Source of the DNA: Thermoplasmatota archaeon
GTDB lineage: Archaea > Thermoplasmatota > Penumbrarchaeia > JASLWR01
Direction of reading: 5' to 3'
Length of the DNA: 64,000 bases
Assembly: GCA_030740765.1 (NCBI GenBank)
Contig: JASLWR010000001.1
Coordinates: 42,961-106,960, forward strand
Made by a program: the position numbers and the translations under genes. Below are positions 1 through 64,000 of the stretch, one piece after another (the stretch's first letter is position 1; every line of letters begins with the position of its first letter). Below the pieces are notes generated by a model. The model was not told where the DNA came from, ran no database searches, and saw only the letters and a program-made list of their open reading frames with translations.

Positions 1-2931
1 CCCTGCATCTTTCAGGACGCACTTGGCTCTTTCTGGGTTACCTGGGACTCGAATGAACCTGGGAACAAGGATATTTACGCACTTTCGTTCTCGGGTAACT
101 CGCCCCCGCAAACCGTTATTAGCTCTCCTAAGGACGGCGAAAACTATTTCACCTCCGACTCCATACATTTTGATGGGAGTGCGTCCAGCGACCCGAACGG
201 GAACGAAGAACTGGACGGCTACGTGTGGAGATCGGATAAGGCGGGGCAGCTCTCAACGCAAGCGGTCTTCTCAAAGAACCTGTTGGCCGGTACACATAAT
301 ATCACTCTCACCGTATCGGATATTCACGGTGCAAGCTCCACGGCGGAGGTCACCGTGGTGGTCACACTGACACCAAACGAAGCTCCTAACGCAGTTGCCA
401 ACGTGAGCATGACCAGTGCCAGGGTGAACGAGGAGGTCACCTTCGACGCATCGGAATCCAAGGACACGGACGGGGATTCACTTTCATACAAATGGGACTT
501 CGAGTCCGACGGCGTTTGGGACGATTTCAACCGGACCCCTAACCATTCCTTCAATAGCACGGGTACCTACGTGGCCACTCTAATGGTGGAGGATCCCAGT
601 GCTGCCAACGATACGGATACTGTAGAGATCAAAATAGAGAAAAATATACCCCCAATAGCGAGGATCGACGTTGAGTTCAATGAGATAAACGTCAATACAA
701 CTATTCAATTCAACGGCAACGGGACCGACAAAGATGATGATATGCTCTATTTTTCGTGGGATTTCGACGGGGACAGCGTGGTGGATTCACAGAGCATCTC
801 GCCTACATATAAATTCACGAAAAGGGGAGTGTATACTGTCAACCTGACTGTTTCGGACCCCTTCGGGGGTAATGGCACAGACGATCAGATCATCATAGTC
901 AACAAACCGCCGGTTGCCGTACTCGTAGGGGCTTCTGCAGGGTTCGTGGGCGAGCCCATAACATTTTTCGCCGGGAACTCCAGCGACGAGGACGGCGACG
1001 AGCTGGAATACAACTGGGATTTCGAAAGCGACGGCGAGATCGATGCGGTAACTGAAGAGGCTGAACACACTTACGAAGAAGCAGGGGAGTACACTGTGAT
1101 ACTATGGGTTCTCGACGGTCGTAATGGGAAGGATACCGAAGAGCTGGACGTAGTAATTAGAACGAGGAACACCCCGCCGGTCTCGGAGGCCGGGGATGAT
1201 CTTCACGGCAATATCGAGGACGATATTCAATTCGACAGCAGTGGCAGCTTCGACCCCGACGACGATATGGACGGGAACGGCGTTATAGACGGCGGCGAGG
1301 TGGATAACCTCACCTACTCTTGGGATATGGGCGACGGTAAGAAGAAGAAGACGGGGACGGCTCCCAAATACGTGTACGAGGAGGCCGGGGAGTACACCGT
1401 GACGCTGATGGTGACGGATGGAGAGGACGCCAGCGCCAATGACACTCTGACGGTCTATATCAACACGCCACCGGAGGCACATATCACACTGCTCAATACG
1501 GGTGAGATAAAGGCGGGGGTCGAGGTGGTACTTTCAGCAGTGGATTCCGAGGATATTGACGAGGACGAAGACGGGGACCCGGACGAGCTGGTATTCACCT
1601 GGGACTTCGACTACAGCGACGGGATATCGGAAGAGGAGACGGGAGAGGAAGTTAAGCACGTCTACGAGCTTGAGGGCGTATACGTCGTCACTCTCACCGT
1701 GGACGACGGAAAAGGCGGCAACGATACAACTACCCTCGATGTGAGTGTTCAAAAAGCGGATGATGACGAAGTGGTACTGGATACGCCTTCCATTGAAATC
1801 GATAGTCCAGCAGACGGCAAGAAATTCACATACAAAACGCGAAACGTCGAGGTAGCAGTATCTGCGAAAGGCGATTTTATCGATAGAGTGGTGATTACAT
1901 TTTACAAGGGTAATTCTGAGATGGATTCCCAGAAGTTTACAACTGACTTCGACGAGATCAGTACTACGTTTTCCATCAAATCTGCGGGGAACTACGAGAT
2001 ATTTGCCCAAATATTCAACAACGAGTATCCCGGCTACACCGCTTTTGATTCGGTTAACATATCCCGCAAAGTCCCGCCGGTTGTGCCGCAGGAAACGGAA
2101 ACGGAGGACGAAGGTATGAAATTCATCCCGTTTCTACCGGAAGGCCCCTTGTACCAGTACGGCTTCATCGGCCTCGTGTTGGTCATAGTGGTATTTCTTA
2201 TAGTGGTGATCAAGAAGAAGAAGCGCGGAGGAAGCGCGGAAAAGCTGGAGGCCGGGTCGGTGGAAGTGGAGGTCGCCGAGGTGATCGAGGTGGAAGAAGA
2301 GGAGGCGGAGGAGGATATTCCCATCGAGGACCTCATCGAACCCATCACACAACCCATACTTTGCCCAAAATGCAGTGAAACCTTCGAAGTGATGGACTAC
2401 GGAGTGAGACCTCTGGCCATGAAGTGCCCGGACTGCGGGGCCACCGGAACGATAACGACACCCGTCCCGGAGGTACTGGAGAAAAGAAAGGACTGGGCAT
2501 TGACCGAGCGGAAGAGAAAAAAGGCGGCACCGGCGAAAAAGGAAAAACTGCTCCCGGCGAGGTCGGCGACGGAGATCATAGACGAAGGGGTCAAGATAAG
2601 GTGTCCAAAGTGCAACAAGGGTTTCACCACGAGAACGAGAAAGAACATCACATGCCCCCACTGCAACGCCAGAGGAGACGTACCAGCTGCGGAGTTCGAT
2701 AAGCTCAAGAAAAGACAGCAGCCGCCCGAACCTAAAAAACTCCCTCCCGCTCCGGCGGACGCAGGCAGGAAGAAGACCGTATCGAAAGTATCTAAAAAAG
2801 AGATACTCGATAAGCTGTCTAGCTCGGCCGAAAAGGTGGAATGCCCAAAATGCGACGCGTCTTTCTTCGTGGAAAAGGACGCAAAGAGGATCAAGTGCCC
2901 GAGCTGCGGTGTGAAGGGGAAGATGGGGTGA
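1..2931 (+). CDS. PKD-domain surface protein with C-terminal TM helix and three cytoplasmic zinc ribbons (5' end outside window)
   Basis: Frame +1 is open from base 1 through the listed ORF start at 223. Repeated PKD-like 'GEYTVTLMVTDG' and 'YSWDMGDG' motifs, TM 'YGFIGLVLVIVVFLIVVIKKKK', then three CPxC...CPxC zinc ribbons. Confidence 0.85.
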   Translation, partial: PCIFQDALGSFWVTWDSNEPGNKDIYALSFSGNSPPQTVISSPKDGENYFTSDSIHFDGSASSDPNGNEELDGYVWRSDKAGQLSTQAVFSKNLLAGTHNITLTVSDIHGASSTAEVTVVVTLTPNEAPNAVANVSMTSARVNEEVTFDASESKDTDGDSLSYKWDFESDGVWDDFNRTPNHSFNSTGTYVATLMVEDPSAANDTDTVEIKIEKNIPPIARIDVEFNEINVNTTIQFNGNGTDKDDDMLYFSWDFDGDSVVDSQSISPTYKFTKRGVYTVNLTVSDPFGGNGTDDQIIIVNKPPVAVLVGASAGFVGEPITFFAGNSSDEDGDELEYNWDFESDGEIDAVTEEAEHTYEEAGEYTVILWVLDGRNGKDTEELDVVIRTRNTPPVSEAGDDLHGNIEDDIQFDSSGSFDPDDDMDGNGVIDGGEVDNLTYSWDMGDGKKKKTGTAPKYVYEEAGEYTVTLMVTDGEDASANDTLTVYINTPPEAHITLLNTGEIKAGVEVVLSAVDSEDIDEDEDGDPDELVFTWDFDYSDGISEEETGEEVKHVYELEGVYVVTLTVDDGKGGNDTTTLDVSVQKADDDEVVLDTPSIEIDSPADGKKFTYKTRNVEVAVSAKGDFIDRVVITFYKGNSEMDSQKFTTDFDEISTTFSIKSAGNYEIFAQIFNNEYPGYTAFDSVNISRKVPPVVPQETETEDEGMKFIPFLPEGPLYQYGFIGLVLVIVVFLIVVIKKKKRGGSAEKLEAGSVEVEVAEVIEVEEEEAEEDIPIEDLIEPITQPILCPKCSETFEVMDYGVRPLAMKCPDCGATGTITTPVPEVLEKRKDWALTERKRKKAAPAKKEKLLPARSATEIIDEGVKIRCPKCNKGFTTRTRKNITCPHCNARGDVPAAEFDKLKKRQQPPEPKKLPPAPADAGRKKTVSKVSKKEILDKLSSSAEKVECPKCDASFFVEKDAKRIKCPSCGVKGKMG

Positions 2932-3028
2932 AGTGGTAGTCCGAAATTACTAAGCCCCCGAGGAACGCAGAATTCATGTACTGATTTTTATTTTGAATAT
3001 ATACGACAATGCCTCTTCGTTCTATAGA

Positions 3029-3118
3029 GGGCCTGCTCCCGTTTCACTCTGGGGCATCAAAGATACCCCTGAGCCCTCGGCTAGTGAGCCTACGGGCGAG
3101 CGTAAGAAACGCAGGCCC
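3029..3118 (-). repeat. Structured multi-hairpin element, copy A
   Basis: Closing stem GGGCCTGC/GCAGGCCC with inner GTTTC/GAAAC. The reverse complement shares CCGTAGG...CGAGGGCTCAGG...GAGTGAAACGGGAGC with the 57.8 kb locus. Confidence 0.6.
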
Positions 3119-3227
3119 GATTCAAAAAATAACATAAATTATACGAAAGGGCCGTGACGGCCCTAGGTCGCTCTAGGCGACCCAATATATATCATAATGA
3201 GATTTCACTAGTCAAGGGCTCAGGTGT

Positions 3228-3340
3228 ATCCGCAGGTATATATGCCGAGAATACAGATGAATGTTGATTCATCGAGTATCTATCTGATACGCCGGAGTGA
3301 AACGGGCGCAACCCCTATAGGAAGAACGCCTGAAGGGATT
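3228..3340 (+). repeat. Structured multi-hairpin element, copy B
   Basis: CCGCAGGTATATATGCCGAGAATACAGATGAATGTTGATTCATCGAGTATC...GGAGTGAAACGGGCGCAA; similar to 30759-30812 and to copy A. Confidence 0.6.
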
Positions 3341-3381
3341 AAAGTATCCTGGGATCGCACAGTCGGTTTAAGTTCAAAATT

Positions 3382-4974
3382 CTATTCTAAATGGGCAGTC
3401 CCGTTAATCTCATATATCTTAAAATCAAACAACATAACCCTCAAAGAAAAAAAGGTACTTGCATTCAAACCATTGATTTCGATTGAATCATTCTTTGTAA
3501 GATACCTGTTATTGTCAGAATCGTTAATTGCAAGCCGAACCATATGATCCTCAGAATATCGTTCAGTAACACCGCCGGAAGGTCTTAACTTGATTTCCCT
3601 CTCCGGTGTGGTCAACACAATCGATAGAATTTGAAAATGTGGAAACCTCTCATTAATATTGGTTACATTAATAGTGATATTTCCTTCACTATAATCCGGT
3701 GCGCTCATAACAAGTATTGGATAGTTACCGTCATTCATTCCATGTGACACCAAGAAACTACATTCCATCATCCAGGTGAACTTATTATCTTTGACCATAA
3801 ACTCATATGCACAATTTTTCTCAAGATTATTTATTCGGAAATAATCACCGGAATCGAGAAAATTGTTCTGATCCATATCATTAATGGAAAATGTGGCCCC
3901 GGAAAATGAATCGCCAATATCTTCTAATGGAATGTTCATCCCATCGTATATATTTTCATGACTGATGCGTTTAGGCGCTCGACCCGCCTCAGTCAAATAA
4001 ATGTTTATCTCCGATATATTCAATGGATCTCCATAACACTCATCGATCGGTATGATGTGAGAATAATCTCCAGCGGAAATTTCTTCCTTCACCAATCCCA
4101 AAGTGTAAAATGGCATATGTTCGGGCGTAAAGAATGGGCCATTATACCAGTTTAAAATGACATTTGTCCCGGATGTAATTCCACCCACATTAAAAGAATA
4201 ATAATTGAATGTATATTTGTCTGGCGTTGGTTCAAGTTCAATCTGAAAGGTATCTTCTATACTTAAGTTCCCATCTCCATCGTTATCAATAATATCAATT
4301 CTATCAGGCAAATAACTCTCATCATTCTTTTGTTCAGTACAATTGTAATCACAGTTTGATAGTTTCATCAGTTCGATGCATTCATAATCCACAAATGCAA
4401 GGAATTCTTCCATAAAAAAGTTTGTATCCGAATCTTTAAATGGATATTTCACCTCTTCAAGATCTTTCATATTGTCCTTAAAATTATTTGAAGAGGCAAT
4501 CTTATTAAGCGAAGTATCATAATATTTTAAGGAATATGTCTTGTTATATCTGATGGAATTGACTTGTAGGTCAAAGGTATCATCATTTTCACCTTGATCA
4601 TTACCAAGTAATCCCAACCCTCCCCAAAATGATACTCCCTGAAGGACCTCTTCAATAGAAAGATACCAACCTAAAATCAATTCTTCGATATATACTCGTT
4701 TTATGTTATCAACTTGATATTCATGGAACTTGACTTCAGTGATACAATCTTTTCCCTCTTTGTATTTCCATGTATAATCGCCGATAAAACAGAAAGGTGT
4801 GTCGATCTTTTCAAATTCTACTACTGTGGCGTTACCATAAGAAGTTTGAATTAGGTTAGATGAAATTACTTTTGCCTTGAATTTCACTATCTCGCCATCG
4901 GAATAGACTCCGTTTTTGAATTCTTCGATATCGACACGGAACTTATTCAGGAAATTCTGTACCGATATTACCAT
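3382..4974 (-). CDS. Hypothetical protein with EF-hand/dockerin-like motifs, probably N-terminally truncated surface protein
   Basis: 530 aa ORF; DNDGDGNLSIEDTFQI, DMDQNNFLDSGDYFRI and DSDNNRYLTKNDSIEI; N-glycosylation-like sites but no signal peptide. Confidence 0.65.
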   Translation of the reverse strand: MVISVQNFLNKFRVDIEEFKNGVYSDGEIVKFKAKVISSNLIQTSYGNATVVEFEKIDTPFCFIGDYTWKYKEGKDCITEVKFHEYQVDNIKRVYIEELILGWYLSIEEVLQGVSFWGGLGLLGNDQGENDDTFDLQVNSIRYNKTYSLKYYDTSLNKIASSNNFKDNMKDLEEVKYPFKDSDTNFFMEEFLAFVDYECIELMKLSNCDYNCTEQKNDESYLPDRIDIIDNDGDGNLSIEDTFQIELEPTPDKYTFNYYSFNVGGITSGTNVILNWYNGPFFTPEHMPFYTLGLVKEEISAGDYSHIIPIDECYGDPLNISEINIYLTEAGRAPKRISHENIYDGMNIPLEDIGDSFSGATFSINDMDQNNFLDSGDYFRINNLEKNCAYEFMVKDNKFTWMMECSFLVSHGMNDGNYPILVMSAPDYSEGNITINVTNINERFPHFQILSIVLTTPEREIKLRPSGGVTERYSEDHMVRLAINDSDNNRYLTKNDSIEINGLNASTFFSLRVMLFDFKIYEINGTAHLE

Positions 4975-5238
4975 TTGGGTATGATCGATGATGCGTTGGA
5001 ATTATCCTGGAGCGTTCTCGATCTGCTTCCGGCAGTGCTATCTGTATCGTTGGCGGATGTCAAACTGGCCCTGTTCTATAACAAGAAATATCAAAAACTA
5101 GGAATACCTCCCCGGGATTTCATACATCTTGCGGTCATGGTAAATAACGGTCTTGATAAGATAGTTACAGCTGATCAGCATTTCAATAAGTTCGAAGAGG
5201 TGCAAAGGATCGATCCTGCGGACTTTATCATTTTATGA
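4975..5238 (+). pseudogene. C-terminal fragment of a PIN-domain (VapC-like) toxin
   Basis: 'VLSVSLADVKLALFYNKKYQKLGIPPRDFIHLAVMVNNGLDKIVTADQHFNKFEEVQRIDP' matches the C-terminal half of PIN domains; the N-terminal half is absent. Confidence 0.6.
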
Positions 5239-5282
5239 GGAATATACCACATATGGTCGGTGGAGAAGACCTCCCTCCCTTA

Positions 5283-5378
5283 AGTCGGCCCAACGCCGAC
5301 TATGAGGGCTTTGCCCTCATTCATTGATCATAATAATTATTTGGGGTCGGGCTTGCGTTTGGCTGGAGCTCGCAAGCC
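5283..5378. repeat. Three consecutive GC-rich hairpins
   Basis: AGTCGGC-CCAAC-GCCGACT; ATGAGGGC-TTT-GCCCTCAT; GGGCTTGCG-N-CGCAAGCCC. Confidence 0.6.
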
Positions 5379-5416
5379 CTCTTTAGTTTTTCACCATAAT
5401 TGTCGAAGGGAATGGC

Positions 5417-5899
5417 TTGTACAAACACGGCGTGGGTTACGTCGAGCGGCGTGGAAAGATCGAAAAGAAAAAGGAATTGAAACTGACGTTCAAAAAGGAC
5501 GTCCTGAACGACCTGCTCAAGAGCCTGTGCGTATTCTCCACCGGCAAGGGGAAGGTCTCGGACATCTCCTACGAGACTCCTGAGGACATCTCCAAGATAC
5601 TGGAGGAAAAGGCCATAAGGGTGCCTGAAAGAGAGGCGATGATAGGTCTCTTCAGGCAGTTGAAGGGTTATGCGGTGGAGATAGAAACGAATACCGAAAC
5701 CATCAAGGGCAAGGTGCTGGGAACCCAGGAAGCGAGAGTGTCCAAGAGCAACCAGCTCAATATTCAATTGGAAAGGGGCGAGGAGAAGAACACTGTAGTT
5801 ATAAAGGACGATGACGACTGCATCAGGAATATCGATGTGGAAAAGATAAGCAAGTACAAGATTCGAGATCCCGAGGCGGCCAACAAGGTTTATATTTGA
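5417..5899 (+). CDS. DUF4139-like N-terminal domain protein (likely truncated)
   Basis: 'YKHGVGYVERRGKIEKKKELKLTFKKDVLNDLLKSLCVF' resembles the N-terminus of DUF4139 proteins; only 160 aa. Confidence 0.55.
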   Translation: MYKHGVGYVERRGKIEKKKELKLTFKKDVLNDLLKSLCVFSTGKGKVSDISYETPEDISKILEEKAIRVPEREAMIGLFRQLKGYAVEIETNTETIKGKVLGTQEARVSKSNQLNIQLERGEEKNTVVIKDDDDCIRNIDVEKISKYKIRDPEAANKVYI

Positions 5900-6026
5900 T
5901 AATTGCTATTTGGATGGGGTCTCTATACGCCCATAAACAGGGATTACTCTGTATATGGGAAATTCAGGTTCTTGTTATGGGGCGATGAGAATGGGGGAAG
6001 TCCCCTTTGGAAGAGGAGAAATAACG

Positions 6027-7187
6027 ATGAACGGATCCAATGATTATGCGATTAAACGTGTTGGGGTTCTGGGGGCCGGTAACGGCGGTATAACATTTGC
6101 AGCCCATTTTCTGGATACCCCGGGTGTTGAATGGGTGTCCCTCTACAACCGCAGCCCGGCGCGGCGGGAACCGATCTGCGCCCGCGGGAACCGGATATTT
6201 TCCAGAGGTGAGATAGGCGGTCCCGGAGGAAAGGAAATGAAGCTAGCTCTCGTTACCGGAGATCCTGTTGAAGCTTCCCGGGATGCAGATCTGATAATAA
6301 TGGCAGGCATCCAGCAGGCCATAGACCCCATCGGTAGGGCGCTGGGCAGCCACGTAAGGCCGGATCAGGTCATAATGATCGGTTCGGGAACGTTGGGTTC
6401 AACCTGGGAGATGAGGGCGTCACTGCGGGCTGGCGGGTGTAAAGACCTGCCTGTGGTTGGTGAGTTCAACATCCTTCCCTATGCCACCAAACTGGATGAT
6501 GGAGTGGAGGGGAGAGTCTGGGTGCGGGGGGTCAAGAAGGCCCTGGACGCCGCTTTCGTCCCGGAAGAAGCGGTAGACCCGGCGTTTCGGGCAAAACTGC
6601 TTGAAATCTATGATTGTCTGAATATATTCCCCGATGTTCTCTATACCGGTCTATCTGGAGCCAACATGGTGTTCCATCCCGTGGTGGTGATGCGAAATCT
6701 TCACAAGATAGAGGCCGGCCGACCCTGGCGGCTCTACGAAGAGGGGGTCACACCGGAGGTGAGCGTTCTTTTTGATCTCGTGGACAAGGAACGAATGGCA
6801 ATTGCCCGTGCCTGCGGCATAGAGATGGTGACAATGTTGAAATTCCTCTCCACCGCATACCCTCCCTTTGACGGTGCAGAGGTCACCAACATCTATGAGT
6901 GGTTCCGTTCCCGCATGCGTTCCAAGGAAGGCCAGGTGCATCTCGAAGCGGTGCCCGGTCCTCTTTCCGTCAATGTAAGGTTGATAGAGGAGGACGTACC
7001 CTATGGAATGGTTCCACTTGAAGCCCTGGGAAACATTGTAGGAGTGGCCACGCCCACCATTTCTGCGTTCATCGACGAGGCAGTTGAATTGATGGGGGTT
7101 GATTATCGCAAAACGGGCCGCTCCCTTGAAAAGATGGGGGATGAGATGCGGGCATCGTTGAAGAGAATCGGTGGGAAGGATGACTAG
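6027..7187 (+). CDS. NAD/NADP octopine/nopaline (opine) dehydrogenase family protein
   Basis: N-terminal Rossmann 'VGVLGAGNGGITFAAHFL'; C-terminal 'SVNVRLIEEDVPYGMVPLEALGNIVGVATPTISAFIDEAVELMGVDYRKTGRSLEKMG'. SD GAGGAGA before ATG 6027. Confidence 0.8.
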   Translation: MNGSNDYAIKRVGVLGAGNGGITFAAHFLDTPGVEWVSLYNRSPARREPICARGNRIFSRGEIGGPGGKEMKLALVTGDPVEASRDADLIIMAGIQQAIDPIGRALGSHVRPDQVIMIGSGTLGSTWEMRASLRAGGCKDLPVVGEFNILPYATKLDDGVEGRVWVRGVKKALDAAFVPEEAVDPAFRAKLLEIYDCLNIFPDVLYTGLSGANMVFHPVVVMRNLHKIEAGRPWRLYEEGVTPEVSVLFDLVDKERMAIARACGIEMVTMLKFLSTAYPPFDGAEVTNIYEWFRSRMRSKEGQVHLEAVPGPLSVNVRLIEEDVPYGMVPLEALGNIVGVATPTISAFIDEAVELMGVDYRKTGRSLEKMGDEMRASLKRIGGKDD

Positions 7188-8292
7188 AAAGCCCGTGTTT
7201 GCCGTTCTGGGTGCCGGAAACGGTGGGTTCTGCATGAGTGCGGACCTAACTTTGCGCGGTTTCGAGGTTCGGCTCTTCGAGCTCCCCGCCTTTGCCCATA
7301 CAATAGACCCGATAATCGAGCGCGGTGGTATTGCCCTGCGGGGGGTTGTGGGCGAGGGGTTCGCCAGGCCGACAATGGTCACCACGGATATCGAGGCGGC
7401 CCTAGGCGGAGCCGACGCGGTCATGGTGGTGGCGGCGGCAATGGGTCACGGGGCCATAGCCAGGGAATGCGCCCCCTTTTTGGAGGAAAATCAGGTAGTG
7501 GTACTCTGTCCGGGCTCCTGCGGAGGCCTTCTGGCCTTCCGCCATGCGCTGCGGATGGAAGGTTTCAACAAAAAGATAATTTTGGCTGAAACAGCGTCCC
7601 TTATGTATGCTGTGAAGAAGGAAAGCGCAAATAGGGTTTGGGCCAGAGGGCGCAAGCATAATCTGACGGTGGGGGCCCTGCCGAAGGATAAAACGGCTGC
7701 TGTTCTTGAGCTCTTAAGTCCGGCATATCCGCTTTTCGAGGCGGCCCCGAACATATTGGATGTCACTCTGAGCAACCTGAATAACATCACCCACCCGGCC
7801 CCGGCGCTCACCAACATAGGTTTCATCGAGGGCTCCTGCCTTGACGAATGGCTCTTCTATACCGATGGTATGACGCCGGGTGCCGGGCGTTTGGCTGATC
7901 AGCTGGACAGGGAGCGTTTGGCGGTGATGAGGGCCTACGGCTTGAATGGAGCCTCTTCGGTGGAGCTGATCCGCAGATTCTACGGTCACCAGGGGATGAA
8001 GGGCAATAATTTTTTCGAATATTTTCACGATTCACCCATCCATAGGAAAACAAAGGGGCCCCGAAGCACCAGGGACCGTCTTATCACAGAGGACATATCA
8101 TACGGTCTGGTGCCGATGGCGGCCTTCGGGGATGTTGCAGGAGTGCCTACCCCCACCATGGATGCCTTCATAACCCTGGCCGAAGTGGTGAACGAGGCCG
8201 ATTATCGGAAAAGCGGCAGAACCCTGGAGAAAATGGGGTTGAGCGGCATGGACGTTAATGACATAATCGGGCTTGTAAATAACGGTTACTGA
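7171..8292 (+). CDS. NAD/NADP octopine/nopaline (opine) dehydrogenase family protein, second tandem copy
   Basis: 'FAVLGAGNGGFCMSADLTLRGFEVRLFE', 'TRDRLITEDISYGLVPMAAFGDVAGVPTPTMDAFITLAE', overlaps the previous gene. Confidence 0.8.
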   Translation: MGRMTRKPVFAVLGAGNGGFCMSADLTLRGFEVRLFELPAFAHTIDPIIERGGIALRGVVGEGFARPTMVTTDIEAALGGADAVMVVAAAMGHGAIARECAPFLEENQVVVLCPGSCGGLLAFRHALRMEGFNKKIILAETASLMYAVKKESANRVWARGRKHNLTVGALPKDKTAAVLELLSPAYPLFEAAPNILDVTLSNLNNITHPAPALTNIGFIEGSCLDEWLFYTDGMTPGAGRLADQLDRERLAVMRAYGLNGASSVELIRRFYGHQGMKGNNFFEYFHDSPIHRKTKGPRSTRDRLITEDISYGLVPMAAFGDVAGVPTPTMDAFITLAEVVNEADYRKSGRTLEKMGLSGMDVNDIIGLVNNGY

Positions 8293-8579
8293 GGGTGAGC
8301 CTGAGATTTCAGCCCCCAACTTGGCGACAAATGGCAGCCTATGAGCACTGTTACATCCGTGAGACCGATCTTGTGCAGGGGCAGCTTCTCCGGGCTGGAA
8401 TTACCTCCAGTATACCCCCCAGGCCGTTAAAGAGATCTCCTCTCATTCGGTCCACCATTTCCAGAGTTGTATCGTGTGTTATCATCTCATCGGTCATCCC
8501 GGCCCCGTAATTGACCGGAAGCAGTATAGGTACATTGCACATGTTGAGTTCCCTTTCTACCACAGGAAAGGAGGAGAAA

Positions 8580-8747
8580 TTACGCAACAGGTACGTAGCG
8601 GAACTAGAGAAACAGGAAGACAGATTGGTGGAGATGAAGGAAGAGACCCGGAAGTACGCGGGCAAGATCCGAGAGCTTCAGGACATGATCAATGATAAGC
8701 TCAGGGGAAAGCTCTTCGACAGGATAAAGAAGTTCTTCACGGTTTAG
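8580..8747 (+). pseudogene. Coiled-coil C-terminal fragment, possibly of a DUF4139-type protein
   Basis: 'LRNRYVAELEKQEDRLVEMKEETRKYAGKIRELQDMINDKL' resembles the coiled-coil tail of DUF4139 proteins. Confidence 0.35.
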
Positions 8748-8843
8748 GGTAAGTCACGATATAACTGTGTCACAGTGTGGAGGCCGGTTCCCCCGACAGC
8801 CAAGGTGGAGGGCTATCGTGAGATCCGATCCGAACGGCATGCT

Positions 8844-10163
8844 CTAAAATACTCTATCGAAATCCATCAGATCAAAGATGAGCGTCCCCTTTTTCTCGGT
8901 TCCCTTGGCAATTATTCCATAGTGTTTTTCATAACCATTCATGGATGTTTGCACCGATTTTCTTTTTAGTTTCGATATAATTTTGTCTGCCTCCCCCGCT
9001 TTCAGATCCCTCCATTTCACCTCCATGAACAATGCCTTTTTCTCCCGTTCATTCATTCCGATAAGGTCTATTTCCTCGCCCTTCCTCCACCATCGGCCCA
9101 GTTTCTTGATGCCGAAGGGCAGCATTTTCTTTCGATTCAATTCCAGTACGAACTGTTTTGCGATCTGTTCGAATACCCTTCCCACGTATGCATTATGATC
9201 CTCTCTAATATCTTCCACGGAAAAAAGCTTCTCTCCGATCCCCGAGAGATTCGGGTATATGAACCTGAACCAGAACGATAAAAAATTATCCTTCAGAAAA
9301 TACCGTCCCATCCTCGATCTCTCTCCCTCGGTTACCGGTATTTCTCTCTTTATGAACTCGACCTCCATTAAGTTCCTGAGATAGGGCGTGATATCGGAAT
9401 GTCTCATTCCCAGATAGTTCCGTATCTCCACAGGGGTGTTTTTCCCATTCGCTATTGCTTCCAGTATCTTTTTATAGGTAACAAAATTCTCAAATTCGTA
9501 CTTCATGAGAAAGTCGATCTCATAACTCAGGAATGAATCTACACCCGATACTTCCTCCTGCAGCCATTCCCAAAATGAATCCCTCATTTTTTCGAGATAG
9601 TACGGCACTCCGTCACAAAGGCCGAATATCTCGCACAGTTCATACCATCCGGCTTCCGGGAAGAATGAACGAATATCTTTGAAATCCATCGGACCCAGCT
9701 TGATCACTCCGGTCTTCCTTCCATAGAGAGGGCTTTTGTAGCTGAGAATATTCTGCCCCATCATGGATATTGAAGAACCAAGAAGTATCAGCTTTGTCCT
9801 CGTCTTGGATAATTGTGTGTCGATGATCCTCTGGAAAAGTGAGATTATTCCCGGAAATTCCTTGATCATATTCGGGAACTCATCGATGATCACGATACGA
9901 TCCCTCAATAAATTGAATATGGCCTCCCAGTCGTCAGCGGCATATGCCATATCCGGAATACTTTTTTTGCAATGGTCCTTGAAATGTCTAATGTTCGCGG
10001 ACTCGGTTGCAAAATAATAGATATGTTCCCGTTCTCGGACACACTCCAGGATCAATCGCGTTTTCCCTATCCTTCTTCTGCCATAAAGGATAAAGAATTC
10101 GAAATTATCACTATCCAATCTTTTGGATATGGCCTTGATTTCCTCTACTCGGTTCACAAACAT
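8844..10163 (-). CDS. Archaeal AAA ATPase with C-terminal DUF234-like domain
   Basis: 'FILYGRRRIGKTRLILE' P-loop, 'DRIVIIDEFPNM' Walker B, C-terminal 'GEEIDLIGMNEREKKALFMEVKW' nuclease-like motif. Confidence 0.85.
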   Translation of the reverse strand: MFVNRVEEIKAISKRLDSDNFEFFILYGRRRIGKTRLILECVREREHIYYFATESANIRHFKDHCKKSIPDMAYAADDWEAIFNLLRDRIVIIDEFPNMIKEFPGIISLFQRIIDTQLSKTRTKLILLGSSISMMGQNILSYKSPLYGRKTGVIKLGPMDFKDIRSFFPEAGWYELCEIFGLCDGVPYYLEKMRDSFWEWLQEEVSGVDSFLSYEIDFLMKYEFENFVTYKKILEAIANGKNTPVEIRNYLGMRHSDITPYLRNLMEVEFIKREIPVTEGERSRMGRYFLKDNFLSFWFRFIYPNLSGIGEKLFSVEDIREDHNAYVGRVFEQIAKQFVLELNRKKMLPFGIKKLGRWWRKGEEIDLIGMNEREKKALFMEVKWRDLKAGEADKIISKLKRKSVQTSMNGYEKHYGIIAKGTEKKGTLIFDLMDFDRVF

Positions 10164-10353
10164 GATAATCCAAATTATGATAAGTTCAATTATTATATAA
10201 CTATTTCCCTCTGAATTATTACATGTACCAAAGAAAATACTATCTCATATCCGCCGTCGGTCACTTCGATCCCCGAGGCAGAAGTCTCGGGAGAAAAGGA
10301 AATTCGGACCGCACTCCAGTTTAAAATCAATCTATTTCCACAATAAAGAAGAT

Positions 10354-11262
10354 ATGATACCTAGTAGTTTCTTATCCAAACTTGAAACTATATCGATCGC
10401 AATAATGGTGCAGAAAATGAACCTGAAAAAATTCGACGAGCCTTCCACTTTCTATAACGTGATCAAAAGGGATTTTTCCAACAATCTAATGGAAAACGAC
10501 CTGATGCTGGGCCTTACCCGGCTGCTCCGCGACTACCCCAAACAGTTCAATAATTTTTATTACCTCGCAACGGTTGAACAAGACGGGAAAAGTGTTCTTT
10601 CGGCGTTCTTGACACCTCCCTGGAACATTCTCGTTCACGCGGCGGATGAGATTGACGAAGTTCCGTACCGGATACTGGTAGATCACCTCATCGTGAATGA
10701 AATATCTCTTCCGGGAGTTAACGGCAGAACGAATGTTTCTAAACGCTTCGCAGACATCTGGTGCGCTTCCGCGAAAACCGTAAAAAAGATACACACGGAA
10801 ATGCGATTGTTCATTCTAACCTCTGTAAATAAGGTTAAATTGGCCAGAGGGAGGCTTGTAAAGGCGGACCCCCGTCATTACGACCTGCTGCTGGACTGGG
10901 CGCAAAAGTTCCACGAAGATGTCAGGTTGGATGTCGGTGATAACTACTTACGCAAGCATTTGGAAACGACGGTGGAAACGGGAAATGCATTCATCTGGGT
11001 GGACGGGGAACCGGTCTGCATGACCTTCCGCGAGCGGCCGCACGATGACGGGGTCTCCATAGGCTACGTTTACACTCCCCCCAAACTTCGTGGTCATGGT
11101 TATGCCACGAGCTGCGTTAAAACTGTAAGCGAAAGGACGTTGCGGGAAGGATACGGGTACTGCTCTCTTTTCACCGATCGGGCCAACCCCACGTCGAACA
11201 GTATCTACAAGAAGATAGGGTATCGGCCGGCTTGCGATTATCTTTATTACCTTTTCGAATAA
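10354..11262 (+). CDS. GNAT family N-acetyltransferase
   Basis: 'VSIGYVYTPPKLRGHGYATSCVKTVSERTLREGYGYCSLFTDRANPTSNSIYKKIGYRP'. Confidence 0.85.
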   Translation: MIPSSFLSKLETISIAIMVQKMNLKKFDEPSTFYNVIKRDFSNNLMENDLMLGLTRLLRDYPKQFNNFYYLATVEQDGKSVLSAFLTPPWNILVHAADEIDEVPYRILVDHLIVNEISLPGVNGRTNVSKRFADIWCASAKTVKKIHTEMRLFILTSVNKVKLARGRLVKADPRHYDLLLDWAQKFHEDVRLDVGDNYLRKHLETTVETGNAFIWVDGEPVCMTFRERPHDDGVSIGYVYTPPKLRGHGYATSCVKTVSERTLREGYGYCSLFTDRANPTSNSIYKKIGYRPACDYLYYLFE

Positions 11263-11270
11263 GTGTCACT

Positions 11271-12110
11271 TCAGAGCTCCCGCGGGTCCAGCTCGATCTC
11301 AAAAACAGTGGGCCACTTTTTCCCCGTTACGAACAAACGGTCGCCCTTTTCGTCATAGGCGATCCCATTGAGCACCCCTGCTGTGGTAGCACCCTGCCCT
11401 CCCAAAAGACCTGTAAGATCGATCCACCCGGTGACGTTTCCGGTCTCCGGCGATATAACAGCTATTTTATCCGATTTCCAGATGTTTGCCAGTATCTTCC
11501 CATCCACATACTCCAGTTCGTTCAGATGTTTTACCGTTTCACCGCCTGCCGTCACCTGTTTTACTCCAAGAACCTCGAAGGAATCGGGATCTAAAAAGGT
11601 CAGGGTGGAACTGCCGTCGCTCATTATCAATCTCTCGCCGTCGTGGGTCAGGCCCCAGCCTTCCGTTGAGTAATAAAATTCATCCATCTGTTCGAAGGTT
11701 TCCAGATCATAGACAAAGCCGATGCGTTTTTTCCACGTCAACTGGATGATACTATCTCCGAAAATGGTCATACCCTCGCCAAAAAACTCGGCGGAGAGGT
11801 TATACTGCTTCAATATGGTTCCAGTGTTCGCATCGACCTTTCTTATATCTGAGGATCCATAGATTCCCGTACTTTCGAAAAAGGTTCCGTTCTCGAAAGC
11901 GAATCCCTGGCAAAAGGCGTTGACATCATGGGGAAATGTATTCACTACGGTGTAGTTGTAATTGACGGGTGCCGGCCCGCTCGGCCCATCATCCTCATCA
12001 TTAGTCCCATCGGAGTCTGACGGTCCCTCATTCTGGAAAACGAGTATCGGAACGACGATCAATAATAATGCCGCTGCCACCGCAATAAAACCTGAGAAAA
12101 TACCTTTCAT
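11271..12110 (-). CDS. Glutaminyl-peptide cyclotransferase (glutamine cyclotransferase family), secreted/anchored
   Basis: 'VVNTFPHDVNAFCQGFAFENGTFFESTGIYGSSDIRKVD', 'FGEGMTIFGDSIIQLTWKKRIGFVYD', 'LNELEYVDGKILANIWKSDKIAVISPETGNVTGWIDL'. Confidence 0.85.
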   Translation of the reverse strand: MKGIFSGFIAVAAALLLIVVPILVFQNEGPSDSDGTNDEDDGPSGPAPVNYNYTVVNTFPHDVNAFCQGFAFENGTFFESTGIYGSSDIRKVDANTGTILKQYNLSAEFFGEGMTIFGDSIIQLTWKKRIGFVYDLETFEQMDEFYYSTEGWGLTHDGERLIMSDGSSTLTFLDPDSFEVLGVKQVTAGGETVKHLNELEYVDGKILANIWKSDKIAVISPETGNVTGWIDLTGLLGGQGATTAGVLNGIAYDEKGDRLFVTGKKWPTVFEIELDPREL

Positions 12111-12122
12111 TTTAATTACCTT

Positions 12123-15100
12123 CTAGTCTTGGTTTTGTTCATCGTTAACGGTTCTCTGTATTATTTTAATTTTCTTCTGCACTACTTTTATATTAACGGG
12201 TTTTGGCGGATCGATTTTCTGCAAAGCTAGCTCTCCAGGCGCGTCATATGTAACAGTGCTATCGGCATCCGGGGTTTCCACCGCTGTTTTCTCTGCCGCG
12301 ATCTCTGTTGTTTTCTTACCCCTACGCCAAATCATCAGAAAGATACCGGCACCTAGGAACAGGCCCAGCATCGCTACGATCCCCACACCTGCCGAAAGTG
12401 AAAGAGCCAAGCCCGAATCCTCCAAATTCTTTATTACGAACTTGCGGGAAACTGCCTCACCCTGTAGCAGCCCGTCATCCGCAGTCAATCGTATCAAGTA
12501 AGTACCGTCCTTCACACCCCCAGTATCCCACATAAAGGCCCCATCGTTCCTTTCGTTCTCGGCAATGACTTCCCAGCTATTTCCACCATCCGGGCTGACG
12601 GATATGTTGATGAGAAGCACCTCCAAATCAGCATCTTCGGCTCTCCACCTGATAGGAACCTTCCCCGCAAGTATCTCACCGTACAAAGGCGCCTTGATAG
12701 AGATCTCCGGGGCATCCGGGTTGTATATTCGAAAACTGCCCGAACGGTCCGCACTCTCCATAGCCCAAGTAGATAGGTCTTTTACAGTAACCTTGATACG
12801 GTAGTTCTCTCCGTCAGGAAACTCACGCGTATCCCAATCGTAATACCAACTACCAGGAACATCGCCCTCCATGAAATCCAGGTCTTCCGCAATATCGATC
12901 CATTTTTTTCCATCTGAGGAATAAGCCACATCCGCCGTAAGCAAGTCCCTGTCAGCGTCAGATGCATTCCAGCCAATTCTAACCGTTCCCCCTAGTATCT
13001 CGCCGCCCCGAGGATAAAAAACATTCACAATGGGAGGATCGGGGTTGTCGATACTGAACGGATCGCTGACGGCCACTCCTCGTAGCGAATATTCCGACAT
13101 GTCTGTGGCCGTTATTCTTAGTTGATAATTATCTCCATCCGGGACCTTGGAACTATCCCATTCCCATTTCTCCATATCACTCTCGCCGCTGGTGATATTT
13201 ATCCATTCCCCAGTCCCGTTCTTCCAGGCCACATCAATCAAAACACTGTCGTCATCGGGGTCCCAAATGTCCCATTCTATATCTACTATTCCCCATAGTG
13301 GATCAGCACCGCCAACCGTAAGGTTTGAAATCCTCGGTGGGTCGGGGTTATGAATAATAAAAGAGGAATCGGAATCATCCTTCCCCTTCAGCTTCTCCGG
13401 CGAGTCGTCCACTGCCTCGAGCCGCAACCAGTACCCCCGCCCATCCGGCATTTCCGAGGTGTTCCAGATATAGCTACCGTTGTTCGGTAAACCGGTTTCG
13501 AGAATTCTCCATTCATCCATAATTCCCTGTTTAAAATATATAAAAATAGAAAGCGTGTCGTTGTCCGGATCCTGGGCGCTCCAGTTCACAGGTGCAAGGC
13601 CGCTGATCGTCGTCTCCCCCTGTGGTGAAATAAGTTGAATCACTGGCGGATCGGGATTGTAAAGCGTGAAGGGACCAAATATCGGGCTTTCCCCTCTAAG
13701 GGAATGGGGTGATGAATCGGTGGCATTCGCTTTCAACCATAGGTGACCGTCCGGCGCCATACGCGTGTTCCATGGATGCGAGCCGGAATTATCGCGGTAT
13801 ATCGCAATCTCGCTCCAGTTGAACATATCGGAACTGTGGTAGAGACCCACGGAAACACTGTCACCATCCGGGTCATAAACCGTCCAGTTGAGATACACCC
13901 GGTCCTGGAGAATGTCGGTCGGGTCAGGTGCTTGAAGCGTTATCATGGGAGCATCGGGATTGTAAACCTTGAAGGTATTGTTGGAAGTATCGTTTCCAGA
14001 CAAACGGTCAGCGGAATTGTCGGTAGCCTCAACCCGGATCGTGTATGCGGGACCGTCTTCCCCCAGGCTTGTATTCCAATAATAAATGCCGTCATTTTCC
14101 TCATTTTCCGCAACCAAAAACCATCCGCTGCCGTTGTTGGCCGATATTTTTATTGCCAGTGCATCCCGGTTGGCATCCTCGGCGTGCCAGGTGATGGGAA
14201 CTGTTCCATTAAGTTCTTCCCCACCGTCCGGTGACCGCAAAAAAACTCGGGGGGCTTGCTCCACTCTCAGGGGAAGGTCGGACACCAGCGAGAAAGGCTG
14301 TGGACCCGAGGGTATTGAGAAACCGGTGACCTTCACTCTCCACCAACCGGGGTTCGGGTCCACTATCTCCACCTGCTCCACGATATTTAACCGATCGGGA
14401 GAATCGAAAACCGCCTGCGAGAGGGGAGTTGAGGGATCGAGCGTATACGGAAAATATTCATTTCCTAAAGGGTCCGTAATAAGAAGGTCGATGTCGTTTA
14501 TAAGTTCTTTCGCACCATCGTTGGGGGTTCCGGCCTCCAAATCGTTCCAAGCGAGAGTAAGCTTTAGACGCTCGGCACCGGGTACGACACGGACCGTATA
14601 CTCTATTTCGCCGGTATTATCTATCTCGTCCTCGATCAACAGTGTTGAATTCTCCGAATCATTTTTTATTATTTCTGCGGACGCCCTTGCTCTCACCTGC
14701 CCGTACCCGGTCATGTAATCCGGACCATAGTACCCCCCGAGGTGAGTGCCGGACGAGCAGATATTCACTATGTCCCTTGAGCCGTGAATGATAAGAGCTT
14801 TTAGCGTGGAAGAGGCGAGGTCCTCCTTGTGATTTTTGCGGTACTCTTCCACTAGGAGGGCGGAGATACCCGAGACATGCGGCGCCGCAAGGGAGGTTGC
14901 CATGTAGGGTCGGTAAGCACCATCAGCCCTCCCGTCGGTGGTGTTTATGTTGTCGTCCCCACCAGGACCCGGAAAGTTCCCGTAGGTCCCACCCGGAGCC
15001 ATCACTTCGGGTTTGAGCCTGCCGTCGTCGCAGGGCCCCCAGTTGCTGCCGGAGTAAATTTCGGTATGTGAATGATCCTGGGTATGGATAGTATCGGGGT

Positions 15101-16502
15101 CTCCATCATCGTCATACGTTGCCCCAACCACTAGAACGTTCTTTGCGGTCTTGGGTATGTTAATGGTGCCGAAGTTGACATAATCCGTATGATTCATATC
15201 CGTTCCACCAAATCGATCATCCCTCTCGTTGCCGGCGGAAAACACTATCAATGGGATTCGATCATTTCCGAACTCGTTCATTGATCCGGCGGCCACCAGA
15301 TCGAACCAGCGGGATTTGCTTCCGTAATCGGCGAAACCGTCGTTATCCGTGAAGCGCGGGTCAACACAGCTCGGACCCCCTGACCTGGTGACTATGCCCC
15401 AGGAGTTTTGTGACACGTAAACGTTACGTTCATTAATTGCATCCCCGAAGGCCCCCTCCCCCTCGGAGAAATTGAAGTTCACCTTCCAGTATGAATAGAG
15501 CTCCGCTTCCGGAGCCATACCGCTGAGATTTCTATTCTGTATCGGTCTTCCGTTTCCGCACATGACCCCTGCAACAGCCGTGGCGTGACGGTGGGTCTCC
15601 GGAGGTCGATTTGAATCCGAAGAGGGACCTTTCGGATCCGCAAGATTCACCCTGCCCGAGAATCCGAGATGGGTATCCCGAACACTGGATGAATCGTAAA
15701 TCATTAGCGGTATGCCATCTCCAGTCAAGTTATAAGGTGCTTTCGCGACTAGATCCACTTCCAGCTCCGGACGTGAATAATCCAGGTCTTCCTCATTTCC
15801 CACTGGCAGCGATTCCGGCTCGATCCATTGTATGGCATCTTCATCCATGAGCTTGGTAAGGATTTTATGATCATCTGCGTCAATTATGCATGGGAGGCCA
15901 TTGAGGATCGGGCTCCAGCCGCCAGTTTGGATAGCTGTCCCGTGGCCGGAAAGTACCAGCCTTGCCTCATGCTGAGAAACGTCCGAAAAAAAATTTACGA
16001 AAAGATGAACTTGTCCCTTGCTGTCCGTCCACTCCGGGTCGGTAATTTTCCGATAAAGAAAATCATTCAGAGCGGGGGATAAGCGGTCCTTTGGCTCTAT
16101 TTCTCCTGCCCAGAGTATTTTCGGGTCCATTATTAGACGGGGGATGGCCTTGGTCGATACGGCGGCAAACCAAGCATTGGTGTGAAGATAAGCCCCGGAA
16201 AGAAGCTTTACTCCGCAATTCTCAAGACTTTCTCTCTCGTTCTTAGACGGAATGCTCGCGAACTGGAGAATAATGTGCATCTTTTGATCTTTTGGAAGCT
16301 TGGTGGTATCCAACGGTTCAGTTTGCTCCGTTATTTCCCTTGAGTGGAGCAAGATGCTGAATTCCCCCTGGGTTTTCCGCCTCGAAAATATTCGATCATC
16401 CAGGGCAGGTGCCATTTGCGGTCCGCCAGTGGAGCTGACGAATAGAAAATGTGGAGTAATGAAAAGTGTGAGAATCAGGCCAAGCGTAATGATCCTTCCC
16501 AT
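12123..16502 (-). CDS. Subtilisin-like (S8) serine protease with multiple C-terminal beta-sandwich repeats and TM anchor
   Basis: Catalytic-type motifs 'IYDSSSVRDTHLGF', 'THRHATAVAGVMCG', 'ATSLAAPHVSGISALL'; about six repeats 'NPDPPxI...SPxGGE..G.V.I.W.A.D.D.D'; C-terminal TM. Confidence 0.9.
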   Translation of the reverse strand: MGRIITLGLILTLFITPHFLFVSSTGGPQMAPALDDRIFSRRKTQGEFSILLHSREITEQTEPLDTTKLPKDQKMHIILQFASIPSKNERESLENCGVKLLSGAYLHTNAWFAAVSTKAIPRLIMDPKILWAGEIEPKDRLSPALNDFLYRKITDPEWTDSKGQVHLFVNFFSDVSQHEARLVLSGHGTAIQTGGWSPILNGLPCIIDADDHKILTKLMDEDAIQWIEPESLPVGNEEDLDYSRPELEVDLVAKAPYNLTGDGIPLMIYDSSSVRDTHLGFSGRVNLADPKGPSSDSNRPPETHRHATAVAGVMCGNGRPIQNRNLSGMAPEAELYSYWKVNFNFSEGEGAFGDAINERNVYVSQNSWGIVTRSGGPSCVDPRFTDNDGFADYGSKSRWFDLVAAGSMNEFGNDRIPLIVFSAGNERDDRFGGTDMNHTDYVNFGTINIPKTAKNVLVVGATYDDDGDPDTIHTQDHSHTEIYSGSNWGPCDDGRLKPEVMAPGGTYGNFPGPGGDDNINTTDGRADGAYRPYMATSLAAPHVSGISALLVEEYRKNHKEDLASSTLKALIIHGSRDIVNICSSGTHLGGYYGPDYMTGYGQVRARASAEIIKNDSENSTLLIEDEIDNTGEIEYTVRVVPGAERLKLTLAWNDLEAGTPNDGAKELINDIDLLITDPLGNEYFPYTLDPSTPLSQAVFDSPDRLNIVEQVEIVDPNPGWWRVKVTGFSIPSGPQPFSLVSDLPLRVEQAPRVFLRSPDGGEELNGTVPITWHAEDANRDALAIKISANNGSGWFLVAENEENDGIYYWNTSLGEDGPAYTIRVEATDNSADRLSGNDTSNNTFKVYNPDAPMITLQAPDPTDILQDRVYLNWTVYDPDGDSVSVGLYHSSDMFNWSEIAIYRDNSGSHPWNTRMAPDGHLWLKANATDSSPHSLRGESPIFGPFTLYNPDPPVIQLISPQGETTISGLAPVNWSAQDPDNDTLSIFIYFKQGIMDEWRILETGLPNNGSYIWNTSEMPDGRGYWLRLEAVDDSPEKLKGKDDSDSSFIIHNPDPPRISNLTVGGADPLWGIVDIEWDIWDPDDDSVLIDVAWKNGTGEWINITSGESDMEKWEWDSSKVPDGDNYQLRITATDMSEYSLRGVAVSDPFSIDNPDPPIVNVFYPRGGEILGGTVRIGWNASDADRDLLTADVAYSSDGKKWIDIAEDLDFMEGDVPGSWYYDWDTREFPDGENYRIKVTVKDLSTWAMESADRSGSFRIYNPDAPEISIKAPLYGEILAGKVPIRWRAEDADLEVLLINISVSPDGGNSWEVIAENERNDGAFMWDTGGVKDGTYLIRLTADDGLLQGEAVSRKFVIKNLEDSGLALSLSAGVGIVAMLGLFLGAGIFLMIWRRGKKTTEIAAEKTAVETPDADSTVTYDAPGELALQKIDPPKPVNIKVVQKKIKIIQRTVNDEQNQD

Positions 16503-16530
16503 GGATTATCGATAACGGGAAGCATATTAT

Positions 16531-16803
16531 TTATTTTTCACTGGATTCATTGTTTTGGAACTCAACCATACGCTCGGCTATACCTATACACGAGAGAAGA
16601 TCATCCAGGGTGTTCTTGAGCATTCCCGGTTCTTGGCACTGGCATTGAAAAAATATCTTTCGACCGTCCAATCTTGCCGTAACGTAACCCTTGTTATCAA
16701 CATCCACAGCTCCGAATATGCTTTTGGCCTTCTCGCTGCTGTCATAGTTCAGGGTTATAACCCCACTTGATGTCCGTACACTTTTCTCTTCCATACCCGA
16801 CAC
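16531..16803 (-). CDS. Pcc1-like subunit (KEOPS complex)
   Basis: 'EKAKSIFGAVDVDNKGYVTARLDGRKIFFQCQCQEPGMLKNTLDDLLSCIGIAERM': Pcc1-like length and pattern. Confidence 0.6.
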   Translation of the reverse strand: MSGMEEKSVRTSSGVITLNYDSSEKAKSIFGAVDVDNKGYVTARLDGRKIFFQCQCQEPGMLKNTLDDLLSCIGIAERMVEFQNNESSEK

Positions 16804-16839
16804 TACGTTAAACTAATGGTGTTTGGAGACCCAAAAAGA

Positions 16840-17373
16840 TCATCTGTCGAAAAAGATGTTCTTCGAAGAGATGGAGACGGGAATCCCTATTGCCACAGTA
16901 CCTTCGATGAGGCCCAGTCGTTTGGCTATGACGCCGGGCCGGAACATGACCCTGGAATCCAGGTTCAACGTGGAAGCGGTCCTTGCCGCCGAGCCGAGGG
17001 CTATGCCAAGGTCAAGAAGCTTGAAACAGCAGTTGGGACCTGTGAAATCCCCCGATAACGTTTTTCCGAAATCCTTGCAGCCATAACCGCAAGCCTTGCA
17101 ATCCGCCCCAAGCGGCTTGTGGGGTTTTACTCCTACCAGCAGCAAGCCGTGGCACTGGAGAATGTTCATACCATCGCGGATATAATTTGCCTGGCCGGTC
17201 TCGTTTCCATGTTCCACCATTGTCCTACCGACAGTTTCCAACTCTTCATCGTTTAGGATAACGGTGTTCAGTGAATTCTGACCCAGCCCCTTTGGAGACG
17301 TTATTGCTGCTGCCTCCATTATACCAAGGCAGTGTTTTACCGTTTCTCTCAAGCGTTCTTTAAGCATGTTCAT
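16840..17373 (-). CDS. DUF2148 ferredoxin-like domain protein
   Basis: 'AITSPKGLGQNSLNTVILNDEEL', 'ADCKACGYGCKDFGKTLSGDFTGPNCCFKLLDLGIALGSAARTAS'. Confidence 0.8.
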   Translation of the reverse strand: MNMLKERLRETVKHCLGIMEAAAITSPKGLGQNSLNTVILNDEELETVGRTMVEHGNETGQANYIRDGMNILQCHGLLLVGVKPHKPLGADCKACGYGCKDFGKTLSGDFTGPNCCFKLLDLGIALGSAARTASTLNLDSRVMFRPGVIAKRLGLIEGTVAIGIPVSISSKNIFFDR

Positions 17374-17385
17374 TCCTCAATAATA

Positions 17386-18018
17386 TCAAATATCCCCTAG
17401 GGAGAACTTTATCATCATTATCTCGAACTCCAGCCGGTGCTTGGATTCGTTCCAACCGGACATGTGTGAGATAGGGGACCACCGTTGGAACTTCTCCAAT
17501 ATTTCCCCCTGGTAGACCGACTTCGTCAGTTCCTTTTTGTGGGTCCTGTATATGTTGAGAGCCCGCAGGAACCATTTCTCCCTTGCATGGTATAATCCAA
17601 GCCAGAAAAAATTATCCATCATTGAAATAAGAACGGTTGGTGAAAGAGAAGTACGGGTTCCCTTCAGAACTGAATCGCCTAATTTCGCGAGATTCGCCCC
17701 TTCGTCGAGAATTCCCTTCCGGGACAACTCGCGGCTCAACTCTAGTATCCGCAGCGAAAAATACTGTCCTGGCGGGAAGACCATGCTGTGAAGCATGTCA
17801 TTGAAATGACGCATGTCGATGGTAGGGAAGGTCCGGTAGGAGGAGGCTTCTATCATGGTGTCTCTGATGGAAAGTAATATCTGGATATTGCCATCGCTCA
17901 TTTCCCCATTGTTTTCGATCAATGCGGTAAGACTTCCCGTCATTTGCAGTTCCATTTCCCGTGCTGTGTCGTTGGCAGCCTTCAGATAAGAATCATTAAT
18001 TCCTACAGGATGCTTCAT
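17386..18018 (-). CDS. Conserved hypothetical protein
   Basis: Long ORF with alpha-helical composition, directly upstream of the DUF2148 gene. Confidence 0.65.
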   Translation of the reverse strand: MKHPVGINDSYLKAANDTAREMELQMTGSLTALIENNGEMSDGNIQILLSIRDTMIEASSYRTFPTIDMRHFNDMLHSMVFPPGQYFSLRILELSRELSRKGILDEGANLAKLGDSVLKGTRTSLSPTVLISMMDNFFWLGLYHAREKWFLRALNIYRTHKKELTKSVYQGEILEKFQRWSPISHMSGWNESKHRLEFEIMMIKFSLGDI

Positions 18019-18182
18019 ACAAATCTCCAAATAGCTTCCTTTAATATTAAAATATTATATCGAAAAGAAATAAATAAATAAAAACCCGCTGTTTGTGAGT
18101 AGGGAACGGGAATCTTGGGTCAATTGATACCCCGATGGAATGAATTATAATTCCCGTTATAAACTCAACGGAGTGTATATCC

Positions 18183-20696
18183 ATGATAAAAATAAACGAT
18201 TACCGCGGGAATGAAAAGTTTGACGAATCCAGTATCCATTACGGTCACGAATATGATGATGAGGACGATCCTTTCATAGAGTATGATGAAGACGAGGAAG
18301 ATAGCGATGATGAACCGGAATATGATGACGACCCCTTTGGGGGACTCGATGACGAGGAAGAAGAGGAGGGGGGCGATGACGAAGGATCAGGGGACGAACC
18401 GGAAGATGACGACGATCCTTTCGGGGGATTCGATGATGATGGGGACGAAGAAGAAGAGAAAAAAGAAGAAGAAGAGGAGGAGGAAGAAGATTCGGTAGAT
18501 TATGACGACGATCCCTTCGGGGGATCCGATGATGATGGGGACGAAGAAGAAGATGAGGACGTGGGAAAGGACGAAGCAGACGAAGAAGAGGACAACGAGG
18601 AGGAGAAAGAAGAGGAAGAGTATGACGACGACCCCTTTGGTGAGCTTGCCGATGGGGGAGAGGAAGATGAGGAAGTGGAGGAAAAGGAGGAGGAGGGGGG
18701 AGAGGAAGAGGAAGAAGAAAAAGAAGAAGAGGAATATCTACCGCCACCTCCGGATGATGAGGAAGAAGAGGAGGCTGAAGACTCCGTGGATTATGACAAA
18801 GAAGAAGGTGAGGAGGAAGGAGAGGAAGAAGATTCGGTAGATTATGACGATGAAGAAGGTGAGGAGGAAGGAGAGGAAGAAGATTCTGTGAATTATGACG
18901 ATGAAGAAGGTGAGGAGGAAGGAGAGGAAGAAGATTCTGTGGATTATGATGACGAAGAGGGAGAGGAAGAAGACTCGGTGGATTATGATGATGATGAAGA
19001 GGAAAAAGATGTCGAAGAAACCGAGATCGAAGGGCCCGAAGCGGACAAGATATATCTGGGAAGAGTTGGAAATAGAAGCGTCCAGCTTCCCGTTGCTACA
19101 TTGAAGAAACATTTGGTTGCCCTAGGCGCTTCCGGTTCCGGAAAGACCGTATTCGGAAAATGTATACTGGAAGAGGCCACGAGAAACGGTATTCCATCAA
19201 TAATAATGGATCCCCAGGGCGACCTGGCCTCCCTGATATTGATATCCAGCGAGGAAGAATGCGAAAAGCACAACATTCCTCTGGAGATACTGGAGCAGTA
19301 CAGGGAAAAGGCCGAAGTGAGGATATTCACACCGGCATCTTCGAGAGGAATTCCATTGTGCATCAATCCCCTAAAGACACTTCCGGCGGATTTTTCACCC
19401 GAGGACGCCATAAAAGCCCTGGACACCATCTCCAACTCCATTGCATCCCTCCTGGGCTACAAGACGGATTCGGATTCCGGGAAAGCCGCAGCGTCCTACC
19501 TCTACCACATCCTTGAAACAGCATGGGGGAGCGGCTTCGAGGTTGAGGACTTCCGCACCCTGGCCAATATAGTGGATAAACCGGAAACCATGGATATCGA
19601 GGATTCCTCGGACATCATAAAGTCGAAGGAACGGGAGAGGCTCGCGCGAAAGCTGAGGCATCTCACAATGGGGATCGAGAAACTTCTTTTCAGCTTTGGA
19701 TTCCCTCTGGACATGGAGGAGCTGCTGACTCCCGTGGAAGAGGGAAAGACCACCGTTAATATCATCTATCTCAATACTCTCTCGTCGGAAGCGCACAAGC
19801 AGTTCTTCATAGCCGTTGTGGGAAACGAGCTGTACAGCTGGATGCTCACGCACCCGTCGAAAGAGGTGCAGGTACTGTTCTACATAGACGAGGTGGCACC
19901 TTACCTGCCCCCCCATCCCTTCAATCCCCCGGCCAAGGGCATCCTGAAACTACTTTTCAAGCAGGCCCGGAAATACGGCGTTTCATGCATGATGTGCACA
20001 CAGAACGCAGCGGATGTGGACTACAAGGCCATGGCCCAGGCCAATACCTGGGCATTGGGAAGGATGATGACGCCCCAGGACCTGAAGAAGGTTGCCGGAA
20101 TGCTGAAATCCATATCGTCAGGCGAGGCTGAGAGCATTCTGAACAGACTGCCCACACTGAAGGCCGGCGAGTTCATACTGGTATGCCCTGACGTTTTCGA
20201 TTCGGCTCAACAAATGAACGTCCGTTGGCTGGTGACCCAACATGAGACACTGGAAGCGGAGGCACTGAAAGAGACACTCCCTGATAATATTCTGGAATAC
20301 TTCGAGAAGAAGTCTAAGAGCATGGCCGCAATAAAGAGAAAGGAGAAGCCTGCACCGGTGGAGGAGAAGGTAGAGGAAAAAGTGGAAGTGTCGAAGGAGA
20401 CAATCGAGCCTCCGAAACAGCGCTGTGCGAAATGCAAGAAACCCTTGAAACCGGGGGCTACCTTCTGTACGAAATGCGGGACCTCGGTGGCCGGTAAGAA
20501 GAAGGAAAAGGCTCAGGTATGCACCAAATGTAAAAAGAAATTGAGACCGGGGGCACTGTTCTGCAATAAATGCGGAACGAAGGTGGGTGCTCCCGAGAAA
20601 AAGCCGCAAAAACCGAAAAGGACCTTCTGCAACAAATGCGGTAATACGTTGAAGCCCGGGGCAAAGTTCTGTACAAAATGCGGGAAGAAGTTTTGA
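18183..20696 (+). CDS. HerA/VirB4-like ATPase with very acidic repetitive N-terminus and three C-terminal zinc ribbons
   Basis: 'LGRVGNRSVQLPVATLKKHLVALGASGSGKTVFGKCILEEA', 'SIIMDPQGDLASL', 'VLFYIDEVAPYLPP'; about 280 aa D/E-rich N-terminus; three 'CAKCKKPLKPGATFCTKCG'-type ribbons. Confidence 0.85.
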   Translation: MIKINDYRGNEKFDESSIHYGHEYDDEDDPFIEYDEDEEDSDDEPEYDDDPFGGLDDEEEEEGGDDEGSGDEPEDDDDPFGGFDDDGDEEEEKKEEEEEEEEDSVDYDDDPFGGSDDDGDEEEDEDVGKDEADEEEDNEEEKEEEEYDDDPFGELADGGEEDEEVEEKEEEGGEEEEEEKEEEEYLPPPPDDEEEEEAEDSVDYDKEEGEEEGEEEDSVDYDDEEGEEEGEEEDSVNYDDEEGEEEGEEEDSVDYDDEEGEEEDSVDYDDDEEEKDVEETEIEGPEADKIYLGRVGNRSVQLPVATLKKHLVALGASGSGKTVFGKCILEEATRNGIPSIIMDPQGDLASLILISSEEECEKHNIPLEILEQYREKAEVRIFTPASSRGIPLCINPLKTLPADFSPEDAIKALDTISNSIASLLGYKTDSDSGKAAASYLYHILETAWGSGFEVEDFRTLANIVDKPETMDIEDSSDIIKSKERERLARKLRHLTMGIEKLLFSFGFPLDMEELLTPVEEGKTTVNIIYLNTLSSEAHKQFFIAVVGNELYSWMLTHPSKEVQVLFYIDEVAPYLPPHPFNPPAKGILKLLFKQARKYGVSCMMCTQNAADVDYKAMAQANTWALGRMMTPQDLKKVAGMLKSISSGEAESILNRLPTLKAGEFILVCPDVFDSAQQMNVRWLVTQHETLEAEALKETLPDNILEYFEKKSKSMAAIKRKEKPAPVEEKVEEKVEVSKETIEPPKQRCAKCKKPLKPGATFCTKCGTSVAGKKKEKAQVCTKCKKKLRPGALFCNKCGTKVGAPEKKPQKPKRTFCNKCGNTLKPGAKFCTKCGKKF
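18778..19000 (+). repeat. In-frame tandem repeat encoding EEDSVDYDDEEGEEEGE
   Basis: Five units, about 51 bp each (last two shortened), of 'gaagattcggtagattatgacgatgaagaaggtgaggaggaaggagag'. Confidence 0.85.
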
Positions 20697-20886
20697 AAAC
20701 GCCTGTGTAGTATGGATGCACGATATGGCAGCCAGGCAGAAAATAAAGAGTCGGCCTGATTATTGAGTAGGGTCACGTCTCTTGTAAAAATGAGATGTAC
20801 TGGCTCATCTTGACAAGTATGGTGAGCGAGTATGGGTCGCCTTTATATGAGAAGCGCAAGTAAATCTCATCAATTCTAAAAGATTC

Positions 20887-21636
20887 TCAAGTGAATTCTT
20901 CGTATTTTCTAGCAATATTTTTTTCAATATTCATAATAAACCGCTGTACTTCTTCATTTTTAGGTAATTTCGAATGATATAAATATATCGGCATTAACTT
21001 ATCAGATGAAACTGCCTCTCCTTTCACATTTAGTGTAAATGAAATGTCATCCTTGACATCTAAAGATATTCTTAATTCATACATTGATTTCACTACCTTC
21101 TTATTTATACACCATTCACATTGAGATATCCCCATTTGATCAATCATTTTGGATATTATTACCAATATTTTTTCTCGTTTTTTATCGGTGTGATCCTTTG
21201 TCTGGCAAACCAATATCCTTCGAAAATCCCGATAATGAATTACTTGAACGTAAGATATTGAGATAAATAATATTGAAAAAAACACGCTTACTCCAAGTAC
21301 CTCCATAGTTGGTTTAAATATGTAAGGTATACTAATAACAGAAAATATTATGACCGTTAAAAAAAGGAATCCAATTTTTCTAAATTGAATATTCCTTTTC
21401 TTTAATTTACTTCCATCGCGATTAATTAAATAAGATGATAGTATCAGAATAGACATCAAGTACCCAATATTCATGGCCAATGATAAATATTCGAAATGTT
21501 TCCCAAAACTACCTATGTAAAATATTATTGGATATATTACTCCAGAGAATAATGATAAAATTAATGTTAATTGGATTGGGGGATTATGCCATTTATGTTC
21601 ATTCAATCCTTCATCCTTATTTCCCATACATAACAA
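20887..21636 (-). CDS. Multi-TM membrane protein of unknown function
   Basis: Four or more hydrophobic helices plus soluble C-terminal domain. Confidence 0.6.
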   Translation of the reverse strand: MLCMGNKDEGLNEHKWHNPPIQLTLILSLFSGVIYPIIFYIGSFGKHFEYLSLAMNIGYLMSILILSSYLINRDGSKLKKRNIQFRKIGFLFLTVIIFSVISIPYIFKPTMEVLGVSVFFSILFISISYVQVIHYRDFRRILVCQTKDHTDKKREKILVIISKMIDQMGISQCEWCINKKVVKSMYELRISLDVKDDISFTLNVKGEAVSSDKLMPIYLYHSKLPKNEEVQRFIMNIEKNIARKYEEFT

Positions 21637-21813
21637 CCGTTTTATCTCTTTTCATACGCTTTTTATTACAATATAAGAATGAAACTAATTTTTACTTTTC
21701 CTAATACTACTATAGATTTATCATCTATAAACTTTCTTAATGTTGAATTGTGATATTTCGCAAAACAACGATTCTTCGAAAATCCGGAAAGGATAAAAAA
21801 ATAATGGACCTGC

Positions 21814-22212
21814 CTAAAGCAGACCCATTACCTTGCCAGCCAGTTCCTGTCCGTTTTTGACGGTGAGCTTTCCACCATCATTGTGGACGTAACTGTTGAC
21901 CTTGAATTTATCCTTTCTACCTTTCACTCCACCCAGTTTCGTGCTGGCTTTCACCACTCCGCCTTCCGATTTCGTCTTTATTTTCATTTCGCCGTTGCCC
22001 GTGGTCACGGAGAAAGAGTATTTTTCCGGTTTATGCTTAATTTGACCGGACTTCTTGCTCAGTCTCGGTCCGCCAGGGGTCTTTTTCAACCCGCCGACCG
22101 GATATCCCTGCTGCTGGTAGATCCTTGACATTTCTTCAACAAGGAAATCATCCATCTTGTGTGCCGTTGCGGCAGCTTTCATTCCTTTTTTTATTTTTCC
22201 GAAAAAACCCAT
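21814..22212 (-). CDS. Conserved hypothetical protein
   Basis: 'MGFFGKIKKGMKAAATAHKMDDFLVEEM...'; basic, compact. Confidence 0.55.
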   Translation of the reverse strand: MGFFGKIKKGMKAAATAHKMDDFLVEEMSRIYQQQGYPVGGLKKTPGGPRLSKKSGQIKHKPEKYSFSVTTGNGEMKIKTKSEGGVVKASTKLGGVKGRKDKFKVNSYVHNDGGKLTVKNGQELAGKVMGLL

Positions 22213-22282
22213 AATAACACCGTTCTCCACATCCGAATGATGCTATAATAATATTACTTCGCCATTACCGGGCAGGATGAAA

Positions 22283-23032
22283 TTATCGTTTTTGCACCTT
22301 TCCGTAATGATTTTCACCTGAACGAAACGTTCCATCCACGACCAGATCGCTCATTTCCAGTAGTGTTCGAAATTCATCATCCGTGAAAAGATGATAGTAT
22401 CTCGGCCATTCATTCACTCCGCTTTTCCAAGGTATAAAAACGTCCCCGCGCTCGAAAAGAAGGTGCTTCTCCCATATATCCAACAGTTCCCGGAATTTCT
22501 CCAGGTCCCGATCCCATACCGTTAAAAGAGCCCACGCCCCGGGCCGAAGTACCCGTGAGAGTTCGTTAAGGGAAGCCAATCTTTCGTCGTTGGTGCCAAG
22601 ATGATGCAGCGAAGCAATATATAACCCTCCATCGAACTCATCATCATTGAAAGGAAGTTCGGTCATGTCACCGTGTATGAAATCGCAAAGGTGGCCCACC
22701 TCTTTTTCTCTGGCATTTTCAGTCGCTAGCTCCAGAAGTTCCGGCGACATATCAAGTCCGGTGACCCTAAAACCCCGTCCGGCCATGTAAACAGCGTTTC
22801 TACCGTTGCCGCAGCCAATATCGATGATATGATCCCCTTTCGAAAAAACCTTGATAAAGTCCACTGTAGCTGGCCAGGGCCGACGCCGAGTGGCATCAAA
22901 ATGGGTAGCGATATTCCCATATGTAAGCATAAGATTCTCTCGTACAAAAATGCTTTTCGTGGCGGAAGAATCCACTTCCCACAACGAAGAAAAAGGTCTT
23001 GGGCTTGCATCCCTCGCCATTTCGATTACCAC
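22283..23032 (-). CDS. SAM-dependent methyltransferase, TRM9-like (tRNA wobble-uridine methyltransferase family)
   Basis: 'IIDIGCGNGRNAVYMAGRGFRVTGLDMSPELL', 'SLNELSRVLRPGAWALLTVW', 'DVFIPWKSGVNEWPRYYHLFTDDEF'. Confidence 0.75.
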   Translation of the reverse strand: MVIEMARDASPRPFSSLWEVDSSATKSIFVRENLMLTYGNIATHFDATRRRPWPATVDFIKVFSKGDHIIDIGCGNGRNAVYMAGRGFRVTGLDMSPELLELATENAREKEVGHLCDFIHGDMTELPFNDDEFDGGLYIASLHHLGTNDERLASLNELSRVLRPGAWALLTVWDRDLEKFRELLDIWEKHLLFERGDVFIPWKSGVNEWPRYYHLFTDDEFRTLLEMSDLVVDGTFRSGENHYGKVQKR

Positions 23033-23075
23033 GCTGTAAACCCAATGAGAGTGCCTGCGGTGGCTTTAAAAAAAA

Positions 23076-23546
23076 TTATCCGCGATAATACTTCTCTATT
23101 TGTTTTCGAAGATCCGGATCGGTGGTCTTTTCCAGTGCTTTCTTGAAGGTATCCTGGGCTTCGCCAAACTGGCCGTTGTTCATCAAGTGGGTTCCAAGAT
23201 TGATGTAGGCAAAAATGTACATCTTTTTGCAATTTACCGCCTTGGTATACGCTTCAATGGCCTTCTCACCCTCATTGTTTTTGGAATAGAGGTCCCCCAG
23301 CGCCGTCATGGCTTCGGCAAATTCCGGTTGATTTTCAAAGGCCAGGGTGTATTCCGTCACAGCGGCGTTCGGTCTATCGGTCTGACCGAGAAGATCACCG
23401 TATCGAAGATGCGCTTCACCGAAGCTCGGGCATATCTTCGTCGCGGCGAGATAGTTCTTTTCGGCCTCGAACATATTACCCTTGTCCTGGTAGGCCAGCC
23501 CGTCATCCATCAGTTGTTTTGCCTTCTTCTTGTCCATGAACTTCAT
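23076..23546 (-). CDS. TPR-repeat protein
   Basis: Several TPR units, e.g. 'FAEAMTALGDLYSKNNEGEKAIEAYTKAVNC'. Confidence 0.8.
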   Translation of the reverse strand: MKFMDKKKAKQLMDDGLAYQDKGNMFEAEKNYLAATKICPSFGEAHLRYGDLLGQTDRPNAAVTEYTLAFENQPEFAEAMTALGDLYSKNNEGEKAIEAYTKAVNCKKMYIFAYINLGTHLMNNGQFGEAQDTFKKALEKTTDPDLRKQIEKYYRG

Positions 23547-23716
23547 CGTCACCACCTCTCGGATACCTGAATCCGACCCACACTGGCTCCCGCATCCTAC
23601 GGTCAAGCCTATTCAAGATTGACCAAAATGTCCAATCTTCAAAAGTGAGATTATGCTACACATTGAACTTATGATATAATTAATATTCCACTGAATTTTC
23701 CAAAGGGCTCCGTTTC

Positions 23717-24934
23717 CTAGTCGGCCATTGGAACATAACCTTTCAGAGTTTCATTCATACCGTAGAAAACCCGGACCCAGTATTTCGCTCTCATCTCCGG
23801 GTCGTATTCCACCCAGTGAAGTCTCCACTGCTCATGCAAGGTGAACAGGTCATAGAACAAACGGGCAGCCTCCATTGGATCTCGTCCGAGACGGTAGGCA
23901 TTATCACACACCGCCTTTATCTCGGTCCACCGCACCTTTGTGGAATCATCGAGGAACTGGCGAAAGTTCTCTGGCAGCATACCGGCTTCCAGCGGCTCAG
24001 TCTCGAACATCTCTCCCGCGTCGAAGGAGTCGTGAAATTCTTTTAAAGGTGTAGGCAGATAGTCATGGAACATTTTCAACCAACCTTCGCTTCCATCCGG
24101 TATATGCATGTCGCATATCTGTGCAAGTTCGGTCACCTTTTCCCGGTTTCTCCGTATTTCAATCCTCTCCGCGAGGGTCAGTCCCTTGCATGGAATGGAA
24201 TAACCTATGGCCACGTTCTTCGCACACCAGTCGGAGCCCATTCGTTTGATGTATTTTTCCATTATGTGTTTCTGGTGACTGGAGAATGCCAATCTCACGT
24301 CCCGCATGAACAGCGGGTCGGCCCAGAGATCCAGGTCCAGAACCATCATGGGGGAATCAAGCCGTATGTCCTTCGGCCTCAGATGTCCTTCGTATATCTC
24401 GAAGACCTTCTGGTACAGGAATTCCATCAATTTACCCACCGCATCCTGCATCAGGTTATGATCTCTGGGAACGTCGGGGTTCCGCTGGTGGGTGGTCTCG
24501 GTGCATATGCCGCACCCCTTGATAAGCTCGAAGGCCGGCGTCCCCTCCCTGATCTTGCTTGCATAATGATATCCCTGGCCCGTCATTAGTTTCAGATACT
24601 CTATGCCGTAACCGTCCAGTATCTTCTCCATGGCATCACAAAATCCCTCCATTCTCCCGAAGACACCTTTCTCGTCCCTGAAGACCTCGGAGTAATCGAA
24701 AGGATTGTAATATTCGAGGTCAAGCACGATAAGGTAACAACCTTTCTGCCAGACGCTGGTGAAACCGTCCAGATTGTGGTCGAGGAGCCAGTCCAACCGG
24801 GGAGGTCGGACGGATTTGAACGATTGAAAATGATTCTGCTCGAGATATTTTCCGAATCCCACGAGGTATACGGAATCTTCGGTATATTCAAGCATTCTGT
24901 CCTTGAAAGCATCGTCACAATAGTATTCATTCAT
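23717..24934 (-). CDS. Candidate divergent archaeo-eukaryotic primase (AEP) superfamily protein
   Basis: Motif I 'YLIVLDLEYYNP', motif II 'KLMTGQGYHYASK', motif III 'MVLDLDLWADPLFMRDVRLAFSSHQK' in correct order and spacing. Confidence 0.6.
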   Translation of the reverse strand: MNEYYCDDAFKDRMLEYTEDSVYLVGFGKYLEQNHFQSFKSVRPPRLDWLLDHNLDGFTSVWQKGCYLIVLDLEYYNPFDYSEVFRDEKGVFGRMEGFCDAMEKILDGYGIEYLKLMTGQGYHYASKIREGTPAFELIKGCGICTETTHQRNPDVPRDHNLMQDAVGKLMEFLYQKVFEIYEGHLRPKDIRLDSPMMVLDLDLWADPLFMRDVRLAFSSHQKHIMEKYIKRMGSDWCAKNVAIGYSIPCKGLTLAERIEIRRNREKVTELAQICDMHIPDGSEGWLKMFHDYLPTPLKEFHDSFDAGEMFETEPLEAGMLPENFRQFLDDSTKVRWTEIKAVCDNAYRLGRDPMEAARLFYDLFTLHEQWRLHWVEYDPEMRAKYWVRVFYGMNETLKGYVPMAD

Positions 24935-25631
24935 TTGGATTTCTCCCGTATTTTCGTCCGTATGGGTGCATTAATATTTATTATTATTATTGTAATATTT
25001 GCGTCATGTTGAAAAAGCGATATCATTTCCGGAACTTAGAAATGCATTTTGAGATATTCACTACGGGATTTATATGTAGAAAAGTTACAAATGGGATCAG
25101 TCGATATAAAGTGTGAAATGATAGATATGTTTTATAGAACACCGTTTTGCGTTTCACAAGAATAATAATTATAATTTATTAAAGGTCGATTTTAGAACAG
25201 AACTGACAATAAAGTGACATCCTCAACAAAAGTGAACGCAGGACCTGGGTTTTATTCAGTAGCCGAGCGGGGTAATCTCGCCAGAGTACCGCACTGCTGT
25301 GAATAATGCTTTCGATAGCATTGGCTGCCTTGGGTGGCCGGCCTAACATGGTTTCGCGCAGAAAGCGCAGGGGGGAGGAAGGGCGATAACGCGGTCGAAT
25401 TCGGAGGTTCACTTCTACAAAATCATGTGTTGTTCGTGAAACAGTCGAATAACTCTCCTTATCCGAACATTTTATTCGTGAATGGGAGTTATACGAAAGT
25501 CATGGTGTGCTGGATGACGAGTAAACCAATAATATTGATCTTTTTCAAGTCGTATACCAATATGAAGATAGATTTATATAGAAATAAATATTGTATAATA
25601 TTGAAGTCGGTACTCAAAGGAGGCAATGATT

Positions 25632-26242
25632 TGAAAAGGATTATGATACCCACCATAATACTCATTTTCATATGCGTTCGAACTGCTCCAACAGCAGATT
25701 GTATCTCTACAAATGCTGAACAGATTGACACGGAGATTACTCTAAGATGGCACTCAGAATCAACCATATTTCTGGTAGATTCAGAAGTAAATAACTCTTT
25801 TGATTTTTCAGGTTCAGTCGTAGTAGAGGCAATAGACCCGCGAGAGTATAGGATTAACATCTATTCAAGAGTATCCAATCCAGGTAACCAGTCTAGGAAA
25901 GTCTACTCAACAATATCACCAGATGAAATAATCGGTTCGGGTACAAACAATTACCGTTTTCAAACAACCGTTTTTATTCACAATCAAACAGAAAATGCCG
26001 AGTACTTCGTGATAGCAGGAGGAGAATGGGTTTATACTCTTGGATTGCAAACTCCAGAACAAATACCAGAAGTTGGATTATTGCTACAGACAGATGGATA
26101 TGGCAGCGAATTGGACTTGCCACATTCTGATAATAATACTTCAACCAGTGAGACAGCAGGTATGGATTTCAATTTAGTTTGTATAGCAATTGGATTTATT
26201 GTGGCTTTATCATACATAAATAAACGTAAAACCAGTCCCTAA
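25632..26242 (+). CDS. Secreted/membrane-anchored protein of unknown function
   Basis: TTG start 'MKRIMIPTIILIFICVRTAPTADC' signal-like; C-terminal TM 'FNLVCIAIGFIVALSYINKRKTSP'; SD AAAGGAGG upstream. Confidence 0.65.
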
Positions 26243-26357
26243 TTAATGCTGAAAGTCTGAAACATTAGCAACATCTTCACTCCAATATCTTTCCCCTTTC
26301 CCCTACTTTTACATTTCACTACATAGCTCAATTGCCATACATGAAAAAGTCTCTCCG

Positions 26358-27632
26358 TTATTGTGGGATAATTTTTTCTTCATTGTCGGTTGTAAAATAA
26401 GTTGATGAATGAGATCCACTCCTGTATGGACACTGGAACCATAATTTTCCATCGTGATCTTCTTGAACATTTGTCTTTCCAGCAAAATCAGAGAGATTAG
26501 GACAATAAGTCGTTCCATCTTTTTCTTTTAAACAGTCGATAATATTATCCATACAATCCCTTGATTCCGCATTACAGACTTCAGCCCTAAATTCATTGTC
26601 TATCTCACTACATAACTCAATTGCCATACATGAATAAGCATCTTCATTAAGTGTCTTACTTTGATCACCGATAGTCCAATTTGGTGCTATTAAATGAAAT
26701 CTTAGTCCGATTGTGGATGTTTTATTTTCTTTGCATATATAATCATTATCATCCGTATCTAGTACAAGATCCGCACTGACACTAAACTGACCAGTAGGAC
26801 CTACCTCAGATTTGGTAGGATCATTAAAAGGAATTATTATAGTACCAGATGAAATATTTGAGAAATTAAAATCCAATCCTAACGTGGCTGCTTCTAATCT
26901 CACTTTTCGAAGAAATGCTCTTCTTTGTACTTGTATTAATGGATCACTTACACTAGACTCGTAGTCAGGTTCTTCTTGGTTACACTTTACTTTTTCTATC
27001 GAGACATTTCCACAACAGTGAGCATGAAGTTGTAGGGTCCCAGCACATCCAGTTTGTTTTACAAAACTACCTATGATTGGTTCAACATAATCAGCATTTA
27101 TCCACCACTTTCCCTGAGCAAAAAGGGTATATTTTGTTATTTTTTCCCCATTAGATAGATGAGTTGGGATACAGTATGCTTCATATCTCGCATATACAGG
27201 ACATTTAGTATCATTTCCATAGGGATCGTGAAAATTGTCTGTACACGGATCTCCTGTTTGATCTCTTGCATATGTTGTCTTGTATACTTGTTTTCCCGAA
27301 TCCCCATAACTTCTTCCCAATATTATTTCGGTATTACCAGCGGAATCCTCTCCGGTTATATAAAGATGTTCATAGACTACCCATGGTTCATCAACACCGT
27401 GATCTTTTGCGTCTTCCGATTGTCCTTGTCCGACCCATGTTGGGATTTGTATATCTGGTATTGGTCCCAGGGTTGCATCACTTTCCCAATCTCCTCCCAT
27501 GTCATCTTCCGGTTTTTTTCCACCCCATACTGATCCAGATTCATCAAATGTACTACCTGGCAATTTGCTGGTGTCAATAGTATAGGCCAAGTCTGCTTTT
27601 GTAAGATTTGCTTTTGACATATTCCAAGCCAT
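26358..27632 (-). CDS. Cys-rich hypothetical protein, last gene of the small-paralog operon
   Basis: 424 aa; SD GGTGG upstream; no obvious signal peptide. Confidence 0.7.
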   Translation of the reverse strand: MAWNMSKANLTKADLAYTIDTSKLPGSTFDESGSVWGGKKPEDDMGGDWESDATLGPIPDIQIPTWVGQGQSEDAKDHGVDEPWVVYEHLYITGEDSAGNTEIILGRSYGDSGKQVYKTTYARDQTGDPCTDNFHDPYGNDTKCPVYARYEAYCIPTHLSNGEKITKYTLFAQGKWWINADYVEPIIGSFVKQTGCAGTLQLHAHCCGNVSIEKVKCNQEEPDYESSVSDPLIQVQRRAFLRKVRLEAATLGLDFNFSNISSGTIIIPFNDPTKSEVGPTGQFSVSADLVLDTDDNDYICKENKTSTIGLRFHLIAPNWTIGDQSKTLNEDAYSCMAIELCSEIDNEFRAEVCNAESRDCMDNIIDCLKEKDGTTYCPNLSDFAGKTNVQEDHDGKLWFQCPYRSGSHSSTYFTTDNEEKIIPQ

Positions 27633-27687
27633 AGTTTATACCACCTTTTTCTTAAACTAAATGAAAAATCTGCGATTTTGAGTAATA

Positions 27688-28041
27688 TCAACACACACAA
27701 CATACGTCCCCATAAATCGTCACCTGATACCCACTAGGAACACCGCTTATCACGGAGATTTCGAACTTCACTTCGGAGTTCGCATAGATCGGCTCTTCGA
27801 GGAGATGCTCGACCTTAAAGGATTTGCCTCGCGCTCTTGCGATCACCTTGTCGTCAATGGAAACCTCTGCCTGAATCTCCCAGTTGCAATCGCTATCGAA
27901 ATAAATCGTCAGATTTTTCAACTTGCAGTAGAACGGAACGTGCTGGTGCTTCTCGGTTGTACCTGAATCCAGATAAACATGAAACGAGGTCCGTTTACCT
28001 GAATAGATCTTCTTATCGTTAACAGTAAGAGTGTCACCCAT
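27688..28041 (-). CDS. Small beta-rich protein, family 2 paralog a
   Basis: 'VNDKKIYSGKRTSFHVYLDSG..VPFYCKLKNLTIYFDSDCNWEIQAEVSIDDKVIARARG..EPIYANSEVKFE'; SD GAGGTGA. Confidence 0.8.
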   Translation of the reverse strand: MGDTLTVNDKKIYSGKRTSFHVYLDSGTTEKHQHVPFYCKLKNLTIYFDSDCNWEIQAEVSIDDKVIARARGKSFKVEHLLEEPIYANSEVKFEISVISGVPSGYQVTIYGDVCCVC

Positions 28042-28061
28042 TCATCATCACCTCGGATATC

Positions 28062-28418
28062 TCATGAAATTACTTCCCCATATACCACTGCGTTCCAACT
28101 AACGGCTGCCGCGATCTCGCTGGATTCGAAAGTGATCTTGGAATTCGGGTATATCGGTTCCGTAAGATCGTAGACCACCTTCATGTCTGCACCCCTTGCC
28201 CTGGCCACCAGCTTTCCGTCGATCCTCACCTCGATCTGGACGTTAAAGGCACAGGTGGAATCGAAATATATTGTCAGCTTTTTGAGTGTGCACTTGAAGG
28301 GAACGACCTGATATCTCGGGTTATTCGATGTAGGAGGATCTACGAGATACACGAAGAATGCCGTTCTCTTTCCTGGTTCGATTCTTTTGTCATTTACTGA
28401 GAATTCTGCTTCGGCCAT
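28062..28418 (-). CDS. Small beta-rich protein, family 2 paralog b
   Basis: 'VNDKRIEPGKRTAFFVYLVDP..VPFKCTLKKLTIYFDSTCAFNVQIEVRIDGKLVARARG..EPIYPNSKITFE'. Confidence 0.8.
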   Translation of the reverse strand: MAEAEFSVNDKRIEPGKRTAFFVYLVDPPTSNNPRYQVVPFKCTLKKLTIYFDSTCAFNVQIEVRIDGKLVARARGADMKVVYDLTEPIYPNSKITFESSEIAAAVSWNAVVYGEVIS

Positions 28419-28438
28419 TTTTTATCACCTTTCCTTTA

Positions 28439-28840
28439 TTACTGAATGTCGATGAGTTCTCCTATTATGAGATCCACCGATGTACAGGTGGTGGTAGAGA
28501 GGAATGCGATGAACTTGATGCTCTTCGGCTTTTTGATCGCACCGTTCTCAGTTCGGATCATGCTCCGGATGTCGATAAGGCCAATATCCGCATTGTCCGC
28601 CCCTCCCGTGTTATTGAATCCATAGAGGAGAGCGTTTTCCTTGTTCAGGCGGGTAAGCACGGTGTTGAATAACTGTACCCCGTCTATTTCGATGGCGAAA
28701 TCCAGTACTGTTCCAGGGTCACCGGTGCAGTCTATGAAAATGAATTGAACGTCGTACCCGTCATAGAGTTCCTTTTCAGTATCCACGGATGCGCCTGCAG
28801 GATCGAAATTATCCAGTTGCCTTCTTCTTATTACTTTCAT
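28439..28840 (-). CDS. Small beta-rich protein, family 1 paralog a
   Basis: 'MKVIRRRQLDNF..VLDFAIEIDGVQLFNTVLTRLNKENALLYGFNNTGG'; SD GGAGGT before ATG 28840. Confidence 0.8.
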   Translation of the reverse strand: MKVIRRRQLDNFDPAGASVDTEKELYDGYDVQFIFIDCTGDPGTVLDFAIEIDGVQLFNTVLTRLNKENALLYGFNNTGGADNADIGLIDIRSMIRTENGAIKKPKSIKFIAFLSTTTCTSVDLIIGELIDIQ

Positions 28841-28854
28841 CATCACAACCTCCT

Positions 28855-29226
28855 TCAATAGTTATACTCCTCTGCAACGGTAATGTCGAAATTGTGATCG
28901 GTCTTCTTCACGAAGGTCATTTGCCGGATCCCTCTCGTATTCACCACATCCGTGACGTGTTCGGTCTCGAGGGACAGTACCGCCAACATCGTATTCTCGC
29001 CTCCGACGCCGTCAAAACCGTACCGGATGCCATTTTCCTTGGTCAAGGTCTGGACCGTGGAGTTGATTATCTGTACGCCGTTTATCTTGACCGCAAATTC
29101 TGCAGCTGCAGCCTCTCCTTCGATGATCAGATATTTTACCGGGTGCCCGCCATAGATCTCTATGCTTTCTTCACTCGGACCGGCACTGACCAGTTGCGGG
29201 GTCTGCCTTCTTCGTATATACTTCAT
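28855..29226 (-). CDS. Small beta-rich protein, family 1 paralog b
   Basis: 'MKYIRRRQTPQL..AAEFAVKINGVQIINSTVQTLTKENGIRYGFDGVGG'. Confidence 0.8.
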   Translation of the reverse strand: MKYIRRRQTPQLVSAGPSEESIEIYGGHPVKYLIIEGEAAAAEFAVKINGVQIINSTVQTLTKENGIRYGFDGVGGENTMLAVLSLETEHVTDVVNTRGIRQMTFVKKTDHNFDITVAEEYNY

Positions 29227-29271
29227 ATATTTTTTCCTCCTATCTTTTTGTGGTTTTGATCGAGAATTCTT

Positions 29272-29664
29272 TTACTTTATCTCCCCATATTCAGCTATTA
29301 TTACATCGGTTAAAGTGGCCGTTGTAGTTGCAGTATTGATTCTGAGTTTTACGCTTTTTATTTGTTCGGGTGACACATTCCTAGACATTGTTGTGCTTTT
29401 CAAATCCAGGATCCCTATATTTACGTTCTCATCAGCAGAGGCGTCGAATCCGAACATTAATCCGTTTTCGTAGGTAAGATCTGATAATAAGCCATTGAAG
29501 ACCTGTACCCCATTGATCAATATGGAGAAACCAAGGACCTTGGCTGGATCTTCAAAAGTATCGATGAATATGAATTTTATGTCAGCCCCGTCGTACAATT
29601 CTATATCGTCTACGACAGCGGCGGCAGATGAAATGTGAATTTTTCTTCTCTTTAAAATCTGGAT
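29272..29664 (-). CDS. Small beta-rich protein, family 1 paralog c (apparent ATC start)
   Basis: In-frame extension upstream of the listed TTG gives (I/M)QILKRRKIH.., aligned with MEVLRRKKF/MKVIRRRQL; GGAGGT six nt before ATC at 29664. Confidence 0.65.
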   Translation of the reverse strand: MQILKRRKIHISSAAAVVDDIELYDGADIKFIFIDTFEDPAKVLGFSILINGVQVFNGLLSDLTYENGLMFGFDASADENVNIGILDLKSTTMSRNVSPEQIKSVKLRINTATTTATLTDVIIAEYGEIK

Positions 29665-29678
29665 TTTTTCACCTCCAT

Positions 29679-29865
29679 ATTGTCAATGGTGAAAAGCTCG
29701 ACAATGTCGAGGCCTTTCGAGTAACGCCTCGAAAGGACTGGATGCATTGATGCATCAAAGGTTTTCAGCTTGACAATCCTTGACGACCCTGACGGCTCGT
29801 CTGGCATGACAGGGCGTTACCTGTCATGTTTCGCAGAATCGCAGCCTGGAGGGAGCGATTCTGCT
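29679..29865 (+). repeat. Composite palindromic element H, long copy
   Basis: ATTGTCAATGGTGAAAAGCTCGAC...TTTCAGCTTGACAAT ends; internal hairpins CCTTTCGAG/CTCGAAAGG, GATGCATTGATGCATC, CATGACAGG/CCTGTCATG, GCAGAATCGC/GCGATTCTGC. Confidence 0.75.
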
Positions 29866-29868
29866 GAA

Positions 29869-30258
29869 TCAAACATTTGCCGAATAAACTACTGTTACCG
29901 TAAAGGTATTGGCACCACCCGAGTCCGCCAGTGACACGAATGTTATTTGCATCGGCTCGCTTGATTTCATCGAACCTTTCATGCCTTTAGTTTCAAAAGG
30001 TAATATCGCGTATTTACTGTTAGCTCCACCCGTAGTAGCATCGAATCCTTTCCTAATGCCGTTCTCTCTCGTCAGATTTCGCATGGCGCAATTGATTATC
30101 TCGATACCGTTGACTTCCACGGCGAATTCCGCATCCTCGTCCGTATCTACTGAAATTATCATATATTTCAACGAATTTCCTTTATACGCGTCCAGTCGGA
30201 TATTTAGAGTAATCGATCCCGGGAGCGGTGGAAATTTTTTCCTTCGTAACACTTCCAT
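29869..30258 (-). CDS. Small beta-rich protein, family 1 paralog d
   Basis: 'MEVLRRKKFPPL..DAEFAVEVNGIEIINCAMRNLTRENGIRKGFDATTGG'. Confidence 0.8.
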   Translation of the reverse strand: MEVLRRKKFPPLPGSITLNIRLDAYKGNSLKYMIISVDTDEDAEFAVEVNGIEIINCAMRNLTRENGIRKGFDATTGGANSKYAILPFETKGMKGSMKSSEPMQITFVSLADSGGANTFTVTVVYSANV

Positions 30259-30545
30259 TTATTCCACCTATCTTTGGTGAATTCTCGTTCTATAAATGTA
30301 AAAATGCTTTGTTGAAATACTTTACATCGTTTAAGAGTATGATCAGGACTAGTATATAATGATTATAGATAGTAGTTTTGCAGTAGAAAAGAATCTTTTA
30401 GATCTATCTATTTTCAACAAAAATGCAAATAAGATCATACTATACCAAGCTTCACTTGAAAAGCCGGGTCCCGACATAGAATCAGAGATTCTATTAGGGC
30501 TAATAGAAACAAACGTTTCTATGTCGCCTACTGGCTCGGCTTGAA

Positions 30546-30910
30546 AGGCTTGACCGCACACCTGCGGGCAAGTGAGACGCGTAGGTAAACGCGTCAGCAG
30601 TGACACGTCCGCAGGCATGTCCGTAGGGACGCAGTCCCGAGGATGCAGCAGAGCCTTTGGGTCTGCGCAACGATAGTGGGCACTAGCCGAGGGTGATGGA
30701 GAAACAGAAGTTTCTCCGAACCTAGCAAAATCTTCGATATTGCGTCGGGCGCAGCAACGCCGTAGGCATACCTGCCGAGGACACAGATGAATCTTGATTC
30801 ATCGAGTGCCTGAAAGGTGTTGCGTAACCTGACCGCACACTCGCGGGCAGGGATGGAAACACCCGTAGGGGACATCGTCCCCGAGGATGCAGCATAATCT
30901 TGATTATGCG
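30546..30910 (+). repeat. Array of degenerate structured units (copies C1-C4)
   Basis: GACCGCACA-n-CGGGCA..CCGTAGGGAC-GCA-GTCCCGAGGATGCAGCA and CCGTAGGGGAC-ATC-GTCCCCGAGGATGCAGCA; also GCCGTAGGCATACCTGCCGAGGACACAGATGAATCTTGATTCATC. Confidence 0.7.
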
Positions 30911-31105
30911 TAATATAATGAGCATCTCGGATGTTTCAAGACGAAGTGTGCGCCAACAGGTGTGTCTTTACAGGGCACCTGATCGTATTGAGGCATTTTA
31001 AAGATAGAATATTGTTTTATAATCAAGCAAATTATAAAAAGGATTATCCGCGTATGGGCACTATAAAATTTTATTTTAATTCAGGGATAATCGAGATGGT
31101 ATGTT

Positions 31106-31363
31106 ATGAAAAAATATGTGATTGTCCTCTTATTGATTTTAATATTATTATCTTTCATGATCCCGGTCGTTTCTGCAAAGGGAGGAGGAAGCGGGGGAAG
31201 CTCATACGGCGGAAGAAGTGGTACGTATTACGGAGGATCTTATTATGACGACGAAGAGGAAGACGAGGAAATTTCCCCCTGGATATACGTAATAGCCGGT
31301 ATCGGTCTGGTCTTTTTCATAACATGGATAATATTTAAGAATAAGTTTAAGGAAAACCGTTAA
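31106..31363 (+). CDS. Small Gly/acid-rich secreted membrane protein
   Basis: Signal 'MKKYVIVLLLILILLSFMIPVVSA', 'GGGSGGSSYGGRSGTYYGGSYYDDEEEDEE', then TM. Confidence 0.6.
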   Translation: MKKYVIVLLLILILLSFMIPVVSAKGGGSGGSSYGGRSGTYYGGSYYDDEEEDEEISPWIYVIAGIGLVFFITWIIFKNKFKENR

Positions 31364-32247
31364 TGTGAAAGCATATTTTCCAGGGACTGATTCACGTCCT
31401 CAATGACCTCGGCTCTAGAGCAGTCGTAGAACAGTGAATGACCCGAGTCCGGATAAATTTTTTTCAATTTTTTCCCACCAAGCAGCCCGTATATTCGCTT
31501 TGTGCCCCCAATGGAACATACTTTATCTTTTCCGGCTAAAAGTATGAAAACTGGTTTCGTAATTTTCTCGGCTTCACGATAGGAGCTCATTCCCATTAAA
31601 AAGGGATAATCGTCAATGGGACAACGCTTCTGAAGGAATTCTAATTGTACGGCTTTATTTTGTCTTTTCTCGTCTATCAATATATCCTTGTAGCCAACCG
31701 GATACGGTATCGTTCCCGCGTGCTTGAATATTGCTTTGATGGGCCGTGTGAGATAATACAATACGCAATAGCCGATTTTCTCAAATATGTTGAAGTCTTC
31801 CTTTATGGACCCCGGGGGTGCCACTGCAACGGCACAGCGGAAATGATCGGTACGGGCAAGGGCCGCCAAAGCGACATGTCCGCCGAAACTGTGTCCCACT
31901 ATGCCGATTCTCTCCGGGATCACATTGGGCAATCCTGCGAGAAAACTAAAGGCCGAAATTGTATCCTCCACGCCCCGTTCGGTGGAGATCAAACCTCGTT
32001 CACCGTTACTCTTCCCATGTCCCCTGAAATCGAATACCAGAACCGTAAAACCCCGCTTTGCCGTGGAAGCAGGTCCATGACCCAGTTCCCGCATATCCGA
32101 AAACAGTCCGTGGCAGTATACCACCCCGGGGAACGGCCCTTCGCCTTCGGGTTTAATAAGAAAACCGTGAAGCATATCCTTTCCGGATCTGAATGAGACT
32201 TTTTCCTTCGATATTTCATGCGACTGAAGAAGTTTCATTTTTCCCAC
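31360..32247 (-). CDS. Alpha/beta hydrolase
   Basis: 'GVVYCHGLFSDMRELGHGPA', 'FDFRGHGKSNGERG', 'GIVGHSFGGHVAL' nucleophile elbow, late 'PDSGHSLFYD'. Confidence 0.85.
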   Translation of the reverse strand: MGKMKLLQSHEISKEKVSFRSGKDMLHGFLIKPEGEGPFPGVVYCHGLFSDMRELGHGPASTAKRGFTVLVFDFRGHGKSNGERGLISTERGVEDTISAFSFLAGLPNVIPERIGIVGHSFGGHVALAALARTDHFRCAVAVAPPGSIKEDFNIFEKIGYCVLYYLTRPIKAIFKHAGTIPYPVGYKDILIDEKRQNKAVQLEFLQKRCPIDDYPFLMGMSSYREAEKITKPVFILLAGKDKVCSIGGTKRIYGLLGGKKLKKIYPDSGHSLFYDCSRAEVIEDVNQSLENMLSH

Positions 32248-33059
32248 CAGATCATGACCTCCTCGAATTCCTTAACATGAAAAAGTTCACCGTTCTCTTC
32301 TTGCAGGGTATCGATGAGGTATTTTCTAATAATTCCGTCCTTTTTATCATCCCTAATGTCCAATTTAATTTTTGTTTCTTCCATTGCCGAATCCAGATTC
32401 CCGTATCGTCTCTCCATTTTCCGTTTATTGATCTCGACGTTTGCGTTTATGCTCATGTAATATAATAAATTGACGAGGTAAATGTAGCTCGGCCCCGGAA
32501 CGAATTTTTCGCCATATAGCCTAGGCCAAAGATTGGTGAAATCCCAAACCCTCTTTCCGCCGAAAGCGTATATGCAGGCGTATCTTTCACAAAGTTCATT
32601 CATCTTTGCAAGAGCGTTTCTAATGTTCATCATGCTCAACGAATGACACGCTATCACAATATCGTGTTTTTTAATTTCCTTTCCCGCGGCCGCATCACCC
32701 CATCGTTTTTGAACAAAGCTGATATTACCTAGCCTTTCCGCAGAGGCATTCATCTTCAGGAATTTCATCATTTCCGGCGAGGGCTCCACGGCAGTTACGC
32801 TTTTTGCCACTCTTGCAAGAGGTATGGCCAGCCTGCCAGTGCCGGCACCTATGTCAAGCACGGTGGAGGTTTCGTCAATGCCGAACAATTTAACCAATTT
32901 ATCTACTGTAAGTTCCCCCCTTTTATCCCCCGCATTCCTGTTGAAGCTCTCCGCACGGCGGTTCCAGTATTCCACCGTATCATTATCTCCAAATACCTTT
33001 CTCCAGGTGGAGTTCAGCTTTGCCTTCCTCCACAAATCGTTCCAATCAACCTCGTTCAT
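32235..33059 (-). CDS. SAM-dependent methyltransferase
   Basis: 'STVLDIGAGTGRLAIPLARVAKSVTAVEPSPEMMKFL'. Confidence 0.8.
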   Translation of the reverse strand: MNEVDWNDLWRKAKLNSTWRKVFGDNDTVEYWNRRAESFNRNAGDKRGELTVDKLVKLFGIDETSTVLDIGAGTGRLAIPLARVAKSVTAVEPSPEMMKFLKMNASAERLGNISFVQKRWGDAAAGKEIKKHDIVIACHSLSMMNIRNALAKMNELCERYACIYAFGGKRVWDFTNLWPRLYGEKFVPGPSYIYLVNLLYYMSINANVEINKRKMERRYGNLDSAMEETKIKLDIRDDKKDGIIRKYLIDTLQEENGELFHVKEFEEVMIWWEK

Positions 33060-33122
33060 TGTCGATCATTCCCTACTTCAAGTGGCAAACACAGTTAACA
33101 AGTCATTGCCTCATGATGGGAT

Positions 33123-33833
33123 TCACAGGCCGATGAATAGTATGGCCGCCCCGCATAGCACTAGGACCGCACCAGCCGTGGGGTGCCCGAATCGCCCTAT
33201 CTTAGGATTTGTCAGGCGGGATAGTCCGTAATACGATAGGGTGACGATGACCATCATTGTGGCAATGGTGGTGATACTGAAAATTAGGGTAATCGCGATC
33301 ATGGTCATAGCGTTGGAATCGAATGCAGGGAACATCAGGAGCGGAATGAACGCTTCGCATGGTCCGAAAATGAATATTATAAAAAGTATCCAGGTTGTTA
33401 TCTTTTTTCGCCCGGAATCATGTACGTGGATGTGTTTATCATTATGAGTGTGTTTATGAACGTGCTCCGTCCCGTCACCGTGATGGTGCATATGTCTGTG
33501 GGGTTTATTTTTCACTGCTCTATGTATCCCCCAGATTAGATAGGTTATACCGAAGACGAAGAGGAGCCAGGCGGCAATCTCCCCACGGTATGCCTCAATG
33601 GTTTTTAATTGAGTGACCGCGATGCCGAATGTAAAACCTATTGCGCCTAAGATGATGGAACTGAGCACGTGCCCGGCCCCGCAGACCAATGTTATCAGCA
33701 GCGTCTTCTTTACGCTCCAGTTCCTTGACCTTGAGAGCGCGATGAAGGGAAGATAGTGGTCCGGTCCAAGCACAGTGTGGATTAATGCTATAAGAAATGC
33801 GGTGCCAGCCAGAATTGAGAATGATAACGTCAT
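33123..33833 (-). CDS. Nickel/cobalt transporter-like (NicO/UreH-type) membrane protein with His-rich loop
   Basis: TM segments 'HTVLGPDHYLPFIALSRSRNWS', His-rich 'HRHMHHHGDGTEHVHKHTHNDKHIHVH'; divergent from nikR. Confidence 0.7.
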   Translation of the reverse strand: MTLSFSILAGTAFLIALIHTVLGPDHYLPFIALSRSRNWSVKKTLLITLVCGAGHVLSSIILGAIGFTFGIAVTQLKTIEAYRGEIAAWLLFVFGITYLIWGIHRAVKNKPHRHMHHHGDGTEHVHKHTHNDKHIHVHDSGRKKITTWILFIIFIFGPCEAFIPLLMFPAFDSNAMTMIAITLIFSITTIATMMVIVTLSYYGLSRLTNPKIGRFGHPTAGAVLVLCGAAILFIGL

Positions 33834-33845
33834 TTAATTCCCCAA

Positions 33846-33953
33846 GTAGCAACTTTTTAAAAATAATGTTACTATAATCGAATATGGATATATAAAATTT
33901 CGGGTAGCAAGATTTATAATAAAGTAACACGATTTGGTGGCAAAGGTGCTACC
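33846..33953. promoter_or_regulatory. Candidate NikR operator region
   Basis: GTAGCAAC-N14-GTTACTAT (33846-33875) and GGTAGCA (33903-33909)...TGCTACC (33947-33953) between the transporter-like gene and nikR. Confidence 0.35.
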
Positions 33954-34364
33954 ATGACTGTCGAAAGAGTCGGAGTCTCGTTCGAACCGGATCTCCTGAT
34001 AAAATTCGATGAACTCATTAAGAAAAAAGGGTATCCAAATCGATCGAAAGCCATACGCGACCTTGTCCGGAAATCGCTAATTGAGAGAAAGATAGAAACC
34101 TATGAGCGGGGGGTGGTCTTCGGAACGCTCACAATTATCTATGATCATCATTCGGGTGATGTGAACAATCGATTAATGCACCTTCAGCATCATCATGTAA
34201 CGGAGATCCTATCAACAACACACATCCACCTTGACGAGCATCTCTGCCTTGAGGTTCTAATAGTACGCGGAATAGCGGGCGAGGTGAAAAAACTGGCGGA
34301 TAACATTCTTGCTGTCAAGGGTGTCAAACACGGCGGACTGGTCATTACCAGAACAAGCTTCTGA
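33954..34364 (+). CDS. nikR: Nickel-responsive transcriptional regulator NikR
   Basis: RHH 'VERVGVSFEPDLLIKFDELIKKKGYPNRSKAIRDLVRKSL'; C-terminal 'HHVTEILSTTHIHLDEHLCLEVLIVRG'. Confidence 0.9.
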   Translation: MTVERVGVSFEPDLLIKFDELIKKKGYPNRSKAIRDLVRKSLIERKIETYERGVVFGTLTIIYDHHSGDVNNRLMHLQHHHVTEILSTTHIHLDEHLCLEVLIVRGIAGEVKKLADNILAVKGVKHGGLVITRTSF

Positions 34365-34634
34365 ACCCAATGATGATTTTATTATCCACTAAACCTTTCC
34401 CCGAAATGATTATAAACACCCCGCGAAATCCTCCCGGCAACTTTAGCGAAGCTGAATATTTCGGAGGTTTTAACTTCCAAACCGTCTTTTCCCAAGAAAG
34501 ATGCCTCCCGGACGGCAATTATATGGGAATAATAGTTCGTCCCGGGTGTAAAGGGATGGGTGGTGGTTATGGTGGGCTTGGGCCTTGTCCAAGTTTGGTT
34601 TTTTTGATCGTTCTTTACTGCGAGGTGATAAGAG

Positions 34635-35798
34635 ATGCCTTTATTCATAGGAAGAAACCGCGAGGCGCGACGAGCATACGGATTTGACGAAGTGGCACTG
34701 GTCCCCGGGACGGTCACCGTCAATCCTGATGAAGTGAATATCACTCGGCGGCTCGCCGAAGGTTTGATGCTGGAAATACCATTCCTGGCCTCAGCCATGG
34801 ACGGAGTGGTTGACATGAAGTTCGCCGGTGCCTTTGGCAAGTTGGGGGGTCTTGGAGTTCTAAATCTTGAGGGGATATACACCCGTTACGAGAACCCATA
34901 CCCGGAACTTCAGCGAATAATCGAAGCACCTAATGACTCGGTTACCCATCAGATACAAGAGGTCTATCGTGAACCAATTAAAGACTTCCTCATCGGCCAG
35001 CGGGTGACGGAAATGAAAAAAAGCGGCGCTTATACGGCAGTTTCAGCGATTCCCCAGAAAGCCAAGAGATACGGACAAATAGCCCAGGAGGCCGGAGCCG
35101 ATGTTCTCGTTGTCCAATCCACGGTGACCACCGCTCGTCATATCTCCACCTTGTACGAGCCGGTCAACCTGGGTGAGCTGTGCAGGGAATTGGACATACC
35201 GGTGATTATCGGGAATTGTGTTACCTATCATTCTGCCCTGGAACTTATGGAAACGGGGTGTGCCGCTTTGCTGGTCGGTGTGGGTCCGGGGGCGTCCTGT
35301 ACTACACGAGGTGTGCTTGGAATTGGGGTCCCACAGGTGACTGCAACAATAGATTGCGCGGCAGCCAGGGATAATTACTTCAAACGAACGGGGAAATATG
35401 TTTCCATAATTACGGACGGCGGAATGAGCACAGGTGGAGACATCTGCAAGGCCTTCGCCGCAGGTGCGGATGCCGTGATGCTTGGATCGACCTTCGCAAG
35501 AGCCAGAGAAGCACCTGGAAAGGGATATCACTGGGGGATGGCAACACCACATAAAAATCTCCCCCGGGGAACAAGGATACGGGTAGGTACAACGGGCTCC
35601 CTGGAAGAGATTTTGTACGGTCCGGCGCGTTTGGATGACGGAACCCACAATTTGGTGGGAGCGTTGAAGACGAGCATGGGTTCGGTAGGGGCGATCAACA
35701 TTGAGCAGATGCAGCTTACAGAGCTTCTGATTGCCCCCCAGATAGGTTCGGAAGGTAAGATATTTCAGAAAACCCAGCGGGTCGGAATGGGAAAGTGA
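34635..35798 (+). CDS. GuaB3-family IMP dehydrogenase-related protein (no CBS domains)
   Basis: 'IPFLASAMDGVVDMKFAGAFGKLGGLGVLNLEG', 'GVGPGASCTTRGVLGIGVPQVTA', 'IITDGGMSTGGDICKAFAAGADAVMLGS'. Confidence 0.85.
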   Translation: MPLFIGRNREARRAYGFDEVALVPGTVTVNPDEVNITRRLAEGLMLEIPFLASAMDGVVDMKFAGAFGKLGGLGVLNLEGIYTRYENPYPELQRIIEAPNDSVTHQIQEVYREPIKDFLIGQRVTEMKKSGAYTAVSAIPQKAKRYGQIAQEAGADVLVVQSTVTTARHISTLYEPVNLGELCRELDIPVIIGNCVTYHSALELMETGCAALLVGVGPGASCTTRGVLGIGVPQVTATIDCAAARDNYFKRTGKYVSIITDGGMSTGGDICKAFAAGADAVMLGSTFARAREAPGKGYHWGMATPHKNLPRGTRIRVGTTGSLEEILYGPARLDDGTHNLVGALKTSMGSVGAINIEQMQLTELLIAPQIGSEGKIFQKTQRVGMGK

Positions 35799-35828
35799 AT
35801 TTTTTTTATGGCCGACAAGGGGCATACA

Positions 35829-37649
35829 ATGAAACACGACGCTATCGCGGTAGTGGATTTCGGCGGGCAGTATGCCCATCTTATAGCAACAAAGATCCGT
35901 CGTCTCCACGTACTGGCCGAGATACTTCAACCTGAGGATTCTCTTGATATATTCCGCCACTATGGAGGAATTATAATCTCCGGAAGCCCAGCCCTTTCCT
36001 CGAAGGAAGAGGAATCCCATTATGATCGGGGGATATTCGATCTTGATATTCCAATACTCGGTTTTTGTTTCGGTCATCAGGAGATCGCCAAGCATTACGG
36101 GGGAAGAGTGGCCAAGGGAGAACGAGAGTGGGGTCGAGCGGACCTACACATCAGCTCATCACATCCTTTGTTCGAGGGATTGAACAGAACGGAACCTGTT
36201 TGGATGAGCCATCATGACTCGGTGGTTAAGCTGGGACCCGATTTTGAGGAAATCGGGTATACTATTGGTGGAAGTGAGCGTAGAAAACATCGTTATAGCG
36301 CAATAGCCTCGAATCGTCTGAAGCGTTACGGGTTCCAGTTCCACCCTGAAGTTGACGACACGCCTCATGGTGAGAAAATGCTCTCCAATTTTGTTCTTAA
36401 CATCTGCGGTTGCTCCCCCACGTGGACCATGGAGGACTATCTGGAGAGAAAGATAGAAGACATCCGTAAGAAAGCAGGGGAAAAGTCCGTCTTCCTTCTG
36501 GTCTCGGGTGGTGTGGACTCCACCGTGGCGGCCAAACTACTGGGAATGGCCCTGGCCCCCGGGCAATTTCATCTTCTTCATATCGACAACGGTCTAATGA
36601 GAAAGAACGAAAGCAGGTCGGTATTGGAAATGTTCCACGATCTCGAATTGGATGAAAACCTTCATTTTATTGATGCCGGAGGGTTTTTTCTCAATGCTCT
36701 GGAGGGTCTGGTGGAGCCAGAAGAGAAACGTATTGCCATTGGGAATACCTTTGTGGAGGTATTCCGCCAAGAAGCCGAGGCGCTAGGTCTCAAGGATCAT
36801 ATCCTGGCTCAGGGGACCATCTACCCGGACACCATCGAAACCGGGGGTACCAAACGAGCGGATACCATAAAGACCCACCATAATCGGGTACCGATAATCG
36901 AAGAAATGATCGCCAAGGGAAAGATACTGGAGCCATTGAGCGAGCTATACAAGGTGGAGGTCAGGGAACTGGGTGAGAGATTGGGTATAGAGAAAAATGC
37001 TCTGTGGCGCCATCCATTCCCCGGTCCGGGACTTGGGATACGCCTTCTCTGCTCAACAGGGTCACCCAGCATGAACGTTCGTAAAGGAGTCGTCGAGAAG
37101 GTGGCCGAAATTGCAGGGAGTTTTAGCCTAAAATCACTCATTCTGCCAATCAGATCAGTGGGAGTGAAAGGGGACCTTCGCTCTTACGAGCACCCCGTCC
37201 TTCTTCAAGGCGATGAGCCTTTGGACCGAGTTGTAAAAGCCGCCACGGTCATCCTCTCGGAGCTTAGCGGAATAAATAGATGCATTTGGAATTTGACTGG
37301 TCAGACCCACTCATCGGCAGTTCTCCTCTCGGCCACCGTAACCAGTGAGCGTTTGAGGCTTTTGAGAGAGATCGATCACCTGGTGATGGAATCTCTTGTC
37401 AAATATGGCTGTTATTCTTCGATATGGCAGTGCCCCACAGTACTGGTTCCCTTGGAGATGGACGGCAAGGGCCGAGAGTTGGTCATTCTTCGTCCGGTCC
37501 ATTCCAAACGAGCAATGACGGCGGCTCCCGCTCTGATTCCAATAGAATTAATTTCAGAACTTGATGAAAAAATATCCCGATTTGATGCTGTATCCGGTTT
37601 CTGTATCGATGTTACGAGCAAACCGCCCGGGACCATAGAATGGGAATAA
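35829..37649 (+). CDS. guaA: GMP synthase, fused glutaminase and ATP-pyrophosphatase
   Basis: 'IPILGFCFGHQEIAKHYGG' GATase; 'VFLLVSGGVDSTVAAKLL' PP-loop; C-terminal 'RPVHSKRAMTAAPALIPIELISELDEKISRF..TSKPPGTIEWE'. Confidence 0.9.
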   Translation: MKHDAIAVVDFGGQYAHLIATKIRRLHVLAEILQPEDSLDIFRHYGGIIISGSPALSSKEEESHYDRGIFDLDIPILGFCFGHQEIAKHYGGRVAKGEREWGRADLHISSSHPLFEGLNRTEPVWMSHHDSVVKLGPDFEEIGYTIGGSERRKHRYSAIASNRLKRYGFQFHPEVDDTPHGEKMLSNFVLNICGCSPTWTMEDYLERKIEDIRKKAGEKSVFLLVSGGVDSTVAAKLLGMALAPGQFHLLHIDNGLMRKNESRSVLEMFHDLELDENLHFIDAGGFFLNALEGLVEPEEKRIAIGNTFVEVFRQEAEALGLKDHILAQGTIYPDTIETGGTKRADTIKTHHNRVPIIEEMIAKGKILEPLSELYKVEVRELGERLGIEKNALWRHPFPGPGLGIRLLCSTGSPSMNVRKGVVEKVAEIAGSFSLKSLILPIRSVGVKGDLRSYEHPVLLQGDEPLDRVVKAATVILSELSGINRCIWNLTGQTHSSAVLLSATVTSERLRLLREIDHLVMESLVKYGCYSSIWQCPTVLVPLEMDGKGRELVILRPVHSKRAMTAAPALIPIELISELDEKISRFDAVSGFCIDVTSKPPGTIEWE

Positions 37650-39802
37650 AAAATAAAAAAAAACACAGGAGATGGTGCCGAATAGCATTCAGACTGGAGA
37701 TATCAACGAGACCTGACCTCATCAACGCAAGGGGCGCCAGCATGTTGAAAAGGATAAAAAACGAGCTGGATATTCCTTTGGAATCGGTTTATTACGTAAC
37801 CGTATTCACCATTGATGCGGATCTTAATCCCGAGCAGTTGAATATGCTGAAGGAGCTTGTATTCACAGACCCGATTTCCGAGATAGCATCCTATGAGAAA
37901 TTGAAATCAAAAGAGGAATTCGACGTGTTGATAGAGGTGGGCTGGAAACCCGGATTGACTGATAATGCCGCCAGGGTAGCTCAGGAAGCTTTTCGTGACA
38001 TAGGAATTACTTTGGGTTTAGAGGATAAAATCTATAGTTCGATCCAATACAGGATAAAGGGAGTCGATGGCTGGGATCTTGAACCTGAAGAGATAGCATC
38101 CCGATTGCTCGCTAATCCTCTTGTTCAGAGATGGCAGATCAGGAATTATTCCCAATGGACCAGTAAAGGAGTCCCAATTTCATTGCCACGAGCTGCCATA
38201 AACAGTCCTCCAGAAATAGAATACATCGATCTGGGAGTAAAGCCTGAAGAACTTTTAACCTTAAGTTTTTCGAGTCAGTGGGGCCTGAACACGAAGGAGC
38301 TTCAGGCGATAGTGGAATACTTCGAGGGAAAGGGTGTTGCAAGGCGCCGGAAGGAGCTCGGCTTGGAGAAAATGCCCACCAATGCGGAGATGGAATCCCT
38401 GGCGCAGACCTGGAGCGAGCACTGCAAGCACAAGCAGTTCAACGCCTTGATACACTTCAGGGGAGCGAACGGCGAGCGATACGACATCAACAGCCTATTT
38501 GATACCTACATCAAAGGAGCCACAAGAAAGATCATGGAAACCCGGCCCTGGATCAAATCCGTCTTCTGGGACAATGCCGGTGTAATGGAATTCAACAAGG
38601 ACTGGCTTTTTTGTCTCAAATGCGAGACACACAACAGCCCGTCCAACATGGAGGGTTACGGCGGCGCCATCACCGGGATCGTAGGTGTTTACCGCGACCC
38701 CATGGGAACAGGAATGGGCGCCAGGATCGTATTCGGTTATTATGGATTCGTGGTTGGTCCTCAGGATTTTCATGGTGAGCTCAGCCCCCCGCAGCACCCG
38801 AAAGTCCTTCTTGAAAGGGTTCGAAAAGGGGTCGAGGACGGCGGTAACAAGCACGGCGTTCCCACACCCTACGGAAGGGTCTTCTTCGATGAGAGCTACC
38901 TGGGTAAATGTATAATTCTGGTTGCAGCAGGGGGTATGATACCAGCACGGGTAAACGGAAAACCCGGCTGGGAAAAGAAAGTGGAACCCGGAGACTTGAT
39001 CGTGATGGCCGGGGGGCGTATTGGGGTGGACGGTATACACGGCGCCACCGTTTCATCAAGGCCATTTGACGATACCACCCCGGCAGGTCACATCCAGATA
39101 GGCGATCCGTACATGCAGAAGAAGTTAATGGACATGCTTCACGAGGCCAGGGATGAAGGTCTTTACAATTTCGTTCAGGACAACGGAGCGGGAGGCCTGA
39201 ACTCCTCGGTGGGGGAAACGGCCAGTTATTGCGGCAAGAGAGGCGGCTGTGTATTGTATCTGGATCGAGCACCCCTGAAATACCCGAACCTGAATCCGTG
39301 GGAAATACTGGTGAGCGAGTCCCAGGAAAGAATGACATTTGCAGTTCCCCCGGAAAATATATCCGCCTTTCAGAGACTCGCACGAAAACACGACGTGGAA
39401 GCCACCGTACTGGGAGAGTTCGTTGACAGCGGGACTTTCCATGTCAAGTTCGGTGAAGAAACTGTGGTTTACCTTGAAATGGAATTCCTCCATGAAGGAG
39501 TTCCCCAGATGGAACTGGATGCATGTGAGGTAGCAAAAAAAAGGTATCCCGAACCGAAGCTTGGAGAGGACAAAAACTACTCTCGGGTACTTATGAAAAT
39601 GCTTTCCCGACCGAACATATGCAGCAGGGAATACATTATAAGACAATTCGATCACGAAGTTCAGGGGGGTTCCGTAATAAAACCGCTGGTAGGTGCCCAC
39701 AGCGATGTGGAGAGCGACTCTGTCGTTATACGCCCGACTCATCAAGGTTCTGCGAGGTCGATGAATGGAATAGGAAATTCCCCGAGATTCGTAATAAAAT
39801 GA
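37640..39802 (+). pseudogene. purL: Phosphoribosylformylglycinamidine synthase PurL with N-terminal PurS-like region; C-terminal half missing
   Basis: 'SLAQTWSEHCKHKQFN', 'KCETHNSPSNMEGYGGAITGIVGVYRDPMGTG', 'QDNGAGGLNSSVGE', ends shortly after 'YIIRQFDHEVQGGSVIKPLVGAHSDVESDSVVIRP'. Confidence 0.85.
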
Positions 39803-40485
39803 GTTGCGGTAACTTTGGAACTGTGAGCCATCTTTTGAGAGAAGAGAGTGATTTGAAGATCGAGGAGCTGTCTAAACAGTTCGTACGAGACATACTGCTG
39901 GAGAACGGCGGCAGTGGGGGAAAAGGACTACCCGATCTGAAAGACGAACAAATAATAGAGACCGCAGTGAAATATATACAGCTCTATGAGAGGTTCGTAG
40001 GTAAGAAATTTGATTTCAACCTGGCGAAGAATCCAGAAAGGAGGATCATTGAAAATCTTCGGGATAGTGGTTACTTATATGGCGGCTGTGTCCAGTTGAT
40101 GGCTGCAAGCCCAAGGGACTCGAGTTTTTGTGAAAGATTCATCGAGTCTCTGAAAGATAATAATATTCCATATATTGGGCCATTCTATGCCTCGGCACAC
40201 AAAGAGACACGTAAAGTATTGGAATATCTCAATATACTGGACAAGAGCATGGAGCCGGTGGTGATAATAACATCCGCTGGCAGAAGTAACGGTCTCGGTC
40301 CGGTGGTGGCTGGTAATTCACGGTTCCCGGTCATATCATGCAATCCCTACAGTGATAATGAAGCTTACATGGCGGACGTGCATTCAAGTCTCAGAATGCC
40401 CTCGAAATTACCTTTGGCTGTGATCATCGAGCCCGCGAATGCCGTCCTGTTTGCTAAAAGGATCCTGGATATCGGGAGGAATTGA
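39724..40485 (+). pseudogene. C-terminal SAICAR synthetase (PurC) fragment fused to class II-like PurE domain
   Basis: Frame +1 'RYTPDSSRFCEVDEW..LSKQFVRDILLENGG..YIQLYERFVGKKFDF' (PurC C-terminus), then 'IITSAGRSNGLGPVVAGNSRFPVISCNP..DVHSSLRMPSKLP' (PurE as in PAICS). Confidence 0.75.
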
Positions 40486-40486
40486 A

Positions 40487-41857
40487 ATGGAAAAAGTACT
40501 AGTTTACGGTTCGGGAGGACGGGATCACTGCCTTTGCGACAAGTATATCGAGAGCAGGCATGTTGAAAAAGTATATTTTGCTCCGGGAAATCCGGGCGTC
40601 AAATATACGAACAAAGGCCGTCGCGGGTATATCGAGCAGGTCCCTATAAGGGATTTCAAGGCAGTGAGGGAATTTTGTCTGGAGAACCAGGTGAGTCTGG
40701 TGGATGTGGGTAGCGAGAACCCTCTTGACGAAGGACTTGTGGATGTTCTGAACAAAGCTGGTCTGGCCACTGTGGGGCCTCGGGCAAAATATGTTCAGAT
40801 GGAAAACGATCGGGTATTCACCAAGACGTTGCTGGCGGCCGCCGGAGTTCCAATGGCTGAATACAGGGCATTTCATGATGCTGAAACCGCCAAAAGATAT
40901 GTCCGTAATATCGGATATCAGGTCGTTGTCAAGGCGAATGGTCTGGCTGCCGGCAAAGGGGCCATTGTATGTGATGACGTCACTGAAGCCGAAGCCGCCA
41001 TAGATACTTTGATGGTGAAGAAAAAATTCGGGAAATCCGGAGATACCTGTGTCATTGAGGAACGAAAGTACGGAAATGAGATATCATTCTTTGCTTACCT
41101 TGACGGAGAACATTTCCTTCCACTGAGAATGTTTGCCAGAGATTACAAACCCGCCTGCGACCCGGGCGATAAGGAGACCATAAAGTTATTGGGGGGAAAT
41201 CTGAACACAGGGGGGACCGGGTGCTGCTGTCCCCACGATCTGGCGACTCCAGGATTGTCCAACAGGATAATCAGGGAAATCGTTAGTCCCACAGTAAACG
41301 CGGTATACAATAAACTGGGATGGAATTACAAGGGCGTCCTCTATTTCGGGCTGAACATTGATGAGCACGGCGACCTCTGTGTTTTCGAGATCAATGTCCG
41401 CCACGGCGACCCGGAAGCCCAGGTGATCCTCAGAAAACTCCAAACCGACCTTTACGAAATAGCCATGGCGACATGGGAAGGAACTTTGGATGAAGTCAAA
41501 CAAAAATGGAACAAGAACTGCTATGTTGACGTTATTGCAATGGCCGGAAAGGCAAGGTCCCCCAGCGGTGGATGGTTCAAAGCCTATCCGGGAAGGTATG
41601 GGGAGGGTTACAAGATCGAAGGATTGGAAAATATCGAACGTGGGATAGCAATATTCTATTCAGGTGTGGACGAGCACCCCGAAAGAGGGCTTGTTACCAA
41701 GGGCGGGCGTGTGCTTCACGTGGTTGGCAGCAGCCCGGTATTCGAGGAAGCCGTGGACAAAGCCTATCGGAACATTGAAAGATTGGCATTTCTGGATCAC
41801 CGCAATAATAACGAGAATTGTCTGAGATATCAAAAGACCATAGGCGGAGTACAATAA
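40487..41857 (+). CDS. purD: Phosphoribosylamine-glycine ligase
   Basis: 'MEKVLVYGSGGRDHCLCDKY', 'YQVVVKANGLAAGKGAIVCDDVTEA', 'FEINVRHGDPEAQVILRKLQTDL'. Confidence 0.9.
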   Translation: MEKVLVYGSGGRDHCLCDKYIESRHVEKVYFAPGNPGVKYTNKGRRGYIEQVPIRDFKAVREFCLENQVSLVDVGSENPLDEGLVDVLNKAGLATVGPRAKYVQMENDRVFTKTLLAAAGVPMAEYRAFHDAETAKRYVRNIGYQVVVKANGLAAGKGAIVCDDVTEAEAAIDTLMVKKKFGKSGDTCVIEERKYGNEISFFAYLDGEHFLPLRMFARDYKPACDPGDKETIKLLGGNLNTGGTGCCCPHDLATPGLSNRIIREIVSPTVNAVYNKLGWNYKGVLYFGLNIDEHGDLCVFEINVRHGDPEAQVILRKLQTDLYEIAMATWEGTLDEVKQKWNKNCYVDVIAMAGKARSPSGGWFKAYPGRYGEGYKIEGLENIERGIAIFYSGVDEHPERGLVTKGGRVLHVVGSSPVFEEAVDKAYRNIERLAFLDHRNNNENCLRYQKTIGGVQ

Positions 41858-41870
41858 AACCGGTGTAATA

Positions 41871-42668
41871 ATGAATATCCCCCTGTTCACTCCGCGGGAA
41901 AGACCCATGAGAGTCGCAATTATGATGTCCGGCTCAGGTACCAATGCGGTGAAGATCATTGAGTATGCGAGAGCTGCCATTGTTACATCTTACGAGGTCG
42001 TAATATTGTTCAGTGAAAATCCCGAGAGCAATACCGAGAAAATTGGACAAAGATACGGTCTGCCTACAAAGGTGAACGACCGAAAAAGATTCTTTCGGGA
42101 AAGTGGTAAAAAGGGGTATGAAGCCCGTAGGTTGTTCGATGGATCCGCAGCCGATTTATTCTGTAAAAATGGGGTTGATCTAGTTGTGCTTGCCGGTTAT
42201 AATTGGTTCGTAACTGAGGCGATACATCATAATTTTCCCACCCTGAACGTTCATCCTGCGGACCTACGGCCGCTGGATGGGAACGGTGAGCGAAAATATG
42301 CCGGTGGGATTGGACACCAGCCCATAATGAATGCAATAATTGGAGGGGAGAATTTTATCCATAGTACGGTCCATATGGTTACTGAGGTCCCCGACGGTGG
42401 GGGAATTCTCATGACATCCGATGCTGTTGCGCCGGTGCTTCCGAACGGTATTTCCCTGGAGATGTTGATCGCCGAGGGAAACCCCGGTTCGATCAAAAGA
42501 ACGGCAGTTAAATCTCAGGAGAGACTTAAAGAAGAAGGGGACTGGAAGATATTCCCGAAAACCCTGGAATTGATATCCAGAGGAAGATATACCACGGATG
42601 AACTTGGTAAAATATATCTGGACGGTAAATTAATTCCCGACGGAATCGAATATGGGAAGGTGATATAA
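41871..42668 (+). CDS. purN: Phosphoribosylglycinamide formyltransferase
   Basis: 'MRVAIMMSGSGTNAVKIIEY', 'VLAGYNWFVTEAIHHNFPTLNVHPADLRPLDG', 'FIHSTVHMVTEVPDGGGILMTSD'. Confidence 0.8.
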   Translation: MNIPLFTPRERPMRVAIMMSGSGTNAVKIIEYARAAIVTSYEVVILFSENPESNTEKIGQRYGLPTKVNDRKRFFRESGKKGYEARRLFDGSAADLFCKNGVDLVVLAGYNWFVTEAIHHNFPTLNVHPADLRPLDGNGERKYAGGIGHQPIMNAIIGGENFIHSTVHMVTEVPDGGGILMTSDAVAPVLPNGISLEMLIAEGNPGSIKRTAVKSQERLKEEGDWKIFPKTLELISRGRYTTDELGKIYLDGKLIPDGIEYGKVI

Positions 42669-42691
42669 CGAAATTAGGCGAAATTGAAAGA

Positions 42692-43495
42692 ATGGCATAC
42701 CCCGGGCGTATGATAATAATTGGCAGGAACCCAATGGATACCCATAACGTTATTATATATGCGATAACCGGCCGATCTCCTGCGAGCCAGGCAAGGAAAT
42801 TCGAATTCAAGGACAACGAACTATTGGTGAAACCCACCGATGAGGAGGAATTGAGTAAGGGCGATCCGGATCTGCTCATTTATCCTGCTGTCTCCATTAA
42901 AGGGTGCGTAGGCGTGAGCAACGGGAAACATACACTTTCTCTCATGGAGAAATATAATGTTGGAATGGGGCCTCTCGAAGTGCTTTCGAGGGGTTTGGAC
43001 CAGTGGACCTATGAACCGGATCCACCTCATTTCACACCGAGAATAAGCGGTTTCATCACTCCGGGTTCTCCCAAATATGCGTTGGGAATATTGAAACGGG
43101 GAAAGGAGGGTGAAAGAGTAATGAAAAAATTCGAATTTTCCATGAAACCGGGCGGTGGGCGGATGATCGCCACCTATTCCGGAGATAATATGAATCCATT
43201 ACCGTCCTTCGGGGGCGAACCCCGGAATTGCGACCTTCCCTTCGATGATGTTCGGGATGCGGGTCGTGCGGTGTACAGAGCTCTTGGCCCAATTGAAGGA
43301 AACGATTTCAGGGTGGCGCTGGCCGCGTTTTTCATAGATAGTAATAAAATAAATCATTATATCATAAACAGGTGTGATGAATCACCCACAGAAATCTGTG
43401 GGTTTCATCCTCGGAAACGCAGGAATCTGCTTCCTCTTCTCCGCCCCCACCAAACGGTGGGGGTTACCGAAGAGGATTCCTGCGGAGGCAGTTGA
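42692..43495 (+). CDS. IMP cyclohydrolase (PurO-like) with C-terminal read-through into a palindromic element
   Basis: 'GRMIIIGRNPMDTHNVIIYAITGRSPASQARKFEF', 'RMIATYSGDNMNPLPSFGGEPR', 'AGRAVYRALGPIEGNDFRVALAAFFID'; the last ~36 aa are encoded by hairpin DNA. Confidence 0.7.
   Translation: MAYPGRMIIIGRNPMDTHNVIIYAITGRSPASQARKFEFKDNELLVKPTDEEELSKGDPDLLIYPAVSIKGCVGVSNGKHTLSLMEKYNVGMGPLEVLSRGLDQWTYEPDPPHFTPRISGFITPGSPKYALGILKRGKEGERVMKKFEFSMKPGGGRMIATYSGDNMNPLPSFGGEPRNCDLPFDDVRDAGRAVYRALGPIEGNDFRVALAAFFIDSNKINHYIINRCDESPTEICGFHPRKRRNLLPLLRPHQTVGVTEEDSCGGS
43377..43485. repeat. Two strong nested hairpins at the IMP cyclohydrolase/AICARFT junction
   Basis: GATGAA-TCA-CCCACAG-AAAT-CTGTGGG-T-TTCATC; CGCAGGAATC..CCTCTTC..CCCCCACC-AAAC-GGTGGGGG..GAAGAGG..GATTCCTGCG. 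Confidence 0.8.
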
Positions 43496-43509
43496 GTGAA
43501 GTGGCAGAT

Positions 43510-44823
43510 ATGAGACGAATGTACAGGGCAATGGAAAGGGATATTTTTCCCGATACGATGAAAATCACCTTTGGCGATATGACAGTGCATTATCAAAAGG
43601 TCCTGTGGGAGATCGAAGGTGAGAAAAAGGGACTGCGTTACGGGGAGAATCCCGGCCAGCCCTCGGCATTGTACGAACCGGTTAATGGCAATCTGGTCCT
43701 GGGCGGTGTGGAGTTCATAAAACCTGGCATGGGGCTGGTCTGCGACATGGAACTTCTACAGTCCGGAAAACATCCGGGAAAGATAAACCTCACCGACGTG
43801 GACGGTGCCCTGAATATACTGAAATATTTTGCTAACAGCCCCACCGTTGTCATTATGAAGCACAACAATCCATGCGGCGTGGCATCCCGGCCAACACTTG
43901 AAAAGGCCTATTACGAGGCAAACATGGCCGATCGTGTGGCGGCCTTCGGAGGTGCTATAGCTCTTAACCGACCATGCGATAAGGCCACTGCGGAACTGAT
44001 GGTGAAAAATTACTCCGAGGTAGTGGTTGCACCCGACTATCTCAGTGGCGCCCTGGAAATACTTGAGAGGAGAAAGGACCTGCGAATATTGAAGATAACG
44101 AATATCGATAGACTCCACAAGTGGCAGAAAACAGTGTTCCCCGACATCAAATCCCTCAGCGACGGAGGTGTCATTGTTCAGACATCTTTCTTAGCAAGGA
44201 TACGATCGGTTGACGACCTGAAAGACATGGGGGTCGTGCCCCGCGATATTCCCGAACGTAAGATAAAGGACGGGAAACTTACCGAGACGGGAAAAAGTGT
44301 TTCCATCGGAAGGCTGCCCACAGAGGAAGAATACCGGGACATGCTCTTCGGCTGGCTCGTGGAATCGGGCATTAGCTCGAATTCGGTTATTTATGTCAAG
44401 AACATGGCCACCGTGGGTATCGGGACCGGCGAGCAGGACAGGGTTGGAGTCGCCGCCATAGCCCGTGACAAGGCCTATACCAAGTTAAAGGACAGGATCT
44501 GTTTCGAGAAATACGGGTTCGCGTATAATATTCTTTTACATCAGAACCTGAAAGCGGCAAGTGAGACCGAAAATACAAGTACAAAATCGATGCTGGAATA
44601 CATTGATAGCAAAGTTGACGGGGCGCGAGGCGGCCTCAGGGGAGCCGTAATGGTATCCGATGCCTTCTTCCCGTTCCGTGATGGAGTTGATGTGGGCCTC
44701 AATGAGGGTATTTCTGCCGTGATACAGCCCGGCGGTTCAAATCGGGATTACGAATCGGTTATGGCGTGCAACGAACACGATGTCGCAATGATATTTACCC
44801 AGCAGAGAAGCTTCAAGCATTGA
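43510..44823 (+). CDS. purH: AICAR formyltransferase (PurH C-terminal type, no IMPCH domain)
   Basis: 'LRYGENPGQPSALYEP', 'VVIMKHNNPCGVAS', 'RVAAFGGAIALNRPCD', 'VMVSDAFFPFRDGVDV'. Confidence 0.85.
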   Translation: MRRMYRAMERDIFPDTMKITFGDMTVHYQKVLWEIEGEKKGLRYGENPGQPSALYEPVNGNLVLGGVEFIKPGMGLVCDMELLQSGKHPGKINLTDVDGALNILKYFANSPTVVIMKHNNPCGVASRPTLEKAYYEANMADRVAAFGGAIALNRPCDKATAELMVKNYSEVVVAPDYLSGALEILERRKDLRILKITNIDRLHKWQKTVFPDIKSLSDGGVIVQTSFLARIRSVDDLKDMGVVPRDIPERKIKDGKLTETGKSVSIGRLPTEEEYRDMLFGWLVESGISSNSVIYVKNMATVGIGTGEQDRVGVAAIARDKAYTKLKDRICFEKYGFAYNILLHQNLKAASETENTSTKSMLEYIDSKVDGARGGLRGAVMVSDAFFPFRDGVDVGLNEGISAVIQPGGSNRDYESVMACNEHDVAMIFTQQRSFKH

Positions 44824-44841
44824 ACGATATAAGTGATAATT

Positions 44842-46274
44842 ATGTGCGGGATCATAGGAATAATCGGGGTCGAGGATGTTTTTATAAATCTCTATGAGGG
44901 TCTCCTTGCCATTCAGCATCGCGGGCAGGATGCGGCAGGGGCCGCAACGTTTGACGGAACTTCCTTCTCAATGAAAAAGGGGTACGGACTCCTACGAGAT
45001 GTATTCGATGAGAAGCACCTTTCGAGATTGAAGGGAAATGTCGGACTGGCGCACGTTCGCTATCCCACATACGGGAACTCCACTCCCGAAGATGCCCAGC
45101 CTTTCATGGTGAACCATCCATTTGGCATAGTGATGGCCCATAACGGTCAGGTAACAAATTACCCCGAGGTAAAAAAGGAGCTGATGGAGAAAGGGCACCG
45201 CAGATTGAACTCTTCGTGTGACGTCGAGGCGATACTCAATGTTTTCGCAGACGCACTGGGGATGCTCCAGGGGCGGAAGTGGAAAACATCTTCAGCGCAG
45301 TGAAAGATGTTTTCTGGAGGGTGAGCGGGGGCTATTCCGTTCTGGCCATCATAGCAGGGAAAGGATTACTTTGTTTTCGAGATCCATACGGTATTAGACC
45401 CCTGATAATGGGGAGACATGAAGCGACGGGAAGCTACGCCATCGCTTCCGAGAGCACTCCGCTTGACATGCTGGGTTACCGCCGCAAGGAAGACATACCT
45501 CCGGGTGGTGCCGTGTTTATAGATCTCGAGGGAAATGTACATTCGAAAAGATTGGTAGAAAGGGAGCCATATCCATGTATCTTCGAATACGTCTATTTTG
45601 CACGCCCCGATTCCTTCATCGACGGTATAAGTGTATATGAGACAAGGATCCGCCTTGGGAAAGCCCTCATCCCATCATTAAGCGATCTGGACATAGATGT
45701 GGTTATTCCCGTGCCAGATTCTGCCCGTCCGGCTGCTATAGCCATCGCCAGGGAATGCGATATTCCATACCGGGAAGGACTAGTGAAGAACCGCTATATC
45801 GGACGAACTTTTATTATGCCTTCCGACGGTGAAAGGCAGAAGTCTATCCGCCGGAAACTCAACGTTATTAGAATGGAATTCAACGAAAAAAAGGTACTTA
45901 TCGTGGATGATTCAATAGTCAGGGGAAACACCAGCCGCGAGATTGTAAGGATAGCCAGAGAAAGCGGCGCCGATAAGGTATACTTTGCCTCCTGCAGTCC
46001 TCCTCTCAAACACCCCTGCGTATACGGCATCGATATGTCAACAAAAGGAGAATTCCTGGCCAGCAATCGGACGATCGATGAGATCGAAGAATTCATCGGA
46101 GCGGACGGTGTAATCTATTTACAATTGGAAAGTATGGTGGAGGCAGTTAATGATGGGAAACAGACAAATCGCCATTTCTGCACAGGCTGCTTCACGGGGG
46201 ATTATCCTACTCCGGTCACGGAGGAAATGATGAGGGAAATCGAGAATGACAGGCTCTGCTCCAGGAGGTGTTGA
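44842..46274 (+). pseudogene. purF: Amidophosphoribosyltransferase, apparent single frameshift near 45258-45261
   Basis: 'MCGIIGIIG..LYEGLLAIQHRGQDAAG' in frame +1, then 'NIFSAVKDVFWRVSGGYSVLAII..VLIVDDSIVRGNTSREIVR' in another frame. Adding one G to GGGG restores 'ALGDAPGAEVENIFSAV'. Confidence 0.85.
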
Positions 46275-47396
46275 CCCACGAAGAATTTTGAAGGTAATTA
46301 TCGCGATGCTGGAGTTGATATCGATCTCGGAGATACTGCCTCGGAAATAATGTATAGCGCGTGCCAGGAGACATGGAAGAACCGACAAGGAAGGCTTGGT
46401 GAGATCATCTTCCCCAATGATGATTTTTCCGGAATCAGATATATCTCCGTTGGTGGGCTAGATCCCGGAACTGTAATGGGAATGAATGCTGACGGAGTGG
46501 GTACCAAGATAGAACTTGCGGAGCGCCTTGGCGATCACTCCACTATTGCCTTTGATCTGCTGGCAATGGTATGCGATGATGCGGTCAGGGACGGTGCGGA
46601 GCCGCTTCTTGTGGGAAATATCCTTGATGTCGCCTCGTTAAAGGGAGGGCTGGGATCCATAAAACAGCTGGCGGCCGGCCTTGTAACGGCCGCCCAGAAT
46701 GCAAACGTGGCAGTCATCAACGGTGAGATTGCGGAGTTGGGTGAAAGGATCGGGGGGTACGGCCCCATGAACTACAACTGGGGCGCCTTCGTTCTGTGGG
46801 TGAGGGAGAGTGAAAAATTGATCACAGGATTGGATATCCAAAGCGGTGATTCAATAGTGGCTCTGCAAGAGAAGGGATTTCGATCCAACGGCCTGAGCCT
46901 CGTAAGAAATATCATGAGCTCAAAATACGGTCCCGATTGGCACCTCGAAGCGGGAGAGGTTTTCACCTCCCGGATACTACATCCTTCTACCATATACAGC
47001 AGTGCGATAATGAAGATGATCGGCGGCTACGGAGAAAAGGGGACAGTGGATATTCATGGCATCGTCCACGTTACCGGAGGCGGGGTTCCGGGAAAACTAT
47101 CCCGCTTGCTAAAGAGGACCAAAAAAGGAGCAAGTTTGCACGATCTTTTCGATGCGCCTCCCGCCATGAGAAGCATTCAGGAAATGGGAAATGTCACCGA
47201 CGAGGAGGCATACCGCACGTGGAACATGGGACAGGGGATACTTATTATAACCGATGAACCCGAAAAGATAGTGTCAAAGGCAGCATCATTCGGCATCGCT
47301 GCAAAGGTGTCAGGTATCGTAACCGATGAGGACACCATTATAATCAGGAGCCGTGGCGTGGAATATCCGGGTTCCGATATTATTTTTACCTATTAA
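46271..47396 (+). CDS. purM: Phosphoribosylformylglycinamidine cyclo-ligase (AIR synthetase); apparent +1 T at the N-terminus
   Basis: 'YRDAGVDIDLGDTASEIM..GMNADGVGTKIELA..VDIHGIVHVTGGGVPGKLSRLL'. TTG start at 46271 overlaps the purF stop (TTGA) but needs one T removed from TTTT. Confidence 0.85.
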
Positions 47397-47421
47397 CCAA
47401 AAAGGTAACTGAGGAAATTAA

Positions 47422-47997
47422 ATGTCTACCAGGGAGCAGAATGAAAAACCGTTTTTTTCTTTGGGGCTTTTTCCTCCGCTGGCCGACCCTCACAAAGAAA
47501 AAAATGGGAAAAAAAGAAATTCGGGTCAACCTGCTCGGAAAAAGCGACTGGTCGGTCGGTATTTCCTAAATGATGAAAAAAGAGCGGATTGGGATGTCTA
47601 TTTCATGGAGATCGCGCATCGCGTGGCCACCCGTGCCACCTGTGATAGGAAGCACGTGGGAAGTCTCATAGTCCGAAATAAAACCATCCTTTCCACAGGT
47701 TATAACGGCAGCATAAGGGGGATGGCACATTGTGATGGAGTAGGTCACCTGATGGAGGGCGGCCACTGTGTCAGGACTACCCACGCCGAGGCGAATGCCA
47801 TCATTCAGGCTGCCAGAAACGGAGTAAAAATAGAAGATTCGGAGATATACATCACGGCCAGTCCCTGCTGGAACTGCTTTAAATTGATAGCCAATGCTGG
47901 TATTATATGTATCAAATACGGAGAATTCTATCGCGACGAGAGAATACTTGGAGCAGCGAAAGAATTGGGTCTCGAATTACGGCTGATAGGTGTTTGA
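47422..47997 (+). CDS. Deoxycytidylate deaminase family protein
   Basis: 'THAEANAIIQAARNG', 'YITASPCWNCFKLIANAGI'; 'SGYNGSIRGMAHC'-like motif. Confidence 0.85.
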   Translation: MSTREQNEKPFFSLGLFPPLADPHKEKNGKKRNSGQPARKKRLVGRYFLNDEKRADWDVYFMEIAHRVATRATCDRKHVGSLIVRNKTILSTGYNGSIRGMAHCDGVGHLMEGGHCVRTTHAEANAIIQAARNGVKIEDSEIYITASPCWNCFKLIANAGIICIKYGEFYRDERILGAAKELGLELRLIGV

Positions 47998-48033
47998 TAT
48001 TGCACAGAAAAATCTCTCGGAGATTCGGACGAA

Positions 48034-48312
48034 TCACTCGGATAAAATTTGCGTCCTTAAGAGTTCCCAGAAGGTAACTCCGCTTGCATTGGCCTTCTCA
48101 TGGCATTCTTCGATGAATGTATTCGTTAGTTTCAGTTCGATCTTTGTGTATCCTTCCAAGGTAGTGGTGAGCTCACGCAGGGCCAAGGATTCCTCCACCA
48201 CATCATAATTTCCAGAATCGATCTTACCTTTTATATCATCCTTCAGAGCGGCTTCATCCTTCCATACTTCCGTTTCAAGCTCTATGGTCTCATCTTCAAT
48301 ATTGATTTTCAT
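48034..48312 (-). CDS. Small hypothetical protein
   Basis: 92 aa compact ORF, 'MKINIEDETIELETEVWKDEAALKDDIKGKIDSGNYDVV'; bounded by AT-rich DNA. Confidence 0.5.
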   Translation of the reverse strand: MKINIEDETIELETEVWKDEAALKDDIKGKIDSGNYDVVEESLALRELTTTLEGYTKIELKLTNTFIEECHEKANASGVTFWELLRTQILSE

Positions 48313-48492
48313 TACATCACCACAATATTATTGGTTCAGGTTAGTCATCACTTATATATGTTCTTTGCTAATACTTTTTCTATATTTCATTTTTTTATGA
48401 AAATATTGTCAAATGGGGTGCATCCCATTGAGCAGTAAAACTTATTAGATATAAACCTGTTATTCTTTCGGTATTATTGGAAGGTGTTTATT

Positions 48493-49131
48493 ATGGGAGC
48501 CGTAGGTACAGTGGAATGCCCCAGTTGTTCCGCCCCGGTGGAGAGAGTACCCGGTGTGAGGACCGTGTCGTGTCCTTACTGCGGTACGGTGATAGTATCC
48601 GAGGAGCACCGAAAGGAGTTCCAGGCGGAAGAAATTCTCGAAAAGACCAAGATAAGTTACGGCCCCCGGGACCGTGGCCCATTAGGTATCGATACGGCTG
48701 GATTCTATAACAACCAAGGATTCGTCATCAAAGGCGTTATCGAATACCGTGACTCGGACGGGTGGACCTGGCAGGAATACTTCATCAAGTTCAATGACGG
48801 TAAGGTAGGATGGCTGGAATACGACGACGGTGATTATTTTCTTAATTTCGAGATAGACGAAGAGTTCAAAAAGGGCATGTTCGGCATAAAGATCGGCAAC
48901 GACAAGATGAAGGTAAAGGAAAAAGGCACTTCAATAATCAACTACCAGCATGGACACCTGCCGTTCAGTTATCCGCCGGACACACAGATAAAATACATTG
49001 ACGGGAGGTCCACCAAGGACCCCCGAAAGAGATATTCGGTGGAATATACGGATAACGAGGTAGAGGTCTACGAGGGGGTTAAAGTAAGGGTGGAGAAGTC
49101 TGAAAATCACATAGACATACTGCGGATGTGA
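48493..49131 (+). CDS. Zinc-ribbon DUF4178-like protein
   Basis: 'VECPSCSAPVERVPGVRTVSCPYCGTVI' then 'GFVIKGVIEYRDSDGWTWQEYFIKFNDGKVGWLEYDDGDYFL'. Confidence 0.75.
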   Translation: MGAVGTVECPSCSAPVERVPGVRTVSCPYCGTVIVSEEHRKEFQAEEILEKTKISYGPRDRGPLGIDTAGFYNNQGFVIKGVIEYRDSDGWTWQEYFIKFNDGKVGWLEYDDGDYFLNFEIDEEFKKGMFGIKIGNDKMKVKEKGTSIINYQHGHLPFSYPPDTQIKYIDGRSTKDPRKRYSVEYTDNEVEVYEGVKVRVEKSENHIDILRM

Positions 49132-49253
49132 TGTTGCCCCAAAATTGTTGTTAGTCTAAAATCATGATTATTACATTGTCAAATAGTATGGAAAATAACT
49201 AATAATACGATGTAAATGTCTAATTCGAAAACCAGTTAAAATTTGGAGGATTG

Positions 49254-49601
49254 AATGTGACAAACGGACAACAACCGATGCAGCAAATGCCTATGCCGCA
49301 ACAACCGGTACAAGTGAAAAAAGGACTATCTATTGCAGGGATGATCTGTGGAATTGTTGGAATTGTGTTTGCCTTTATCCCATGTATGTTTTTTATCGCC
49401 TGGCCACTGGGAATATTAGGCATAATATTTGGTGGTATTGGCCTGTCCAACGCCAATAAGAATCCAAATAAAGAAGGGAAAAGGATGGCAATAACGGCTA
49501 TCGTCCTTGGAGTGCTTTCGCTAATTGTACCCATTATTACTTACTTTTTGATCGTAGCTACGGTCGAGAGTGAGCTCACAGGTCTGATATTCTTATTATG
49601 A
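49254..49601 (+). CDS. DUF4190-like small membrane protein
   Basis: 'GLSIAGMICGIVGIVFAFIPCMFFIAWPLGILGIIFGGIGLSNANKNPNKEGKRMAITAIVLGVLSLIVP'. Confidence 0.7.
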   Translation, partial: NVTNGQQPMQQMPMPQQPVQVKKGLSIAGMICGIVGIVFAFIPCMFFIAWPLGILGIIFGGIGLSNANKNPNKEGKRMAITAIVLGVLSLIVPIITYFLIVATVESELTGLIFLL

Positions 49602-49668
49602 ATGTCAACCGATTTCCTGTAATTTACATCTGATTGCGGGAAATACATGACCAGCAAGAAAAAAAGCC

Positions 49669-50289
49669 ATGGTCGATGATAACTTGGCAGTGAAAGGGAA
49701 ATTAATAATAGGATTATTTTCCCTTTTTTTTGTTCTTCTAATATTTATTCTAATGAGTCCGTTTTTTGCCCCGAGCGGCTCACTACGAAATCTTGATGGC
49801 AAAGAAAAAAGAATAGATAATAACGAAAAATGGGAAAAATTGGATATTTTCCCAAAAATCTTCTACCAGTTCGGCGACCTCGTATGCCACCAGAAGGAAA
49901 GCCGTTCACTAAAACTCAATGGGAACCTGATGCCTGTCTGCTCGAGGGATGTTGGAATCTATATCGGGTTCGCAACCGGTTTCTTTATTGTCTTGATAAT
50001 CCCTCAAAATTCATCCTTTTTGGAATCATGTTTTACTATTTTACCTAAAAAGTTAAAGGAAAGACGAATTGCATATATTAATACAAAAAATAAGAGATGG
50101 ATAATTGGCCTCACAGTAACGGGGTTTTTATTACCCTTGGCTTTAGATGGTTGTATGCAACTATTAACTTCGTACGAAAGTACAAACACGATACGCATTT
50201 TAACAGGTTTTTTCTTTGGTGCTGGGGGAAGTTACTTTCTTGGAGTACTGATTGGAAGTTCAATTGTGGAAACGTATGATGAGCAATAA
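49669..50289 (+). CDS. DUF2085-like membrane protein
   Basis: 'FGDLVCHQKESRSLKLNGNLMPVCSRDVGIYIGFATGF' and 'LDGCMQLLTSYESTNTIRILTGFFFGAGGSYFLG'. Confidence 0.75.
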   Translation: MVDDNLAVKGKLIIGLFSLFFVLLIFILMSPFFAPSGSLRNLDGKEKRIDNNEKWEKLDIFPKIFYQFGDLVCHQKESRSLKLNGNLMPVCSRDVGIYIGFATGFFIVLIIPQNSSFLESCFTILPKKLKERRIAYINTKNKRWIIGLTVTGFLLPLALDGCMQLLTSYESTNTIRILTGFFFGAGGSYFLGVLIGSSIVETYDEQ

Positions 50290-50390
50290 ACGCTCTAGTA
50301 ATAAAAAATCCCCGATTGTGAGGGATTGGGATTCATTCCCGACATTCCATAATTACAATATCCCGCCGTAATTTCTTTTCATTTCAAAGG

Positions 50391-51185
50391 CTAATAACCC
50401 ACCGGTTCGGACTGCCGCGAAGTTGGTTGACTGCAGTACGGGCATATGGTATACCTGACGTCCACCTGCTGGCCGCAGGAAAGACATACTTTCTTGCTGC
50501 CCGATGTAACTGAAGAAACGGGATTTCCGCAAGCGGGACACGCCTTCCAGCCAGGCTGTATGTCAGCCCCGCAGGAAACACAATTCGATTCGCAGGTAGA
50601 TATGGCCTTACCGCATACTGGACATGCTTTCCACCCCGGCTGAATGGCGGCATTGCAATGCGCGCAGGTTTCACCGTCCGCAGGTGGCGGGGGAACAGGC
50701 GCAGGGGCCCTTTTCGGTCCCTCTGAAGGGTAATTTAAAGCCATGATCGAATCCAAATATTCGGTAAATCGACTGCAGAATTTCTTGGCTTGGATCTTCT
50801 GGGAGGCAATGGATGCGGCACCCACCAGCGCGGAGGCCCCCAAAGAAGCAATGGCAATCACCCCCGCCTTTTTTTGTGTCCGGCCCCAGAACTTCAGTTT
50901 TACTCTCGTCGTCGATCCCTTCTGTTTGATGGACATGGAGAATTGCTCTTCGAGAGCTATCTTTATTCCCTTTTTGAAACCGATGATCCCCTTTAACTTA
51001 CCGGAAACCTCATCTCTCTCCACTTCCACCTCGTAACGTTGATCCTTGAACCAATCCTTCATCTTCTTTACTAACCATTTCCGGGTAACCTTTTTTGGAT
51101 ATTCTCTAACAATGGTCTCGGAAAATACCTTCGGCATCTTTGCCTTTCGAACGTATGTGCTGACCTTTCCCATGTGTGTCACCAA
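50391..51185 (-). CDS. Protein with three C-terminal zinc ribbons
   Basis: 'CAHCNAAIQPGWKACPVCG', 'CVSCGADIQPGWKACPACG', 'CLSCGQQVDVRYTICPYC'. Confidence 0.75.
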   Translation of the reverse strand: MVTHMGKVSTYVRKAKMPKVFSETIVREYPKKVTRKWLVKKMKDWFKDQRYEVEVERDEVSGKLKGIIGFKKGIKIALEEQFSMSIKQKGSTTRVKLKFWGRTQKKAGVIAIASLGASALVGAASIASQKIQAKKFCSRFTEYLDSIMALNYPSEGPKRAPAPVPPPPADGETCAHCNAAIQPGWKACPVCGKAISTCESNCVSCGADIQPGWKACPACGNPVSSVTSGSKKVCLSCGQQVDVRYTICPYCSQPTSRQSEPVGY

Positions 51186-51289
51186 TTTCGAAATAGAGTG
51201 ATTGAAATAATATTTATTATTTAGTCGTAGATTTACGTTTTACCCGGGCGAGAATTGATGATTTTCAGAACCCTAACGCACCGATATGA

Positions 51290-51856
51290 TTAAAAATTCC
51301 TTTTTTTTAATATTCGGGACGGATCACAGCCGTTCTTTTTCAATCTTTCCGATACCTCTCGAAAACCGGTACACCTGGAAAAATCCCCATGGTAAATACA
51401 CGGGAGGCATTTCTTTCGAAAATTCGCCACATGATGATACCTTATCAACGAGAGCAGCATGACCAAAGCCAGAAGATAGATTATTTTCAACCATAACGAT
51501 CCGCCCACCTTGATCGGGATCACCACCAGTAGAAAAGCCCACGCTCCCGTGAGAAACCTCACACACCGCCTAAGGAATACGGAACTGAAATGAATGAATG
51601 TCTGGATGACCAAGGGCATCATCAAGCAAAAACCCACTAACGCTATCTTCAAAGGGTCCAGTGTGCGATATTGTCCCATCAAGAACAGTGTCAATATCGT
51701 TAAGATAAGTCCTGAATAAAGAAAGAAGCATCCTCCGCAGATCTTCATCCCCCTGATCTTTATAACGTCATCCCTATAATGCCTGCAATTCGGGTGATGG
51801 GAAAGATAGACCGGTGAGAACGAACGGATGACCCTCAATACAGTGGTCAAAGACAT
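51290..51856 (-). CDS. Membrane protein related to the DUF2085 type
   Basis: 'LSHHPNCRHYRDDVIKIRGMKICGGCFFLYSGLI' plus several TMs. Confidence 0.55.
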   Translation of the reverse strand: MSLTTVLRVIRSFSPVYLSHHPNCRHYRDDVIKIRGMKICGGCFFLYSGLILTILTLFLMGQYRTLDPLKIALVGFCLMMPLVIQTFIHFSSVFLRRCVRFLTGAWAFLLVVIPIKVGGSLWLKIIYLLALVMLLSLIRYHHVANFRKKCLPCIYHGDFSRCTGFREVSERLKKNGCDPSRILKKRNF

Positions 51857-51901
51857 TTACTTTCTCTCCCGGGATCGAAAATTTTTGCTTACAAACAATA
51901 C

Positions 51902-53044
51902 TCAATAACCGCCTGCTGCCCTTAAACGGTCATACATGACATCGGCACTTCTCCAGCGGTCCTCTTTTCGTTTCTCGAGAGCCTTGAGTATCACCGTATC
52001 CACCCTTGGCGATATCTCCGGGTTCAAATGGGATGGCGGTGTAACGTCATCGTTTATTATCTTCCCCATGATACCTACAGGATCATCCTCCATGAATGGA
52101 TTTATTCCCGTGAGTATCTCGTAACCAACAACGGCGATCTGGAATATGTCCGTGCTCCAGTCCACTTCACCGAATTTTTTCCGGCTGACCTGTTCGGGAG
52201 CGCTGTACGCGAGGGTACCCTTGGCCCCAACTGTCTTGGTTGCGGATTCCGACGCCATGAACTTCCCTATACCCCAGTCCGTCAGTTTCGGTATGCCGTC
52301 TTTCGTGAAAAGTATGTTCTCGGGTTTAATATCCCTGTGAATGGAAGCCATTCGGTGGGCGTAGGAAATGGCATCGACAAGCTGGATAAATATGCTCAAT
52401 GCTTCGTGGGTCGTCAGTCTCCGGTATCTCATCAGCCCTTTCAGACTGCCCCCCTCCATCAATTCCATCACTAGTGCGGGATAGGGGTCCAGGATGGAAC
52501 AGTAAAACTCCACGATATTCTTGTGTTTTAGCATCTTCCACATGTTCGCTTCTGATTCGAATTTTTCGTAGATGGACGAATCAAGGGTCTCTTCGAGGAA
52601 TCTAGGCATCTTTATGGCCACATCCCGGCCCCCAATATCTTTTGCCTTGTAGACCGTGGCAAAACCACCCGAACCCAGTTTATGTGAAATCGTATAATCC
52701 GGGATGGTATTCTCTATGGAAGCGGGTGCTCTTTCCAGTGTAGGTACGGGACCTATGTCAATATTCCGTGCCGGGGAAGATGTATGAGGCGGAGGTGGAG
52801 AAGGAGAATGAGAAGGAGAATGAGAAGGATAAGGAGCCGCAGGGGGTGGTGCTTGTTGAGCAGGATATTGCATTGACGGGTATGGCATTTGTGGGCCGTA
52901 TTGTGCTTGGAGATTTGCCTGCATTTGACCCGGGGTCAGGCCGACCTCCTTGTAATTGACAAAGAGATAGATAAGCGCCCCGGGCCAAAAACAGACGAAG
53001 AGCAGAATGAGGATCGGCCAACTCCCGATAAACTTCTTTGCCAT
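51902..53044 (-). CDS. Hanks-type Ser/Thr protein kinase with N-terminal TM and Pro-rich linker
   Basis: 'KLGSGGFATVYKAKDIGGRDVAIKM', 'SIHRDIKPENILFTKDGIPKLTDWGIGKF', 'GTLAYSAPEQ'. Confidence 0.9.
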   Translation of the reverse strand: MAKKFIGSWPILILLFVCFWPGALIYLFVNYKEVGLTPGQMQANLQAQYGPQMPYPSMQYPAQQAPPPAAPYPSHSPSHSPSPPPPHTSSPARNIDIGPVPTLERAPASIENTIPDYTISHKLGSGGFATVYKAKDIGGRDVAIKMPRFLEETLDSSIYEKFESEANMWKMLKHKNIVEFYCSILDPYPALVMELMEGGSLKGLMRYRRLTTHEALSIFIQLVDAISYAHRMASIHRDIKPENILFTKDGIPKLTDWGIGKFMASESATKTVGAKGTLAYSAPEQVSRKKFGEVDWSTDIFQIAVVGYEILTGINPFMEDDPVGIMGKIINDDVTPPSHLNPEISPRVDTVILKALEKRKEDRWRSADVMYDRLRAAGGY

Positions 53045-53235
53045 AGTGCCACTCTTTTAAGTTAATGATGAAATCGGAACAAAAGAATATCTACTGAATT
53101 TATTTAAACGTTTTTATCATACAATCGGCCAATGAGATAATTTAAAGTCGCTACCACATTTACACCAAAAATATATATACCGTCTTCAGTATCCTCCATT
53201 TGCTGCGATAATTACGAAAAAAAGGTGTATTTCAG

Positions 53236-53871
53236 ATGGAAAAAAAACTATTAAAAGGTACCACTACGGTAGGTCTCACTTACAAGGACGGCATCGTAAT
53301 GGCCACTGAACACAGGGCCACCATGGGTACTCTCATTGCTCATAAAAAAACCCAGAAGCTGTTCAGGATCACCGAACACCTGGGTCTCACCACGGCTGGA
53401 CTGGTGGGAGATGCGCAGGTTCTTGCGAGATATCTCCGAGCGGAAGCCGAGCTTTATGCACTTAAAAGAAACACACCCATAACCGTAAGGGCCGCCTCGA
53501 CACTGATGGCGAATATATTGAATGCCCGCAAGTATTATCCCTACTGGGTACAGCTGATTATTGCAGGCGTTGACGATGAGGGAGGCCACGTGTATTCTCT
53601 CGATGCGGCGGGCGGGAGTATTCCCGACACCTACGTGACCACCGGTTCCGGCTCTCCCTACGTTTACGGCGTGCTGGAAGACCATTTCAAGGAGAATATG
53701 ACTAAGAAGGATACCGTTGACCTGGCAATAAGGGGGATAACGGCTGCTATGAAGAGGGATGCGGCATCCGGTAACGGAATAGATGTTGCCACTATTTCAC
53801 AAAAGGCGGGGTGGAACTGGATATCCGGAGAAGAGATTGAAAAACGGATATCTGCCATGGGTTTGAAATAA
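53236..53871 (+). CDS. psmB: Proteasome subunit beta
   Basis: 'KGTTTVGLTYKDGIVMATEHRATMGTLIAHKKTQKLFRI' with catalytic Thr; 'GGSIPDTYVTTGSGSPYVYGVLED'. Confidence 0.9.
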   Translation: MEKKLLKGTTTVGLTYKDGIVMATEHRATMGTLIAHKKTQKLFRITEHLGLTTAGLVGDAQVLARYLRAEAELYALKRNTPITVRAASTLMANILNARKYYPYWVQLIIAGVDDEGGHVYSLDAAGGSIPDTYVTTGSGSPYVYGVLEDHFKENMTKKDTVDLAIRGITAAMKRDAASGNGIDVATISQKAGWNWISGEEIEKRISAMGLK

Positions 53872-54027
53872 TCGTTATTGAAAGAAAAAATTTATTTATA
53901 ATAAATACGGTCTCCGCCTGATCAGCAGATTGGTGCTGTTATGGGTGGGGAATGCCATTTTAAAGAATAATTCCAACGGATTTTATTAGCCCTCCGTTCT
54001 GTCCTCTGTAAGCGATCAAATTGTTCT

Positions 54028-56049
54028 ATGGCACACAAATTACCTTACTTTAGCACAAAGAGTATGGATAGTATTTCTACCTCGTTTTCTTTAAAAAATG
54101 ACGAGATAATTGATGAAAATATTGGATTGGTTTCGATGGGTGTCAACAAGATACTGAACACTATAAAGGAGCAGATAAGGGAACTGCTGCCAGTGACCGT
54201 TATAGTCAGCTCAATAGATATTGAAGGACCGGAGATCGTAATTTACACAAAGAACCTTGGAGAATTTGCCAGGAACAACTATATAGTACGAAAACTGGCA
54301 CAGTCTCTGAAAAAACGGGTCGTGATAAGACCGGATCCCAGCGAACTCCTGGAACCCAAGGAGGCCCGGCTAAAGATCGAGCAGATAATGCCCGAGGAAG
54401 CAGAGGTCTCCGATATTCTGTTCGTTGAGGAGAACGGTGAGGTTATAATCGAAGCCGGCGCCCCGGGAATCGCCATAGGGAGAAGGGGAGCGATCCTATC
54501 GAGGATAAAGCAATCATGCGGATGGGCCCCAAAAGTGGTTCGTACACCGCCCATTCCCTCAAAGACGGTGAAGGAGATCCGGCAGTATCTCCAGGAAGTA
54601 AAGGTCGAAAGAAAGAAATTCCTGCGAAGGGTGGGGAAAAGCATTTACGCAGAGCCCAACAAGAAGATGGAATGGCTCAGATTGACATGTCTTGGTGGAT
54701 TTCACGAGGTGGGCAGAAGTTGTTTGCTTCTGAGCACGGAAGGTACAAAGGTACTGGTGGACTGCGGGGTGAACGTTGGCGGGCATGAGGACAGTGTTTC
54801 TCCATATCTCGGACTTCCGGAAGTATTACCTCTTGAAACCCTGGATGCAGTAGTGGTGACCCACGCCCATCTCGACCACTCGGGGCTGGTTCCGCTTCTC
54901 TTCAAGTACGGGTATAACGGGCCGGTCTTCTGCACAGCTCCAACCCGCGATCTGATGTCACTCCTCCAGTTGGACTATCTGAAAGTTGCTGTGGGGGAAG
55001 GAAAGAAAACTCCATACGAGTCTTCTCATATCAGAAAGCAGGTGCAGCATACCATAACGTTGTCTTACGGGGAAACCACAGATATTTCACCCGAGGTCAG
55101 GCTCACCTTCCAAAATGCCGGTCATATTCTGGGCTCTTCCATTGCCCATTTTCACTTCGGAGAAGGGTTCCACAATGTAGCCGTAACCGGAGACATAAAG
55201 TTCGAGAACACTTATCTGTTCAATCCGGCCACCCGAAGATTTCCGAGGCTCGAAACTCTTATTACCGAATCTACCTACGGGGGAAAGATGGACTTTCAAC
55301 CTCCCAGGAAGGCCGCTGCGAAAGAGTTAAAGGACATTGTCAACAGGACCGTCGAGAGGGGCGGTAAAGTTCTGGTTCCCGTTTTTGCCGTGGGAAGGTC
55401 CCAGGAAGTGATGATGACCCTGGAAAAGCTAATGCGGAACGGAGAGATCCCCACCGTGCCAGTATACCTCGACGGGATGATAATGGAGGCCACGGCCATA
55501 CATACCGCTTACCCGGATTTTCTCAACGACAGGCTGCGGAATATGATATTCCAGAGAAGGAGCAATCCCTTTCTTTCGGAGATATTCGAACACGTTTCGG
55601 CCAGGACCCGAAGAAATGAGATCATGGACGACCCGGACTCATGCATCGTGCTGGCCACTTCGGGCATGCTGAACGGCGGCCCGGTGATGGAATACCTGAA
55701 GGTGTGGGGTCCGGAGAGAAGCAACACGCTGGTCTTCGTTGGATACCAGGCTTCCGGAACGAAGGGGCACGGCATCCAGCAGGGAAAACGGGAAATCACG
55801 ATATACGAGAAGGGCAAACCCATGAAAATAATGATAAACCTGAATATCGAGGTATGCGATGGTTTCTCGGGGCACAGCGACCGCAGGCAGCTCCTCTCCT
55901 ACGTGGCCACACTGGAACCTCGTCCGGAAAAGATCATCATTGGTCACGGTGAAACGTCCAAATCCATAGATTTCGGTGCCACTATCAAACGAAAGTACAG
56001 CATCGAGAGCATTGTACCCAAGAATCTTGAGACAGTCAGACTTTCATAA
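54028..56049 (+). CDS. aCPSF1/FttA-like KH-domain beta-CASP ribonuclease
   Basis: KH-type N-terminus, 'VVVTHAHLDHSGLVPLLFKYGYNGPVFCTAPT', 'QNAGHILGSSIAHFHFGEGFHNVAVTGDIKFENTYLF', 'VCDGFSGHSDRRQLL'. Confidence 0.9.
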   Translation: MAHKLPYFSTKSMDSISTSFSLKNDEIIDENIGLVSMGVNKILNTIKEQIRELLPVTVIVSSIDIEGPEIVIYTKNLGEFARNNYIVRKLAQSLKKRVVIRPDPSELLEPKEARLKIEQIMPEEAEVSDILFVEENGEVIIEAGAPGIAIGRRGAILSRIKQSCGWAPKVVRTPPIPSKTVKEIRQYLQEVKVERKKFLRRVGKSIYAEPNKKMEWLRLTCLGGFHEVGRSCLLLSTEGTKVLVDCGVNVGGHEDSVSPYLGLPEVLPLETLDAVVVTHAHLDHSGLVPLLFKYGYNGPVFCTAPTRDLMSLLQLDYLKVAVGEGKKTPYESSHIRKQVQHTITLSYGETTDISPEVRLTFQNAGHILGSSIAHFHFGEGFHNVAVTGDIKFENTYLFNPATRRFPRLETLITESTYGGKMDFQPPRKAAAKELKDIVNRTVERGGKVLVPVFAVGRSQEVMMTLEKLMRNGEIPTVPVYLDGMIMEATAIHTAYPDFLNDRLRNMIFQRRSNPFLSEIFEHVSARTRRNEIMDDPDSCIVLATSGMLNGGPVMEYLKVWGPERSNTLVFVGYQASGTKGHGIQQGKREITIYEKGKPMKIMINLNIEVCDGFSGHSDRRQLLSYVATLEPRPEKIIIGHGETSKSIDFGATIKRKYSIESIVPKNLETVRLS

Positions 56050-56122
56050 ACGGCGGAGAAGATTCATACGCGTTTCCACGTGGGCGAATCCGGCGACCCG
56101 TTCTGAGGAATTGATCGAAACT

Positions 56123-57103
56123 TCATTCTACCAGAGACTTGGCTGTCTTCAGCACTGCATCAGACGAACCGTATGCCGGGACAAAACCCAGTTTCTTCAA
56201 TTTGTCAATACCCAAGAGCATGATCTTCACATCCCCCTTCCACCCCCTTCCCCCGTCAACGCCTCCTGTCCACCGATAGCTCACTTTTGAGAGTCCCACT
56301 GCCTCGCATACCGAATTTGCCAGGGTTTTCACCGATATGTGATCCCGCGAGCCAATATTGAATATATTGGCCATCTCGCAAGAATTTTCGCAGGCGAAGA
56401 TCATCCCATCAATGCAGTCGGATATGTAGAGATATGATTTTTGGGTCCCGGGTTCGCTGCCCAGTATCTCAAGTGTGGCGGAATCCTTTTTCAGCTTGTT
56501 AACTAAATCGTATATGACGCCGTGAGTAGACCTCGGGCCCACGACGTTTGCAAACCTGAAGAGATATGAACTCATACCGAAATTGGAGCAGTAGGCGGTA
56601 ATAAAACCTTCAGATGCGAGCTTGGATGATGCGTAAAGAGATATGGGGATCAAAGGACCGTATTCCTCCGGGGTGGGTATTTCGTCAGCCTCCCCGTACA
56701 CGGTGGATGTGGAGGTGAACACTATTTTGTCGAGACCGTTCTTCCTCATGGCCTCGAGAATATTATAAGTAACGATAACGTTCTGCTCCAGGTGAACGTA
56801 AGTGTTACTGGCACCCAGACGCACGTCGGGATTGGCGGCAAGGTGAAATACCCAATCATACCCTTTCAGACGTTCTTCCAGCAATGCCGCGTCAAGGAGG
56901 TCCATTTCGACCAGCGTGAAGTTCTCATGGCCCTGGAAAGGTTCCAGGAATTCTCGTATACCCGATGAAAAGTTATCGAATACAGTTATTTGATTATCCA
57001 TTTTCATTAGCCGCTCGATCAAGTGGCTGCCAATAAAGCCGGCACCCCCGGTAACCGCAATATTCTGTTTCCTTAGTTCACTCATTTCATTCATTGTGAT
57101 CAC
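56123..57103 (-). CDS. NAD-dependent sugar epimerase (UDP-glucose 4-epimerase-like)
   Basis: 'IAVTGGAGFIGSHLIERLM', 'VFHLAANPDVRLG', 'YASSKLASEGFI'. Confidence 0.85.
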   Translation of the reverse strand: MITMNEMSELRKQNIAVTGGAGFIGSHLIERLMKMDNQITVFDNFSSGIREFLEPFQGHENFTLVEMDLLDAALLEERLKGYDWVFHLAANPDVRLGASNTYVHLEQNVIVTYNILEAMRKNGLDKIVFTSTSTVYGEADEIPTPEEYGPLIPISLYASSKLASEGFITAYCSNFGMSSYLFRFANVVGPRSTHGVIYDLVNKLKKDSATLEILGSEPGTQKSYLYISDCIDGMIFACENSCEMANIFNIGSRDHISVKTLANSVCEAVGLSKVSYRWTGGVDGGRGWKGDVKIMLLGIDKLKKLGFVPAYGSSDAVLKTAKSLVE

Positions 57104-57105
57104 TC

Positions 57106-57648
57106 CTACCTGAGATGTATCGGTATCTGGTATTCCTCATCCTCTTCCTCTTTCTCCTCTCCCTCATCCTCATCCTTTTCATCTGGTCCCCCGCCCGCTT
57201 CCGGCGGGATCTCTTCCCGTGGTGGCGGAACTGCGCCCGCCTTCGGGGGCCTCAACGCCACTGCCATTCCCGGACCCGTAAGAGCCTGAAGCAGGTCCCC
57301 ATCCGCATCGGCCCGGTTCAGGCGGTCGAAGATATTTCCCAGCCATTTTCTTATGTTATTTTCCAAATCCTCTTTCAAAGACCGGGGATCAATGGCGGCA
57401 TAGACGTGGTAATACCCGCCCTTGGGCAGATACCGCGTTTCTCTCGTTACGATGCCGCGGGCACAGAGTTTCTCAAGAATGCGATAAGCGGTGCTACGGT
57501 CCTTTCCCAGGAATTCACCCATCTCGCGCGTGGTCTTTTCATCGCTCAGGGCCAGGTGGCGGTAGGTGGAAACCTCCGCGGGATTTAGATCAAACAAGCT
57601 GCCAAGGACGCTGCTGCGCCGACGATCCGGTATATAGATATCTCTCAT
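57106..57648 (-). CDS. TrmB-like HTH transcriptional regulator
   Basis: 'LFDLNPAEVSTYRHLALSDEKTTREMGEFLGKDRSTAYRILEKLCARGIVTRETRYLPKGGYYHVYAAIDP'. Confidence 0.7.
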   Translation of the reverse strand: MRDIYIPDRRRSSVLGSLFDLNPAEVSTYRHLALSDEKTTREMGEFLGKDRSTAYRILEKLCARGIVTRETRYLPKGGYYHVYAAIDPRSLKEDLENNIRKWLGNIFDRLNRADADGDLLQALTGPGMAVALRPPKAGAVPPPREEIPPEAGGGPDEKDEDEGEEKEEEDEEYQIPIHLR

Positions 57649-57785
57649 GACCATCCTTCCAACTCCCCTTTGAAACATCACTCGATGGCAAAGCGCTCAC
57701 TCGGTGTGCCTTTAATCGCGCGGAGTGTGTATAAACTATGTATAAGTTGTGTTATTGCCCTGCACAACTGAAAAAACAGGCAGTG

Positions 57786-57872
57786 GCCACCCCCCATATG
57801 GGCTCCCATTTCACTCCGTAGACACCCTGCGGGCACTCCTGAGCCTTCGATTTCCTTCGGAAACCTACAGGC
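57786..57872 (-). repeat. Structured multi-hairpin element, copy D
   Basis: Reverse complement CCTGTAGGTTTCCGAAGGAAATCGAAGGCTCAGGAGTGCCCGCAGGGTGTCTACGGAGTGAAATGGGAGCC aligns with copy A. Confidence 0.6.
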
Positions 57873-57910
57873 CACAGAAACACGAATACACAAAAAAGAA
57901 TTTAATAATG

Positions 57911-58000
57911 AAGCAGAATCGGTCCCTTTGGGCTGCGATTCTGCGCACATTGTCAAGCTGAAAGCCTCGACTTTTTGTCGAGCTTTTCACCATTGACAAT
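57911..58000 (-). repeat. Composite palindromic element H, short copy
   Basis: Reverse complement ATTGTCAATGGTGAAAAGCTCGACAAAAAGTCGAGGCTTTCAGCTTGACAAT-n-GCAGAATCGCAGCC..CGATTCTGC; collinear with 29679-29865. Confidence 0.75.
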
Positions 58001-58247
58001 ATTCTGTGCATTCTGTGCTTCAGTGGCTAAAAAAGGGGGTGGGGGGCCAATAATGCTAAAAGGTAATCAAGATGAAAAAATCACTAAAAAAAAGATTCAA
58101 TAGGAACCGGGAATGTTGTACTGTTATCGGTAAAAATGGAATGAGAAACTGGGAGAAAATTGTAATTTTCAATGGAGCAGTAAAATGTTGCCCCTCAAAG
58201 TATAAATAGTAATAATAAAACTTAACATTGTTAAACAGGGTGATGAC

Positions 58248-61200
58248 ATGAAAAAAAAGTCCAGTCTGGTAACTGATGGTTCTTTAGCCATAACAATAGT
58301 TTTCGTAATGCTGAATATGAGTCTCAATACCGGAAGTGTCTATTTCCATAATTTGAGCATATACCTATACAATTCAACGACCGAGGACTTCGATTTACCC
58401 ATAATCAAGTGCCTTTACAATGCTACATACAAGGAGAAATCTCTGGCCGTCGAGAACCTGGACGATGACTACGAATGCAAAATTATCGTTGCATACGACA
58501 ACATTACAGTACTCAACTGGGATGGAAGTGACTGGATCGAGCCCACGTACAGTCCCTTCGGGTCATCCAAGACCCATGTCGATATAGGAGTCGGCGATAT
58601 GAACAACGACAGTTACCAGGATGTGGTAACAATAACCGATCTCGCATCAACCGGGGTTGCGGTTTTCCTGTGGAATGAGACCAATAACAACTTTGATGCT
58701 CCGAATTATTATTCTACCGGCGCAATACCTTCGAAACTGTTTATCGACGATGTCAACGACGACGGACGGGACGATATCATCGTTAAATATGATAGCTCGA
58801 CCGATTATATTTCGATCTTCAACCAGTCGGATTCCGGCTTCGATACCAGGTATGATATGGAATTTAGCGGTGACATAATTGCAAATTCTCTGATAGTCGA
58901 TGATATCGATGGTGACGATAAAAACGATATCGTGCTCGAAGTCGAACGAGAGACACCGTATTATGGTAATTATCTTGTGTACCGATTATGGAATTCCACG
59001 AGTTCCGGTTTTGATGATGATGAGTTCTTCAATACTTCACTCGGTTATTACAGCGACCTCGCATACTTCGACATCAACAATGACGGTGAAAAGGAGATCA
59101 TAGGTACGGGTTTTATATACGGCGAACCCATGGAAATCTACAATATAACCGATCTAACATTATTGATGATCAACAGTATTTCCAATACTCAAACTCACCC
59201 CAGTTTCATCGAATACGGTAATCTGAATCACGATTCATTTACCGATATGATATGTTACGAGACCGGCGGCCAGGGCAGCGTACTTTACTGGAACGGTTCC
59301 ACATCCAATACCACAAGGAGTCTTGTTGTGGACGTGAGAAACGATACCGACGTTGGAGTGCAGGGCGCCACAGTGAAGATATACGATGCCGACGACAAGG
59401 AATTGTTCAACTTGACGACGAATGCAACGGGGATTACTCCTACAGCTCAGGTAAGGCTTATGGAAAAAGACATATCCGTAGCTGATTATTTCGGACCATT
59501 CAAGGTCAACATCACAAAGTTGTCGGGGGGCACTTGGTACAACGTTACACGGTATTTTAATTTGACAACCGATGAAGGCATATATACGATTACTAAATAT
59601 ATCGGTAATGACACCGATAATGATGGTCTTACCGACGGTGAGGAGGTGTACGTCATAGGAACCAATTTTAGCAGAAACGATACGGATGGAGACAGTATCC
59701 TCGATGGGACCGAGTACGGTATAAACGATACGACGAAGCCGAGCACGACAGGGGTAGGGTTTGTGGCGGATGAGGATTCCGTGAACGTTACGAGTCCTTT
59801 GGGTAATGATACGGATGGGGACGGGTTGTTGGATAATGTTGAGGATGATGACTGTGATGGGAAACAGGATGCGGGTGAGACTGATCCCAGTGATTGGGAT
59901 AGTGATGGAGATAATCTGCCGGATGGGTGGATCGATTATGATTACGATGACGTTAAGGACCTGGGTGAGTATGAAGACTATGATCTGGATGGAATTGTAG
60001 ATGGAGGTGCTTGGGGTGCTGGAGGAGAGCCCGATCCACTGGATAACGATACAGATAATGATGGAAGTGATGATAGACTTGAAGTATATGCTGGTTATGA
60101 TCCTTTGGATAATACAGATGTTGCTCCAACTCTTGATAGCGATGGAGACATGTTAGAAGATGTCATTGAAACTCTTAATAGTACTGATCCATATAATGTT
60201 GATACTGATGGTGATGGTCTTTGGGATGGATTTATTGACTCTAATGGCAATGGATTATATGATTATGGGACTGATGTGGGAGAAGATATTAATCGAAATG
60301 GTTTTTTTGACCAAGGTGAAACGAATCCTGAGAATAGAGATACCGATGATGATGGTGTGACTGATGATTTGGAAAGAACTACGTATGAATTTATGATAGA
60401 AGCTGAAAATATTCTGGACAATGATTGGTGGTTCAATGATGTTGGCGATCCATTGGCAAATCGAAGACAGGGGTCTCAGACTTCGGCAGTATTACCAAAA
60501 CCAGATGGTAAAAATGAAGGGGATTTTTTCACAGATTATATATTCGCCCTAAATTTTGACCCCACAAAAGAATATCAATTATTTTGTAAATTTAGATTGC
60601 CGGAACATTATCTACCCGCAGGCGACACTTTTTCAATCAAGATAACGATAAATGATATCGAATTTATCCATGTGATATGCCTCAAAGATTGGTATCGATG
60701 GTTTTCGTTTCCAGATTTTGGAGGTATCAATGGAGATCTTACTCTCTCAATAGGAGTTATTCCTAATGCGGGACAATGGGATGCTATTTTGTTAGATAAA
60801 CTCTGTATAAAGGAACATACGGAATACCGAGAACTTATCGATCTTACTAAAAAAAATGACCCAGATGATTTTTCCCCACATTATTATACTATTTTAGATC
60901 CCAATAATGAAGATATCGATTCTGATGAGTTGAATGATGGACTGGACAGTAACACAAATTGTTTTTGGATTGAACCTGAAGATCTTGATGGTATTGAAGG
61001 GGTAGATAAGGGATTTATAACATTCAAATCTGGGGCAAGCAATTCATATGGCGTTATTGCAGGTCTTCCTCCTCGAAGGGTTCTTGAGGATCCACTTTTA
61101 GGAGGCAGGGAACTACAGCAACGTCTATTTCCACGGTTGTTGCAATTCGAATTAAAGATAGATGAGGCAACTGAAATCCTATTACATGTACGAGCTGGTA

Positions 61201-62534
61201 TTTATTCAGGATCTGTATCAGGGAATTTAAAGATATCTCTAAATAAAGATGAATTTCTTTTTACAACAGAAATAATTGTGGAAGAAACAAGTTTAAATTG
61301 GTATAAAAAAGTGATATCATTATCTGATCCTGGAATATATCTCATTTCTATTGATTATAATAATTTCGTAGGTCATTCTATGATTTTCTTAGATAAAGTA
61401 ATGATCCAAGATTTATCCGATATTGATTATTTCGAGAATCCAAACTATATCTCAGAACCATGGCGTCAAGAAATAGTATCTTCTTCTATTGATCCAGATT
61501 CTGATTGGGATGGACTTATTGATTATGATGAATCACATTTCGCATTAAGGACCAATTGGGATGATGCAATTGGTACTATCGGGATTGATAAATGGATCTC
61601 GTTGAATTTGGATGGCCCTAGCCTAGGTAATAAAGTTATTACAAAAAAATATTCACGCATAATAATATCAGTAGAGTTGGATGATACTAAGCCTGGTGAT
61701 AATGATGGAGTTCCGGGTAATGATTATTACCGTCATTATATAGGAGAAATGTCTAACATTTATCTTACTCATGAGAATGTATTACTTGCTCCATTCTATA
61801 GCTGGAAAGGTAATGATATTCTATTTGCTTTTGATGGCAACTCTTTGAAACACGCCAATAATATTGATATTTATATTCGGGAATCTTGGGGTGACTATAA
61901 AAGAAGAGTATACTGCTTCGAAGATGTGATGAACAATCCGTATGGATTAGACACCTCGCCCGTAAATACTCCGAGTATTTATGATCTTTACTTAACATCG
62001 AATTTAGATGGTGATTCGGACAATGATCGTGTATCCGACTTTTATGAATATCATAATGGGAGGGAAATAACTATCCCATTTATGATAGACAGTGATGATG
62101 ATGGTTTAACCGACTATGACGAATTAGAAATTTGGGGAACCAATCCCTTGAATCAGGACACAGATGGCGATGGATTATGGGATGCATTTGAAGTGAAGTT
62201 TAACTTTGACAAGACCCGTAGACGTATCCAACATCTAAACCCATTAAAAGGAGAAGACAGAGATGGGGATGGTCTTAAAGATTCTGAAGAAGTATTCGAT
62301 TATGATACAAATCCATTCAATAAGGATACTGACGGAGATAGAGTGCCCGATGGAGAAAAATGGGGACCCAAGGATACTGGAGATACCATTGAGATAGATG
62401 GAGACCCAAATACCGATTTCGGGGCTTGCCGGGGTTATGCCGCAAAAGTGAAAAAGAGCGATTTACAGGTATATATAGCTATAAATACAATTGGGAAGGC
62501 CCTCGTGTATCATATGATTCAACAAACATTTTAA
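58248..62534 (+). CDS. Large secreted protein with FG-GAP-like and thrombospondin type-3/EF-hand repeats
   Basis: 'DVNDDGRDDIIVKYD', 'DIDGDDKNDIVLEVE', 'NDTDNDGLTDGEEVYVIGTNFSRNDTDGDSILDGTEYG' repeats; N-terminal signal-like segment. Confidence 0.85.
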   Translation: MKKKSSLVTDGSLAITIVFVMLNMSLNTGSVYFHNLSIYLYNSTTEDFDLPIIKCLYNATYKEKSLAVENLDDDYECKIIVAYDNITVLNWDGSDWIEPTYSPFGSSKTHVDIGVGDMNNDSYQDVVTITDLASTGVAVFLWNETNNNFDAPNYYSTGAIPSKLFIDDVNDDGRDDIIVKYDSSTDYISIFNQSDSGFDTRYDMEFSGDIIANSLIVDDIDGDDKNDIVLEVERETPYYGNYLVYRLWNSTSSGFDDDEFFNTSLGYYSDLAYFDINNDGEKEIIGTGFIYGEPMEIYNITDLTLLMINSISNTQTHPSFIEYGNLNHDSFTDMICYETGGQGSVLYWNGSTSNTTRSLVVDVRNDTDVGVQGATVKIYDADDKELFNLTTNATGITPTAQVRLMEKDISVADYFGPFKVNITKLSGGTWYNVTRYFNLTTDEGIYTITKYIGNDTDNDGLTDGEEVYVIGTNFSRNDTDGDSILDGTEYGINDTTKPSTTGVGFVADEDSVNVTSPLGNDTDGDGLLDNVEDDDCDGKQDAGETDPSDWDSDGDNLPDGWIDYDYDDVKDLGEYEDYDLDGIVDGGAWGAGGEPDPLDNDTDNDGSDDRLEVYAGYDPLDNTDVAPTLDSDGDMLEDVIETLNSTDPYNVDTDGDGLWDGFIDSNGNGLYDYGTDVGEDINRNGFFDQGETNPENRDTDDDGVTDDLERTTYEFMIEAENILDNDWWFNDVGDPLANRRQGSQTSAVLPKPDGKNEGDFFTDYIFALNFDPTKEYQLFCKFRLPEHYLPAGDTFSIKITINDIEFIHVICLKDWYRWFSFPDFGGINGDLTLSIGVIPNAGQWDAILLDKLCIKEHTEYRELIDLTKKNDPDDFSPHYYTILDPNNEDIDSDELNDGLDSNTNCFWIEPEDLDGIEGVDKGFITFKSGASNSYGVIAGLPPRRVLEDPLLGGRELQQRLFPRLLQFELKIDEATEILLHVRAGIYSGSVSGNLKISLNKDEFLFTTEIIVEETSLNWYKKVISLSDPGIYLISIDYNNFVGHSMIFLDKVMIQDLSDIDYFENPNYISEPWRQEIVSSSIDPDSDWDGLIDYDESHFALRTNWDDAIGTIGIDKWISLNLDGPSLGNKVITKKYSRIIISVELDDTKPGDNDGVPGNDYYRHYIGEMSNIYLTHENVLLAPFYSWKGNDILFAFDGNSLKHANNIDIYIRESWGDYKRRVYCFEDVMNNPYGLDTSPVNTPSIYDLYLTSNLDGDSDNDRVSDFYEYHNGREITIPFMIDSDDDGLTDYDELEIWGTNPLNQDTDGDGLWDAFEVKFNFDKTRRRIQHLNPLKGEDRDGDGLKDSEEVFDYDTNPFNKDTDGDRVPDGEKWGPKDTGDTIEIDGDPNTDFGACRGYAAKVKKSDLQVYIAINTIGKALVYHMIQQTF

Positions 62535-63670
62535 ATACCCATGAGCTACAAAAAATTAAAATAAATCTACCCCGATTAACGACTTTATTATCCCGTTCTG
62601 GTACAAACTCTTATGAATGGTATTTGGATTACTGGGCTTTCGAGGATTGGGATATTTTTAGAGAATATCTATTCTGGGCTAGAGAAAATGGTATTAAAAC
62701 AACAATTAAAGTTCGTTCTCAGAATAACCCTGTTCAATCACCTTATTCGGCACCTTTTAAAAGTAATTGGGCTCGATTGGGAAATGAGTTAGGTAAAATG
62801 GCCCAACGTTTTCCGGAAATCCTTGCCGTAGTATTGGATGATTATTCTAACATGAAAAATACTGACAACGCCAAAGATTTATCAACCCAATTAAGAAATT
62901 ACAATCCTTATGTATCTCTTTTATCTGTGACATATTATGATCATGGGAATTACAACAACATAGAAAATTGGAAAGGGATCAAAGACGGGGTTTTTGATGG
63001 GATACATTTTGCACCAAGTGAAAAAGATAGCTATGATAAAATTAATCCTTATGCTATAAATACCGTTCTTACCACTTTCCACAAGGAAATGAAAGGTTTA
63101 TATAATAAGATGAATGCCCTGACAGGGGGCTTAAGAAAATATCCAAATCTGAATCTCGTCTATATGGGCGCATATTTTGCACCACACTTTAACAATCAAG
63201 AAGGAAAATACAAAAATAAAGATTCTGGTCCTGACGATGTAAAGAGGGATTTTCCTCATCATGAAGAAATATATCTAAATCTATTCGATGAATACCACAG
63301 ATCCATTGAAGCCTTAAAGAATGGACAAAACAGTATTTTCGGGAATAGCTATAAAAACTTTCATATTTATGGGATGAAAATAGCAAATCTGAACTATTAC
63401 ACATCGAATCCTCCAAATGGGCTTATAAATAGGGAATACCTTTGCCCCTGGTGGAGGGATTTCTGGATTGACTTATCAACAAAGTTAAATCCATTAATTT
63501 CAAATAGATATCCCAATTTAAATGTAGGAGACCCTTGGAGAAATCCCTGGCAAAACCCATGGCAGAATTATCTACTTTCCTACAATACATTAGAAACTGA
63601 GAGTTCGAATAGTAATAATCCATTTATGCTAGAATACCGAGACCTATTAAATTATTTGTTTCCTTATTAG
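62426..63670 (+). CDS. TIM-barrel/glycoside-hydrolase-like domain ORF, possibly a frameshifted continuation of the previous protein
   Basis: 'EWYLDYWAFEDWDIFREYLFWARENGIKTTIKVRSQ', 'ILAVVLDDYSN', no signal peptide; overlaps the 3' end of the 1428 aa ORF in another frame. Confidence 0.55.
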   Translation: MPGLCRKSEKERFTGIYSYKYNWEGPRVSYDSTNILNTHELQKIKINLPRLTTLLSRSGTNSYEWYLDYWAFEDWDIFREYLFWARENGIKTTIKVRSQNNPVQSPYSAPFKSNWARLGNELGKMAQRFPEILAVVLDDYSNMKNTDNAKDLSTQLRNYNPYVSLLSVTYYDHGNYNNIENWKGIKDGVFDGIHFAPSEKDSYDKINPYAINTVLTTFHKEMKGLYNKMNALTGGLRKYPNLNLVYMGAYFAPHFNNQEGKYKNKDSGPDDVKRDFPHHEEIYLNLFDEYHRSIEALKNGQNSIFGNSYKNFHIYGMKIANLNYYTSNPPNGLINREYLCPWWRDFWIDLSTKLNPLISNRYPNLNVGDPWRNPWQNPWQNYLLSYNTLETESSNSNNPFMLEYRDLLNYLFPY

Positions 63671-63692
63671 ATCAAAAGTGGAGACCACAAAC

Positions 63693-64000
63693 ATGACAAA
63701 TCTAAAGGTAACAAGTTCGGGAATAATAATTTTTCTAATCATATTTGGAATTGGCTTTTTCTTTCCAAGTACAACCGTAGGTTCTCAATTTAACCCCGAT
63801 CCGGATCTCATTTGGAGTGTGCCTGAAGAGGGGGTGGAGCTTTGGTCAATGGCCGTTTCATCTATTGAGAACAAAATTGCTGTTGGTTTCACAGTCAATA
63901 TTAATGGAACATATCGAGATGAAATAAAAATATTAAATGCAACTACGGGTAATGAATTCATAACAATTACAAATTTTACAAGTTCCCCTCTTGCTATGAG
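63693..64000 (+). CDS. Secreted protein start, possibly beta-propeller (3' end outside window)
   Basis: ATG 63693: MTNLKVTSSGIIIFLIIFGIGFFFPSTTVGSQFNPDPDLIWSVPEEGVELWSMAVSSIENKIAVGF... open to the window end. Confidence 0.6.
   Translation, partial: MTNLKVTSSGIIIFLIIFGIGFFFPSTTVGSQFNPDPDLIWSVPEEGVELWSMAVSSIENKIAVGFTVNINGTYRDEIKILNATTGNEFITITNFTSSPLAM

Follow-up and report, generated by a model that had tools for sequence, protein, structure and literature searches.

We propose that a set of seven minus-strand genes at positions 26358-30258 of the 64-kb window (the whole stretch of DNA analysed) may encode the structural subunits of one non-secreted, co-assembling complex with A:B as its repeating unit, a reading that we hold to be possible and a little short of probable. 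The gene set is real, orphan and orderly, and the earlier structural guess is partly supported. All seven co-oriented genes named in the original prediction were found there, namely four that belong to family 1, two that belong to family 2 and one for a Cys-rich protein of 424 aa (15 Cys), and both families were confirmed by shuffles and blastp. The features are listed below by position, strand and description.

29869..30258, minus strand: g1, a 129-aa protein of family 1, in subfamily A (MEVLRRKK...), ORF with SD AGGTGG; nearest paralog g3 (37%, E 2e-24)
29665..29868, minus strand: hairpin chain between g1 and g2, 204 nt, from a genome-wide dispersed repeat; fold z -9.6; 52 genome matches
29272..29664, minus strand: g2, a 130-aa protein of family 1, in subfamily B, with an apparent ATC start; nearest paralog g4 (41%, E 4e-31)
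28855..29226, minus strand: g3, a 123-aa protein of family 1, in subfamily A, used as reference for the structure model
28439..28840, minus strand: g4, a 133-aa protein of family 1, in subfamily B, starting with ATG at 28840
28062..28418, minus strand: g5, family 2, 118 aa, 50% identical to g6
27688..28041, minus strand: g6, family 2, 117 aa, C-terminal CCVC, 50% identical to g5
26358..27632, minus strand: g7, acidic protein of 424 aa with 15 Cys, ORF
26313..26360, minus strand: 48-nt partial g7 duplicate in another frame, an 85% copy of 26602-26649, at and behind the g7 stop codon

The putative seven-gene operon is interrupted by hairpin arrays that part g1 from g2-g7: the gaps from g2 to g7 are tight (approximately 15-55 nt), and a 204-nt hairpin chain lies between g1 and g2. 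None of 200 shuffles was as stable as the DNA fold of this gap (z -9.6), and approximately 490 nt upstream of g1 likewise form a hairpin chain (z -7.0), with 51 matching places in the genome. Copies of the repeat have stems in common (e.g. ATAGAATC/GATTCTAT and CCTTTCGAG/CTCGAAAGG) and differ in their loops, and the last stem before g2 contains the g2 SD. The expected SD sites were recovered as SD-like sequences 5' of every gene, g1-g7. For g2, no in-frame ATG, GTG or TTG was found upstream of the conserved N-terminus; an ATC at 29664, just 3' of a GGAGG SD, would give I/M-Q-I-L-K-R-R-K and restore the register of the paralogs, and it may reflect use of a rare start codon, mutation of the start codon or an error in the sequence. 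The start of g4 is most likely the ATG at 28840 rather than an upstream TTG.

Within family 1, all six pairs among g1-g4 scored 17-37 Z above 200 shuffles, with blastp E values of 1e-11 to 1e-31 and identities of 21-42%, and the two members of family 2 (g5 vs. g6) are 50% identical (E 5e-36, Z 59). Families 1, 2 and g7 are mutually unrelated by sequence (all Z < 1.5), and a single superfamily embracing families 1 and 2 (hhalign probability 0.3%) was rejected for want of sequence support. Across the four family 1 proteins 13 columns are invariant, and some residues of the core motif originally quoted vary. Since second codon positions are the most conserved among paralogs (identity 0.54-0.69) and third positions are saturated (0.29-0.38), both families are, as judged from this codon-position pattern, genuine protein-coding paralogs that diverged long ago; all of them keep open reading frames despite this deep divergence.

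Family 1, whose members have masses of 13.7-14.7 kDa, falls into subfamilies A (g1, g3) and B (g2, g4), which alternate, so that the gene order reads A-B-A-B. The split g1g3|g2g4 was recovered in 1000 of 1000 bootstraps, with an ultrafast bootstrap of 100 and 12 informative sites vs. 1 and 1 for the other two splits. The simplest history would be that an ancestral gene gave rise to A and B and that the A-B pair was then duplicated. Because the A-B order survived, and because a duplicated pair fits joint working, the arrangement suggests joint action of the two proteins. The multi-subunit assembly that had been predicted is a reasonable inference, strengthened by the duplicated A-B dicistron.

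AlphaFold2 modeling of family 1, from an alignment of the four window paralogs only with g3 as reference, gave eight strands and two short helices at moderate confidence (pLDDT 75, pTM 0.69). The model supports a compact, eight-stranded single jelly-roll core preceded by an N-terminal extension of 15-20 residues with a conserved [RK]-R-[RK] patch. In Foldseek searches of the PDB, the best matches of this model were PRD1 P3, PR772 P3, PM2 P2 and iridovirus capsid proteins (probability 1.00), followed at lower rank by SPV1, BMV and CCMV (probability 0.72-0.99), with E values of 2e-4 to 2e-3 overall and 2e-4 to 3e-4 for PRD1 and PM2; TM scores against the capsid proteins were 0.5-0.6 (approximately 0.58 for the first match), the rmsd was 4.5-6 Å and identities were 6-17%, and the SPV1 match was weak (TMq 0.29). 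PRD1 P3 and PM2 P2, the best fold matches, are double jelly-rolls, whereas the family 1 proteins are predicted single jelly-rolls about a third to half their size. Capsids are over-represented in structure libraries, and known jelly-roll major coat proteins are generally larger than the 123-133 aa proteins of family 1. Since jelly-rolls are widespread in cells, including in carbohydrate-binding proteins (PMC8812541), and identities are this low, the capsid match supports the predicted fold of family 1 and speaks to neither descent nor function.

The same breadth of the fold speaks for a complex that is soluble and cytoplasmic, with lectin- or cupin-like jelly-roll domains and a ligand-binding or regulatory role, and CBM and C1q folds occur among the matches of the family 2 model. 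However, no CBM or cupin family was matched in Pfam or NCBIfam, the cluster holds no enzyme gene and six paralogs exceed the need of a binding protein, and we regard such a complex as improbable. In BFVD, the family 1 model had 40 viral matches with E < 0.001. Some are capsid proteins, from giant viruses, Gluconobacter phage GC1 and Bacillus phage Wip1; others are small, uncharacterised proteins from tailed phages and uncultured viruses, several of them 108-146 aa long. The latter point to an integrated remnant of a tailed virus, in which small jelly-roll accessory proteins (head decoration, fibre, baseplate) would accompany a receptor-binding g7. Family 1 resembles such accessory proteins in length and at the level of fold, but no sequence match to them was obtained. 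Tailed proviruses are known in archaea including Thermoplasmatota (PMC11705971), and a PHROG match of g3 (phrog_10080, E 0.012), too weak to be accepted in its own right, leans the same way, as does the atypical composition of g7: its GC3 is 0.23 vs. 0.53-0.63 in eight other genes of the window (0.42-0.63 in the other cluster genes), and the partial duplicate lies at its 3' end. Against this, no phage match was found for protein or DNA, all paralogs are intact, unlike those of a decaying remnant, and neither terminase, portal, HK97-type capsid, tail tube nor integrase was recognised beside the cluster. We give this alternative little credence.

For family 2 the AlphaFold2 model of the pair was poor (pLDDT 49), and the Foldseek matches obtained with it were of mixed folds (best E 2.5e-3), with CBM and C1q folds among them and Ena2A and the exosporium protein ExsFA among the distant ones. 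Foldseek on AlphaFold models, the check proposed with the original prediction, led from family 1 to jelly-roll capsid proteins, but gave mixed weak matches for family 2; likewise, the small beta-sandwich-like subunits it had envisaged are backed for family 1 by the model (pLDDT 75) and its jelly-roll match, and for family 2 by a strand pattern only.

The main rival is a cellular filament, or a surface or sheath structure, of jelly-roll subunits that would not be virus-derived. It would be built in the manner of the Bacillus endospore appendages (Ena), whose subunits are joined through an N-terminal connector and by augmentation of beta-sheets. Ena subunits are jelly-rolls of 12-17 kDa with a 15-residue N-terminal connector, and the clustered Ena1A/B paralogs are 38% identical (PMC8619143). 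Like Ena1A/Ena1B of Bacillus cereus, the family 1 proteins are small predicted jelly-rolls with an N-terminal extension that are encoded by clustered, diverged paralogs; size, A/B paralogy and extension all agree, Ena2A and ExsFA appear among the distant matches of the weak family 2 model, and no viral gene was recognised near the cluster. Unlike in Ena1A/Ena1B, no similarity to which was detectable, connector cysteines are missing from family 1, Cys being absent from residues 1-30 of g1-g4. Further, the 50 best PDB matches of the family 1 model do not include Ena, and the family 2 model (pLDDT 49) is too poor to weigh. To our knowledge archaea form no spores, which also tells against an Ena-type structure. 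An export signal is likewise absent: as had been predicted, none of g1-g7 has an obvious signal peptide or, by hydropathy, a membrane segment (hydropathy of the N-terminal 17 residues ≤0.69). On balance we consider this rival fairly unlikely.

The prediction that the proteins belong to no named family held up, in that no match was found in Pfam, NCBIfam, PHROGs or the anti-phage defence models of PADLOC. The cluster proteins also had no match among PDB sequences, none in phages and plasmids (tblastn) or in phages by distant blastn, and no homologs in 59 relatives' genomes; for g7 the search of the 59 relatives, PDB sequences, phages and plasmids by tblastn and an IMG/VR scan found no relative either. 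Short exact-motif scans of IMG/VR and GTDB genomes recovered no relatives, although distant ones would escape such scans. Nor did a profile search with families 1 and 2, run on 394 genomes of the phylum, find any; it was more sensitive than the motif scans but confined to the phylum. Two borderline matches were rejected, G012 (E 0.00135) because its frame starts with a hydrophobic membrane anchor and G210 because of three internal stops. A DNA-level search of g2-g7 across the phylum, meant to reveal CRISPR spacers, gave just short, chance-like matches. Because no relatives were found, the cluster appears restricted to this lineage as far as the searches reach.

The cluster lies on a contig of 171 kb within a 3.6-Mb genome (completeness 93.7%, contamination 1.8%), and the nearest genomes compared share only the class with this lineage. 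Among the flanking genes are methyltransferases and an alpha/beta hydrolase, and translations of flanking ORFs include what we take by eye to be purine biosynthesis genes, a proteasome subunit and a beta-CASP RNA-processing factor; we read the flanking genes as archaeal and cellular, or orphan, in character. The gene at 18183 encodes a HerA/DUF87 zinc-ribbon ATPase, and its PHROG 'terminase' match was set aside accordingly. A by-eye reading of the 405-aa gene at 23717 as an archaeo-eukaryotic primase was supported neither by Pfam and PHROGs nor by a primase search of its own genome. No Rfam family was found around the cluster and no tRNA in the 64-kb window, hence no tRNA target site near the cluster. 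In the flanking genes and the part of the window ORFs that was scanned, no integrase, viral hallmark or secretion gene and no packaging ATPase, membrane protein or nucleocapsid was recognised. With neither a viral hallmark gene nor an integrase or tRNA target site recognised nearby, the cluster does not qualify as a recognisable provirus.

The co-assembling complex with A:B as repeating unit is consistent with the A-B-A-B order, the jelly-roll model, the intact paralogs, the absence of signal peptides and the close spacing of g2-g7. In such a complex A and B would pair as a heteromeric A:B unit, copies of which would tile to give a lattice or oligomer. The second A-B pair would contribute a variant suited to a non-equivalent position, a further structural element (cap, vertex or linker) would come from family 2, and the peripheral or binding component would be g7, which is large and Cys-rich. 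At lower confidence, the genes may derive from a jelly-roll virus, as a virion-structural cassette that was captured from it or that it left behind, and that is now chromosomal in a single known lineage. The lack of recognised viral genes nearby, a match at fold level only, the small size, the four-sequence model and the matches to tailed-phage accessory proteins argue against the assembly and its viral reading.

As in Portogloboviridae (SPV1 VP4/VP10) and Helvetiavirae (P23-77 VP16/VP17), for which archaeal hosts are known, a predicted single jelly-roll, adjacent A/B paralogs and more than one structural family occur in one gene set. The SPV1 shell is built of two jelly-roll proteins, VP4 and VP10 (PMC8459092), and two jelly-roll coat proteins of Helvetiavirae dimerise with themselves and with each other (PMC8812541). 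No packaging ATPase was recognised at the cluster, which is compatible with a viral origin since SPV1 also lacks one (PMC8812541). Unlike the SPV1 and P23-77 proteins, those of the cluster are smaller and are accompanied by no other recognised viral genes; searches of phages, PHROGs, IMG/VR scans and PDB sequences revealed no sequence similarity to capsid proteins of either group, and P23-77 proteins are absent among the fold matches listed for the family 1 model. A lineage-specific, virus-like shell or filament of alternating A:B jelly-rolls and a second, unrelated family of small proteins, whether made from single jelly-roll capsid genes captured for cellular use or belonging, as the structural module, to archaeal viruses of a yet undescribed group that lack a packaging ATPase, is in our estimate unlikely.

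The duplicated A-B unit leads to a simple prediction: A should form a heteromer with B. From which specific ancestor the archaeal single jelly-roll coat proteins descend is not yet known (PMC8812541). If the subunits do co-assemble, the resulting shell or filament would be new among archaeal protein structures, and it would offer a test case for the passage of jelly-roll coat proteins between cells and viruses.

In g2, a gene of family 1 subfamily B at 29272-29664 on the minus strand, no ATG, GTG or TTG start is present (window positions 29662-29675). An ATC codon behind a good Shine-Dalgarno sequence lines up with the start codons of the paralogs g1, g3 and g4, and this Shine-Dalgarno sequence is predicted to sit within a hairpin stem. 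Chains of short hairpins were also observed at two sites in the window, 29665-29868 and 30440-30930. Both chains are parts of a mosaic repeat that is spread genome-wide, with about 50 partial matches for each, in whose copies the stem sequences are constant, the loops are variable and the combination of modules differs from site to site.

Two further genes were noted in the window:

18183-20696, plus strand, HerA/DUF87 ATPase, 837 aa

23717-24934, minus strand, orphan protein, 405 aa

The N-terminus of the ATPase is a long acidic repeat, and zinc ribbons are located C-terminally. For the 405-aa protein, database searches returned no match and relatives were found in none of 38 other genomes; by eye, its motifs VLDLEYY, TGQGYH and SSHQKH resemble those of archaeo-eukaryotic primase.

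Finally, a 48-nt stretch at 26313-26360 duplicates, at 85% identity, an internal stretch (26602-26649) of g7, which encodes the 424-aa Cys-rich protein. The duplicate lies at and behind the g7 stop codon in a different reading frame. It may be what remains of a paralog that has been lost, or of a C-terminus alternative to the present one.
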